This document shows positions 1 to 46,588 of a DNA stretch of 46,588 nt, in pieces (the first letter of the stretch is position 1; every line of letters starts with the position of its first letter). The stretch is from positions 1-46,588 of IMG/VR virus record IMGVR_UViG_3300009502_000077. One strand, 5' to 3'. The translations under genes were made by a program, and so were the position numbers. Under the pieces are notes generated by a model, which had not been told where the DNA came from, searched no databases, and saw only the letters and a list, made by a program, of their open reading frames with translations. Origin of the DNA: a virus.

Positions 1-24
1 CCGATATAACGAAGGAGGCGTAAC

Positions 25-1164
25 ATGTTGTGTTTAAGAGAAGGCGTATTGTTTACAGCTCCGATGTCAATAGCATCGGCGTTTACAGGATTTCACTTAG
101 GTGCCAATGTAGAAAATGATGGTGCGAACTTCAGCCGCAAGGTAGGTCTGATTAAAGTAGTAACTAATCCTACCGATGGAGATACGTTAATCGTAGGTGG
201 AAAGACATATACATTTAAGAATACAGCGTTGTTAGCAACTCATATCAAGATAGGCAACTTAGTCACTAATGGTGACTTTGCTGGTGCTGGTGCATCTTGG
301 ATAAACTATGGTGGATGGACTATCGATGCCACTGGTGCATTACATACAGCAGGTCCTACCTCTGGTGTGATAGCTTCTTTTGCTGACTATCGTGCTACAG
401 TAGGTGGGGCAGTTCTGGTTACTGATACAGCTCATGGATTGGTTACAGGAAACATTGTAACAATTGCAGGGACTACAAACTACAATGGTACCTATACTAT
501 TGTTAAGGTAGGTGCAGATACATTCTACATCATCCCTCAAAATGGTTGGATGGGTACTGAAACAGGAACTTGGTCAACAACTGCTTCTACTCATGTATTA
601 GACCAAGAGTGGTTTCCGAAAGTAGTGGTTGGATATACCTATGCCACAAGCTTTACAATCAGTGCAGTAACAGCTGGAACTGTAAAGATTAAGATTGGTG
701 GAGTATTAGGTGAAGCTAGAAGTACAGTAGCTACATTCACAGAGTCGATTGTTGCTCTTACTGACGGTCCGTTAGAGTTTGTTCCTTCAGCTGACTTCGA
801 TGGAAAGATTAGTGCTGTTACTGTTACGAATACACTGTCAGATTTGAAGACGATGACAGCCAAAGCAATCTGTGGCAGAATCAATTTAGATAAAGTTACA
901 GCTTTAGTAACTGCTTATCAGGGATATAACTCTTGTGGGTTGACAACTGAGATTGCTTTAGTAGCTGAAACAGTTGGTGTAACTCCTACAGTAACTCCTG
1001 ATGGGGCAAGAATCACTAAGCCTATTGCTATGGCATTAGTGCTTACTCAGGCTCAGTTAGAGAATACGGATTATTGGAAGAAAAATATTACAAGTGAAGT
1101 AGATGTTAAACCTACAGTTCTTGTTGAAAGAAACAGCGGCACTGACCGCAACTTTTTATACTAA
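25..1164 (+). CDS. Phage structural protein with inserted domains (paralog of 1326-1865)
   Basis: This 379-residue protein has a strong ribosome binding site (AAGGAGG, 13-24) before its ATG. Its first ~77 and last ~105 residues align by eye with the whole of the 179-residue product of 1326-1865: both carry an NPxxxETI/DTL..TYTF segment, a TPTVT.DG segment and end in LVERN.GT..NFLY. Residues ~78-272 have no counterpart there and look inserted. The insert begins with an LVTNGDF segment typical of carbohydrate-binding-module-like beta sandwiches. Inside it, at ~119-187, sits a second unit with an AHGLVTG...NGTYTI pattern that I associate from memory with a small beta domain common in phage structural proteins. 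The role is probably a virion surface or decoration protein, but that is inference. No catalytic motif is visible. Confidence 0.75.
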   Translation: MLCLREGVLFTAPMSIASAFTGFHLGANVENDGANFSRKVGLIKVVTNPTDGDTLIVGGKTYTFKNTALLATHIKIGNLVTNGDFAGAGASWINYGGWTIDATGALHTAGPTSGVIASFADYRATVGGAVLVTDTAHGLVTGNIVTIAGTTNYNGTYTIVKVGADTFYIIPQNGWMGTETGTWSTTASTHVLDQEWFPKVVVGYTYATSFTISAVTAGTVKIKIGGVLGEARSTVATFTESIVALTDGPLEFVPSADFDGKISAVTVTNTLSDLKTMTAKAICGRINLDKVTALVTAYQGYNSCGLTTEIALVAETVGVTPTVTPDGARITKPIAMALVLTQAQLENTDYWKKNITSEVDVKPTVLVERNSGTDRNFLY

Positions 1165-1166
1165 GT

Positions 1167-1316
1167 ATGATAGATAGCTTAGGAGAAGTTGAAGAAATGT
1201 TCAATGAGATTCAAGAAGATAACAATGCTTGGACATTTATGTATCTAACCGAAATTGCTGATGATAATGAATTCAGGGCAAAAAACGGTAGATTTATTGA
1301 GTTATGTTTTCACTAA
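1167..1316 (+). CDS. Small acidic hypothetical protein (49 aa)
   Basis: This short open frame fills the gap between the two paralogous structural genes and starts two bases after the previous stop codon. It encodes 49 residues rich in Glu, Asp and Asn, with no recognisable domain. The first ATG (1167) has no clear ribosome binding site. A second in-frame ATG at 1198 lies about 13 bases downstream of an AGGAG at 1180, so a 39-residue product is also possible. I do not recognise the family. The frame fits the tight gene packing of the operon, but it is short enough to be fortuitous. Confidence 0.45.
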   Translation: MIDSLGEVEEMFNEIQEDNNAWTFMYLTEIADDNEFRAKNGRFIELCFH

Positions 1317-1325
1317 GGAGGAAAG

Positions 1326-1865
1326 ATGTTAAAACTTCAAGAGCCAGCTTTATTCACAGCAAGTGTTGCAAAGGATAGTCACTTTGCTGGAATTAAATTA
1401 GGCAATCACAATCAAAATGATGGTGTTAATTTCCTAAGAAATGTTAGACTAATACAGATTCTAACTAATCCAGCAGCAGATGAGACTATTGTAATCGGAA
1501 CCAAAACCTATACGTTTAAAGTTGCAGCAGCATTAGCTACTGAGATTACGATAGGTGGAACAAAACCAGAAACAGTAAACAATATTCTTGCAAGAATCAA
1601 TATAGATACTAGGGCTTGTCAATGCTCTGCCTATAACGTTCAGGACACAACTAGATTTATGTTAGTTGCTAACGTTGGGGGTGCAACACCCACAGTGACT
1701 ACTGATGGTGTAAAGATTGAGATTCAAACGTTATGGTTGAATACTCTTGCAGAGGCAACATTGGAAAGTGAATTGGTGTATAAGATTCCCTTAACTGATG
1801 TCAATGCTAAACCGATTACTTTAGTTGAACGTAACGCAGGAACGTATCACAACTTCCTGTATTAA
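1326..1865 (+). CDS. Phage structural protein, compact paralog
   Basis: This 179-residue protein is preceded by CTAAGGAGGAAAG and is the compact version of the product of 25-1164. It shares the N-terminal block (LQEPALFTA, compare LREGVLFTA), the TYTF segment, the TPTVT.DG segment and the C-terminal LVERNAGTYHNFLY. The domain with Gly-Lys-Thr-Tyr-Thr-Phe and an ARIN-type helix is one I recognise as frequent in phage virion proteins, but I cannot give a family name. A tandem gene pair implies local duplication, with the upstream copy later gaining ~195 residues or this copy losing them. A decoration or head-surface role is inference from the position upstream of the portal gene. Confidence 0.75.
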   Translation: MLKLQEPALFTASVAKDSHFAGIKLGNHNQNDGVNFLRNVRLIQILTNPAADETIVIGTKTYTFKVAAALATEITIGGTKPETVNNILARINIDTRACQCSAYNVQDTTRFMLVANVGGATPTVTTDGVKIEIQTLWLNTLAEATLESELVYKIPLTDVNAKPITLVERNAGTYHNFLY

Positions 1866-1945
1866 GATGGATATAGATAACGAGATGCCAAGATGAGAGA
1901 AGAACAAGCAGGTCCATACTAATGGGCGGAAGGGATGGGTTTTAG

Positions 1946-3772
1946 ATGGGAAAAATAATCTATAGTTTCTGTAAAGATGGGGTAAGGATAGACCGACCAC
2001 TTCAGAAGGACATTGAAGTTGGGGATTTGGTTCTGAATAAGTACAACTCTGGCATTGCTGGAAAAGTAATATCCATAGTTGGTGATGCAGTAGAAGTTCA
2101 GAATCCATTTATGGCTAAGACTGATGTCTATTCTATTGATGAGATAGAGTTGGTACAGAAAGGTGAACCAATTGCTACCGATGAACCTGTAATCTCCGAA
2201 GGTGCAATTGTTACACTCAATGGTCATAAAGGTAAAGTCCTATCAATGCTTGGTGGTAAAGCTCAAGTAAGTTGGGAAGATGCTTCTATCTCTGAAGTAG
2301 ATGCTAAAGACCTTGGTTATGATGGAAGAGTGGAAAAAGGCGGTCCAGGTAGTGGTCCAAGACCTGAAGGTGGAAGTGCGGGGGATGAGCATGGATTTAG
2401 TAAGTTAACAACTGAGGAATTAAAAAGTAAACTTAAAACTCACGAGGCAGATGTTGAAAGATTTGGTGGTACTGATTTCACACTCAAATATGGAAGTGCT
2501 TTGATAGATGAGATAAAACGTAGAGAAGGCGGAAGAGTAGAAAAAGGTGGGCCAGGGTCAGGCAGATATCCAGCTGGTTCTGGATATAAAGAAACACAAG
2601 ATGCTGTTAAAGAAAGAATGAAAACGCTTAGCCCTGAGCTTCGAGAAAAGGTTAAGTTAGCAGCTAGAGATATCTATTATAGAAATTTGAACCAGAATGA
2701 AAACTATGCTTCTATAGCTAGAAATTTGAAAATTAAGAATTCAGATATTGATGTTGTTACTGCAATTCTTGGTGTTAGTAGTATGGTAGAAAAAGGTGGT
2801 CCAGGTAGCTCTGGAACAAAAGGTCCTGGTACACGAGGGGGCTCTGGTGAAGGTAAAGAGACTGCTAATTACGACGACACAATTGAATCTAGAGCAAAAG
2901 ATATTGGAATGCCAGCAGACTTATTTGAACGTGCAGTTGAATTAAGGGAAGGTGGAGTGAGTTATAAGGATATAGTTAGTGACCTTACTGAAAGTGACAC
3001 GCAAGGTCGGGAATGGTTTAGTTCTGGTGAGTACCAAGGCAACGAATTTGACCTACGCCAGGATTTGGAAGAAGCAATTCAACCTTCGGACGATAATGAG
3101 ATAGCAATTGTTCGTAGGTATAGTGAAGATAAGAATGTAGTCAAAATGCTTAAAGGTGGCCCTGGAAGTGGTAGACACAAAGAAGGTGATAGTGTAGAAG
3201 TATCTGGAAGAAAAATTAAGTTGGGACCTTTTGATGGAGAAAGATTCCATTCTACGATAGTAGATGGTTCTGCTCCAGGTGGAAAAGTTTATTTAAGTCA
3301 TGATGAAATAAAGAGTGGGCAGAAGGCTGGATTTGGTAATACACCTTATGCTAACAAAATGTCTAAAGGTGGTGCTGGTTCTGGTAGGTTCTCAGAAGAA
3401 GTAAAAGCCAGTAATGTAAAGTTAGGTGTAGCCCGCCACTTACGTAGACAGGGTGTACTAGCCAGGATAAGGAAATTAAGAAAAGGGGGACCTGGCAGTG
3501 GAAGGAAGCCTGAGGGTGGGCAGAAATGGGGTCCAAATGGTGAGAGACCAGAAGGCACAAGCCCTAAGGGGCAAGTTGCTAATGAAATAGCAAGACAGCA
3601 AGGCAGAGCTAAACAAGATAAGGTTCTTTTTGACATGGGACATACAAGGGGATTTCAGCATGGAAGAGATGGGATACCTTATCGAAAGCCCAAAGAACTT
3701 GCTGCTGACCACCCAACTGCTCAGGGTTACTTCACAGGTTTTAAAGCAGGGCAAGCAGAGAGGAATAAATAA
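1946..3772 (+). CDS. Modular virion protein with six KGGPGSGR-type motifs
   Basis: This 608-residue protein starts with two KOW/SH3-like beta segments (about residues 24-60 and 83-125, each with a GKV turn). After that it is divided into modules by a repeated motif. Copies begin near residues 131, 200, 283, 403, 474 and 513; the consensus is (E/S/R)KGGPGSGR followed by a polar xPxG tail, with one copy reading GGAGSGR and one GGPGSSG. Intervening modules of ~40-120 residues differ in sequence: one is helical and basic, one resembles a small helix-turn-helix, and the last carries GHTRGFQHGRDG. The same motif occurs once in the MuF protein at 6993. I know the motif from other phage head-associated proteins, but its function is not established to my knowledge. 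An internal capsid protein processed or anchored through the motif is inference. Confidence 0.7.
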   Translation: MGKIIYSFCKDGVRIDRPLQKDIEVGDLVLNKYNSGIAGKVISIVGDAVEVQNPFMAKTDVYSIDEIELVQKGEPIATDEPVISEGAIVTLNGHKGKVLSMLGGKAQVSWEDASISEVDAKDLGYDGRVEKGGPGSGPRPEGGSAGDEHGFSKLTTEELKSKLKTHEADVERFGGTDFTLKYGSALIDEIKRREGGRVEKGGPGSGRYPAGSGYKETQDAVKERMKTLSPELREKVKLAARDIYYRNLNQNENYASIARNLKIKNSDIDVVTAILGVSSMVEKGGPGSSGTKGPGTRGGSGEGKETANYDDTIESRAKDIGMPADLFERAVELREGGVSYKDIVSDLTESDTQGREWFSSGEYQGNEFDLRQDLEEAIQPSDDNEIAIVRRYSEDKNVVKMLKGGPGSGRHKEGDSVEVSGRKIKLGPFDGERFHSTIVDGSAPGGKVYLSHDEIKSGQKAGFGNTPYANKMSKGGAGSGRFSEEVKASNVKLGVARHLRRQGVLARIRKLRKGGPGSGRKPEGGQKWGPNGERPEGTSPKGQVANEIARQQGRAKQDKVLFDMGHTRGFQHGRDGIPYRKPKELAADHPTAQGYFTGFKAGQAERNK

Positions 3773-3774
3773 AG

Positions 3775-3933
3775 ATGAAGATATTACTACATGCAATAGG
3801 TTATGCTTTGACAGCAATGAGTATTGTAGGTTTTGTAGAGACAGCTTTAGGATTGGCAAGTATCAAGACTTACAACTTAATGAAAGTGATTATTTACAGT
3901 TTGCTCTTTGGGATAGGATTAAGTTTATTATAA
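3775..3933 (+). CDS. Small two-helix membrane protein (52 aa)
   Basis: The frame starts two bases after the stop of the preceding gene, with GAGAGGAA upstream as a possible ribosome binding site. It encodes 52 residues with two hydrophobic segments, about residues 3-28 (LLHAIGYALTAMSIVGFV) and 37-52 (VIIYSLLFGIGLSLL), joined by a short polar turn containing Lys. This looks like a two-pass membrane peptide. A longer frame that overlaps it in another register (3630-3965) has no start signal and is not credible. Its place in a head gene cluster rather than a lysis cluster makes a holin role only a possibility. Confidence 0.65.
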   Translation: MKILLHAIGYALTAMSIVGFVETALGLASIKTYNLMKVIIYSLLFGIGLSLL

Positions 3934-3936
3934 ATT

Positions 3937-4063
3937 GCGGCGGAGTATTAGGCACAAAAGGTTAGGTTTATTCCTTAGGAATAACTAACAACATATCTTT
4001 GCTAGAGGATGAAGTACAAGCTATTGCTAATACGCTTGTCAGTCTTCACTCCGCCCGTTTTTA
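3937..4063 (+). ncRNA. Candidate structured RNA element between genes
   Basis: The 145-base gap between two genes is highly structured. An outer stem pairs GGCGGAGT (3939-3946) with ACTCCGCC (4048-4055), eight perfect pairs. Inside it a 12-pair hairpin forms from GTTAG plus TTATTCC (3961-3974) with GGAATAA plus CTAAC (3978-3989), with only a two-base bulge and a TTA loop. The right outer arm is followed by CGTTTTTAT, so the element could end as an intrinsic terminator. I see no credible reading frame here. It could be a small RNA, an attenuator or an mRNA processing site controlling the downstream GTG-initiated gene. Confidence 0.5.
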
Positions 4064-4078
4064 TACATAGGAGTAAAA

Positions 4079-4690
4079 GTGAAAGTAGTAACACTAATAC
4101 ATAAAGGAAAAGTAACAACAATATCAATTGATGACCTTAAGAAAATGAAGGTCGAACTTACACAACAATGGGAAAGCCTTTGTCGTAATTGTGGAAAGTG
4201 TTGCTTTGATAAAGTAGTCAATGGGAATGGTGCGCTAGTAATCAATTATGATAAACCATGTGAATACCTTAATTATATAGGAAAGAAGTCATCCTGTAGC
4301 ATCTATGACACAAGGTTCAATACTTGTAAACAATGTAATACTGTACCTGAAGCAATTCAAAAACATTATTTACCAGCTGATTGTCCTTATGTGACTAAAG
4401 TAATAACGTATAAAGGACCAGTAGATAATGGAGATTGGTTTAAGAGAGTAAGAAGTACAATGACTAAAGATTGGATTGCAGGTGGTGCTCCTGCTGAAAC
4501 ACCTACTGGTGGAACTCGTGATGCTTATGCTAGACCTCCAGTAAGAGAAGACTTAGCAAAGCCAAAGGATTGGAAGAGGCGTAGATTAGAAAGAATTAGA
4601 AGTAGAGCAGGTGGACCAGTTGGTATATTAGACCCAAGGCAGAAAACAGATTATAATATCAAGCCTTCAGGTCATGCAGGTGGAGGATAG
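4079..4690 (+). CDS. CxxCxxCC (YkgJ-like) cluster protein with basic tail
   Basis: Translation starts at a GTG eight bases after TAGGAG. The 203-residue product carries the CxxCxxCC signature at C35, C38, C41 and C42, with further cysteines at 61, 73, 83 and 86. This is the pattern of the YkgJ-type zinc/iron-chelating family. From residue ~120 the sequence becomes Gly/Pro-rich and strongly basic (KRRRLERIRSR) and ends in a Gly-rich tail, unlike stand-alone family members. Lying directly upstream of the portal gene, it may be a virion-associated metal-binding protein, or a modification enzyme tethered through its basic tail. Both roles are inferred. Confidence 0.7.
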   Translation: MKVVTLIHKGKVTTISIDDLKKMKVELTQQWESLCRNCGKCCFDKVVNGNGALVINYDKPCEYLNYIGKKSSCSIYDTRFNTCKQCNTVPEAIQKHYLPADCPYVTKVITYKGPVDNGDWFKRVRSTMTKDWIAGGAPAETPTGGTRDAYARPPVREDLAKPKDWKRRRLERIRSRAGGPVGILDPRQKTDYNIKPSGHAGGG

Positions 4691-4719
4691 ATGTTTAAAC
4701 ATTACACTGGAGGATTAAG

Positions 4720-6639
4720 ATGAGCCTTCTAACAAAGGTATTCAGTAACATCAGTAAAGCTATAAATCGTGAAGTAGGAATCAGAGGGGCTGAACCACGT
4801 AAAGGTAACTTTGCTTGGATGGCTGGACTACCTAGCAAGAAAGTACTAAAACCAATTGTAGCCAATGCTCAATCGTTGAAGGCATTATCTAATACTGACC
4901 CGATTACCTGGGCAATTAAAACAGCAAGAAAGTCTCAGGTAACTGGTTGTGAATGGAATATAGTAAGAGATACAGAACAGATAGAATTGGAATTAGATAG
5001 ATGGTATTCGAACATCATGAACAACCTCAATCCTTGGGGCTTTGAGGAAGTGTTTCATCCAATGTATCTCAATCCAGAAATCCACTTAAAAGCTTCCACA
5101 GACATTAAAAACATTCTTGCTGCTCCAGTAGCAACTAAACCAACTGCTCCAAAGTTAGATGTCTATGGTCAGCCTATACCTGTACCTGTAGACATTAATG
5201 GTACACCTATTCCTGTTCCTCCTACTCCTGCTGAACTAGCAGCTGCTAAAGAGGAAAGAAAGAAACAGTTGAAGTGGTACTTTGAAAGTCTCAAGAGAAA
5301 AATTCAACAGGATGCAGACCAAAATGCTCTGATTGTAAAGAGAATCTTTGATAGACCGAATGGCGACGATACAAGAACATTCCGTTCTTTTCTTGAAGTA
5401 CTATTAGAGGACTTATTAGTATACGATGCTGGTGTAATTGTTAAAAATAAAAATGCATTAGGTGAATTAGCTGAAATGTATTTAATACCTGGACAAGATG
5501 TAAAGCTATACAGGAATCCAGATAGAACACTTCCTAAATCTCCCGAGCCTGCTTATGTATGGGAAGATATGGGAACACTCCGAGCTGAGTATACTAAAGA
5601 TGAAATAGTCTACATCATGTCAAACCCCCAGCAAAACGGATATGGTATGTCACCGTTAGAGGTAGCTGCTTACATCATTACAGCTTCTCTATATGCAGAT
5701 GAATACAACATTGACTTCTTTAAACATTCAAATGTTCCTCCTGCAATTTTCAACATGGGTAAGAACATTAGTAATGAGCAACGTACTTCTTTCCAAGCTC
5801 AATGGGACAATGAAGTAGCTGGTAAAGGCTTGCATAGAATGATGTTCATCAACGCTGCTGATAGTCCTGAATACATTCCGATTAGGAATATGAATTCAAG
5901 AGATATGCAGATGATGGAGTATTTGAAATGGACACTATCAATCAAATGCGCTTGTTATCAAATAAGCCCTCAGGATATCGGATTCATTCAAGACTTTCAT
6001 AGAACAACAGCAGAAACACAAAAAGAATTAACTAAGGCAAAAGGTATACGAAATCTACTTTCGTTACTCGAAACATATTTCAATACTGAAATAGTCAAAA
6101 AAGAATTTCCGTTTAAAGATGTTAAGTTTCAATGGCAAGGTATAGATTTATCTGATGAACAAGTACAATCGAGTATTGACATTGCAGACATCAACAATGG
6201 AATCATTAGCAGAAACGATAGAAGAAAAAGATTAGGATTACCAGCAGTAGAAGGTGGAGATGTGATATTAGTCAATATTGGTTCTCAAATGGTTCCTATT
6301 GAGGACTTAGTTCCACCTGAAGAGACAGTAGAACAGGAGCCTACTGCACCTGAACCTGAAGTAAACCCAGCAACAGGATTGCCAGTACAACCTGCAGTTG
6401 CACAACCAGCTGCATCACAAGAAACAGTAGTTCCTGGTAAGACAGATGCAACTGGCGATGCTGTATCTAGACAAGATACGATTAATAGTGTCGATGCATC
6501 TATGAACGACGAAGCCAAGAGGCAATTAGTTCGTATGGTTGTACAAGCTACAAATGAAGACAAGATTTCAAAAGCAATGGATGCTCTTAAGACACAAGGT
6601 TTAGGCAATAACGAAATTAAAATTACTCTGGAGAAATAA
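4720..6639 (+). CDS. Portal protein (HK97-type)
   Basis: The 639-residue product has the layout of HK97/SPP1-type portal proteins, which form the dodecameric vertex channel for DNA packaging and tail joining. Recognisable blocks include the region around GYGMSPLEVA with the following helix, the NVPPAIFNMG segment, and the IGFIQDFHRTTAE stretch typical of the portal C-terminal core. A Pro/Ala-rich linker near residues 135-170 and a Pro/Glu/Val-rich region near 530-590 are probably disordered. An AGGATT before the ATG serves as the ribosome binding site. The DUF5661-like gene and the MuF gene follow without gaps, the usual portal-MuF order. Confidence 0.9.
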   Translation: MSLLTKVFSNISKAINREVGIRGAEPRKGNFAWMAGLPSKKVLKPIVANAQSLKALSNTDPITWAIKTARKSQVTGCEWNIVRDTEQIELELDRWYSNIMNNLNPWGFEEVFHPMYLNPEIHLKASTDIKNILAAPVATKPTAPKLDVYGQPIPVPVDINGTPIPVPPTPAELAAAKEERKKQLKWYFESLKRKIQQDADQNALIVKRIFDRPNGDDTRTFRSFLEVLLEDLLVYDAGVIVKNKNALGELAEMYLIPGQDVKLYRNPDRTLPKSPEPAYVWEDMGTLRAEYTKDEIVYIMSNPQQNGYGMSPLEVAAYIITASLYADEYNIDFFKHSNVPPAIFNMGKNISNEQRTSFQAQWDNEVAGKGLHRMMFINAADSPEYIPIRNMNSRDMQMMEYLKWTLSIKCACYQISPQDIGFIQDFHRTTAETQKELTKAKGIRNLLSLLETYFNTEIVKKEFPFKDVKFQWQGIDLSDEQVQSSIDIADINNGIISRNDRRKRLGLPAVEGGDVILVNIGSQMVPIEDLVPPEETVEQEPTAPEPEVNPATGLPVQPAVAQPAASQETVVPGKTDATGDAVSRQDTINSVDASMNDEAKRQLVRMVVQATNEDKISKAMDALKTQGLGNNEIKITLEK

Positions 6640-6993
6640 ATGGGCGAAAAATTCTTACTTCAAGGCGGTAACAAAACAAAAATGACCCAAATGAAAATTC
6701 CTATGGGCAAGTATAATATGCTTGGCGAAGCTCAAGGTGTACAAGTAGCCGAAGTCAAAAACATAGGCAACTCCATGGGCATAGATTGGAATACTGTTAC
6801 ACTTGAAGAGCTGTACAAAGGTGTCAAAGAAGAGATGGAAGAGCATGGAGACATTCTCGGTAATGATGTAACTAAAGGTGTGCAAGTAGCATATGCTCAT
6901 CTCAAAAAGATTCCTGACTACTATACAAGATTAGCTAGAATGGAAGCAGAGGCAACTGTACCTAATACGGACGACAACATACAAAATTCTTAA
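6640..6993 (+). CDS. DUF5661-like small protein
   Basis: The 117-residue protein contains an IDWNTVTLEELYKGVKEE block followed by E.HG, a TKG..A..HL segment and a DYYTRL.RMEAEA end. I recognise this arrangement from the DUF5661 family, small proteins frequent in phages and phage-like gene clusters, whose role is unknown. It begins directly after the portal stop codon and ends in a TAATG overlap with the MuF gene, so translational coupling is likely. The N-terminal ~40 residues are polar and unrelated to the family core. I infer a head-associated function from position only. Confidence 0.7.
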   Translation: MGEKFLLQGGNKTKMTQMKIPMGKYNMLGEAQGVQVAEVKNIGNSMGIDWNTVTLEELYKGVKEEMEEHGDILGNDVTKGVQVAYAHLKKIPDYYTRLARMEAEATVPNTDDNIQNS

Positions 6994-9383
6994 TGAACAG
7001 AATAACGTTTGATAAACCAAAATCTATAGACCTAGTAAAAGAAGAATATGACATTACTAAAGTGTCAGTTCTAACTACACCTAACTTGTTTCCTTTAATT
7101 AAAGGGATAGAGTTTGATGGTAGTGCTTCTTTTATCCTAGCTAAGAAGCAACCATTTCCTGTAAAGAGAAAAATGGATGCTCATATAGAGGCTTATCAAA
7201 ACGCGATGTTAAGAGAATGGAAAACAGTTAAAGGCAAATTAAAATCTCTTATCAATAGAGTAAAACAAGTAAGCAAAGTAGACTACAACAACAAGCTTAC
7301 AGTTTTTCGTATAGCTAAGATACCTACAAAATACAAACTACAATTTATAGCAGTAGCAGACAAGTACGATTTGAATTTAGCTATACTCGATGCAATAGTG
7401 TTGAATCCTTCTCTTATGGTTAATGCTAGATACGACAATGAGCACAACCTATTAGAACTTAATCCTGACTATCTTGCGCAACATGGTATGATTAGAATTG
7501 GTGATGTAGAGATTAGTGAGACTGAGAAGACATTCATACATGAATTTGCCCATGCTTTCTGGTATAATTCACTAGCTGAAGAAGAAAGAATGCGATGGAG
7601 TAGCTTAGCTACATTTTTAGAGCGTGACCAGCTTACTGGTGATATGAGTCAATACTTAGTAGGAGAGAAAAAGAGATTTGATGGTTCAACAACATACTCA
7701 GAATACTATACAGTAAGAGATGAACCATTTGTAAGTGTCTATGCAAGGTTCAATACTCGAGAAGACTTTGCTGAATGCTTCTTATATTATAAGGTATCGC
7801 CTAAAACATTAGAGCAGATTAATCCTAACAAATATGCTTTCATTCAAGATAAAGTGGGTAATACAATTGAAAAAGAAAATCTTACTAAAGCATTCGAACC
7901 AGATATAGAAGACCCAAAGAAGTTAAGAGATAAGATTATTGCATACTTGGATAGTTTAAAAAATGATTTGAGTGAGGTAGCTAAAGATGCAATCATTACA
8001 GCTTTCTTATTAGGTAAACAAAAAGCTGCTCACTATACTGGTGAGCCATACAATCCTAAACTTACAACTGCTGAAGAGGAAGAAGTACAAAGATTATTAA
8101 CACAAAATGACGAATTTTTAGACGATTTTATGGATACATTATCTGAAGAGCATGATAATGTTTTGTTTACTCTAACACCTACTGGATTCGTGGAGGGCGT
8201 CAAAGAGTATGATGATATAGATACATTTGACCAAGAGTTTGACGGGGTAATGGATAATCAAGAATACAGATTGGGTTCCTATGCCACAAATGGTGTAGAG
8301 AATGCTATGGCAATAGGTATGATTGGTAGTCTATTAGGTGCTTTTGCTGGTGGTTATTGGCATACAGAACAAGACGACAAGGTATGCGATGAATGTGGTC
8401 CTTTAGACGGGCAATGGATGTCATTAGATGAGTTTTCTGCATTGTGTTTAGACATAGATGGCATTCATCCTAACTGTAGATGCAAAAGACTATTCGAACC
8501 TGCTTTGGCACCTGGTGATGAATTTGAAAGAATAGTAGCAAGTGGTACTTTAGAAAAGAGGAAGAAAAAAATATGCGCAGTTGATTATCATAACACTATT
8601 CAGTACCTTTATCAGATAGATAATTCAGTAAACATTAGGATAAAAGAAAAATTAGAGCAGTTGAAGAAACAAAAGTATCAGATTGTAATCCATTTTGGTG
8701 GCGTTAGGCATAGTGGTAAGGCTCTTGGCAGAATCATTGCTTGGCTTAAACAAAATGAAATTCCTTACGATGAAATTTGGATGCGGAACGACAAACCTAA
8801 AGCTGATTTGTATTTTGAAAATGTGATGACAAGACCAAGTGAATTCGAAGGTGTAGAAAAAGGCGGTCCTGGTAGTGGAAGATACCCAGCTGGAAGTAGT
8901 ACTAAGCTTTCATATCAAGAGCAGCAAGATTACGATAAGTTATCTGAATCATCAAAAATGGACTATATGGACCATAGAAGAGCAGGAACTGACCATCAAG
9001 CTTCGTTGGCGTTAGCCGAACCCGATAAGGCTTATGTAAAGAAGTCAGATAAAACAGTTGCAGTTGACTATCATGGTACTATAATGATTAATAACAAAGT
9101 CAACGAAACCATAAAAGCTAAATTGCAGGAGATGAGAAATGAAGGTTATCACATTATTGTTTATACTTCAGGTACTACTAATAGTCCTGGTGCCTATAAT
9201 GGCATACAGACTTGGCTTAAACAGAACGAAATCCCTTTTGATGAAGTCTGGCAAAAACAAGGGAAGCCAGATGCCGATTTGTATTTTGAAGATAAAGCTG
9301 TTAGACCGAGTGAAATCGAAGGTAAAACACTTAAGGAAATAGAAGCTATTCCTGATATAGAAGATAAATTAATGGAGGGTTAA
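6993..9383 (+). CDS. Multidomain MuF protein: HExxH peptidase-like, MuF and two HAD-like domains
   Basis: This 796-residue protein has several units. Residues ~100-265 hold a gluzincin-like zinc peptidase signature, HEFAH at 183-187 with a downstream EDFAE (257-261) able to supply the third ligand. Residues ~330-500 form a MuF (SPP1 gp7-type) domain ending in CDEC (465-468) and HPNCRC (492-497). Two HAD-like domains follow at ~525-620 and ~685-780, separated by a KGGPGSGR motif at 623-630. The second has motif I as DYHGT (D692, with His where Asp is usual), VYTSG for motif II (T725) and DLYFEDKA for motif IV. The first reads DYHNT, has HFGG at motif II and ends FEN, so it looks degenerate. 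MuF proteins sit near the portal inside the head and can carry effector domains; delivery into the host is inference. Confidence 0.8.
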   Translation: MNRITFDKPKSIDLVKEEYDITKVSVLTTPNLFPLIKGIEFDGSASFILAKKQPFPVKRKMDAHIEAYQNAMLREWKTVKGKLKSLINRVKQVSKVDYNNKLTVFRIAKIPTKYKLQFIAVADKYDLNLAILDAIVLNPSLMVNARYDNEHNLLELNPDYLAQHGMIRIGDVEISETEKTFIHEFAHAFWYNSLAEEERMRWSSLATFLERDQLTGDMSQYLVGEKKRFDGSTTYSEYYTVRDEPFVSVYARFNTREDFAECFLYYKVSPKTLEQINPNKYAFIQDKVGNTIEKENLTKAFEPDIEDPKKLRDKIIAYLDSLKNDLSEVAKDAIITAFLLGKQKAAHYTGEPYNPKLTTAEEEEVQRLLTQNDEFLDDFMDTLSEEHDNVLFTLTPTGFVEGVKEYDDIDTFDQEFDGVMDNQEYRLGSYATNGVENAMAIGMIGSLLGAFAGGYWHTEQDDKVCDECGPLDGQWMSLDEFSALCLDIDGIHPNCRCKRLFEPALAPGDEFERIVASGTLEKRKKKICAVDYHNTIQYLYQIDNSVNIRIKEKLEQLKKQKYQIVIHFGGVRHSGKALGRIIAWLKQNEIPYDEIWMRNDKPKADLYFENVMTRPSEFEGVEKGGPGSGRYPAGSSTKLSYQEQQDYDKLSESSKMDYMDHRRAGTDHQASLALAEPDKAYVKKSDKTVAVDYHGTIMINNKVNETIKAKLQEMRNEGYHIIVYTSGTTNSPGAYNGIQTWLKQNEIPFDEVWQKQGKPDADLYFEDKAVRPSEIEGKTLKEIEAIPDIEDKLMEG

Positions 9384-9384
9384 A

Positions 9385-10098
9385 ATGACAGCATTACCTA
9401 ATGATGTAAAGAGAGTTATAGCCAACGGTGATTTGAATCGATTGGCGGAAGATATTAACGATGGTTTATTACCTGAACCTACAGACCATCAACAAAATAC
9501 AGACACTAAACTCTTAGCTACTTCTGGAGTTAGTGGATATGTTTACACCAACAATGGTGTAAGTGGCAATTGGGCACCTTCATCCACACTACTCGGAACT
9601 TCTGGGTACAGTGGACTTAGTGGTGCTTCTGGATACAGTGGATTAAGTGGACAAGATGGTGCTAGTGGTTATAGCGGCCTAGATGGTGCTAGTGGTTATA
9701 GTGGGGAAATCGGGACATCAGGTGAAAGTGGATACTCTGGTCAGGATGGTGCATCAGGAGAATCTGGTTATTCAGGTGAATCTGGAGCAAGTGGTTATAG
9801 TGGAGCTAATCCTGGTGAGAGTGGCTATTCTGGAGAATCAGGTGCCAGTGGTTTTTCTGGTGAATCTGGTGCTAGTGGTTTTTCTGGACCTGTTGGAGAT
9901 TCTGGATATAGTGGAATCAATGGGGATAGCGGTTATTCTGGTGAATCTGGTGCAAGTGGTGCGTCAGGTTTCAGCGGTGAGTCTGGGTATAGTGGGTTGA
10001 ATGGTACACCTACTGGATATAGTGGAACAATTTTAGTTGGCACAGATACAGTCTATGTAGTTGATGGTTTGATTACAGCAGTATCGGGAGTAGTATAA
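9385..10098 (+). CDS. Collagen-like (Gly-X-Ser) fibre protein, probable head fibre
   Basis: This 237-residue protein has a ~70-residue N-terminal part, then about 140 residues (~72-213) of Gly-X-Ser triplets such as GYSGESGASGYSG with about 15 GYSG/GFSG units, occasionally broken by GQDG, GPVG or GANPG. It closes with a short beta segment (TVYVVDGLITAVSGV) typical of phage fibre C-termini. Gly at every third residue is the hallmark of a collagen triple helix, so a trimeric rod is expected. Synonymous codons vary widely between units (TAC/TAT, AGT/TCT/TCA/AGC), so the DNA is less repetitive than the protein. Its place between the MuF and protease genes suggests a head-attached fibre. Confidence 0.8.
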   Translation: MTALPNDVKRVIANGDLNRLAEDINDGLLPEPTDHQQNTDTKLLATSGVSGYVYTNNGVSGNWAPSSTLLGTSGYSGLSGASGYSGLSGQDGASGYSGLDGASGYSGEIGTSGESGYSGQDGASGESGYSGESGASGYSGANPGESGYSGESGASGFSGESGASGFSGPVGDSGYSGINGDSGYSGESGASGASGFSGESGYSGLNGTPTGYSGTILVGTDTVYVVDGLITAVSGVV

Positions 10099-10101
10099 TT
10101 T

Positions 10102-10383
10102 ATGAGTGAAATAATTAGACCTGAAAGTACAAAATTACTAAAGGAACAAGATAACTTTGGTGTCGATACCAAAAAGTTAGAGCGTATGGGTAAAGACACC
10201 TTTGTTATCCACGGTTCTGGTGGTAATCATTTTGAATGTAAAATTACCGACCCTAAAATCAAGTTTAAGTCATCTGGAAGGATGACCTTTACAGGTATAG
10301 GTATTTGTTTAAAGAAATGTTTAAGTAGAGATAAAGAGTGTAATAGTTGTGTAAGATTTTCAAAATTAAGGGAGGTAATATGA
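10102..10383 (+). CDS. Small hypothetical protein with clustered cysteines
   Basis: The 93-residue product has no family I recognise. Residues ~48-52 contain FEC, and the C-terminal third contains a GICLKKCLSRDKECNSC cluster that could bind a metal. The frame overlaps the start of the protease gene by four bases (ATGA), so translational coupling is likely; the GGAGG serving the protease lies inside its last codons. A ribosome binding site for this gene (GGGAG, about 13 bases before the ATG) is weak. Confidence 0.6.
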   Translation: MSEIIRPESTKLLKEQDNFGVDTKKLERMGKDTFVIHGSGGNHFECKITDPKIKFKSSGRMTFTGIGICLKKCLSRDKECNSCVRFSKLREVI

Positions 10384-12017
10384 TTGATACAAAATTAGGA
10401 TTCTTTGTTCCTATTTCGAAAGTGGATGAAGAGCAAAGAATGGTCTATGGGATTGCAACATGTGAAACTTTGGATAAGCAGAATGAAATTGTGGATTATG
10501 CTGCTACTAAGGAGGCATTAACAGATTATTCTGATTGGCGTAATATTAGGGAGATGCACAAGCCAAGTGCTGTAGGTACAGCTCCTATTCTAGAGCTGAG
10601 GGATAATGATAAATCTCTTTACATAGGTGCCAAGATAGTCGATGAGCAAGCTTGGCTTAAATGTAAAGAGGGGGTCTACAAGGGTTTTTCTATTGGCGGA
10701 GAAGTATTAGATAGGCGAATGGAGGTCAATAAATCCACAGGTAAACCTATCAATCGGGTTACCAAATATGTAATGAATGAAATTAGCATTGTTGATAGAC
10801 CAGCTAATCCTTCCTGTAAGTTTGAGACAGTAAAAAGAGATACCTCTATAGAAACTATTACTATTGTAGAGGACCCATTAAAAGAAGAGAGTGCAAGGGT
10901 TATGGAAAAAGCAATTACTTTAGCTAAGAAAATTTTATCTAAGGATGAGCTTGAGCAGTTAGGTGATGAATCTTTTGGATTAATCAAAATCGTATCTGAT
11001 GGCGATAGACTAGTCAAACATAGGACTTATCCTATGCCAGACAAGGTGCACGCCATTAATATGATTCGGAAAATGGCAGGGGCTGACGAATTAGTTGTTG
11101 CTGACAAAGAACGTATTCATCAGACAGGTCTGCTTGTATTGGGCAAGTCACATAATGATATGGAATGCCCTTATTGTATAAGTCAAAAATTAAAAGGAGG
11201 TGTTGAAGTGGCAAAGGAACTAGTTGAAAAACAGGTTACAGTTGATGTAACTGATGATAAGGTTAAAAAACCTGAAGAGGTTACTGTTGATAAACCTGCA
11301 GGAGTTGCAGAAGAAAAACCTGCTCCGTTTGTAGCAACAGATAAACCAGTTGCAGAGGTACCTGTTGAAGAAAAGAAACCAGAAGTTAAAGTTGACGAAG
11401 AGGTTGCTGCTGTAGCGCCAGCTGCAGAGGTTACGTTAGAAGGAGTTAATGCTAAGGTTGACAATATTTTAGCATTATTACAGGATTTACTTGGTACTGA
11501 ACAGCAAGAAACTGGTGAGGCACAACCTGAAGTAGCTTCTACATATGATGAAGAGGCACCAGTTGTAGAAGATGTAAAAGAGGAGATGCCAGTTGCTGAA
11601 ACTAAGCCTGGTGGTATTCCTGAGGCTAAGCCTTGCAAAGAAGAAGATGCATGTTCAAAAGTAGTAGAAACTGCTGATGTTAAAAAATCAGTACAAGTAG
11701 GTTTGTTGAAAAAGATTAAGGATATTGTTACTCCTTTAGCTAAAGAAAATGCAATGTTGAAAGAAAAATTAGCTAAATTCGAAAAAGCTCCACTGCCTCG
11801 TAAAGATGCGCTTTCCAAGGCAGATGCAAAACCAGTTAAAATCGAGAAGTATGATGTTAAACTGGAAAAGAAAGAAACTGAATTAAGTGAGGAGTTAGTT
11901 AAAGATGTTGCTAAGGCTAATGACCTACGCAAATGTGGTAGGACATTAACTAAAGAAGAGGATTCATTCTGCCAGCGTGTGGTTGAGCGGATGATAGCAG
12001 AAAAGTTAGCTAAATAA
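10380..12017 (+). CDS. Prohead maturation protease (S78/XkdF-like) fused to scaffold-like region
   Basis: The ATG at 10380 is chosen because GGAGGTAAT precedes it; a longer frame from 10347 lacks a site. The 545-residue product begins with a phage prohead serine protease domain: H60 in EMHKPSAVG, S104 in YKGFSIGGEV and the conserved MNEISIVDRPANPSC block at 132-146. This resembles XkdF/peptidase S78 enzymes, which cleave scaffold and capsid precursors. A second region (~185-275) has RTYPMP and a CPYC pair. From ~276 the chain becomes long, acidic, Val/Glu/Lys/Pro-rich and partly coiled-coil, as expected for a scaffold, with a more basic C-terminus. The capsid gene follows 54 bases downstream. 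An in-frame internal start is annotated separately. Confidence 0.85.
   Translation: MIDTKLGFFVPISKVDEEQRMVYGIATCETLDKQNEIVDYAATKEALTDYSDWRNIREMHKPSAVGTAPILELRDNDKSLYIGAKIVDEQAWLKCKEGVYKGFSIGGEVLDRRMEVNKSTGKPINRVTKYVMNEISIVDRPANPSCKFETVKRDTSIETITIVEDPLKEESARVMEKAITLAKKILSKDELEQLGDESFGLIKIVSDGDRLVKHRTYPMPDKVHAINMIRKMAGADELVVADKERIHQTGLLVLGKSHNDMECPYCISQKLKGGVEVAKELVEKQVTVDVTDDKVKKPEEVTVDKPAGVAEEKPAPFVATDKPVAEVPVEEKKPEVKVDEEVAAVAPAAEVTLEGVNAKVDNILALLQDLLGTEQQETGEAQPEVASTYDEEAPVVEDVKEEMPVAETKPGGIPEAKPCKEEDACSKVVETADVKKSVQVGLLKKIKDIVTPLAKENAMLKEKLAKFEKAPLPRKDALSKADAKPVKIEKYDVKLEKKETELSEELVKDVAKANDLRKCGRTLTKEEDSFCQRVVERMIAEKLAK
11208..12017 (+). CDS. Probable nested scaffold protein from an internal in-frame GTG
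   Basis: Inside the protease gene, AAAAGGAGGTG (11192-11202) is followed seven bases after GGAGG by a GTG at 11208 in the same frame. Initiation there would give a 269-residue protein containing only the acidic, Lys/Glu/Val/Pro-rich region with a coiled-coil-like end (residues ~277-545 of the full protein). In lambda, the scaffold Nu3 is made in the same way from an internal start of protease gene C, so the arrangement has precedent. The signal also encodes Lys-Gly-Gly, so a chance match cannot be excluded, but sequence and spacing are close to ideal. Confidence 0.65.
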   Translation: MAKELVEKQVTVDVTDDKVKKPEEVTVDKPAGVAEEKPAPFVATDKPVAEVPVEEKKPEVKVDEEVAAVAPAAEVTLEGVNAKVDNILALLQDLLGTEQQETGEAQPEVASTYDEEAPVVEDVKEEMPVAETKPGGIPEAKPCKEEDACSKVVETADVKKSVQVGLLKKIKDIVTPLAKENAMLKEKLAKFEKAPLPRKDALSKADAKPVKIEKYDVKLEKKETELSEELVKDVAKANDLRKCGRTLTKEEDSFCQRVVERMIAEKLAK

Positions 12018-12070
12018 GTAGCTAACTAAACGTAGTAAAAATTACGAGGAAAGGAGGAAATTAAATACAT

Positions 12071-13799
12071 ATGTTTTTTAATCCGCAAGCAATTGATAAG
12101 GCAATCGGCGATATTCAAAAAGCGATTGGCAGCATTGATGTTGACGGCTTACTGTTAGTCCGTGAGGACTTACAAGCTGAGTTAGCCATTATGGCCCCGA
12201 CTGATACACCGATTAGAAATCGGTTAAACAGGATTCAGGGAAATGGTAAAGCTCATGCGTGGTATCAGTTAGTCCCGACATCTGCCACGGAAGGATTGTT
12301 CTTAGGAACAGCCCCTTCGAATGCGTTTTTTGAGAGAGGTGGATTGCCCAATGCTACCCAAGCGTCGTATAAGTACAAATCAGCTCCGTATGTGTCTTTA
12401 GGTGACATGATTGTTGTGTCATTCTTTGACCAGATGGCTGGTGCAACTTATGCCGATGTTAAAAAACTGCAGACAAAGATTAAGATGGTATCCGAAAGTT
12501 TGCCATCTCTAAAACCCACTATATCGGTGGAAGCCCGTGAGGGTAATACCGAGGCAACCTGCGAAAGCAGAGAGTCCGTAGAGACTACACGTGGGATACG
12601 ATGGAATTAGGAGATTTAAATGTTAAAAGGTTCTAAAATGACAGAAGAGGCTAAAAAGAAAATATCCGATAAGATGAAAGCTGTTCGGTTGGTTTCTAAT
12701 CCTTGGAAGTCAGGACAAACCTATGAAGAACGATTTGGTATTGAAAAAGGTTCTATGCTAAGAGAGAAAAGAGCACAAGTAATGAAGGAAAGACCTAACC
12801 TTAAGGTTCCAGAGAAAGCTTGGAATAAGGGGTTAACAGGTGTCCAAGTTGCTTGGAATAAAGGTAAATCTCTTTCTCAAGAGCATAGAATATCTTTATC
12901 AAAAGCCAAAGGTGGTAAGGGTGAGCCAGGATATGGATGGGATTGGGAAGTAATGAGATTACTGGCTTTAGAAAGAGATGGACATAAATGCCAAAGGTGT
13001 GGTAAAGAAGCACCGCAGGTTAGAGTTATAGTCCATCATAAAGACCCTTATAAGATTGGTAAATCTAATTCGTTAGATATACTGATTACTCTTTGTAGGA
13101 GTTGCCATATGATAGTGGAACCTTTTTATCTCTATCGTAAAGATATAGTCCGAACTGCACAAATAACTGAAAGTGCAGAGCAAGACAGAAATTGTTCTTG
13201 CACCAAGTAACATACTTGGGTTAACAGATTGAAACACCGCCTTAATTGAGGAATGGGCCATTATTAATGGTAATAGTGGAACATCACCGCTACAGTTCGA
13301 TGGGTTGTTAACGCAGATTAGTACCAACACAGAAACAGCAAGCGCAGCTCCATTCACATTGACACAGATTACAAATCTGTTGAAGACAATCACAATGAAA
13401 GGTGGAAAACCGCAGGCAATAATTATGTCGTATCGTGATAATCAGAGATTTTCTGATTTAGTCATGGGTTCTTACTACAGATTATTCCAGGCTGGTGCTG
13501 GTGCTATGGCTGACGTCCCCGCTGGTATCGCAGTAACTAAATGGGTTAGCCCGTTTGGTACTCAAGATATTATCGGAAGTCGGTATCTGCCTAACACTGG
13601 TGTGGATGGTAATATCATTGTCATTGATGACAAGACAGTACTTGATGATGGTAATGCAATCCAAATGGTTGACTTAATGCCTATCAGCTCTATCGATTTG
13701 GCCTTACTTCAAACAGCGTATCGTACAATCATTTGTGAGTTCTCAGTTCTACAGATGACATGCGAAGCGTTCCAGGGCAAAGTTACTAACTGCGGTTAA
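12071..13799 (+). CDS. Major capsid protein, intron-interrupted (join 12071-12510, 13232-13799)
   Basis: Two partial frames, 12071-12510 and 13232-13799, join in phase to a 335-residue protein; the junction codon CTA gives PSL|NTALIEEWAI. Unspliced, the upstream frame runs into intron sequence and stops at residue 179, and the downstream half lacks a start. The joined product has the size and feel of an HK97-fold capsid protein: a helical N-terminal arm, an extended E-loop-like region (~residues 50-110), and a C-terminal P/A-domain portion including GKPQAIIMSYRD. It sits after the protease/scaffold gene, where the capsid gene is expected. Ribosome binding sequence GGAAAGGAGG precedes the ATG. 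The exact splice points are inferred from protein continuity and group I rules (U before the intron, G at its end). Confidence 0.85.
12511..13231 (+). mobile_element. Group I intron with HNH endonuclease gene
   Basis: The 721-base insertion splits the capsid gene. The 5' part holds core-like sequence GGTAATACCGAGGCAACC (12542-12559) and GACTACACG (12583-12591). The 3' part holds GATATAGTCC (13142-13151), whose UAGUC complements GACUA, as in the P7 pairing of group I introns. A perfect CTGCAC/GTGCAG hairpin follows (from ~13154), and the element ends TTAACAGATTG. Predicted exon 1 ends in T and the intron ends in G, as group I splicing requires. The HNH gene occupies the middle and its 3' end overlaps the catalytic-core sequence. 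The subgroup cannot be assigned without folding. Confidence 0.85.
12620..13210 (+). CDS. Intron-encoded HNH homing endonuclease
   Basis: The 196-residue protein starts at an ATG seven bases after AGGAG. The N-terminal half contains repeated DNA-binding (NUMOD3-like) elements with KAWNKGLTG and AWNKGKSLS, common in phage homing endonucleases. The C-terminal half has a zinc-stabilised HNH nuclease: C124/C127 (CQRC), HH at 139-140, N150 and C159/C162-H163 (CRSCH). Such enzymes cut intronless alleles to spread the intron. The last ~25 residues are encoded by DNA that also forms the intron P7 strand and following hairpins, so coding and ribozyme constraints coincide. The gene lies fully inside the capsid intron. 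Confidence 0.9.
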   Translation: MLKGSKMTEEAKKKISDKMKAVRLVSNPWKSGQTYEERFGIEKGSMLREKRAQVMKERPNLKVPEKAWNKGLTGVQVAWNKGKSLSQEHRISLSKAKGGKGEPGYGWDWEVMRLLALERDGHKCQRCGKEAPQVRVIVHHKDPYKIGKSNSLDILITLCRSCHMIVEPFYLYRKDIVRTAQITESAEQDRNCSCTK

Positions 13800-13839
13800 T
13801 ACTTAACTGTATTAATCCAAGGTCTAATAAATAAATTTT

Positions 13840-13863
13840 GTGGGTGGATTGACCACCACCCAC
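13840..13863 (+). terminator. Stem-loop after capsid gene
   Basis: GTGGGTGG (13840-13847) pairs perfectly with CCACCCAC (13856-13863) around an eight-base loop, 40 bases after the capsid stop and 30 bases before the next start. No long T run follows, so it may act as a leaky terminator or as a 3' stabiliser of abundant capsid mRNA rather than a full stop. Confidence 0.5.
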
Positions 13864-13893
13864 CACTTAAATTTCTTAACAAGGGAGATACAG

Positions 13894-14442
13894 ATGCCAA
13901 CAGGAGTTTACAGAAGAACAAATCCAGCTTGGAACAAGGGGTTAACAAAAGAAACAAGTTCTATTGTTGCTTCTATGGCTATTTCTCAGTCAGAAAGTAA
14001 GAAGATTAATTGGAGAGACCCTTCTTATCGTGGTAAAGTTGCTACTCAAGAGAGACGTGATGCTATTTCTGATGCGATTTTAGAGAAACATAAGGATTTA
14101 GAATTTTCAGCTAGGTGGCATAAAGGGATTATTGATAAAGCAAAAGTGTATAATGGCAGTAAGCATCATTGCTGGCAAGGTGGTAAGTCTTATGAAATTT
14201 ATCCTCTTGGATGGAATAAGACCTACAAAGAGCAAATCCGTAGGCGTGATGAGTATAAGTGTCAAGTATGCGGTAAACCAGAAGTAGAGAATGGTAGGAA
14301 ATTACACGTCCATCACGTTGATTATGATAAATGTAATTTAGACCCTAGTAATTTAATGTCTTGTTGCACAAGTTGTCACGCTAAGACTAATTTTAATAAA
14401 GAGAAATGGATAGAATTTTTTAAAGAGAAAGTGAGGGTTTAA
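13894..14442 (+). CDS. Free-standing HNH endonuclease
   Basis: The ATG at 13894 is preferred because AAGGGAG lies upstream; a longer frame from 13840 would begin inside the stem-loop. The 182-residue protein has an N-terminal NPAWNKGLTKE element like that of the intron enzyme and a C-terminal HNH domain: C123/C126 (CQVC), H138-H140-H141 (HVHHVD), N153 and CTSCH at 158-162. It is a probable homing endonuclease placed directly after the intron-bearing capsid gene and four bases before the cold-shock gene. Its target is unknown. Free-standing enzymes near introns can promote inheritance of their neighbourhood. Confidence 0.88.
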   Translation: MPTGVYRRTNPAWNKGLTKETSSIVASMAISQSESKKINWRDPSYRGKVATQERRDAISDAILEKHKDLEFSARWHKGIIDKAKVYNGSKHHCWQGGKSYEIYPLGWNKTYKEQIRRRDEYKCQVCGKPEVENGRKLHVHHVDYDKCNLDPSNLMSCCTSCHAKTNFNKEKWIEFFKEKVRV

Positions 14443-14443
14443 T

Positions 14444-14680
14444 ATGCGTGGGAAGTGTAATTGGTTCAATACCAAAAGAGGGTATGGATTCATAACTCCA
14501 GATGATAAGACAGCAGATGTCTTCATCCATTATTCGGGTATAGAGAAGGGTTTATTAGATAAGCTCAATAAAAAGTTTCTTAAGACTGGTCAAGTAGTAG
14601 AATTTGACTTATCAGAAAATGAAAAGGGCAGAACAGCCATAAATGTTCAGATTACTGAGGACATTGTAATAGCAAAGTAG
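14444..14680 (+). CDS. Cold-shock domain protein
   Basis: This 78-residue protein is a single cold-shock (OB-fold) domain. The RNP1-like motif KRGYGFIT is at residues 11-18 and the RNP2-like VFIHYS at 26-31, followed by a Lys-rich loop and a final AINVQI strand. Such proteins bind single-stranded RNA or DNA and melt RNA structure. The start follows the endonuclease stop almost directly. CspA-type proteins are ~65-70 residues; here the loop after RNP2 (LLDKLNKKFLKTG) is a few residues longer. A cold-shock protein inside a capsid operon is unusual; assistance with structured mRNAs or intron folding is speculation. Confidence 0.85.
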   Translation: MRGKCNWFNTKRGYGFITPDDKTADVFIHYSGIEKGLLDKLNKKFLKTGQVVEFDLSENEKGRTAINVQITEDIVIAK

Positions 14681-14688
14681 GGGGAACT

Positions 14689-15144
14689 ATGCCAGACCAA
14701 TTATTTACAGATTTATCAATTCCAAGAGACGCTAACGGTAGACCAGCTGCTGTATTGTTTGGCTATAACCCAACAACAGATGTATTTTATCCTTTAGCAG
14801 TTGAGGATATGGGTGATGGAACGTATAAGCTTAAAGTAGATGCAGTATTCTCTGGTTCTATTACTGTAGGCAATGTTAAGATACAGAGTGGCTCTGGTGC
14901 TGAGTTAGCTGATGTATCTACAGATAAAAAGATTTTAGCTAAAGCTGATGATGACCCAATGTATAAGAAAAACATTACTACTGCCTATACTTATGTAGCA
15001 GCTGGTAATGGGGCGGGTAAAATTGAAACAATGAAGGAGTATCCTTCAGGTTCTGCAGGTGGTGCAGCAGCTAAGTTAACTACCTTTACTTATAATAGTG
15101 ATGACAAGGTAGCGAGTATGGCAGTAACTGATACAACTGTTTAA
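14689..15144 (+). CDS. Probable virion structural protein
   Basis: The 151-residue protein has a beta-rich, Gly/Ala/Thr/Ser composition and no transmembrane or catalytic motifs. An SGSITVGNVKIQ segment (~residues 57-68) and the DSDDKVASMAV-type ending (NSDDKVASMAVTDTTV) resemble short strand segments often found in phage fibre and decoration proteins. The ribosome binding site is GGGGGAACT before the ATG, and TTAAGGAG for the next gene overlaps its end. I cannot name a family; a head decoration or fibre-associated role is inferred from position and composition. Confidence 0.6.
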   Translation: MPDQLFTDLSIPRDANGRPAAVLFGYNPTTDVFYPLAVEDMGDGTYKLKVDAVFSGSITVGNVKIQSGSGAELADVSTDKKILAKADDDPMYKKNITTAYTYVAAGNGAGKIETMKEYPSGSAGGAAAKLTTFTYNSDDKVASMAVTDTTV

Positions 15145-15154
15145 GGAGAATTAG

Positions 15155-15322
15155 ATGAGCCAAAAGAAAAATGAAATTGACATTATGGAGTTACAGGCTC
15201 TCAATCCACAGGATACTCAAATCCTTACTACGGTTGCAGGCACAACTCCGAACAAGGTTACTACGCTTAAAGTTAGAGATAAAGACGGTGATGAAGTTAT
15301 ATTAATGACAAAGCAGGAATAA
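15155..15322 (+). CDS. Small hypothetical protein (55 aa)
   Basis: A 55-residue frame with TTAAGGAG eight bases before its ATG. It has a polar N-terminus (MSQKKNEID), a central region rich in Thr, and a C-terminal KVRDKDGDEVILMTKQE with alternating strand-like residues. It is well placed between two real genes and has a strong ribosome binding site, so it is probably expressed. No family is recognised. Confidence 0.65.
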   Translation: MSQKKNEIDIMELQALNPQDTQILTTVAGTTPNKVTTLKVRDKDGDEVILMTKQE

Positions 15323-15351
15323 AGATAAAGATATAGAGAAAGGAGTAGTAA

Positions 15352-16083
15352 ATGAAGTTGCATTCGATAGAGTTAGCAAATGGGTGTAATCTAAAATGTG
15401 ATTACTGCCCAAACAAAAGTAAGGTTAGATATCCAAAAGGGATATTGAAACTTGAACATTTTCTAAAAGCTATGGAAGTAGTAGAAAAAGACAGCATCAA
15501 TAATTGTATAGGATTATCAGTATGTGGAGAACCATTACTGCATCCGCAAGCTTGTGAATATACTAAGATAGCTAGAAAGTATGTTCGTAAAGTGGAGATG
15601 CATACGAATGGAACGTTACTTACTGCTGACTTATTCAAAAAGTTAATTGATAGTGGTCTTACGAAGTTGGAAGTAAGTATCCATACTGAAAAAAGTTATG
15701 GTGGATTCAAAAGAGCTTATGACATTAATGAAGGAATGGGTAAACCGATGGAGGTCCTAGGGCAAGTGCTATCTTGTAATGAGCATAAAGTACTAGGATG
15801 GGCTTCTAAGGATAAACATTATCCATTGCTTGTACATGCAACTCATAATTGGAATTGGGACAAGCCACATAAATCTATTAGTTGTAGATTTATAAATGAG
15901 CGGATGGCTTGTATGAAATGGGATGGAAAGATAGTGGCGTGCTGTTTTGATTTTAACGGTGACGCTGTGATAGGGCATATAGATAACTTTGCAAAGATAG
16001 AACACGAGACAGAATACAGACTTTGCCGTACTTGCTCGCCAAGTTGGGCAACTTACCAGAACGATTCGTGGAGGTGGAGATGA
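15352..16083 (+). CDS. Radical SAM protein with SPASM-like cysteine cluster
   Basis: The 243-residue protein has the radical SAM signature CxxxCxxC at C12, C16 and C19, a CGEPLLHP segment (58-65) matching the conserved GGEPLLHP region, and HTNGTLL (84-90). Its C-terminal part has cysteines at 178, 187, 197, 198, 225 and 228, arranged like a SPASM/twitch auxiliary iron-sulfur region with MKWDGKIVACC. Such enzymes often modify peptides or carry out sugar chemistry. The size is short for a full SPASM protein. It overlaps the following glycosyltransferase gene by four bases (ATGA), so the two are probably translationally coupled. The substrate is unknown; a virion protein or a sugar donor are both possible. 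Confidence 0.85.
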   Translation: MKLHSIELANGCNLKCDYCPNKSKVRYPKGILKLEHFLKAMEVVEKDSINNCIGLSVCGEPLLHPQACEYTKIARKYVRKVEMHTNGTLLTADLFKKLIDSGLTKLEVSIHTEKSYGGFKRAYDINEGMGKPMEVLGQVLSCNEHKVLGWASKDKHYPLLVHATHNWNWDKPHKSISCRFINERMACMKWDGKIVACCFDFNGDAVIGHIDNFAKIEHETEYRLCRTCSPSWATYQNDSWRWR

Positions 16084-18305
16084 GATATTCAATCGTAATA
16101 CCAACCTGTAATGATGTAAATGTTATCAAGCCCTTGATAGATAGCATAATGAAGTACACTGATTTGAAAGATGTTGAAGTGATTATAGCTGCTAATGGCA
16201 GTCCAAAATCTTTAATCAAGTATGTTAGAGGTTTGGGTGAACCATTTAAGTTACTTTTTGAAAAGAATAAAATAGGCGTAGCTTCAGCTTTTACTATGGG
16301 TTGTAAAGAAGCCAAAGGTGAGTTTGTTATTTTAATGAATGACGATTCAGTTTTGCTTGAGCAACAGACTAATCAATGGCTTAATCTTTTGTTAACGCCA
16401 ATGATTGCAGATGAGAAGGTAGGTATAACTGGAAAGCTTCATAAAGATTGGAGTTCTAATCAGGAGTTTATAATCTCTTTTTGCACAGCAATCAGACATA
16501 AAGTGTTTGAAGAGATAGGATACTTTGACCCTATATTCAATCCTTACTTTGGTGAGGATGTTGATTTATGTATTAGAGCTAAGGTAGCAGGTTGGAAGAT
16601 AGCAAATGTAGCTAATATGCCACTCTATCATAAATCGCATACTGAAGGAAATCCCACACCAAAGAATGCTCAAGTTATCTCACAGAAGAGTAACATACTC
16701 AGGGAGAGATATAATGAAAGTTCTTTTGGAAATTGTCAATCTATTTGGGACGTATCCAAAGCTATCAATCATTATAATAGTGATGAGTTGGCTGATGCTC
16801 TTTTGGGTTATATTCCGAAAGAGGATTTAGTCATTGACTTAGGATGCGGTAATGGCTATTACTGTAATTTCTTGGAAAAGAAGGGCTATACAGTAATAGC
16901 TGTAGAAGGCACTAAAGATATGAATAAGGTGTCTATTTACCACCCAATATTCAGGTGGAACCTTTCAAAAGATTTAGTGCTACCTAATCTGCCAGAGAAT
17001 ACTACTGTTATGTCCTTAGAGGTAGCGGAACATATTGACCCAGCATTTGAAAATGTGTTTATGAATAATATTACAAAACATGCGACAAGAGTGATAATGT
17101 CTTGGGCAGTTCCAGGTCAAGGTGGTGATGGGCATATCAATGAAAGACCCAATCACTATGTAATAAATAGGATGAAGGAACGAGGGTTTTTACTTGATAA
17201 AAAAGCTACTGACGATTTCAGAACAGCTGTTGTAAATAGTAAACTCTGGTGGTTTAAGAATACTTTAATGGTTTTTGAAAAGGTGAGTGTAACGGTAGTA
17301 ATCCCCACAAGAAATAGATACTTCACCACACTACCACAATGCATATTATCAGTTGCTAATCAAACTTTCAAACCAGAAAAAATTCTGATTTATGATGATG
17401 GTGAACAAAAAGACTTGAGGCAAGAGCCGATGTATAAGAACATCTTTTCTCTACTCGCTGCTAAAGAAATTCAATGGGCAGTAAATTTTGGAGTAAGAAA
17501 AGGTCAAGCTTACAGCCATCAGAAATCGATTGAAGATGCAAAGACAACTTGGATATGGAGAATTGATGATGATAATATTGCTGAAGCACATGCTTTAGAG
17601 AGAATGGTAAGCAATATTGATTCTGATGTAGGTGCTATAGGTGGATTAGTTATAGACCCTAAATCAAATGGGTGGAGACCTACTTTAGCTTCTAATAAAA
17701 TAGAAGACATTTATCTTGGGCAGAATATTCAATGGTATCGTCAAGATAAGCATGTTGAGGAAGTAGACCATTTGTATAGTACATTTATATTTAGGAAGGC
17801 AGCTGCAAAAGAAGGCTATGATTTACGAGCCCCTATCCACAGAGAAGAAACAATCTTCACTTATCGTATTAAGAGGCAGGGTTGGCGTGTATTAGTAGAC
17901 ACTTCTGCTTTGACTTGGCACTTTAATGAGCAGACTGGTGGTATTAGAGATGATAAGAGAGAAAAGATAATGGAATGTGAAAGAGTCTTCTCTGAGAATA
18001 TGAAAGAGTGGGGAGTTACTGCCAGCCAGTATAAGTTCATAGTTCTGGATAATGGTTTAGGTGACCACCTAGTCTTCAAAAAGATACTACCAGAGATTAA
18101 AGCTAGGAATAAAGGTAAGAAGATAATTATAGCTGCTTGCTATAATGAAGTCTTTGAAGATGATAGAGATGTAAAGCTTATAAGTATAGGAGAAGCAAAA
18201 GGATTGTTCGGAAAGAACTACGATACCTTCAATACGTATAAGTGGATGTGGGACCACAATTGGAATAAACCATTAGAAGAAGCTTTTGCTGAACAATATA
18301 GATAA
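16080..18305 (+). CDS. GT2-methyltransferase-GT2 fusion with GT9-like N-half
   Basis: The start at 16080 follows GGAGGTGGAG and overlaps the radical SAM stop codon. The 741-residue protein joins four units. Residues 1-~215 are a family 2 glycosyltransferase (SIVIPTCND start, MNDDS at 86-90). Residues ~220-400 are a class I SAM methyltransferase (IDLGCGNGYY at 252-261). Residues ~402-630 are a second GT2 (VTVVIPTRNRY, IDDDN at 495-499). The last ~105 residues (FIVLDNGLGDHL...) resemble the N-terminal half of GT9 heptosyltransferases. The C-terminal GT9 half is the next gene. This looks like a cassette that builds and methylates a glycan on a protein or surface polymer; acceptor and sugars are unknown. 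Confidence 0.88.
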   Translation: MRYSIVIPTCNDVNVIKPLIDSIMKYTDLKDVEVIIAANGSPKSLIKYVRGLGEPFKLLFEKNKIGVASAFTMGCKEAKGEFVILMNDDSVLLEQQTNQWLNLLLTPMIADEKVGITGKLHKDWSSNQEFIISFCTAIRHKVFEEIGYFDPIFNPYFGEDVDLCIRAKVAGWKIANVANMPLYHKSHTEGNPTPKNAQVISQKSNILRERYNESSFGNCQSIWDVSKAINHYNSDELADALLGYIPKEDLVIDLGCGNGYYCNFLEKKGYTVIAVEGTKDMNKVSIYHPIFRWNLSKDLVLPNLPENTTVMSLEVAEHIDPAFENVFMNNITKHATRVIMSWAVPGQGGDGHINERPNHYVINRMKERGFLLDKKATDDFRTAVVNSKLWWFKNTLMVFEKVSVTVVIPTRNRYFTTLPQCILSVANQTFKPEKILIYDDGEQKDLRQEPMYKNIFSLLAAKEIQWAVNFGVRKGQAYSHQKSIEDAKTTWIWRIDDDNIAEAHALERMVSNIDSDVGAIGGLVIDPKSNGWRPTLASNKIEDIYLGQNIQWYRQDKHVEEVDHLYSTFIFRKAAAKEGYDLRAPIHREETIFTYRIKRQGWRVLVDTSALTWHFNEQTGGIRDDKREKIMECERVFSENMKEWGVTASQYKFIVLDNGLGDHLVFKKILPEIKARNKGKKIIIAACYNEVFEDDRDVKLISIGEAKGLFGKNYDTFNTYKWMWDHNWNKPLEEAFAEQYR

Positions 18306-18320
18306 AGAGGAGAGATAAAG

Positions 18321-18779
18321 ATGAAGACAATTATAGTTAGCCCGTTCTCAAGAAAAATGCGTAGTGGTGTAACAAATAATCCTAAAGATTATCCAAAGTG
18401 GGTAGAGGTAATCAAAGGATTAAAGGAAGAAGGATATAAGGTAATTCAAGTAGGTGTAGTTGGGGAAGAATTACTAGGAGCAGATGAAGTAAGGTTTAAT
18501 CTGCCACTAAAAGATTTATCCCAATTGATTAAAGAAAGTCACACTTGGATATCAATTGATAACTTCTTTCAGCATTTAGCTTATTTAATAGGTAAGAAGG
18601 GTGTAGTAATATTTGGGCAATCAGACCCAAACATATTTGGGCATAAACAAAATATAAATCTGCTCAAGGATAGAAAGTATTTAAGAGAAAGACAGTTTCA
18701 AAACTGGGAAGCAGCAACATATAGGGCAGATGTATTTGTAGAACCAGTTGATATTATCAACATAGTTAAAAGAATTTAA
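18321..18779 (+). CDS. GT9-like glycosyltransferase C-terminal half
   Basis: The 152-residue protein begins TIIVSPFSRKMRSG and contains YPKWVEVIKGLKEEGYKV, VGVVGEE, a DLSQLIKES helix, SIDNFFQHLAYLIGKKGVVIFG and DVFVEPVDIINIVKR. This order matches the nucleotide-sugar-binding C-terminal Rossmann half of GT9 heptosyltransferase-like enzymes. The N-terminal half is missing here but present at the end of the preceding protein, so the two probably form one functional GT9 unit. The gene has its own AGAGGAGAGATAAAG ribosome binding site. It may derive from a split of a larger fusion. It lies directly before a collagen-like fibre gene, a candidate acceptor. Confidence 0.78.
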   Translation: MKTIIVSPFSRKMRSGVTNNPKDYPKWVEVIKGLKEEGYKVIQVGVVGEELLGADEVRFNLPLKDLSQLIKESHTWISIDNFFQHLAYLIGKKGVVIFGQSDPNIFGHKQNINLLKDRKYLRERQFQNWEAATYRADVFVEPVDIINIVKRI

Positions 18780-18793
18780 TAAGGAGGTAAGAG

Positions 18794-20122
18794 ATGGCAA
18801 TTCAAAGGTATGCTGGTGATAGGATAACGTGTTTATCCACGCCAGATGTAAAACCGTTGAATGTAGCCGATGGTGCATTCCTTGTAGAAACCGATACTGG
18901 AAAACTATTCCAAAAAGTAGGCGGTGCGTGGGAGCAGATTGAGGGCTACAGCGGAGCATCAGGTTATTCTGGTTTCTCTGGTATTAGCGGTTACTCAGGC
19001 GCTAGTGGAATAAGTGGATATTCAGGCGCTAGTGGCATAAGCGGATATTCAGGAGAAAGTGGAGAATCAGGTTATTCGGGAGAGAGTGGATATAGTGGTG
19101 CTTCAGCAGCTAGCGGATACTCAGGTGCTAGTGGCGAATCTGGATATTCAGGAGAATCAGGCGAAAGTGGGTATAGTGGAGTAAGTGGTGAGTCTGGATA
19201 TTCAGGAGAAGCTGGTCCTGTAGGTCCTACTGGTGGTATCTCAATGCCGTATAATTATAATGATACGACATCAGCTCCACCTGCAACTGGTACTGTTCGT
19301 CTGAACCATGCTACACTTGCTTCTGCAACTGTGTTATGGGCTAACGATACTGATTCTGGTTCTGTCAATGTCCAAATATTGTTAGACGACATATTACCTG
19401 GAGACCACGTTAGAATTCAGAAAGTAGGTGCACTAACTAATTATGCTTACTATCACGTAGATTCAAATGTTGATAGTGGGGCATATCATACTATTGGTGT
19501 TACCTATGTAAGCGGTAGCGGTTCATTAACTACTGGTGATGCAATAGAGATGGTAGCTTCGCAAAGAGGTCCCGAAGGTGTAAGTGGATATTCAGGCGAA
19601 TCTGGAATTTCTGGGTATAGTGGTGCATCAGGTGCTAGTGGAATAAGTGGCTATAGCGGAGCTTCAGGTATAAGCGGTTTCTCTGGTGCATCAGGTACTT
19701 CAGGGTTTAGTGGTGCCAGTGGGGAATCAGGTTATAGTGGCGAATCGGGAGCATCTGGTTATTCAGGAGAAAGTGGTACCTCTGGTTACAGCGGTGCTAG
19801 TGGCGAGTCTGGGTATAGCGGTGCGTCTGGTACTTCTGGATACTCTGGTATGTCTGGTGCTGGTGTTCAGTACTGGGACAGAGGGGATGCTGTAGGATAC
19901 AGTGGGGCAGCTAAAAGAATGACTCCTACAAACACAGGAGATTTAGTTGACCTAGACGTTTCACCTTTACAGCAGGCGGTTCAGACAGCTCCAGGAACAC
20001 CCGCAGCAGACGCAATGAGAATGTATGTAGTCGCTACTGGAACAACTCCGAATAGGATTGTTAAGTGGTGTATTAAAGATGAAACTGGTAATGAAATAGT
20101 GGTAACAAGCGTTGTAGTATAA
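18794..20122 (+). CDS. Collagen-like (Gly-X-Ser) tail or surface fibre
   Basis: This 442-residue protein has TAAGGAGG before its ATG. Residues 1-50 form an adaptor (IQRYAGDR..., DGAFLVETDTGKLFQ) shared with the next fibre gene. Two collagen-like stretches, ~51-146 and ~258-355, consist of GYSG/GASG/GESG/GISG triplets, about twenty GYSG or GFSG units in total. They flank a ~110-residue beta-rich domain (~147-257) in which DIMxxGDxV-type segments (DDILPGDHVRIQKVG) are visible. The ~85-residue C-terminal head resembles phage fibre tips. Ser or Tyr in nearly every triplet offers abundant O-glycosylation sites, and two glycosyltransferase genes lie immediately upstream. Synonymous codons are again scrambled. 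Confidence 0.82.
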   Translation: MAIQRYAGDRITCLSTPDVKPLNVADGAFLVETDTGKLFQKVGGAWEQIEGYSGASGYSGFSGISGYSGASGISGYSGASGISGYSGESGESGYSGESGYSGASAASGYSGASGESGYSGESGESGYSGVSGESGYSGEAGPVGPTGGISMPYNYNDTTSAPPATGTVRLNHATLASATVLWANDTDSGSVNVQILLDDILPGDHVRIQKVGALTNYAYYHVDSNVDSGAYHTIGVTYVSGSGSLTTGDAIEMVASQRGPEGVSGYSGESGISGYSGASGASGISGYSGASGISGFSGASGTSGFSGASGESGYSGESGASGYSGESGTSGYSGASGESGYSGASGTSGYSGMSGAGVQYWDRGDAVGYSGAAKRMTPTNTGDLVDLDVSPLQQAVQTAPGTPAADAMRMYVVATGTTPNRIVKWCIKDETGNEIVVTSVVV

Positions 20123-20133
20123 CAAAATGCTGG

Positions 20134-20160
20134 GGGTAGGTAGTTTCCCTCTATCTACCC
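20134..20160 (+). terminator. Stem-loop after collagen-like fibre gene
   Basis: GGGTAGGTAG (20134-20143) pairs with CTATCTACCC (20151-20160) with one G-U pair around a seven-base loop, 11 bases past the stop codon. The following sequence TTAGCCGTCTTTATAATTT is only moderately T-rich, so this is probably a weak terminator or a 3' stabilising hairpin. The rest of the 94-base gap shows only an AAGGGG ribosome binding site. Confidence 0.55.
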
Positions 20161-20216
20161 TTAGCCGTCTTTATAATTTAAGCAACTTTAATGTAGTAAA
20201 CTAAGGGGATTAAAAA

Positions 20217-21770
20217 ATGTCAATCCAATACTTTGTAGGAAACAAATTAGTAGGTCTTTCAAGTGATAGTAAGCCGACGACTCTTATAGATGGTGCTACT
20301 TTCTATGAAATAGATACAGGAAACAGTTATGTCCTGTCTAGTAGTATCTGGATTCCGATTGGTATGGCTAGGGATGGTTCAGTTAATCCTGTTAATATTA
20401 CATTTAATGGTAGCTTTGAAGATTGGTCTAATGGTCCTACTGACCCTCCTGATTATTGGTTTTTCTATACTAATAAGGCTTCTGGTGCTGTAGCCAGAGA
20501 CGGAGGAGTATTTAGGTTCGGTTCATACTCAACCAAATTAACCCTAGGAGAAGATGGGGATTGCCTAATTGCTATTAACTATGAAACTGATATAGCTTAT
20601 TGGCAAGGTAGGAAGATGACATTTGGTTGTTGGGTCTGGTGTGATGTGGCAGACTCTGCTGTATTAGGTATTTACGACCAAGTATCAGGGTCTGAATCTT
20701 CAAGACATACTGGCAGTGGAACCTGGGAATGGCTATCATTTACTTATACTGTAAATGTAGCAGCTACTAGATTAGATTTCTACTGCAACATTTATAAGAC
20801 TGGCTCTGCTTATTTTGATGGAGCTATGATAGTTGAAGGAGGAAGTCAATTTGCTTTCTCTGAAAGACCTATGTATCAAGCAGATATTGATACAGCTGTT
20901 GGCAATAAGGTTCTAGGCGATGGTTCAGTTAATCCTACTAATTTAGTGCTTAATGGTGACTTTGAAAATTGGTCTGCTGGAACATCAGTTGCACCTGATT
21001 CTTGGAGTTTGTTTGCTAATGACCCTCCAGGCAGTGTTGCTAAAAATATTTCTGTAGTTAAGATAGGGACTTCTTCAGTAGCTGTAACTTCTGCTGGAGT
21101 TCATACTGCTTTGGGACAGGGGATTTCTGCTGAAAAAGGCACCGCTTACTGGCAAGGAAGAACACTAACTTTTAGTTGTTGGGTATGGTGTAATGCTCCT
21201 GGTGTAGCTGGATTGATGCTTAATGATGATACCACAGATTTCTGGTCAACTAAACACACAGGGGATTCTACTTGGCAATTATTAACAGTAACTGGTGCTA
21301 TGGGACCTGCTGCTACAGGAGTACAAGTACAATTAGCGGTAGGGGAAGGTGCAATTGCTTATTTTGATGGTGCAATGCTAGTGGAAGGTGCATCTACTTT
21401 TGCATTTGCAGATAAGCCAGCATCCGAAGCAACCGTAGTTGATTACTTTGCAACTTCTACTATAGTTGGATGGGCAGCAAGCCCGACTGGAAATATCTAC
21501 ATTAAGAAAATAGGGGATATTGTTTTTGTTAATTATTACATAACTGGTACAAGTAATGCAGCCACAACTTCATTTACTGTTCCATATACGATAAGTGGAA
21601 ATGCTTATAATGGTTCATTAAATACAACTGCAGGAGGGGGTATCGGTATTTGTATTGCTGGTAATGGAACAAGTATCATCAGTTTTCCTGGACCAGCTTG
21701 GGGAGATACTACTTGGGCAGATACAGGAACTAAAATAGTACAAGGACAGATTTTCTTTAAAGTTGTATAA
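20217..21770 (+). CDS. Fibre protein with two carbohydrate-binding-like repeats
   Basis: The 517-residue protein begins with the same ~45-residue adaptor as the preceding fibre (IQYFVGNKLVGLSSDSKP, DGATFYEIDTGNSY). Two homologous domains follow at ~58-220 and ~230-410, each starting with FNGSFEDWS or LNGDFENWS, with a central YWQGR.(M/L)TF.CWVWC block and ending AYFDGAM(I/L)VEG. This layout matches CBM 4/9-like jelly-roll domains, which bind glycans. The last ~105 residues form a separate beta-rich tip (VGWAASPTGNIYIKKIGDIVFVNYY). A receptor-binding fibre is the likely role. Confidence 0.78.
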   Translation: MSIQYFVGNKLVGLSSDSKPTTLIDGATFYEIDTGNSYVLSSSIWIPIGMARDGSVNPVNITFNGSFEDWSNGPTDPPDYWFFYTNKASGAVARDGGVFRFGSYSTKLTLGEDGDCLIAINYETDIAYWQGRKMTFGCWVWCDVADSAVLGIYDQVSGSESSRHTGSGTWEWLSFTYTVNVAATRLDFYCNIYKTGSAYFDGAMIVEGGSQFAFSERPMYQADIDTAVGNKVLGDGSVNPTNLVLNGDFENWSAGTSVAPDSWSLFANDPPGSVAKNISVVKIGTSSVAVTSAGVHTALGQGISAEKGTAYWQGRTLTFSCWVWCNAPGVAGLMLNDDTTDFWSTKHTGDSTWQLLTVTGAMGPAATGVQVQLAVGEGAIAYFDGAMLVEGASTFAFADKPASEATVVDYFATSTIVGWAASPTGNIYIKKIGDIVFVNYYITGTSNAATTSFTVPYTISGNAYNGSLNTTAGGGIGICIAGNGTSIISFPGPAWGDTTWADTGTKIVQGQIFFKVV

Positions 21771-21782
21771 GGAGATTAAGTT

Positions 21783-22220
21783 ATGTTAGAATTAATTAAT
21801 GCCGTTAGTAAGAGGTTAGATTCAGTCCAGGAGCTATTGTCTCTTGGCGAAATTACTAGGTTGTCTAACACAACTTTGAAATCAAAAGATGCTATTCTAA
21901 CTACTATCTTTGATAAAGATGACTGTCTTGCTGGTCACGCTATCTATGAAAAGATAGGTGATTCTACTCCATTCCATAGGCACGAAGGTGTTACGCAATA
22001 TCTCTTGCAGTACAAGGGCAAGATTGCAGTTGATTTTGAGAATGGTTCTTATCGGGTCGTTGATGTTGGTGGCTGTGTAAAGTTAGAACCAGGTGAGTTA
22101 CATAGAGTTACTGGATTAACTGAAGGTGCCGAGCAATTATTCATCTGTATACCCGCAGAGAAAGGGTACAAAATTGATAAAAACCAGCTATTGAATGAAC
22201 AAACGGAAATAAAACTATGA
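21783..22220 (+). CDS. Cupin-fold protein
   Basis: The 145-residue protein carries a single cupin barrel. Motif 1 reads PFHRHEGVTQYLLQYKGKI (H65, H67, with E68 nearby) and motif 2 reads VKLEPGELHRVTG (H107). The His pair and the later His are the usual metal ligands. Cupins include sugar epimerases, isomerases, dioxygenases and non-catalytic binders, and the sequence does not decide between them. Position next to fibre and glycosyltransferase genes suggests sugar-nucleotide chemistry or ligand binding, by inference. Its end overlaps the next gene by four bases. Confidence 0.8.
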   Translation: MLELINAVSKRLDSVQELLSLGEITRLSNTTLKSKDAILTTIFDKDDCLAGHAIYEKIGDSTPFHRHEGVTQYLLQYKGKIAVDFENGSYRVVDVGGCVKLEPGELHRVTGLTEGAEQLFICIPAEKGYKIDKNQLLNEQTEIKL

Positions 22221-22591
22221 GTGAGATTACTAAGGAAGAGTTATTAGCAATGATTGATGTACAGGCTAAAGCTGCTACGGCTATGGAGAGTATTGCAAAT
22301 TCCAATAGGCAGATTAGTGAGCAGAATAAAGAGACTGTTAAGAATCAAGCCGAATTAATTAAAACATTATCTGATGAGAGAGAAAAATGTACTGCTAACA
22401 TTTGTATTGTACTTGAAAAGGGATTAAAAGCAGCTCTTACCGCAGCAAGTCCTAATACTACGGTTATTGATACGATTGCTAAGGATACGTCCTGGATTAA
22501 GGTTATATTTGGTTCAATTGCTTTTATAGTAGCTATAGTTGGTGGCATAATGGCTTTTACACACCACTTAGCTACCTTGGGGGTTAAATAA
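22217..22591 (+). CDS. Coiled-coil protein with C-terminal membrane anchor
   Basis: The 124-residue protein has an N-terminal helical region (~1-60) rich in Glu, Lys, Gln and Asn with a probable coiled coil, a central Ala-rich segment and one hydrophobic helix near the C-terminus (~97-114, IFGSIAFIVAIVGGIMAF) followed by THHLATLGVK. The layout resembles XhlA-like or other phage proteins that attach to the cytoplasmic membrane. A holin-accessory role is possible but no lytic enzyme lies beside it. Four-base overlap upstream and TAATG overlap downstream indicate coupled translation. Confidence 0.65.
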   Translation: MSEITKEELLAMIDVQAKAATAMESIANSNRQISEQNKETVKNQAELIKTLSDEREKCTANICIVLEKGLKAALTAASPNTTVIDTIAKDTSWIKVIFGSIAFIVAIVGGIMAFTHHLATLGVK

Positions 22592-22968
22592 TGCACATCA
22601 TAGGAGGAACTGTGGCTGGACTAAGTACGGTTCAAGACTTGACACCTGTATATCTAAAGACTACAGGGGTGTTAACTGGAGTAGAAACTGTTATAAACAA
22701 CTACACAGTACCAGCTTCCAAGACTTTTCACTTACAAAGCGTTATTGCTTCTGGTTCTTCTGATGGTGAATTTAAGTTGTATATTAATGGAGTTCAGAAG
22801 TTATATGGTAGAACTTCTTCTTCTGAAAGAGAAAGCCAGAGAGTATTTGGCGGTGCGGTAGGTATTAAGTGTGTAGCTGGCGATGCTATAGTATTAAAAG
22901 TAACTCATTACGAAACTACAGCTCAAGAGTTTGAGTCTACCTTGGCTGGGTTTCTTAACGTAGTATAA
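22591..22968 (+). CDS. Hypothetical virion protein, beta-rich
   Basis: The 125-residue product is beta-rich, with NNYTVPASKTFHLQSVIASGSSDGEF followed by a strand-turn-strand KLYINGVQK and an ending FESTLAGFLNVV. The pattern resembles small jelly-roll proteins found among phage neck, decoration or adaptor genes, but I cannot assign a family. Translation is coupled to the previous gene through TAATG. It begins the small gene group that leads into the connector genes. Confidence 0.55.
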   Translation: MHIIGGTVAGLSTVQDLTPVYLKTTGVLTGVETVINNYTVPASKTFHLQSVIASGSSDGEFKLYINGVQKLYGRTSSSERESQRVFGGAVGIKCVAGDAIVLKVTHYETTAQEFESTLAGFLNVV

Positions 22969-22978
22969 GGAGAAATAA

Positions 22979-23302
22979 ATGTCTGATTACAAATCTCCAT
23001 TACCAGTAAAGACTAATCCAGGTGATACAGTAGCTGCTGAAGTTACAGGTGTATCTACTGGTGACTTTTCTCCCCAAGGAGATAGTGACTTAGCTCTAGG
23101 CGAGAAAGCACCTTTAAAGCTTGATGGGGCTGGAAACTTAATTACTCGTAGTACTGTGCTTACTGATGAAGGAGCAAACTTTAATGGTTGTGTTTGTCCA
23201 TATACCGCAGAAGAACCATTGCTTGTGATAGTTGATGATGGTATTACATCAGAGCAAGATGCTTTGATAGATACATTAGTGGCAAATGAGCCGTCAATAT
23301 AA
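22979..23302 (+). CDS. Hypothetical protein (107 aa)
   Basis: The ATG follows AAGGAGAAATAA. The 107-residue protein has a polar, Pro/Gly-rich N-terminal half (SPLPVKTNPGDTVAAEV) with a SALGEKAP-like linker, then a short Cys pair (GCVCPYTAEEP) and an acidic end with DDGITSEQDALIDTL. No family is recognised. It lies in a run of small structural genes directly upstream of a connector gene and is probably virion-related. Confidence 0.5.
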   Translation: MSDYKSPLPVKTNPGDTVAAEVTGVSTGDFSPQGDSDLALGEKAPLKLDGAGNLITRSTVLTDEGANFNGCVCPYTAEEPLLVIVDDGITSEQDALIDTLVANEPSI

Positions 23303-23312
23303 GGAGTAATCT

Positions 23313-24440
23313 ATGCAACAGTTTACCGTTGGTTCAACAGCAACTTTTTATTGTACATTTGCGAGATTAGATGGAAGTGCTGTAGACCCAGTAACGCCTA
23401 CAGTTGAAGTATGGCTGAGTGATTCTTTGATAGTATCGGCTGTGCCAATGGTAAAGATATCTGTAGGTTACTACTACGCTACATGGACTGTGCCAGGTGC
23501 CCAGCCTACTGGAACTTATTCTGCTCTTTATAAAGGTACAATTGATGGAATAGTTTGTCAAGCCTCAGAAGATTTTGAATTAACTGTTGCTGGTGGTGGG
23601 GTAATGCCCATCTCAGGTTACTATTGTACATGGGATGATGTGAAGGCTTGTCTATTAGGTTTAGATATAGGTGACATACCAGATACTTTACAGACTAGGA
23701 TGACTTCATTTTACATACCTACTTTGAAAAGGGAGATTGACCAATATTGTAGACAGAACTTTGACAAAACGACTATAACAGAATTTTATAATGGTTCAAC
23801 TACAGAAGTAATTGCTGGCTTAAGAAGGCCTATTAAAAATCTTTTCTATTGTGTACTCAGAGTTATACCTTCAATTTCTTGGTATACTTTTAGAAGATGG
23901 CGTAATATTAATGTAATTGAATCTACAGGAGTAACTGTAGCCTATCAAGGTGGACCTGAACCTGATGATGAAACGATACAACCACCGTATCCAGATTTAG
24001 ATGGATATTCAGGAACAAGTGGATTTAGTGGTGTTGGTTATACGTGGGAAAGTGATATTACTAAAGCAGATTTATTTGTAGATTGTTCAAATGGAATTTT
24101 AACTATACCTCCAAGAATACTTTATTTGGAGATGCAAGCAATTCCTTTTTGGAACTATACATTCTTAAGAGGCAACAACAATGTAGAAATTCAATATGAG
24201 TATGGTTATGAAGATAATAACTTTCCTAATGACCTACGCTTAGCTGCTGCAAAATTAGTAGCGTGCCAAGTACTTTTAATCAAGAGCATCATTCAATCAG
24301 GTGGCGGTACTAATTCAATAGCAATAGATGGAGTATCGAGAAGCTTTGGTGGAGGAACTCCTTATTCTGCTTTGATTACTGATTTTAGAACACAGGCTTA
24401 TGCAACTTTAGATAGGTATAGAAGGATAAAGGTAAGCTAA
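23313..24440 (+). CDS. Head-tail connector with N-terminal Ig-like domain and GYSG insert
   Basis: The 375-residue protein has two parts. Residues 1-~95 form an Ig-like beta domain (GSTATFYCTF, GTYSALYKGTI). From ~100 on, YYCTWDDVKACLLGLDI, a helix with MTSFYIPTLKREIDQYCRQNF and the later RLAAAKLVACQVL helix match the usual pattern of phage head completion/connector proteins (gp6/YqbG-like). A short collagen-like piece (GYSGTSGFSG, ~residues 230-239) is inserted in the connector part. The gene starts after AAGGAG and is coupled to the next gene through TAATG. Fusion of an Ig-like domain to a connector is unusual. Confidence 0.7.
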   Translation: MQQFTVGSTATFYCTFARLDGSAVDPVTPTVEVWLSDSLIVSAVPMVKISVGYYYATWTVPGAQPTGTYSALYKGTIDGIVCQASEDFELTVAGGGVMPISGYYCTWDDVKACLLGLDIGDIPDTLQTRMTSFYIPTLKREIDQYCRQNFDKTTITEFYNGSTTEVIAGLRRPIKNLFYCVLRVIPSISWYTFRRWRNINVIESTGVTVAYQGGPEPDDETIQPPYPDLDGYSGTSGFSGVGYTWESDITKADLFVDCSNGILTIPPRILYLEMQAIPFWNYTFLRGNNNVEIQYEYGYEDNNFPNDLRLAAAKLVACQVLLIKSIIQSGGGTNSIAIDGVSRSFGGGTPYSALITDFRTQAYATLDRYRRIKVS

Positions 24441-24694
24441 TGACATTAGTTGATAAAATAGATTTTCAGGGCGATGATTTACTTATACATTATCATATCA
24501 AGGGTGATAGTGATAAGCAAATAAGAAGTCGTGTAATGATTATCAATTGGCGTGAAAATACTGACCTACAGGACCTTCTTAAAAAGATGTTTAAGATGGT
24601 AGTTAATAAGTATATGAATGAAGATGAAATCAAGATAGACTGGGAAAGATTCTTTGCAGATTTTAAGGCATACGAAGAAAGGTATAAAAAATGA
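24440..24694 (+). CDS. Small hypothetical protein (84 aa)
   Basis: The 84-residue product begins with a strand-rich segment (VDKIDFQGDDLLIHYHIKG) and continues into charged helices rich in Lys, Asp and Met (DLQDLLKKMFKMVVNKYMNEDEIKIDWERFF begins near residue 40). The family is unknown. It overlaps both neighbours by four or five bases, so it is expressed with the connector group; a virion assembly role is inferred from position. Confidence 0.55.
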   Translation: MTLVDKIDFQGDDLLIHYHIKGDSDKQIRSRVMIINWRENTDLQDLLKKMFKMVVNKYMNEDEIKIDWERFFADFKAYEERYKK

Positions 24695-25296
24695 CCATTG
24701 CTGACCTTTTAGTTATATTAAAGGAAAGACTTAGCAAGTTTACTTGCTCTGTTGTAGATGAGGACTTAACTCCACATACTGTAGCTTATACACGTTATGA
24801 TTCTACAAGTAAAAATTGGGTTGCCTATCCGCCTGAAAGAATAAGAGTAATTGGTACTGGAGGAACAGAAACATATATCTATCCTACAGATTATACAGTT
24901 GATAGAACAGAAGGCTATATTGTTTTTACTGTAGCAAGAGGGGCTACTGATATTGTCAGGGCTGATTACAGTAAGGCACCTTTCACGGATGCTGACCTTA
25001 CTTCTATTCTTAATTCAGCATTGAAGCAAGTGAGGGTGCTCTGTTTTCATACTATTGATGCTAGTAGTTTTAGTGAAAACTATTCAGAAGCAATAATCAA
25101 AAAAGCCTTTACTATTGCTTTAAGGGAGTTGCAGTTCCCTACAACAAAATACTTTGCTTTGAGTATGGGTGGGAGGTCGATTGATAAGAGTAGTCAAGTC
25201 ACACAGATTGAAGCATTGATTACTAGTAATGAAGCTGATTTGCTTAAGGACATTAATGCAATTAGGTACTTTGATAGGACAAACATTATAACCTAA
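24691..25296 (+). CDS. Probable connector or neck protein
   Basis: The 201-residue protein overlaps the previous gene by ATGA and the next by TAATG. Its first half is beta-rich (YTRYDSTSKNWVAYPPERI, YIYPTDYTVDRTEGYIVFT, the latter typical of phage proteins in which a value and its gap are parsed as strands). The second half is helical (TDADLTSILNSALKQVRVL, SEAIIKKAFTIALRELQF). The order between head completion and tail completion genes suggests a neck component. I cannot name the family. Confidence 0.55.
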   Translation: MTIADLLVILKERLSKFTCSVVDEDLTPHTVAYTRYDSTSKNWVAYPPERIRVIGTGGTETYIYPTDYTVDRTEGYIVFTVARGATDIVRADYSKAPFTDADLTSILNSALKQVRVLCFHTIDASSFSENYSEAIIKKAFTIALRELQFPTTKYFALSMGGRSIDKSSQVTQIEALITSNEADLLKDINAIRYFDRTNIIT

Positions 25297-25703
25297 TGGA
25301 CGATTGTAATATTTTCGATAACTGTGATTCAGGAGTAGTAAAAGAATACCTTAAGGCTGGTAAAGGTGTTATGGAAGAGCCAATTACTCTTAAACTTTAT
25401 CAATCTACTTCTGCTGGTGACCCGACTAAAGGTATAGCTAAAACTTTTGTATATATTCAAGAAATTACTACAGCAGTTATTAGCGGAATAGAGCAAACAG
25501 ATATAGTATATTCAGGTGGTATTTATCAGATTGGGGATATCAAAGTTCAGCTTAGGCGATTGCTTAAAGAGATAGATGATAAAACACAATGCCCAGGTGA
25601 TAGGCTCATATGGCGTAATGATGAATATAGACCAGTAGGCAAAATATCTACTAACTACTTAGCTAATTACGTGCTTTACGATTATGTATTCAGGAGGATT
25701 TAG
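25296..25703 (+). CDS. Probable head closure (stopper) protein
   Basis: The 135-residue protein is small, beta-rich and ends with GDRLIWRNDEYRPVGKISTN followed by YVLYDYVFRRI. This strand pattern is like the head-closure (stopper) proteins of SPP1 and HK97-type phages, which have a beta barrel of ~100-130 residues. The gene lies between a neck protein and a gp10-like tail completion protein, where that gene is normally found. Function is inferred from order and length rather than from a signature. Confidence 0.55.
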   Translation: MDDCNIFDNCDSGVVKEYLKAGKGVMEEPITLKLYQSTSAGDPTKGIAKTFVYIQEITTAVISGIEQTDIVYSGGIYQIGDIKVQLRRLLKEIDDKTQCPGDRLIWRNDEYRPVGKISTNYLANYVLYDYVFRRI

Positions 25704-26263
25704 TGGCGAAGACAACTTTTACTAATCCAGAGATTACAGGAACACATTTATTTTCTATTGACTTCAAATTTTCTCCTCTTGAAGCTTGGAATACATGGTT
25801 TAATTCAGGTGAACTTTTCACTGATTATTACAAAATAATGTTTAAGCAATGCGTGTTTCAAATTCATAAATATCTGATTAGACTTACACCAATGCAGACT
25901 GGAAGATTACGGGGTGGCTGGACAGGTATATTAAATAAGTATGGTATAGACTATTCTGCAGCGATGGCTGATACATCATTGCTAGACCATTTTATCGATA
26001 AAGTTGATTCTGTTGCAATTGCTGAAGGTATGGCATTAAGTGATTTTAAAGATGACGATTTGTATGCTTCAATTATTAATAATGTTTTCTATGGTGAATT
26101 TGTAGAATTTGGTACAAGTAAAATGGAAGGTCAAGCTTTTACAGATAAAGCACGATATAAAGGTGAGTATATATTTACAAAAGCTATGAATGATTGGTTT
26201 GCTGAAATGACAGCTAAACAAGAAGTAGTTAAACCACCTGTATTAGAGGAGGTAGCTGCTTAA
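25703..26263 (+). CDS. HK97 gp10-like tail completion protein
   Basis: Translation uses a GTG overlapping the previous stop (TAGTG), with AGGAGG upstream. The 186-residue product has LTPMQTGRLRGGWTG (~residues 53-67) and a later FYGEFVEFGTSKMEGQAF segment, the hallmark of the HK97 gp10/minor-capsid-type tail completion proteins (a Thr-Gly-x-Leu-Arg core followed by an EFGT motif). These proteins join tail and head. The ~40-residue N-terminal extension and C-terminal Val/Pro-rich end are additional. Confidence 0.72.
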   Translation: MAKTTFTNPEITGTHLFSIDFKFSPLEAWNTWFNSGELFTDYYKIMFKQCVFQIHKYLIRLTPMQTGRLRGGWTGILNKYGIDYSAAMADTSLLDHFIDKVDSVAIAEGMALSDFKDDDLYASIINNVFYGEFVEFGTSKMEGQAFTDKARYKGEYIFTKAMNDWFAEMTAKQEVVKPPVLEEVAA

Positions 26264-26823
26264 TGCCTTTACCTACTGATTTCAAATGGGTTGCAGGAAA
26301 ATCTGCAATGATGGGTAGTTTATATGAATACCTAACTACCAATATACTAGATGAAACATTTGATTTCGATAATCCTATTATACCTGTTAAACTCCCTGCT
26401 TATGGTGTATCAGAGAAAGGATTGTACAATCGAGGCCCAATAGCACTAGACGATTTTTTAGGTTATAAGAATAGTAAAGGCCTTTATGGAAGATTAAATC
26501 AAACATTAGTAGAAGTATCTGCTTGGGATGATGAGACAATACATCCAGAGGCAGTAGGTAAAGTTAGGCAGATGCGGGATAAGATAGTTTATCTTTTATA
26601 CAATGCAGGAAGAAAGGGTGATGACAATGTATTTGTTTTACCACCGATTAAGTTGTACAATTACTATTCTCTGCCGACAAAGACAGAAATCGGTGCGATA
26701 TATTTAGACCCTTCTGATAACGCTATAAATGAAAAGTTCATTATAGACCCAGTTAATCAGAATGTGAAAATATACAAGTTGTTAGTAAGATTGTTCTGGA
26801 TAGAGTATTTTAACCAAGCATAA
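26263..26823 (+). CDS. Probable tail terminator/completion protein
   Basis: The 186-residue protein begins in a TAATG overlap and has a charged helical N-terminus, then VSAWDDETIHPEAVGKVRQMRD and a C-terminal KIYKLLVRLFWIEYF strand-helix segment. Length and position (after a gp10-like protein and before the tail tube) match tail terminator proteins of siphoviruses, which cap the tail tube. No decisive sequence motif is visible, so this is an order-based assignment. Confidence 0.55.
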   Translation: MPLPTDFKWVAGKSAMMGSLYEYLTTNILDETFDFDNPIIPVKLPAYGVSEKGLYNRGPIALDDFLGYKNSKGLYGRLNQTLVEVSAWDDETIHPEAVGKVRQMRDKIVYLLYNAGRKGDDNVFVLPPIKLYNYYSLPTKTEIGAIYLDPSDNAINEKFIIDPVNQNVKIYKLLVRLFWIEYFNQA

Positions 26824-26843
26824 ACCAATAAGGAGGTGTAAGG

Positions 26844-27593
26844 ATGGAACTGATTCAAGGAGTAAGGACAAAGGTAGTGCTAACTAGTTTGAATCATGGA
26901 GCTGTCAGGGTACCTTTAGCGCAGTCGTTTAACTATACGCCAAAGTTAACTGAGAGAAACATTAACGAGTTTGATAATTTGGAAGTAGCTCAGGTTATCA
27001 CTTCTTTTGATGGTGTAGATGTTTCTTTTGACTATTTAGACAGCGACAGCAAACTAGTTGATGCTATGTTTGCAGATGTTTCTCCAGCAGCATCTGTAGT
27101 GCTGGATGACCCTTCTAACTACAAATTGGTAAACGTATTTGCCAATATGAAGGGTATTGACACAGGATTGATTATTAGTTCTGTGCTTTGTAAAGCTTGT
27201 AGAGCTAAAGGTTCTCCGTATACTGAACCAGTAAAAGAAGAAGCGAAAGTTACTAGAGATTTATCCGCCACAAACGTAATTAAGGTTAAGGGTGCTGCGA
27301 TTATGTATGCCAGGATTCACTTGGCAACAGGGTATTCTGGATACAGTCAAGCTGTTCCTCCGAATGCCTATACAGATTTAGGTATCTCTGGATTATCTGG
27401 TGCTTACAGAGCATTCAGTGGTTATACCTTAATACCTTACGATGGGGCAAGTGGATATGATTTCTGGGTATTAAAGAATGGCGAAGAAGTAACAACTGGC
27501 TACACAATGTCAGCTTCAGGTTTCATTACAACTGACCCGTGTGGTGCTAATGATACGTGGGAAGTATTTGGATTGTATGTAGATACAGTTTAA
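26844..27593 (+). CDS. Major tail tube protein with GYSG-type segment
   Basis: The 249-residue protein has AAGGAGGTG before its ATG, as expected for an abundant product. Residues 1-~145 have a tail-tube pattern: PLAQSFNYTPKLTERNINEFDN and a long VVFDYLDSDSKLVDAM-like strand pair (SFDYLDSDSKLVDAMF), with DLSATNVIKVKG near 135. From ~165 on a Ser/Gly/Tyr-rich stretch (ATGYSGYSQAV, GLSGAYRAFSGYT, GASGYDF) appears, after which the chain ends as a small C-terminal domain (WEVFGLYVDTV). The C-terminal part may be a surface-exposed Ig-like decoration. A strong stem-loop follows the gene. Confidence 0.68.
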   Translation: MELIQGVRTKVVLTSLNHGAVRVPLAQSFNYTPKLTERNINEFDNLEVAQVITSFDGVDVSFDYLDSDSKLVDAMFADVSPAASVVLDDPSNYKLVNVFANMKGIDTGLIISSVLCKACRAKGSPYTEPVKEEAKVTRDLSATNVIKVKGAAIMYARIHLATGYSGYSQAVPPNAYTDLGISGLSGAYRAFSGYTLIPYDGASGYDFWVLKNGEEVTTGYTMSASGFITTDPCGANDTWEVFGLYVDTV

Positions 27594-27603
27594 GAGAAAT
27601 AAA

Positions 27604-27648
27604 AGAGGAGTGGGGTAAGCAACTAAACCCTGTTTGCTCCACTCCTCT
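27604..27648 (+). terminator. Strong stem-loop between tail tube and chaperone genes
   Basis: AGAGGAGTGG (27604-27613) pairs perfectly with CCACTCCTCT (27639-27648), and an inner AGCAA/TTGCT stem extends it. No T tract follows, so full termination is unlikely. A leaky attenuator or 3' stabiliser here would let the tube protein be made in excess of the chaperones and tape measure, the ratio a tail needs. Confidence 0.6.
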
Positions 27649-27670
27649 CCAATGAAGAAGGAGTATAAAG

Positions 27671-28213
27671 ATGTCAGATAAAGAGAAAAAAGTTTTAGCA
27701 GAAGAGCAGGTTATAAAAGCAATGGAAAAAGTGAGAAAGGAAAAGGTTGAGGTAAATCTTAATCCTAAAAAATTTCTCCTAGAACATTCAAAAACAGAGT
27801 TGGAAAAGTTAGAGAAAATTCCACCCGAGGGAATGAATGAACATGAGCTTAAACTGCTAGAAGAAATGAAGGCAACTTATAAAGCAAATGTAGCTAAGTA
27901 TGAAGTTGCTAAGTTGGAAGCACTTTTAGTTCCACTTAAGTATAGAGATTTGCAAGCGATTAAAGATAGTATTTTAGAAGCAGTGAAGTATTCAATGCAG
28001 TACAATTGGGATGATGATATCAAAATGCGGGCTATGATTCGTGAGGAACATACGATGACCGTATATCTTGCTTTACGCAAGAAAGATAATCCTAATGAAC
28101 GTTACTATATTTCGCTTGAAGAAGTAGCAAAAGAAACAGAAAATGTCATAGAAGAATTATACTCTATGTATGTAAATAGTTTTGTTCTTACCGACGACGA
28201 AAGAAAAAACTAA
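27671..28213 (+). CDS. Tail assembly chaperone, short form
   Basis: The 180-residue protein starts after GAAGGAGTATAAAG. It is highly charged and helical with many Lys and Glu, a segment YRDLQAIKDSILEAVKYSMQ, and a C-terminus running into TDDERKN. Size, composition and position directly before the tape measure gene match the lambda gpG-type tail chaperone. The last sense codons are AGA AAA AAC before TAA, forming a slippery site that leads to the long form. I see no better family match. Confidence 0.78.
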   Translation: MSDKEKKVLAEEQVIKAMEKVRKEKVEVNLNPKKFLLEHSKTELEKLEKIPPEGMNEHELKLLEEMKATYKANVAKYEVAKLEALLVPLKYRDLQAIKDSILEAVKYSMQYNWDDDIKMRAMIREEHTMTVYLALRKKDNPNERYYISLEEVAKETENVIEELYSMYVNSFVLTDDERKN

Positions 28214-28437
28214 TAAGAAGTAATCTGTTCTTAAGTCATCATCAGATTGCTTCTACCTATGGCTACAAGATGTTTAAAGCCGATGCAGTAGATGACTTGA
28301 CTTTAGAGCAGTATAACGTTTTAATAGAGCTCTGGAATATGCAAGCTGAAGAAAAAATAAATGCTGGTGTAGATAAACGCACTACAAGAATAGTTACTGT
28401 GCCTGGCAAACCAGGGGTTCATTATGGAGATGATTAA
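27671..28437 (+). CDS. Tail assembly chaperone, -1 frameshifted long form
   Basis: At 28204-28210 the sequence A AAA AAC lies in the chaperone frame (AGA AAA AAC TAA). A -1 slip there gives continued reading from 28210 as LIRSNLFLSHHQIAS... to a stop at 28435-28437, adding 75 residues for a 255-residue product. The extension includes TYGYKMFKADAVDDLTLEQYNVLIELW and ends HYGDD, resembling the T extension of lambda gpGT. The stop overlaps the tape-measure ATG (TAATG). The 3' extension has no start of its own. Programmed -1 frameshifting between these two chaperone forms is well established in siphoviruses, so expression is very likely. Confidence 0.88.
28204..28210 (+). promoter_or_regulatory. 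Programmed -1 frameshift slippery site A AAA AAC
   Basis: The heptamer A AAA AAC follows the canonical X XXY YYZ rule with AAA and AAC in the zero frame. It lies immediately before the zero-frame stop TAA (28211-28213). The downstream 15-30 bases contain no long GC-rich stem, so any stimulatory structure would be weak or distant. Confidence 0.88.
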
Positions 28438-30806
28438 TGGCAAGTAGTCTAACACTAGATATTATTGCTAAACTTGACCCAAAAGGGTTTAATGATTTGG
28501 CAAAGTATATGGAAGATGTCAAAAATCAAACCCAAGCTGCTTCTGGGTCTGCCATTAAATTAGCTGACTCTTTCAGTGCTCTTAAAAATGCTGTTGTAGG
28601 TGGCGTTCTTACCTTACCTCTTATTAATTTTACAAGAGAGGCAATCAGAAGCGAAGATGTTACTGCAAGATTTAGACTTCAATTAGAATCGCTTAATCAA
28701 TCAATATCTCAATCTCAGATAGACGAGCTTGCTCAAAAAACAAGACGATTTGGTATAGCTGAAACGGAAATGGTTCAAGGCCTAGCACAAGGTCTTACTT
28801 ATCTCAAAACTACTACAAATGAGATGAGGCTTCTTGATACTGCTATAGGTATGACTGTGCTTAAAGGCATTAGCCTTGGCCAAGCTTTCCAACAAATAGG
28901 AATGATACAGCTTGGGAACACTAGAATTCTTCGCCAATATGGTATTACTTTAGATACTAGCATCAAAGACCCAACTGATAGGACTGCAAAAGCCATTGAA
29001 GAATTGCGTAAGAAGATGGAACCAATGGCAAAGGAATCTGGTACACTAGCCTCTGAAATGAAAAAAGCAGGTGCTACTATAGGTGACATCGGTGAGAAAA
29101 TTGCGTCATCACTTCTTCCACCTATAACTGCAGTTCTCAAAGCATTCAACAGCTTATCCGATTCAACAAAACAAACAATACTTACTATTGGATTAGTTGG
29201 GACTACGATATTAGGTGTTTCAAAAATCTTACTTGCGCTTCAAGCAATAACTGCTAGATTTGCTGTAACTTCTGGTGTTGCTGCTGTTAGTACAGGTTCA
29301 TTGACAACTGCTATAGGTATAATGGGTCCTGTTACTCAAGCAACTTCACTTGAAATTGATAGATTAGCGATGTCAATAGGTGTAGCGATAGCTGCGGAAC
29401 AAAAAGCTATTACTTCAACTGTAATATTTGGAAAAACAATAGCAAATGCTAACATAATATTTTTAGCTGCTTCTGTTATTATAGGTGCTTTATGGTCAAT
29501 TTATTCTCAATGGAAAGATAAACAGGATAAAGCTACAAAAGCAAGAGAAGACCAAACAATTGCTGATGCTGCTGGAGTTAAACAATTACAAGCCAACATT
29601 GAAATACTTAAAGAAGAAATAACAACTGATGATGATAAGATTGCAAAACTTAAAGAACTTAAAGAAGCTTCACAAGGATTTCTTGATGCAAGGACAACTG
29701 CAATTCAAAAAGGCAGTAAATTAGAAGCTGAGTCAGCAGAAAATTTTAGACAACAAGCTGAAGTAAAAATTAAAACACTTGAAAGATTACAAGAAGCTGA
29801 AAAAGCTTCTGGAAAGATTACTACAGAAGAAGCACAGAAAATGGCTAATGTAAGAAATTTTGGTGGAGAGACTGAAGCTGAAATTATGGCATTAACACAA
29901 CTACGTAATGGTTATAGGGATGTTTTTGGGGAAAAGTCTCTTGCTGCTTTAGCTGCAGATGACAAGATTAAAGATTCAGAGAGGAAATTACGTCAAGAAC
30001 GAACTACTACACAAAAAGAACTACTTTCAATACAAGGTGACCTTGCTAAAAAGGCAATTTCAGAAGAAACTAATGCTAGAAGACTTGGGCGTGAAAGTTT
30101 TGCTATTATTGACAAAGAACAAACAGCTAAAATGCTTGCCGTTGAATTACAATTAAAGAAAGCTGAATTAAATCAAGAAGCAGCTGCTTTAAGTAAAGAA
30201 TGGGCTAAAAATGCAGAATTGAAAAAAGCTTTTGTGCAGAAGGAAGAGGCTGCACTTAGAGATATAAGAATAGCTTATGCAAGAGCAGCATTAGATAAAG
30301 AATTAGAACTTGCTCTTATGACAGCAGAAGAAAGAGCAAAATATGATGAAGAGCAAGCAAGGGCAAGACAAATTCTTGGTCGTGTTTCTAGTGTAGACCA
30401 AATTGGGAAGTTATCAGACGAAGAAAAGACTTTACTTAAGACAATGCAGGACCAAAGTATTTTAGAAGCTAAGATGGCTGAGTTAGCAAAAGAAAGACAA
30501 AAAGCGACAGAGGAAGAGTGGAAGACTCGCATCAATTTTACAAAAACAGGTATGGCAAGTAGGGTTCCGTTGACTGAATCAGAATTAGCACAAAAAGATG
30601 TTGAGGCACTAGGCGTTAACAATAAAGCTCTGGGTGTAAAGCTTACGACTGATACAAATGTTACACTTACAGTATCAAATCCTGGGGAATTAGCTGATAA
30701 AGTATCAACTGCCGTGGTAGGTGCTATTAAACCATATTTTGAAGAGGCTGCAAAAGAAGCAGCAAGACAAACAGCATTAATGGGTAATAATCTTAAACAG
30801 GGATAA
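28437..30806 (+). CDS. Tape measure protein
   Basis: The 789-residue protein starts in TAATG overlap with the chaperone extension. It is long, mostly helical and Ala/Lys/Glu/Gln-rich with heptad-like stretches, as a tape measure requires. Hydrophobic segments lie near ~255-275 (TIGLVGTTILGVSKILLAL) and ~335-355 (IIFLAASVIIGALWSIY), features linked to membrane insertion of the tape measure. The region ~10-230 carries the moderately conserved N-terminal tape measure part with GQAFQQIGMIQLG. With ~790 residues the tail would be of moderate length (~110-120 nm by the usual 1.5 A per residue rule). Confidence 0.88.
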   Translation: MASSLTLDIIAKLDPKGFNDLAKYMEDVKNQTQAASGSAIKLADSFSALKNAVVGGVLTLPLINFTREAIRSEDVTARFRLQLESLNQSISQSQIDELAQKTRRFGIAETEMVQGLAQGLTYLKTTTNEMRLLDTAIGMTVLKGISLGQAFQQIGMIQLGNTRILRQYGITLDTSIKDPTDRTAKAIEELRKKMEPMAKESGTLASEMKKAGATIGDIGEKIASSLLPPITAVLKAFNSLSDSTKQTILTIGLVGTTILGVSKILLALQAITARFAVTSGVAAVSTGSLTTAIGIMGPVTQATSLEIDRLAMSIGVAIAAEQKAITSTVIFGKTIANANIIFLAASVIIGALWSIYSQWKDKQDKATKAREDQTIADAAGVKQLQANIEILKEEITTDDDKIAKLKELKEASQGFLDARTTAIQKGSKLEAESAENFRQQAEVKIKTLERLQEAEKASGKITTEEAQKMANVRNFGGETEAEIMALTQLRNGYRDVFGEKSLAALAADDKIKDSERKLRQERTTTQKELLSIQGDLAKKAISEETNARRLGRESFAIIDKEQTAKMLAVELQLKKAELNQEAAALSKEWAKNAELKKAFVQKEEAALRDIRIAYARAALDKELELALMTAEERAKYDEEQARARQILGRVSSVDQIGKLSDEEKTLLKTMQDQSILEAKMAELAKERQKATEEEWKTRINFTKTGMASRVPLTESELAQKDVEALGVNNKALGVKLTTDTNVTLTVSNPGELADKVSTAVVGAIKPYFEEAAKEAARQTALMGNNLKQG

Positions 30807-30808
30807 CG

Positions 30809-31285
30809 ATGAGAACTTTAGTTCAGTGGATGAGGGGTGAAAATGGAACAGGTGGGACCTATACCTTTAGTCCCAAGCCTATGATTACTCGTGTTTCACC
30901 TGGACAGAAAACTTCTGTACTAGAAATACCTAAAATGAATGGTAGTATAGTTCAAACTCTTGGATTAAATGCTAGAAAAATAGAACTACAGGGCGTGATT
31001 TATGTAGTCAATCCAAGTTTCGATAATCTTGTTGAAAAGAAAAGATTATTGGAAGAAGGTCTTGGTACAGGCTTAGGACAACTTCATATCATATCTGAGT
31101 TTGGTAATGCTAACTCAAAACACGTTTATTATAAAGGAATATTAGATGGTGATTTACAATGGGCAGAGCAAAAGAATATGTCCTTTTTAGATTACAGATT
31201 TTCTATACTTTGCCCTGACCCGACAGAGTATTATTATGGTGCAGAGAACCTTAGAACTATTGCTTCAGATGCACGAATAGTATAG
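30809..31285 (+). CDS. Distal tail (Dit-like) protein
   Basis: The 158-residue protein follows the tape measure gene after two bases. Its beta-rich sequence with a hydrophobic GRILQTLG-type turn (SIVQTLGLNARKIELQGVI) and a C-terminal DYRFSILCPDPTEYYYG matches the N-terminal domain of distal tail proteins, which form the hexameric ring at the tail tip. The Dit-like C-terminal galectin domain is absent or very short. Position directly downstream of the tape measure supports the assignment; the short length is unusual. Confidence 0.68.
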   Translation: MRTLVQWMRGENGTGGTYTFSPKPMITRVSPGQKTSVLEIPKMNGSIVQTLGLNARKIELQGVIYVVNPSFDNLVEKKRLLEEGLGTGLGQLHIISEFGNANSKHVYYKGILDGDLQWAEQKNMSFLDYRFSILCPDPTEYYYGAENLRTIASDARIV

Positions 31286-31293
31286 GAGAAATT

Positions 31294-32259
31294 ATGAATG
31301 CAGATTTAAAGTTATATGTAGGTGCAACTGAGATTGGAACAACGGGTAATCCCTTGTCTTTTCCAGGTGTAGTAGCGGGAGTTAATACCCCTTATGTTTC
31401 TAATCCTGTATATCTATGGAATGATAAAGGTGGTTCTATTGGCAGTGTTCCTGCCAAAAACATAATCATTTCTGTATTAGAGATGTGGATAGAAGATGAG
31501 ATATTAGGTACAAGTGATGGCAATGCTGACCAGACATTTAATACAGATTTCTTTCCTATATTAGATACTGGTGTAGTAGATGATATTGAAGTCAAAGTTG
31601 GTATTATTGTTTATGATAGAGTTAGTTCTTTAGCTGGGCAAAGTCCTACAGCTGAAGTTTATACAATAGATGTTATTACGGGATTGATTACTTTTGGCAA
31701 TGGGGTTACAGGAAAAATCCCGCCCATAAGTGAGCAGATTACCATAACTTATATGCCTGATTTGTTAGTGTATGGAAAAGAGGTGTATGATAGTTTATGG
31801 TTAGAAGTAAAATCTTTTGGTGTAACTTCTAATACTGTTACTGTAGTGGATGAAAGATTGACTTCAACAGATGTAGACCATATCACCACTATAAATACAA
31901 CAGTAAATGGTGTTACAGGAGTTTGGCTACAATCAGACCCAAGCCATGTTGGAACTAATTATTATACTGGTGGTTCTTATGATGCTAATACTGGTATAGT
32001 AACTTTAGGAGTTTCTTTACCTTCAGCTACAGAGCAAGTTTTAACTAATTATACTTATGTTCCAATAGATGATTTAGAGTCAGTTTACACACCAATAGGG
32101 CTTGACCCAGCATTAGGGATAGATACAACACATACCTTTGTAAACCAGATACCTAGCAATAATGCTAAGTTATTATATTTTCAATTGAATGTTCCAGCAA
32201 CAGCAACACCAAGTGGTAGTAATGTGAATTTTAGGATACTTTTAACTTACACGCAATAA
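31294..32259 (+). CDS. Probable tail or baseplate structural protein
   Basis: The 321-residue protein starts after AGGAGAAATT. It is Thr/Val/Gly/Tyr-rich and beta-rich, with a repeated pattern IDVITGLITFGNG..TGKIPP and DANTGIVTLGVSLPSATEQVLTNY, each an (I/L)(T/S)xG(I/V)(V/I)TxG-type unit that ends in a long strand pair ITITYMPDLL / LTNYTYVPID. This style occurs in phage baseplate and tail fibre-attachment proteins. The first third contains the LEMWIEDEILG-type patch. No specific family is recognised. Confidence 0.55.
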   Translation: MNADLKLYVGATEIGTTGNPLSFPGVVAGVNTPYVSNPVYLWNDKGGSIGSVPAKNIIISVLEMWIEDEILGTSDGNADQTFNTDFFPILDTGVVDDIEVKVGIIVYDRVSSLAGQSPTAEVYTIDVITGLITFGNGVTGKIPPISEQITITYMPDLLVYGKEVYDSLWLEVKSFGVTSNTVTVVDERLTSTDVDHITTINTTVNGVTGVWLQSDPSHVGTNYYTGGSYDANTGIVTLGVSLPSATEQVLTNYTYVPIDDLESVYTPIGLDPALGIDTTHTFVNQIPSNNAKLLYFQLNVPATATPSGSNVNFRILLTYTQ

Positions 32260-32272
32260 TAAGGAGGTAGAC

Positions 32273-32746
32273 ATGGCAGCAATGTTTGAGTATTCAGAAT
32301 CAAATACTGTTAGTGAAACACCTACTGACGGTATAGCAAACTTAAACTTTGGAAGTAACGACTCTCCAGATTTAAGTCCCTCGACGTATCCAATTGTGGT
32401 TACAGAATCATCGTTTGAAAAGTATATTAGGGCTAAGTTTAGTAGTACCTTTACTGAAATCTCTAATATGAAATTCTGGATGTCAGCTGGAGTATTGGTT
32501 GCTGGTGAAACAATTAAGGCAGCTGAAAATGTTGCTTTTGTTACACCTTCAGCTACAACTAATGCTGATTCAGCGGTCCCTATTACCGAAGGTGCAGCAT
32601 TAGTAATTCAAGCAGCTGGCGGTGGTAGTACTATTGTAGCCCCAGGGTATACCAAATATATCAGGTTACAGTTAGATACCACAGGTTCTACTCCCTCTGG
32701 AGCAGTAAATCAGAAGACCTTCACGTTTCAATACGACGAGGTATAA
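32273..32746 (+). CDS. Hypothetical tail protein
   Basis: The 157-residue protein follows AAGGAGGTAG. It is Thr/Ser/Ala/Gly-rich and beta-rich with a PSTYPIVVTESSFEKYIRAKFSSTFTEISNMKFW segment near residues 38-70 and a C-terminal QKTFTFQYDEV. This composition suggests a small jelly-roll-like tail-tip or fibre-attachment protein. No family is recognised. Confidence 0.5.
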   Translation: MAAMFEYSESNTVSETPTDGIANLNFGSNDSPDLSPSTYPIVVTESSFEKYIRAKFSSTFTEISNMKFWMSAGVLVAGETIKAAENVAFVTPSATTNADSAVPITEGAALVIQAAGGGSTIVAPGYTKYIRLQLDTTGSTPSGAVNQKTFTFQYDEV

Positions 32747-32755
32747 GGAGGACAT

Positions 32756-33214
32756 ATGTCTAATACAATAGACTTCGCTTTGGGGGCTGACAATAAAATG
32801 AAAGCCCTTTCGTTCTACTGGACCGCCATATTCAAGGATGGTTCGTTCATTACTCAGTTTGACCCCCATACCAATAAGGAAAATCTATTTCAGTTAGTAA
32901 AAGATAGGTTCAGTGACCTAGATTGCTTTATTCTCAAGCATTTTGAAAATAATCTGCAATTCAAAGTTGACCTATCTAAAGGGACAACCTCTTGTGGAAG
33001 CCAGGAAATAGAGCCTAATAGAAGTCTTGAAAAAGAAAATATCAGGTTAATCTATTTTAGGAGGATTAAAAACCAGATAGGTTCCCTTGACTGGTTAGTT
33101 AAATCAGTAGATATCAAACATCATTTAGGGTTCCAGTTCAATAATGCTGGTACCAATAGACAGATAGTTTTAATCATAGATAGTGAAGGTAACTGGACAA
33201 CAGAATATAAATAA
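32756..33214 (+). CDS. Hypothetical tail protein (152 aa)
   Basis: The 152-residue protein begins with MSNTIDFALG after AAGGAGG and has a mixture of charged helices and strands (LVKDRFSDLDCFILKHFENN, LIYFRRIKNQIGSLDWLV). It ends with VLIIDSEGNWTTEYK and overlaps the adhesin gene by TAATG. No domain is recognised. It directly precedes the very large tail-tip gene and may be a tip-assembly partner. Confidence 0.5.
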   Translation: MSNTIDFALGADNKMKALSFYWTAIFKDGSFITQFDPHTNKENLFQLVKDRFSDLDCFILKHFENNLQFKVDLSKGTTSCGSQEIEPNRSLEKENIRLIYFRRIKNQIGSLDWLVKSVDIKHHLGFQFNNAGTNRQIVLIIDSEGNWTTEYK

Positions 33215-36200
33215 TGGCTAAAAAGACTTTAAAATTTCTATGTCACTGTGATGGAGTTAATAATGGCTCTGTCTTCATTGATGAACTTGGGCATCCTGCT
33301 TATGTAGTAGGCAGTCCTGTTACTAAAACTGCTATTAAGAAGTTTGGTACTGCTTCTATACACTTTCCTGGTGGTAGTTATATAAACTTTGGTAATTATG
33401 ATAGTTTTAATTTAGGAGCAAATAGTTTTAAATTAACATTCTGGTTATATATTGTTGGAAGTTCTTCTGGGCAATCTATAATTTCTCGTAGACCTTCTGG
33501 AGTAGCTCGTGGGTGGTGTGTATATGTAGGTGATGCCAATAAACTTTGGCTTGCTGGTAACTTTGGTGGTGGATGGTATAACCCATTTTTGGCAAGTGCC
33601 AATGCTTTTACTCCAGATACTTTACACTATGTTGAAATAGGTAGACAGGGTGATAATTGGGTAATGTCCATAGATGGTCATATAGAAGCTACTGCTACTC
33701 TTGCTGGTGTAGCTGATGATGACCCTTCTGGGTTTACTTTAGGTTCTTCTTCTCAAAGTGGAGAAGGTACTTTAAATGATGGATACTTAGATGAAGTATC
33801 TTTAGAGGTTGGTGATTTCCCTCACTTTGAAGATTTTACTCCCCCAGATAGACCGTTTGTCTTAGATGCTTATGCTTCTCAGTATCCCCTTATGCAAACT
33901 GGAGATTATGTTAAAGCTACCACTACTTATGCTCATCCTGCTTTTGAACCGTATTTTATTACAGACCCTCTCAAATCTTTAGTTGGTTCAGCAGATGCTT
34001 CTGTAACTTGGTATGCTGCTGGTGGTACAGTAACTAACCAGAGGTTCCATATAGATTTAGGTACAGCTAAGATAATTAAGCGTATACATTATGAGAACTT
34101 CCACCACTTTGGTGGTAACTTAGATTCAGGTATACAGAACTTTACCCTATGGGGTTCTAATGATGCAAGTGCTTTTTCTGATTTAACCTATGGTGATGAT
34201 ACCAACTGGACACAAATCCCTACCAATAGACCTGCTTTTGAACAACACGTAGCTTTTGATATACCAGACCCTAAGTATATTACTGCTCAAAATAATGTAG
34301 CTTATCGTTACTACGCTTTCAAGTTTGCGGATACTTGGGGAAATGCTACCCTAATGGGATTCAGGAGATTAGTGTTGCAGTCCTTAGCTCCTGATTATGA
34401 ACCTCTATATCCTCCAGTTATAGATGCGTCTTCTGTAATTGCTGCTTCAACTTATAGTGCTTATTACCCATACACAGCAGTAGACCCAGCTACTTCTCTT
34501 ATCGGAGGTTGGGCTGGATGGATTTCTGATTTAGCTACTAATACTAATCAGCGTTTCCATATTGATTTAGGTAGTGCTCAGATAGCAAAGAGAATCTATT
34601 ATGAAAATGCTCACCAGTATGCAATTGATTCAAATGTTGGTGTAAAGAACTTTACAGTTTGGGGTTCTAATAATGCTGGAGCTTTTGCTGAACTTACCTA
34701 TGGTATAGATACAAACTGGACTCAGATTCCTACTGATGTATCTGAATTTGCTGAACACGTAGCAGCAGACGTTCCTGACCCTCACTATGTTCTCCTTACA
34801 AATGCAGTTGCTTACCGTTATTATGCTATAAAGATTGCCGATAACTGGGGTGCAGCCTATATGGGTATTAGACATATAGAGATACAGACTATAGAAAATC
34901 CTAGTCTCTCCCAATATCCTCCAGCTCAGACTGGAACTTATGTTAAAGCTACCAATTCTGCTTATGCCTATGGTGGTAATCCTGAATATGCCACTGACCC
35001 TACTAAGCCTCTGACTGGTAGTCAGGTAGGTAATGGATGGTCAGCTTATCCTGATTCAGTCAATATGAGGTTCCATATAGACCTAGGCGAAGCTAAAATA
35101 ATAGATAGGTTCTACTATGAGAATATGCACATTTCAGGAACTACCCTTGAAGGTGCTAAGAACTTTACTCTATGGGGTACTAACAATCCTAACAGATTTA
35201 ATGATTTAGTTTATGATAATGATAGACCAAATGTTTTTGTAGGTGGTACTCCCTATGATGATGACACTCACTATGACCCTACTTTCCAACCGCCCAAAGC
35301 AGTAGACGGTAATACTGGAACAAGATGGTCAAATGGTGGTAGCGGTCCTAGACCTCACTGGTGGGCATATGACTTAGGTGTTGGTAATGAAAAAACAGTT
35401 ACTGAAGTAAGGATTTGGGGTAATCCAGGAGATATAGCTACTTGGCAAATCCAAGGTTCAAATGATAATTTTTCTACGTTTGATATCCTCTATGATAGTA
35501 CTGAGTATATTCCTGCTGGTATGTGGACTAATTATAAGTTCCCCAATACAACTGCTTACAGGTATTATAGATTTTATGTAAACGAACCTCCTGTTTCCAA
35601 TTATTGTTCTATCTATGAGATTCAAGCATTTGAAGATGGATGGGTTCAGTTAACTACCAATGAGACTGCTTTTAATCAGCACGTTCCTTATGATGTAGAA
35701 GACCCTAATTTTATCCTGGTAGAGGTTCCTGAGCCTTTTAGGTATTATGCTTTAAAAATAGCTGACTGCTATCCTAACTATATATCTTTCAGAAGGATAG
35801 AATTGCAGAGTTCTAGCTCTATCCCATTCGTTACTATACAAGAGGACATATTATCAGATGCTAAAATAAAGTACTTTAATGTTCAGCAGGACATACTGTC
35901 AGATACAACTATAGTTAATGATAGAGTCCAAGAAGACATCCTGTCTGATGCTAAGATAAAAAAACTTAATGTACAGCAGGATATTAATTCTGATACCAAG
36001 ATTAAGGTATTAGGTGTTCAGCAGCCCATACTTTCAGATGCTACTGTAGTTATTCAGCATCAGGTAGATATATTTTCTGATGCTAAGATTAAGAAGCTTG
36101 GTGTACAGCAACTTATATTCTCTAATACCAAGATTAAGGTTACTGGTAGGCAAGGTAATATATTCTCAGATGCTAGAGCTGTTAAGTATTACCCTCAATA

Positions 36201-38853
36201 TCCTCCTGTTCAAAATCTTACTTATGTTCAGGCTACTACGTATTTCCCTGGATATTCTCCTTATGACACTACTAATCCTGCTAATTCGCTTGTAGGACCT
36301 GAGAATGGTAATCAATGGTATAGCGATTCCCCTAATAATACTGACCAGAGATTTCATATAGACCTTGGTTCAGCTAAGGTTATTCTTAGGTTATACTATG
36401 AGAATGCCCATAACTCAGGTGGAGATACCACTTACGGAGTTAGAAATTTTACTATCTGGGGTTCTAATGACCCTAATGCTTTTGCTGATTTAGTTTATAA
36501 CCACGATACTGGATGGACTCAACTTACAACAGATAAGACAGAGTTAGATGAGCACGTAGCTTCGGATGTTCCTGACCCCAAGTATATAAAGATATTCAAT
36601 GATAATGCTTATAGGTACTATGCCTTTAAGTTCGCTGATAACTGGGGTGCTAGTCTTACTATGGCTGTTAGGAGGTTAGTATTAGAGACTGATTCCCAAA
36701 TTCAGAATATCTTTTCAGATGCTAAAATTAAAGTTTTAAATAGACAACAACCTATAGATTCAAATGCTAAGGTAGTAACTAGACATCAAGGTGATATATT
36801 TTCTGATACCAGGATAAAGGTACCAGCTACTCGTAAGTATATACTGTCAGATACCAGGATTAAGCTGTTTAGTAAAGTATTTTATGGATGTGCCAGTCTA
36901 ATCAAAAATTCTGTTCAGACCTTTTATGGTAGGACTACTGTTGTTCAAGTAACGTCTACTGTTCCAACGGGGCTAAAAGCCAGGGATTTAGTCAAGGGTG
37001 ACTCAATTTTACTTGCTTGGAATGCTGATGCTAACTATGGCTACAATGTTTATCAAACTAATCCAGGACCTAGAACAAAAGTAAATACTTATCCGATTAT
37101 AGGTGTTAATGAATATCAAGTAGGTAATCTAACTACTGGGACTGCTTATTCCTTTATTGTAGTAGGTGTAAATGGTATTGGAGATGAAAGTGCTGATAGT
37201 AATACTGCAACTGCCACTCCTACATTTCCTAACTATTCAGGGTTAGCTAGTAGGTTCCAAAACTATACCTATTCAGTTAAAATAAATAATGTAGTAAGAA
37301 AAGACGCTTTTCTTAGCACAGTTGAGCTTGGTTATGGAACTTCGCCAGCAGTAGCTAGGTTTATGATTTCAGCTGACCCTGCAACACCAGGATTGCCTGT
37401 AAATAACAATGCGGTAGAAGTGATAGTGAATAACCGTAGTATATTCAAAGGCACAATTAAAAACATAGAAAAGAGTATTAGTTCTAGCGGTATGGCGGTA
37501 ACATATATTGCTTACAGCAGAGCTTTAAGTTATATGCAGGAGAGCGTGTCTTGGGATTATGTATTGCAGTATAGAAAGCTTTATAATCTTGATGTAGCTG
37601 ACCAGACTTACCTGCAAGCACAAGAAACAATAGCTAACTTTCTTGGTAATTATCGTATCTATTACAATATGAATACTGATGTAATAGAACAGTATAAACT
37701 TGGAACTGGATTTTGGAATAGAACAGTTACCATAGGTAAGAATGTGATTGATTGGAATATTACCTATGATACTACTAGTCAAGTCAATAAAATTACAGTT
37801 AGAGGTGACAGGCAAAAATATACTACTGCCTGGAAAGATGTAGTTTGGAAGTATAGATATGCCTGGACTTCCTATGACCACGGGCGTTTAGTAGCTTGGC
37901 AAGGGTTTTGGTATTTTGAGATAGATGCTTTTAACATAGGTGATGTTCAAGTTGAGGCTTTACAAAGTTTAGGTCCACCTACTTTTGAGTTTGACCCTGA
38001 ATTATCAGCTGTTCCAGCAGATTTAGGAAAAACACACTGGGATGATGATACTATAGATTCAAAGCAAAAGGTTATTAGTTACCGTAATCCTGTAGAAGAA
38101 TGGCAAAGTTTAGGAGTCAAAATTGATTATGTTTATCAACGTATAGGTAATGAAGATGTTCCAGTTAAAGCAATAGTAACAAAAACTTCATTCCCAAAAG
38201 TATTAAGAGCACATATTCAATCGGTTGGGACTGCAGTAAGACCTGGGAGAATTCCTGCTGAAGATGTACGTTGGTATATGGGTATGATTCAGTTACAAGA
38301 TTATGAATATGATGCTTCTAATAGAGTCTCATATTCTTATAGTATAGAAACACCTGCAACTACTCCTGTTGGTATGGGTACACCATCAAGGACTGTAACT
38401 GATACTCAGTATAAGCCTTTTAATGATAAACTAAATAATGAAGATGATACTGCTTATGTCTATTCCAAAATGGCTGAAAGAGCTCTTGGTGAATTGGAAA
38501 AAGTAAATAGACCAGTAGTTAGTGGTAGGATACAGATACTTGGAGATGAGACTTTTGACCTTAAAACATTAGTAGATGTAGAGGGACAAAAATTAGATGT
38601 AATTAGAGTAGTGCATAATTTTGGTAGTGGGTTTACCACAGATATAGAGTTGACTAATGAAAGGTTTAGGGTGAATATACCACCCTACCAAGAGATGCGT
38701 AGGTCTATTGCCTACCAAAGACAGATAACTGGTACTCAGGTATTGCTTGATGCCTATGCAAGAAAACAACAACAAATGATTGATACAAGATATACAGAGC
38801 AACAAAAATCGGGTTATATTCCGCCTAACCCGTATTCTGTTTATGGAGACTAA
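33214..38853 (+). CDS. Giant tail-tip protein: LamG-like, discoidin-like repeats, 15-aa repeats, FN3 and hub domain
   Basis: The 1879-residue protein appears to combine adhesion with a baseplate hub. Residues ~1-205 have a LamG/ConA-like lectin pattern (SFKLTFWLYIVG, LDEVSLEVGDF). Four F5/8-type C-like repeats follow near 220-395, 396-570, 572-865 and 991-1163, each with QRFHIDLG, (F/V)(T/K)(I/L/V)WGSN and (V/D)PDP(K/H)Y blocks; the third holds an extra inserted domain (~670-808). Repeats of 15 residues with (I/L)xSDxxIK lie at ~879-994 and ~1166-1222, and an FN3-like domain at ~1249-1335. From ~1350 on the sequence resembles tail-hub proteins (VEVIVNNRSIFKGTIKN, VNKITVRGDRQ). No enzymatic residues are obvious. 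Confidence 0.72.
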   Translation: MAKKTLKFLCHCDGVNNGSVFIDELGHPAYVVGSPVTKTAIKKFGTASIHFPGGSYINFGNYDSFNLGANSFKLTFWLYIVGSSSGQSIISRRPSGVARGWCVYVGDANKLWLAGNFGGGWYNPFLASANAFTPDTLHYVEIGRQGDNWVMSIDGHIEATATLAGVADDDPSGFTLGSSSQSGEGTLNDGYLDEVSLEVGDFPHFEDFTPPDRPFVLDAYASQYPLMQTGDYVKATTTYAHPAFEPYFITDPLKSLVGSADASVTWYAAGGTVTNQRFHIDLGTAKIIKRIHYENFHHFGGNLDSGIQNFTLWGSNDASAFSDLTYGDDTNWTQIPTNRPAFEQHVAFDIPDPKYITAQNNVAYRYYAFKFADTWGNATLMGFRRLVLQSLAPDYEPLYPPVIDASSVIAASTYSAYYPYTAVDPATSLIGGWAGWISDLATNTNQRFHIDLGSAQIAKRIYYENAHQYAIDSNVGVKNFTVWGSNNAGAFAELTYGIDTNWTQIPTDVSEFAEHVAADVPDPHYVLLTNAVAYRYYAIKIADNWGAAYMGIRHIEIQTIENPSLSQYPPAQTGTYVKATNSAYAYGGNPEYATDPTKPLTGSQVGNGWSAYPDSVNMRFHIDLGEAKIIDRFYYENMHISGTTLEGAKNFTLWGTNNPNRFNDLVYDNDRPNVFVGGTPYDDDTHYDPTFQPPKAVDGNTGTRWSNGGSGPRPHWWAYDLGVGNEKTVTEVRIWGNPGDIATWQIQGSNDNFSTFDILYDSTEYIPAGMWTNYKFPNTTAYRYYRFYVNEPPVSNYCSIYEIQAFEDGWVQLTTNETAFNQHVPYDVEDPNFILVEVPEPFRYYALKIADCYPNYISFRRIELQSSSSIPFVTIQEDILSDAKIKYFNVQQDILSDTTIVNDRVQEDILSDAKIKKLNVQQDINSDTKIKVLGVQQPILSDATVVIQHQVDIFSDAKIKKLGVQQLIFSNTKIKVTGRQGNIFSDARAVKYYPQYPPVQNLTYVQATTYFPGYSPYDTTNPANSLVGPENGNQWYSDSPNNTDQRFHIDLGSAKVILRLYYENAHNSGGDTTYGVRNFTIWGSNDPNAFADLVYNHDTGWTQLTTDKTELDEHVASDVPDPKYIKIFNDNAYRYYAFKFADNWGASLTMAVRRLVLETDSQIQNIFSDAKIKVLNRQQPIDSNAKVVTRHQGDIFSDTRIKVPATRKYILSDTRIKLFSKVFYGCASLIKNSVQTFYGRTTVVQVTSTVPTGLKARDLVKGDSILLAWNADANYGYNVYQTNPGPRTKVNTYPIIGVNEYQVGNLTTGTAYSFIVVGVNGIGDESADSNTATATPTFPNYSGLASRFQNYTYSVKINNVVRKDAFLSTVELGYGTSPAVARFMISADPATPGLPVNNNAVEVIVNNRSIFKGTIKNIEKSISSSGMAVTYIAYSRALSYMQESVSWDYVLQYRKLYNLDVADQTYLQAQETIANFLGNYRIYYNMNTDVIEQYKLGTGFWNRTVTIGKNVIDWNITYDTTSQVNKITVRGDRQKYTTAWKDVVWKYRYAWTSYDHGRLVAWQGFWYFEIDAFNIGDVQVEALQSLGPPTFEFDPELSAVPADLGKTHWDDDTIDSKQKVISYRNPVEEWQSLGVKIDYVYQRIGNEDVPVKAIVTKTSFPKVLRAHIQSVGTAVRPGRIPAEDVRWYMGMIQLQDYEYDASNRVSYSYSIETPATTPVGMGTPSRTVTDTQYKPFNDKLNNEDDTAYVYSKMAERALGELEKVNRPVVSGRIQILGDETFDLKTLVDVEGQKLDVIRVVHNFGSGFTTDIELTNERFRVNIPPYQEMRRSIAYQRQITGTQVLLDAYARKQQQMIDTRYTEQQKSGYIPPNPYSVYGD
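35848..36195 (+). repeat. 15-residue SDAKIK-type protein repeats, array 1
   Basis: Eight copies of a 15-residue unit, consensus I(L/F)SDAKIKxLxVQQ(D), encode residues ~879-994 of the tail-tip protein. Spacing is 15 residues with one copy of 14. The DNA copies differ in synonymous codons. Regular spacing of hydrophobic positions suggests a beta-solenoid or beta-spiral rod. Confidence 0.8.
36709..36879 (+). repeat. 15-residue SDAKIK-type protein repeats, array 2
   Basis: Four more copies of the same unit (IFSDAKIK, IDSNAKVV, IFSDTRIK, ILSDTRIK) encode residues ~1166-1222. They follow the fourth discoidin-like repeat and precede the FN3-like region. With array 1 they read as one array interrupted by a domain. 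Confidence 0.78.
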
Positions 38854-40353
38854 ATGGCAAAATGTCCCGTATGTTATACAGTCCTTAACGCAGGTACATC
38901 AGGGTGGACAGATGACCCTATCAAAACTCCACGTCATAGAATTAGTAATCTTCGGGGAACAACTTCTATAAGAGCAAAACATATTTTAGAACTACAGCAA
39001 AAGGTTAATGGATATGAGGCTGAGTTTTCTACTTATCCTGGATTCAAAGGGATAACCAATTGGACTCAAATACAAGCTAGAAAATATTCTATAAGACCAC
39101 AATATATCAATCAATTAAGGCAGGCAATTGAAGGGTTTTTAGGGTATGTAGGTTATAGTTTATCTGATTACCTGAGTCAGGATTTGAATGGTGAACCTAC
39201 AAGGGGTATATCTGGATGGACTGATGGAAATAGGTTATCAAGCAAAATAAACTCAAGAGCCATACACATTGAAGAAGTAAGACTGCCTTTCAATATCCCT
39301 GATTTGATTGTTACAGATATTACTATAACTAATCAAGGAGTTGTAGGTGGTCGTGGTGTTTATGATATTGCTTATACAGTAAAAAATGATGGATATAGGA
39401 AAGCACCTATTAATATGGGTAGGTTAGAGCTTGTTGGAAGTAGCTTTTTTGATTCTGAAATTAGAGCACTAGGACCTGTTGGCAATACTTTAGTTCCTTC
39501 ATTACCTTCAGAAGTAGTTATTCATACTACTTGGCATTATGACCCACTTGGAACACCAGTAGCTTTTCAAATGAAGGCTACTGCTGATATCAACAGTATA
39601 GTCAAGGAAATAAAAGAGTCTAACAATAGTTTGACTAAAGATTTCTTTGATAGATTACCAATAGGTACTCCAGATTTAATTGTAACTGATATTGTTGTTA
39701 ATGATTTGGGTATTATTGAAGGTAACGGAACTTATGATATTACTTATACAGTAAAAAATATTGGTGGACCTTCCATAGCTTGTAATGGTTTACTTAGAAT
39801 GGCTATTCAACCAGCCTATATCATCGTGCACGCTCAAAATCCAGAAGGGAAGGAAATTGAGGCGTGTAGTGGCGGTAGTAATAAAACAGCTGCTTATGAA
39901 AATGGTATCTATAAAGGAGTAGCTGATGGTACCACTATCTATACCATAGAAGCAGGCACTCGTTCTATTAGAGTTACTTTTAATGGTATGGAGCAGACTA
40001 AAGAAATTACTATTGGTGCAGAAGAAACTCAAGCAGTTATTTTCACTTTTGCACGAGAATCAATTTACAAGGAGGAATTATTTAATTTCTCAGATTCATT
40101 TAGTTGGTCAGCTGGTGGGCTTCTGGGTAGACGCAATGTTCCTGCTGATAATCCTTATTGGCTTATAGAAGGTTTTGTTGATGGTGGTGACCATTTCCCA
40201 TATAGCGTTAGCTTTAATCAAAATAGAACTTTTACTGTTTCTTCTTATAGTGGAAGTGGGTCGTGTACATATACTTCTTCTGACCCAGCATTTCCTGGTT
40301 CGTATGTATGGTTTGGTCGTCAAAGTTCTTTTAGCAAAATCAATTCCAGCTAA
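38854..40353 (+). CDS. Tail-tip protein with CARDB-like domains, 3' end frameshifted
   Basis: The 499-residue frame starts at an ATG after GGAGACTAA. Residues 1-~145 form a helical N-terminal region (CPVCYT..., HILELQQKVNG, RPQYINQLRQAIEG). CARDB/Ig-like repeats follow from ~149 (PDLIVTDITITNQG...YDIAYTVKNDG) and ~275 (PDLIVTDIVVNDLG...YDITYTVKNIG). After an IIVHAQNPEGKEI segment and a FNGMEQTKEI strand the chain ends abruptly at SFSKINSS. The +1 frame continues with 105 further residues ending VPYATEDV, similar to the end (VPYAPEDM) of the next gene. I infer a single-base indel near 40320-40345 in an ancestral gene 38854-40660. Confidence 0.6.
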   Translation: MAKCPVCYTVLNAGTSGWTDDPIKTPRHRISNLRGTTSIRAKHILELQQKVNGYEAEFSTYPGFKGITNWTQIQARKYSIRPQYINQLRQAIEGFLGYVGYSLSDYLSQDLNGEPTRGISGWTDGNRLSSKINSRAIHIEEVRLPFNIPDLIVTDITITNQGVVGGRGVYDIAYTVKNDGYRKAPINMGRLELVGSSFFDSEIRALGPVGNTLVPSLPSEVVIHTTWHYDPLGTPVAFQMKATADINSIVKEIKESNNSLTKDFFDRLPIGTPDLIVTDIVVNDLGIIEGNGTYDITYTVKNIGGPSIACNGLLRMAIQPAYIIVHAQNPEGKEIEACSGGSNKTAAYENGIYKGVADGTTIYTIEAGTRSIRVTFNGMEQTKEITIGAEETQAVIFTFARESIYKEELFNFSDSFSWSAGGLLGRRNVPADNPYWLIEGFVDGGDHFPYSVSFNQNRTFTVSSYSGSGSCTYTSSDPAFPGSYVWFGRQSSFSKINSS

Positions 40354-40660
40354 AACAACCTTTACTGAATGGTATTGTCAACACGTTGGTAATGGAACTG
40401 GGAAAATGGGTTGTAGACTTTGTGGTTCTACTTATATGACTACTGGTGATAGTCAGGATATACTTGAACCACTCACAAATACTGATTGGGGAGTTAACTT
40501 TGCTGCTAACAAGGCATGGATAGGTTTGGTAATTTTTATGCCTTCAGGTGGGATAATGTTTTTTGGTCCAGGTTCTACTATTACTGGAAGTTGGAGTGGT
40601 GTAATAGATGCAACTAGATTCAGAATGAGTAATGTTCCTTACGCAACAGAGGATGTATAG
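40335..40660 (+). pseudogene. Out-of-frame C-terminal continuation of the preceding CARDB protein
   Basis: This stretch reads in the +1 frame relative to 38854-40353 as AKTTFTEWYCQHVGNG... with CRLCGS, WGVNFAANKAWIGLVIF and ending VPYATEDV. It has no start codon with a ribosome binding site. Its ending matches the C-terminus of the downstream paralog (VPYAPEDM), so it is probably the lost tail of the upstream protein. A sequencing error, a real mutation or frameshifting would all explain it. Confidence 0.55.
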
Positions 40661-40677
40661 TATTAAAGGAGTATTAA

Positions 40678-41808
40678 ATGGAAGAAAAAATTTCTTCAAT
40701 ACCGCCTCTTAATTATAATGAAGAAGTAGTTATTCATACAACTTGGTATTATGACCCCAGTAGCAAACCTGTAGTTTTTGATTTAGAGGCTATAGCAGAT
40801 TATGGGAATATGATATTAGAATTAAATGAAAGCAATAATAATCTGATTAAAAGGTTTACTCTTAAAGAACCAAGGTTAACTCCTTATACTTCACATATTA
40901 TTATTCACGCCCATAACCCTGAAGGAAAAGAGATTGGTGGTATTGCTGGATTTGAAAACTTAGTTTTGGTATATGCTAATAGTATTTTAGTAGGACACGC
41001 TGATGGAACTTCAGCTATTATCGTAACTCCTGGGCATTATTTAATTGAAGCTAAGTTTAATGGTATGACTAAATCTCAGGAAGTAGATTTGGTTGGAACT
41101 GATACTGAAATAGTTTTAACATTCACGTTTCCAAGAGTAGAAGTAAAATTCGATGATGTAATTAACAGCATAGGAAATCAATCTAGTTCAGGTTCGTGTT
41201 CTGTAAGTGATTCTGCTCCGCCAACACCTTATATTGATAAGTGGGCATATGCCTATTTGGGGTTAGGAACATCTCTTGCTCTCCATATATGGGGTGGTGC
41301 ACCACCAATAGAAGTCCCCCCACGCCCACCACATACTGTAAGTGCTTCAGCTTCAGGAATTGTAGAAATGACTATTTCTAGTTCAGGAATAACATCAAAA
41401 GTTACTGGTTCTGGAACTTGTGCTGATTCTAATTCACCACCTAATCCAGACCCAGCTTATACTATCGGTATAAATGGGGATGTAGACCATTGGAATGGTA
41501 GTTATCCTGTTTATAATGGTACTACTGCAGCATTCTATAATCCAGACATTCTAACTTGGTATGTTCAAAAACCAGCAGGAGCACCGACTCCTCCAGTACG
41601 AAGAAGTGTTCTTAAAATAGATGGTTCTGAAGTACCTGGAAATCCCAACCCGTCACTTGCTACATTGCCAATACAAGCATATTCTGACGCTCCTTGTTAT
41701 TGGATTACTTGGTATGGAAGAATTATTTATAAAGATTCCGTAGGAACTCTTTTTTATTATACTGGATATAAATGCTCTTCTGTTCCCTATGCACCAGAGG
41801 ATATGTAA
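40678..41808 (+). CDS. Tail-tip protein, truncated paralog of the CARDB protein
   Basis: The 376-residue protein has AAAGGAG before its ATG. Residues 1-~65 start inside a CARDB-like repeat (EEVVIHTTWYYDPSSKP, compare SEVVIHTTWHYDPLGTP upstream), so the N-terminal half of that domain is missing. It then shares IIIHAHNPEGKEIGG, AKFNGMTKSQEV and TFTFPR with the upstream paralog and continues into its own C-terminal domain (residues ~160-376), rich in Ser, Pro, Gly, with CSVSDS, GTCADSNSPPN and a VPYAPEDM end. It looks like a partial tandem duplicate with a different receptor-facing tip. Overlap with the next gene is TAATG. Confidence 0.68.
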   Translation: MEEKISSIPPLNYNEEVVIHTTWYYDPSSKPVVFDLEAIADYGNMILELNESNNNLIKRFTLKEPRLTPYTSHIIIHAHNPEGKEIGGIAGFENLVLVYANSILVGHADGTSAIIVTPGHYLIEAKFNGMTKSQEVDLVGTDTEIVLTFTFPRVEVKFDDVINSIGNQSSSGSCSVSDSAPPTPYIDKWAYAYLGLGTSLALHIWGGAPPIEVPPRPPHTVSASASGIVEMTISSSGITSKVTGSGTCADSNSPPNPDPAYTIGINGDVDHWNGSYPVYNGTTAAFYNPDILTWYVQKPAGAPTPPVRRSVLKIDGSEVPGNPNPSLATLPIQAYSDAPCYWITWYGRIIYKDSVGTLFYYTGYKCSSVPYAPEDM

Positions 41809-41993
41809 TGAAAGAATATACTAACATAGCACACGACAATCCAAAATCAGGTGAAAGATGTGATAGGAACCTTGATAAAGAACCTTGGGGCGATGGCTTT
41901 ATGAGTATGACCTGTCTTAAATGCGGATTTGCTCAGATAATAACTATAAAAACTTTTGAAGAATGGCAGTATTGTGATATGGTAATAAAATAA
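41808..41993 (+). CDS. Small zinc-ribbon-like protein (61 aa)
   Basis: The start at 41808 overlaps the previous stop codon (TAATG); a longer frame from 41772 lies inside the upstream gene. The 61-residue product has CDRN at residue ~18, CLKCGF near 40-45 and a C-terminal C near 56, a short zinc-ribbon-like arrangement. The function is unknown. It ends two bases before the left inverted repeat that frames the next gene. Confidence 0.65.
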   Translation: MKEYTNIAHDNPKSGERCDRNLDKEPWGDGFMSMTCLKCGFAQIITIKTFEEWQYCDMVIK

Positions 41994-41998
41994 ATTTG

Positions 41999-42017
41999 TT
42001 TGGCAGACAAACAATGC
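41999..42017 (+). repeat. Left inverted repeat flanking the Q-rich secreted protein gene
   Basis: TTTGGCAGACAAACAATGC matches the reverse complement of 42693-42711 at 18 of 19 positions. The left copy also contains a local hairpin, TTGTTTG/CAAACAA around GCAGA (41996-42014). It lies 24 bases before the ATG of the secreted protein gene. Confidence 0.75.
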
Positions 42018-42040
42018 TACAAAATAAGGAGACACTTAAG

Positions 42041-42685
42041 ATGAAGAATAAAGTTTTAGTGTTGGCGTTAGTAATGGTATTAGTTTTAAGTGGGAGTGCT
42101 TTTGCATTATTGGATACTATCAATAACCGCAATAACAGTCCTGAGGCTACTGCTAATGCATCAGCGTTACAAGGGCAGAATCAAAATCAGGGTCAAGCTC
42201 AAGGACAATTACAGGGACAATTGCAAGGTCAAGGGCAGTTGCAAACAGCAACAGCAATACAGGGACAGTTAGGGATAGTTGGGCAAGCGAACAAGCAGAG
42301 TGTTAATGTTGGTGGTGATAAAATCTATTCTGCTTCTTATCCAGCAGTAGGTGCAACAGAGGGAGTTTCTTCTGGAACGGCATCGTCTCTTTTTGGAAGT
42401 TTAGGTTTAGCTAATACTGAACAGTACAAAAAGTTAATGCCTCAGATTCAAGTTATCTCTACCTTAACTAAAGAGGGATTTCTTACCCAAGAGGAAGGAC
42501 AAGAGAAGATTGATAATCTGGTCAGAAGGATGATTAGGTCAAACAAGACACAGAGATTCTTAGGTATCTTTTGGGAGACTGATACTAAAAGCATAATGAA
42601 CTTGCTTGGACTTCTGTCTTGGGATTCAATTTGGGATGAGGGACAAAATCCATTCCAAAGTAAAGGCGATATGATAGCAAAATAA
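42041..42685 (+). CDS. Secreted Q/G-rich protein
   Basis: The ATG at 42041 is preferred over a longer frame from 41996 because AAGGAGACACTTAAG precedes it. The 214-residue product has a clear signal peptide (KNK, hydrophobic VLVLALVMVLVLSGS, AFA cleavage near residue 22). The mature N-terminus is Asn/Gln/Gly-rich with a repeated QGQLQGQ-type tract (~residues 45-75). The C-terminal ~100 residues are helical with an EGFLTQEEGQEKIDNLVRRM region and a GLLSWDSIWDE end. No enzymatic signature is visible. The gene is bracketed by the inverted repeats at 41999-42017 and 42693-42711. A role at the cell envelope, such as exclusion of other phages, is conjecture. Confidence 0.7.
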   Translation: MKNKVLVLALVMVLVLSGSAFALLDTINNRNNSPEATANASALQGQNQNQGQAQGQLQGQLQGQGQLQTATAIQGQLGIVGQANKQSVNVGGDKIYSASYPAVGATEGVSSGTASSLFGSLGLANTEQYKKLMPQIQVISTLTKEGFLTQEEGQEKIDNLVRRMIRSNKTQRFLGIFWETDTKSIMNLLGLLSWDSIWDEGQNPFQSKGDMIAK

Positions 42686-42692
42686 CAACTTT

Positions 42693-42711
42693 GCATTGTT
42701 TGTCTGCTAAA
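42693..42711 (+). repeat. Right inverted repeat flanking the Q-rich secreted protein gene
   Basis: GCATTGTTTGTCTGCTAAA is the inverted partner of 41999-42017 (18 of 19 positions). It begins seven bases after the stop codon of the secreted protein gene, so the repeats tightly frame the gene over 713 bases. The flanks just outside show no obvious target-site duplication. Confidence 0.75.
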
Positions 42712-42725
42712 TGTGAGGTATAATT

Positions 42726-43067
42726 ATGAACGAATACTTTTGTTCTAAATGTTTTTTATCAATTTACTCTGCTGTTGATAGAAAAACTCTTTGTATAGTC
42801 TGTGGCGGAAATACTATTAAAAACCCAGAAAAGGGGGTGAAGCAACATCTAATGCAATTTCGTGAAGTAACAAATGTTAACCAACCAAAGGAGGCAGTAA
42901 TGAACATTAAGTTAATAATCAAAATAGTAGTGCTTATCATAGCAGCTATAGTAGTATACCTTAACAAAGGTATTATTGCATCAGCTGTTCTTGGTGGAGC
43001 ACTAGCTGTTGTTTATTTTAGCTTGACGGGAAGTACATTGAACTGGAAAATCCCGAAAAAGAAATAA
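42726..43067 (+). CDS. Zinc-ribbon plus two-helix membrane protein
   Basis: The 113-residue protein has a zinc-ribbon N-terminus (CSKC at 6-9 and CIVCGG at 23-28), a linker and two hydrophobic segments (~residues 63-78 LIIKIVVLIIAAIVVY and ~84-102 IIASAVLGGALAVVYFSL). It ends in a basic WKIPKKK tail. A second strong start lies inside the same frame at 42900. Both products may be made. Membrane localisation is clear; function (holin-like or membrane sensor) is not. Confidence 0.68.
   Translation: MNEYFCSKCFLSIYSAVDRKTLCIVCGGNTIKNPEKGVKQHLMQFREVTNVNQPKEAVMNIKLIIKIVVLIIAAIVVYLNKGIIASAVLGGALAVVYFSLTGSTLNWKIPKKK
42900..43067 (+). CDS. Possible internal-start two-helix membrane protein (holin-like)
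   Basis: AAAGGAGGCAGTA immediately precedes an in-frame ATG at 42900. Initiation here yields a 55-residue protein containing both hydrophobic helices and the basic tail but lacking the zinc ribbon. Size and two-helix topology are typical of small holins, though no lytic enzyme was recognised nearby. The Shine-Dalgarno is stronger than that of the full-length frame. Confidence 0.55.
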   Translation: MNIKLIIKIVVLIIAAIVVYLNKGIIASAVLGGALAVVYFSLTGSTLNWKIPKKK

Positions 43068-43078
43068 GGAGAGTGCAG

Positions 43079-43696
43079 ATGAAGAATAAAGGTGTTGTAG
43101 AAGTAATAGTAATCCTGTACATTGTAGCAGCTTTTATTGGTGGTGTTCTACTTTGGAAGCCAGCTACTACCCTTTTAGGTATCAGTAATACTCCTAGAAA
43201 GATAGATAAAACTGTCACCACGAAGGAGACAAAGAGACCAGTGCTCTATTTTACTGATGAAAAGGGTAACCAATATACTGCTTATGCTACTACTAAAGAG
43301 CAAACTATTATGAACATCAGTGAAGAACCAAAATTGACTCTTTGGCAGAAGATTAAGAACCTAGGTCTATGGGGAATAATCTTAGTAGTATTAGGTTGTT
43401 TGTTTCCACCAGTAGGGGCAGTGCTAATGTTCATCTGGAATAGAGTTACTGGAGCTTTACATACGCAGGTAGACATAGTTACACAAAAGCAAGCAGAACT
43501 ATCAGTAGAATCAAAAAAGATAGTTCTAAGTGTAGATGAAGGCTTGGCTGTACTTGATGCTGCGATTGAAGCTGCAAAAAACAATCCAGAAACATATAAG
43601 TTGATGGTAAATCTAAAAAGTGATTTTCTATCAGCTTTATCCAGAAGACAGGATGCTACAACAAAGTTACTAGTTGCACAACTTAAAAACGATTAA
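43079..43696 (+). CDS. Membrane protein with two hydrophobic segments and a coiled-coil tail
   Basis: The ATG at 43079 follows AAGGAGAGTGCAG; a GTG six bases upstream is less likely. The 205-residue product has a hydrophobic N-terminal helix (~8-30, VVEVIVILYIVAAFIGGVLL), an extracytoplasmic or cytoplasmic loop with a PVLYFTDEKGNQY strand, a second helix (~97-121, LWGIILVVLGCLFPPVGAVL) and a Gln/Lys/Glu-rich coiled-coil tail. The family is unknown. It is the last gene of the long operon and ends just before a terminator; an envelope or lysis-timing role is possible. Confidence 0.65.
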   Translation: MKNKGVVEVIVILYIVAAFIGGVLLWKPATTLLGISNTPRKIDKTVTTKETKRPVLYFTDEKGNQYTAYATTKEQTIMNISEEPKLTLWQKIKNLGLWGIILVVLGCLFPPVGAVLMFIWNRVTGALHTQVDIVTQKQAELSVESKKIVLSVDEGLAVLDAAIEAAKNNPETYKLMVNLKSDFLSALSRRQDATTKLLVAQLKND

Positions 43697-43708
43697 GTAA
43701 AAACAGGG

Positions 43709-43738
43709 CGCCTAGGACAAGTAAATAATTCCTAGGCG
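43709..43738 (+). terminator. Intrinsic terminator at end of structural operon
   Basis: CGCCTAGGA (43709-43717) pairs perfectly with TCCTAGGCG (43730-43738) around a twelve-base loop, 12 bases after the last stop codon, and is followed by TTTCTGTGTTTTCT. This is the clearest terminator of the window and ends the long rightward operon. Confidence 0.85.
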
Positions 43739-43740
43739 TT

Positions 43741-43990
43741 TCTGTGTTTTCTAGTATCAAGCCATAAATTCGATGAATTCTTCTATGTAGGACTGCGTAG
43801 GACCGATTATCTTTATCTGCCTGATGTAAATGTACTATTGACTTTTGTAATTAATCTATTTAAGAATAAAATTATAAAAAGTTTTTATAATTTAAAAATA
43901 AAAAATGAACTATTTTTACTTTTTCTTTTTTTGTAACATGGTCGGAGAAATAAAGTTAAAAAAATTATTTTTTTCCTATAAAAATAGTTC
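43741..43990 (+). promoter_or_regulatory. AT-rich non-coding control region with palindromes
   Basis: About 350 bases between the terminator and the next start codon (44096) hold no credible gene. The stretch has a 12-base perfect palindrome with one central base (43869-43893) and an inverted repeat of 12 bases, GAACTATTTTTA (43907-43918) against TAAAAATAGTTC (43979-43990), whose right arm abuts the promoter -35 box. It also has long A and T tracts suited to an UP element or bent DNA. Confidence 0.65.
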
Positions 43991-44019
43991 TTGATTTTTA
44001 CTTAAAAAGATTATATACT
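43991..44019 (+). promoter_or_regulatory. Strong sigma-70-type promoter
   Basis: TTGATT (43991-43996), a 17-base spacer and TATACT (44014-44019) form a near-consensus promoter with A/T-rich upstream DNA. It precedes the small-gene operon by ~77 bases. The element at 46517-46545 has identical -35 and -10 boxes and spacing. Confidence 0.8.
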
Positions 44020-44095
44020 TATTACATGACTTCCCATTATAAAATCTTTAACAAAATCAAAAAATTTACTAACATACTAACTGAAAGGGGGTATA

Positions 44096-44365
44096 ATGGT
44101 TGAAACAATAAAAGTAAAAGTTGGAACTGAGGCAGGAGAGTTCGAAATCTGGAAGTTTGAAGCTCGAACTAGAGAACAATGGAATGCAGCCAAGAGTATT
44201 TCAGAGCGTAAAGATTTTCTATGCTTCAGTATGTCACATCCTTTTAGTAAAGATGTTAAAGGATACGTTGGTCCAATGGCTTTGTTATGGTGGGATACTA
44301 ATGACAAAGCTCATCTAACAAGAATTGGTAAAAAGGGTAGAATTCTTCGAGAGATAGTACGTTAA
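44096..44365 (+). CDS. Small hypothetical protein, first gene of promoter-proximal operon
   Basis: The 89-residue product starts after AAAGGGGGTATA. Its first 11 residues (MVETIKVKVGT) closely match those of the next gene (MAKTIRVKIGT). It then diverges into a charged, mixed alpha/beta sequence with WNAAKSISERKDF and a C-terminal GKKGRILREIVR. No family is recognised. It is the first gene after the strong promoter and probably early-expressed. Confidence 0.65.
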   Translation: MVETIKVKVGTEAGEFEIWKFEARTREQWNAAKSISERKDFLCFSMSHPFSKDVKGYVGPMALLWWDTNDKAHLTRIGKKGRILREIVR

Positions 44366-44380
44366 CTGAAAGGGGGTTAA

Positions 44381-44623
44381 ATGGCTAAAACAATAAGAGT
44401 AAAAATTGGTACACATAGAAAGCCAGGAAGTAATGTATGTCCTAATTGTCACGAAACATTTCCTGCACATAAGAATAACACGAAGCATTATGAGCAACTT
44501 ACAAGTAGAGAACAAGAGGGGTCGATTAGAGCTTCAACTTGGAATTTAAAACGTGACCTGCACAGAGACGAAGCTGAGTTCGAAAGACGTTTTCGGTGGA
44601 TTGTAAAAACACTAGCTCAATAA
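44381..44623 (+). CDS. Small protein with zinc-finger-like motif
   Basis: The 80-residue basic product follows AAAGGGGGTTAA, the same leader as its neighbour. Residues ~20-36 contain CPNCHETFPAHKNNTKH, a CxxC-x12-H-type zinc-finger-like arrangement, and the remainder is charged and helical (RDLHRDEAEFERRFRW). DNA or RNA binding is a reasonable guess. The N-terminal 11 residues are shared with the preceding gene. Confidence 0.65.
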   Translation: MAKTIRVKIGTHRKPGSNVCPNCHETFPAHKNNTKHYEQLTSREQEGSIRASTWNLKRDLHRDEAEFERRFRWIVKTLAQ

Positions 44624-44633
44624 AGGAGACAAA

Positions 44634-44870
44634 ATGCTAAAGACAAAAGAAAGAACATGTTTGAAGTTTACTGGGTATATTTTCTTACCTAGAAAACGGG
44701 AGCATCTTAAGTATGCTGCAACTCATATGGGTAGTGGTCGCTTGTGGATTTTTGATAAATACAACAATGCCCCTAAAAAAGGTATTGCTTGCAATATCGG
44801 TAGTATGGTTCATTTGGTTACGAATGCTTACCAGAAAAGAAGTATGGAAAATCTAAAAGGTATTAAGTAA
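44634..44870 (+). CDS. Small basic hypothetical protein (78 aa)
   Basis: The 78-residue product has AAAGGAGAC before its ATG. It is strongly basic with a central HMGSGRLWIF strand and a NAPKKGIACNIGSMV segment. No family is recognised. The short 10-base spacing on both sides places it in the same operon. Confidence 0.55.
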   Translation: MLKTKERTCLKFTGYIFLPRKREHLKYAATHMGSGRLWIFDKYNNAPKKGIACNIGSMVHLVTNAYQKRSMENLKGIK

Positions 44871-44881
44871 GGAGGAGTCTT

Positions 44882-45166
44882 ATGCAGTTACAATTATCAT
44901 TCATTCATCCGCGTAGTGGTCAGTGTAAAATGCAAATATCTGAACATGAGCGGATTCAGATTTCAAGAGGCAGAGTTATTCGAGTTCCAGCAGATAAAAA
45001 ATCACTCCTCAATTCAATTCCAGTCAAATATCTTACCTCAATTAAAATCCTCGATGCAAAGTTAAGTCAATGTACAGCTTGTAAAAAATCAACTGATTCT
45101 TTGCTCTGTTCGGAGTGTATTATGAAAATTGCAAAGAATGAAGTGAGTAAAGGAGGTAACAAATGA
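44882..45166 (+). CDS. Small protein with C-terminal zinc-ribbon-like cysteines
   Basis: The ATG follows AAGGAGGAGTCTT. The 94-residue protein begins with a beta-rich QLQLSFIHPRSG segment, contains a basic HERIQISRGRVIRVP region and ends with two CxxC pairs (CTACKK and CSEC) about 15 residues apart, a zinc-ribbon-like arrangement. A nucleic-acid-binding role is plausible. The last bases overlap the next ATG (ATGA). Confidence 0.62.
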   Translation: MQLQLSFIHPRSGQCKMQISEHERIQISRGRVIRVPADKKSLLNSIPVKYLTSIKILDAKLSQCTACKKSTDSLLCSECIMKIAKNEVSKGGNK

Positions 45167-45558
45167 CCACAAGAACAGAAGGATTAGCAGATACGCTAAA
45201 AAATGAAGTAGAAAAAATCTTAGCGCAGAAGGGCGTCAAAGAATGTTTTGATGGCAACAGAATCGTACTAGTTGTAAAAGTAGATGGTGTGAGTGTTAAA
45301 ATAGCTGCTCCTGCACTTAAAAAGCCGAGTAGTAGACCAAGGCTTACTAAGTTAGAATCAGCTAAGATAAAAGAAGTTAAGACAACTCTGAAGGAGCATC
45401 TAGATATTGCTTACTTGATTGTTTTACTTATGCGAGTAAAGCAAGAATTGAAAAAAGTAGTTCTTTCTGGTTTAGATGCTAACAAGAAACAGATGATTAA
45501 GGATATTGTGCTTGATGTAAATAAAGACTTATCAACTAAACTCTTGGAGGTAAAGTAA
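45163..45558 (+). CDS. Helical hypothetical protein (131 aa)
   Basis: The 131-residue product starts in an overlap with the previous gene with AAAGGAGGTAAC upstream. It is Lys/Val/Leu-rich and mostly helical, with a central KKPSSRPRLTK segment and a C-terminal region (LKKVVLSGLDANKKQMIKD). No family is recognised. The basic segment suggests nucleic-acid contact but nothing more can be said. Confidence 0.58.
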   Translation: MTTRTEGLADTLKNEVEKILAQKGVKECFDGNRIVLVVKVDGVSVKIAAPALKKPSSRPRLTKLESAKIKEVKTTLKEHLDIAYLIVLLMRVKQELKKVVLSGLDANKKQMIKDIVLDVNKDLSTKLLEVK

Positions 45559-45972
45559 ATGGTAAAGAAAGCCAAAGTAGTAAAGCATTCAGATATTGAA
45601 ACAGATATTTTTGACATTCTGGAAGATGAGGGTGGAATTCATTCCGTTCACGATATTGCGGACAGGCTTAATAGAAATCCTGGGCAAATTCGTAGAGCAG
45701 TTAGGAGACTACGCCGCAGATTCAATGAGCTAGATGAAAAAGTAACACAATGGATATTCACTACAAAGGGTGGATATACCATGGACGAAAAACCTGAGCA
45801 TGCATTGTATGAATCTAGGCTACGCTTGAGTATGGGCACAGGGGTTATTCTGAACGGTATGTATGCCATCAAGACTTCGAAGAGGTTAGCACTGAGCGAA
45901 TTCAACAAAATGATGGTTCAGTATCGCCCGAAGATGCTGCAGTTGGGCAAAGTCGGAGCCTTCACAAAGTAG
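45559..45972 (+). CDS. Winged-helix/helix-turn-helix regulator candidate
   Basis: The 137-residue protein begins directly after the previous stop codon, with TTGGAGG upstream. Residues ~10-70 read as a winged helix: a first helix DIETDIFDILEDEGG, then SVHDIADRLN and RNPGQIRRAVRRLRRRFNEL as a recognition helix, followed by a beta wing QWIFTTKGGYTM. This is a common layout of small transcription regulators. The C-terminal ~60 residues are helical and may mediate dimerisation. It could act on the palindromes at 43869-43990, by inference. Confidence 0.68.
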   Translation: MVKKAKVVKHSDIETDIFDILEDEGGIHSVHDIADRLNRNPGQIRRAVRRLRRRFNELDEKVTQWIFTTKGGYTMDEKPEHALYESRLRLSMGTGVILNGMYAIKTSKRLALSEFNKMMVQYRPKMLQLGKVGAFTK

Positions 45973-46081
45973 TAGTACATCTATAGTCAGTCAAGTGAAG
46001 ATAATCGATTCTACTTAGTCCTACAAAGAGAAGTTGTAAGGGAAAATGAAAAAATCACGGAACATGTAAAAAGGAGCTTAA

Positions 46082-46165
46082 ATGGGGAACGGCGGTTGGA
46101 AAGGTATGGTAAGCGAAAAAGAAAAAGAGTGGACGTACGCTACTATCAAGAAACTAGAAGGTTAA
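46082..46165 (+). CDS. Very small hypothetical peptide (27 aa)
   Basis: A 27-codon frame (MGNGGWKGMVSEKEKEW...) has AAAAAGGAGCTTAA before its ATG. It is charged and lacks any hydrophobic stretch. Its good ribosome binding site in an otherwise empty 214-base gap is the reason to list it; it may be a real micro-gene or a leader peptide. Confidence 0.45.
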   Translation: MGNGGWKGMVSEKEKEWTYATIKKLEG

Positions 46166-46204
46166 GGGCAGGTAATAACTGCAAAGTTGGTTAAGGAGTT
46201 AGAC

Positions 46205-46501
46205 TTGATTAAACAATACCATAAAAAGTTCGGCAAGAAGATGTCTGTAGCTGGATTGTTTAATCGTATGTGGAGATATGCTCATCCTGGTTCTGTAATA
46301 GGGTCTAAAAAGAAGAACAAGCCAGAGTATGTTTTTGAGAATAGTAAGTTCATTGTCTACATCAAAGGTGCTGGTATCTTTGGGTATGAAACAGCGGATG
46401 AAGCTAAAGCTTCTTTAGAGCAAGGTAAGGTTTCAGGATTTATTACTATATTCAAAAAAGTAGATAGCAATGTTGAATACAAAGTGACGATAGGTTCATA
46501 A
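46205..46501 (+). CDS. Small hypothetical protein (98 aa), TTG start
   Basis: The TTG at 46205 is favoured because AAGGAG lies six bases upstream; an in-frame TTG at 46187 has no site. The 98-residue product is basic at its N-terminus (KQYHKKFGKKMS), has a KKKNKPEYVF segment, a beta-rich FIVYIKGAGIFGYETADEAKASLEQG middle and a C-terminal FITIFKKV strand. No family is recognised. It ends shortly before the second promoter. Confidence 0.6.
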   Translation: MIKQYHKKFGKKMSVAGLFNRMWRYAHPGSVIGSKKKNKPEYVFENSKFIVYIKGAGIFGYETADEAKASLEQGKVSGFITIFKKVDSNVEYKVTIGS

Positions 46502-46516
46502 AATAATAATTTACCC

Positions 46517-46545
46517 TTGATTTTTAATAAGAAATCATATATACT
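46517..46545 (+). promoter_or_regulatory. Second promoter with the same sequence design
   Basis: TTGATT (46517-46522), a 17-base spacer and TATACT (46540-46545) repeat the promoter at 43991-44019. Shared bases extend to CTTGATTTTTA upstream and TATACTTAT downstream. It lies 15 bases after the preceding stop codon. Confidence 0.8.
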
Positions 46546-46580
46546 TATAGTAGAGCTTAACAGTAGGTATATATTAAAAA

Positions 46581-46586
46581 GGAGGG
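46581..46586 (+). promoter_or_regulatory. Ribosome binding site of a gene starting beyond the window
   Basis: GGAGGG at the window end, preceded by AAAAA and following the second promoter by 36 bases, is placed as the Shine-Dalgarno sequence of a gene whose start lies just outside. Confidence 0.6.
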
Positions 46587-46588
46587 TC

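Follow-up and report, generated by a model that had tools for sequence, protein, structure and literature searches.

A recurrent phage gene module that probably glycosylates the phage's own collagen-like fibres

Which molecule does a phage modify when its glycosyltransferase genes stand directly before the gene of a collagen-like fibre? We addressed this question for the window, the whole 46,588-base stretch of DNA analysed here, which is an IMG/VR phage record. Environmental phage glycosyltransferases are usually read as modifiers of the host surface or of DNA, whereas the module described below suggests a specific target, the phage's own fibre. A sequence-only reading had proposed that this fibre is decorated with a methylated glycan, perhaps with help from a radical SAM enzyme and a cupin. 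The enzyme set occurs together with a fibre carrying Gly-Tyr-Ser-Gly (GYSG) repeats in one cultured phage and in dozens that are uncultured, which suggests self-decoration of the fibre with a short, often methylated glycan.

Gene layout of the window

Almost all genes of the window are structural and lie on the plus strand. They include those for the portal, for head morphogenesis and for the prohead protease, a major capsid gene in two parts, connectors and a large central ORF; Pfam PF03906 was uninformative on this record. The genes of interest here are placed downstream of the capsid gene, on the same strand. A radical SAM enzyme with a SPASM/twitch-like C-terminus (15352..16083; PF04055, 6.5e-15) is followed by a 741-aa GT2-methyltransferase-GT2-GT9N fusion (16080..18305; PF00535, 1.7e-31), by GT9C, the C-terminal half of a split GT9-like (heptosyltransferase-type) enzyme (18321..18779; PF01075, 1e-4), and by the proposed glycan acceptor, a collagen-like fibre of Gly-X-Ser triplets with 22 G[YF]SG units (18794..20122; Collagen, 5e-29). 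The sequence-only reading had placed these four genes correctly in both content and position, and its "about twenty" Gly-Tyr/Phe-Ser-Gly units agree with the 22 counted as G[YFW][ST]G.

Two other plus-strand products are possible further acceptors: a second Gly-X-Ser collagen-like fibre with 15 G[YF]SG units (9385..10098), whose N-terminus is related to that of locus L019, and a head-tail connector-like protein (23313..24440) with a GYSGTSGFSG insert of two units, as if repeat units had moved into other virion proteins. Between the main fibre and the cupin lies a fibre-like protein with CBM_4_9 carbohydrate-binding domains (20217..21770, plus strand; PF02018, 1.1e-7). Immediately before the second fibre lies a gene (6993-9383) whose product joins a head morphogenesis protein of SPP1 gp7/Mu F-like type to two domains resembling HAD phosphatases. 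This fusion is kept in L019 at 52%, and its HAD part matched the capsule biosynthesis phosphatase model TIGR01689 at 5.7e-13, below cut-off. Repeated GGPGSGR-type motifs were found in the same protein and in a 608-aa ORF at 1946-3772.

The major capsid gene is in two parts (12071-12502 and 13233-13796) separated by an insert of ~730 bases that contains an HNH endonuclease ORF (12620-13210); the gene is whole in L017-L019. The insert looks like a mobile intron, and its Rfam group I match was far under the gathering score. Another HNH endonuclease ORF (13840-14442) lies directly 3' of the capsid gene.

The fusion enzyme and the split GT9-like enzyme

The start codon of the fusion, ATG 16080, overlaps the stop codon of the radical SAM gene (ATGA). 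Its domains are GT2a (residues 1-205), a methyltransferase (~206-398), GT2b (~400-640) and GT9N (~655-741). PF00535 matched in two stretches, residues 4-118 and ~404-619, the methyltransferase match covered ~234-342, and a GT9-like GxGDH motif lies within ~655-741. In an AlphaFold2 model (pLDDT 80.6) the fold resembled two-domain polysaccharide synthases, with tandem GT-A folds as in chondroitin/heparosan synthases, at low whole-chain TM-scores. No membrane-helix candidate was found in the cassette enzymes.

GT9C is a separate ORF, 15 bases past the fusion, and the scores behind its family assignment are weak (E 1e-4 to 6e-4). At 22.2 bits against a cut-off of 22 its PF01075 match lay only just above threshold, for the C-terminal half only, and its match to the NCBIfam heptosyltransferase I model (5.5e-5) was under that model's cut-off. 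A profile search returned WaaC (2h1f) at 6e-4 and TibC at E 2. With this C-half alone as query, GT9C was not a member of TIGR04414 (autotransporter heptosyltransferase, BAHT; 16.2 bits vs a cut-off of 200).

A sequencing error as the cause of the GT9 split was rejected: the same split is found in L002, L003, the cultured phage P19250A and many others, and because it is conserved in relatives it is evidently real. In four phages the halves are fused in one chain. In L096, L099 and L287 one chain comprises GT2b-GT9N-GT9C, and L457, a contig binned as Nitrospirae, encodes GT2a-GT2b-GT9N-GT9C in one 765-aa protein, with a 121-unit GYSG ORF 16 bp further on. These fusions suggest that GT9N and GT9C are one split enzyme whose halves would work together. 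The AlphaFold2 model of the L099 protein was confident (pLDDT 87.9, pTM 0.79; the P19250A rows were left out of the structure alignment). All 50 PDB fold matches listed for it were GT-A enzymes, the best being polypeptide GalNAc-transferases and TarP; this points to a likeness in the predicted GT2-domain fold and does not demonstrate that GT2b acts on peptide.

Close relatives and a cultured phage

Three viral contigs matched the fusion over most of its length (L001, 100%; L002, 85%; L003, 71%). All three keep the order fusion, GT9C, GYSG fibre; in L003 a further gene separates GT9C from the fusion. In a phage collection, Methylophilaceae phage P19250A was the only record with GT2b-GT9N or GT9C. 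Its genome contains, contiguously, a GYSG ORF (~1200 aa, ~80 units) and then genes for a methyltransferase, GT2b-GT9N and a GT9C that is 47% identical to that of the window. The presence of the module in a cultured phage makes the question of its target open to testing. P19250A_0023 (L016 7750-11355; KX815270) bears a tape-measure annotation that is probably wrong, since by its sequence the product is a GYSG protein of collagen-like type with ~80 units.

Linkage of the cassette to GYSG repeats

Profile scans of viral contigs revealed at least 480 GT9C relatives and at least 451 GT2b-GT9N relatives; 151 cassette loci, drawn from the best 80 of each, were examined. Among these best-scoring relatives, a GYSG ORF was nearby in 60 of the 77 loci with at least 3 kb of upstream sequence. 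Where a GYSG ORF was present (84 loci), it lay upstream in 67 and downstream in 17, with a median gap of 39 bp and 50 gaps within 100 bp. The other 17 of the 77 cassettes (22%) had no GYSG ORF in the flank examined. Cassettes of this kind, several of which occur in large phages next to LamG-like fibres or further glycan genes, may have another fibre or the host surface as acceptor. The sequence-only reading had held that homologous cassettes without any GYSG gene would refute it; this is borne out in part, by the 17 that show none in the flank examined beside the 60 that have one.

The linkage was also examined in reverse. The strict GYSGxSGYSG DNA pattern occurred twice in the window vs 0 expected (100 shuffles). 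Records found only by this pattern, with Ser codons restricted to TCN, were searched whole for GT9C. Among the 49 such records with a length of at least 15 kb, GT9C was present in 24, every time at E<=2.7e-46. The control set, also 49 records with that minimum length, came from a composition-blind search for Gly at every third position, and its fibres are mostly of other types; it gave 0/49 strong GT9C matches and 2 weak ones (~1e-12). In random records found by an arbitrary 15-mer, GT9C was present in 0 of 42, 19 of which are at least 15 kb. Fisher P for the comparison of pattern and control records was 2.8e-9 for strong matches only and 4e-7 if the weak matches were counted; these values are optimistic and the counts non-independent, because the loci share ancestry and some represent nearly the same phage more than once. 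Half of the GYSG phages had no GT9C, and 8 of these 25 had another GT2 over cut-off.

The N-terminal regions of 54 cassette-linked fibres fell into 17 clusters without detectable similarity to one another. Thus, the enzymes follow the repeat, not one fibre lineage. The cassette was nearly absent from bacteria, with 5 contigs matched in 84,980 species genomes vs more than 450 viral relatives, and 2 of these 5 carry GYSG ORFs beside the enzymes. The cassette also shows a linkage of glycosyltransferase genes to structural genes, one of the features expected of a phage virion glycosylation system.

Conserved co-occurrence with GYSG repeats, the check put forward with the original proposal, was strong in both directions and extended to a cultured phage. 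The methyltransferase that had been noted within the glycosyltransferase cassette likewise recurs in relatives, fused or adjacent, and FkbM-type methyltransferases are part of the GT2a proteins of L027, L033, L035 and L162. These findings indicate, at the level of gene content, that GT2a, the methyltransferase, GT2b-GT9N and GT9C form with the GYSG fibre the core of a recurrent, widespread phage module.

The radical SAM enzyme and the cupin

The radical SAM enzyme matched PF04055 above cut-off and SPASM at 0.0028 (18.3 vs a cut-off of 21.5). Its nearest PDB entries were 8wm2 (2e-8) and BtrN (4m7s, 6e-8), an aminocyclitol enzyme. Radical SAM domains were present in 7 of 50 cassette records, adjoining the cassette only in L001, which is near-identical to the window; L003 has the remaining cassette but no radical SAM gene at that place. 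The cupin-like protein (21783..22220, plus strand; Cupin_2 0.001, below cut-off) was shared only by L001 and L002 among the relatives, and we found no supporting evidence for a role in glycosylation. On conservation, both were rejected as core parts of the system, so the part tentatively assigned to them by the sequence-only reading is not supported for the module; they appear to be lineage-specific additions outside it. As a guess, they may still act in the window's own lineage, where the radical SAM gene overlaps the fusion and its product is close to BtrN in sequence.

The fibre repeat as proposed acceptor

The repeats are Gly-X-Ser collagen triplets with Gly at every third residue (PF01391, 5.1e-29), and the two window fibres together contain 111 of them. 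Across 12,843 triplets in cassette loci, Ser occupied 85% of Y positions. After an aromatic X it occupied 98.8% and Thr 0.4%; because G[YFW][ST]G was the selection criterion for the triplet segments, the total of Ser or Thr is raised, but not Ser over Thr. GYSG phages without GT9C had the same preference (Ser 97.4% after aromatics). The serines must therefore have another reason for conservation, and Ser conservation was rejected as proof of glycosylation. Tyr is less likely as the modified residue, because Phe and Trp occupy the same slot. TibC is a GT-B enzyme that has been likened to WaaC, and its target is Ser rather than Thr (PMC4358343). Ser is favoured as the candidate site because of its predominance after aromatics, the Ser specificity of TibC and the resemblance of GT9C to WaaC and, weakly, to TibC.

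Discussion

We consider a phage-specific protein O-glycosylation module acting on the phage's own collagen-like fibres to be the best explanation of the gene content, and a likely one. The two GT2 domains, together with the GT9-like enzyme formed by GT9N of the fusion and GT9C, would assemble a glycan of roughly three sugars at Ser in the Y position of the Gly-X-Ser triplets. This would take place late in infection in the cytosol of the host, while the fibre assembles or earlier, with host nucleotide sugars as donors. The fused methyltransferase would probably cap or modify a sugar; methylation seems optional, because the fused chain of L457 has no methyltransferase. The modification would probably stabilise the triple helix, protect against proteases or alter the surface properties. 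A bolder version, possible but doubtful, is a widespread phage-only O-glycosylation of Gly-X-Ser fibres in which a methylated oligosaccharide on many serines replaces hydroxyproline as triple-helix stabiliser.

Self-glycosylation of the fibre is favoured by the GYSG linkage, by P19250A, by the 17 N-terminal clusters, by L457, by the near restriction to viruses and by the position of the cassette, which in the window, L017 and L019 comes after the major capsid gene. It is weakened by the 17 cassettes without a GYSG ORF, some in phages with other glycan genes, by the half of GYSG phages without GT9C, by the weak GT9C family scores and by kinship among the loci.

The same cassettes without a visible GYSG gene, some of them amid other glycan genes, would fit enzymes that modify the host surface (LPS/O-antigen) and block superinfection, with the nearby fibres reflecting a shared host-interaction region. 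This is the usual reading of aquatic phage glycosyltransferases (PMC7029224), and GT9 enzymes are classically LPS heptosyltransferases. We nevertheless regard it as unlikely here, since the tight adjacency is to a repeat and not to fibres in general and the cassette is almost absent from bacterial genomes. In addition, 0 of 50 cassette records, many of them fragments, had a Polysacc_synt_3 flippase, for which controls gave matches, or GtrA, the mark of an O-antigen conversion Gtr cassette, which was matched in seven control genomes. These absences, together with the lack of membrane-helix candidates in the enzymes, instead favour cytosolic O-glycosylation of the fibre.

Another virion protein, such as the adjacent capsid, could be the acceptor, with the GYSG fibre merely a frequent neighbour. 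Glycans on major capsid proteins are reported for mycobacteriophages (PMC11256854), in three loci the major capsid gene precedes the cassette, and some cassettes have no GYSG ORF. We judge this improbable, because in P19250A the cassette adjoins the GYSG ORF and any annotated capsid gene is far away, and because the recurrent neighbour, on either side, is the GYSG ORF. Glycosylation of modified bases in phage DNA, a role proposed for phage glycosyltransferases (PMC10202952), has in its favour a weak TAGT match of the fusion (E 0.0034). It is very improbable given the link to a fibre repeat and the position in the structural region; the absence of a Tet/JBP match over cut-off in 50 cassette records adds little, as no control matched either.

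If fibre self-glycosylation is true, the module would be a compact viral collagen-glycosylation toolkit, and G-aromatic-Ser-G repeats would be a sequence mark of fibres that probably carry glycans. Searches of the literature for the cassette gene set or for GYSG repeats turned up no relevant report, although one may still exist.

The module has partial counterparts among known systems. TibC and Aah, acting on TibA and AIDA-I, resemble the cassette in that a WaaC-like GT-B transferase modifies serines of a surface protein; however, TibC is a single dodecameric enzyme, whereas the GT9-like enzyme of the cassette occurs in two pieces or is joined to GT2 domains and methyltransferases, its proposed acceptor resembles collagen, and the Aah/TibC model matched only at E 0.0038. 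BclA of Bacillus spores resembles the proposed acceptor as a glycosylated prokaryotic collagen-like surface protein (PMC8968730), but it is a cellular spore protein, likened here by description. In mycobacteriophage Che8 and relatives, phage-encoded glycosyltransferases are proposed to modify the virion; the glycans reported there are on capsid proteins, and the likeness is by description (PMC11256854). Mimivirus hydroxylates and glycosylates its own collagen (PMC8968730), and its protein R699 was among the fold matches (TM 0.21/0.34); the mimivirus enzyme is a bifunctional lysyl hydroxylase/glycosyltransferase of an amoeba virus, whereas the window cassette has no visible hydroxylase. Phage virion glycosylation and viral collagen glycosylation are both already known kinds of system.
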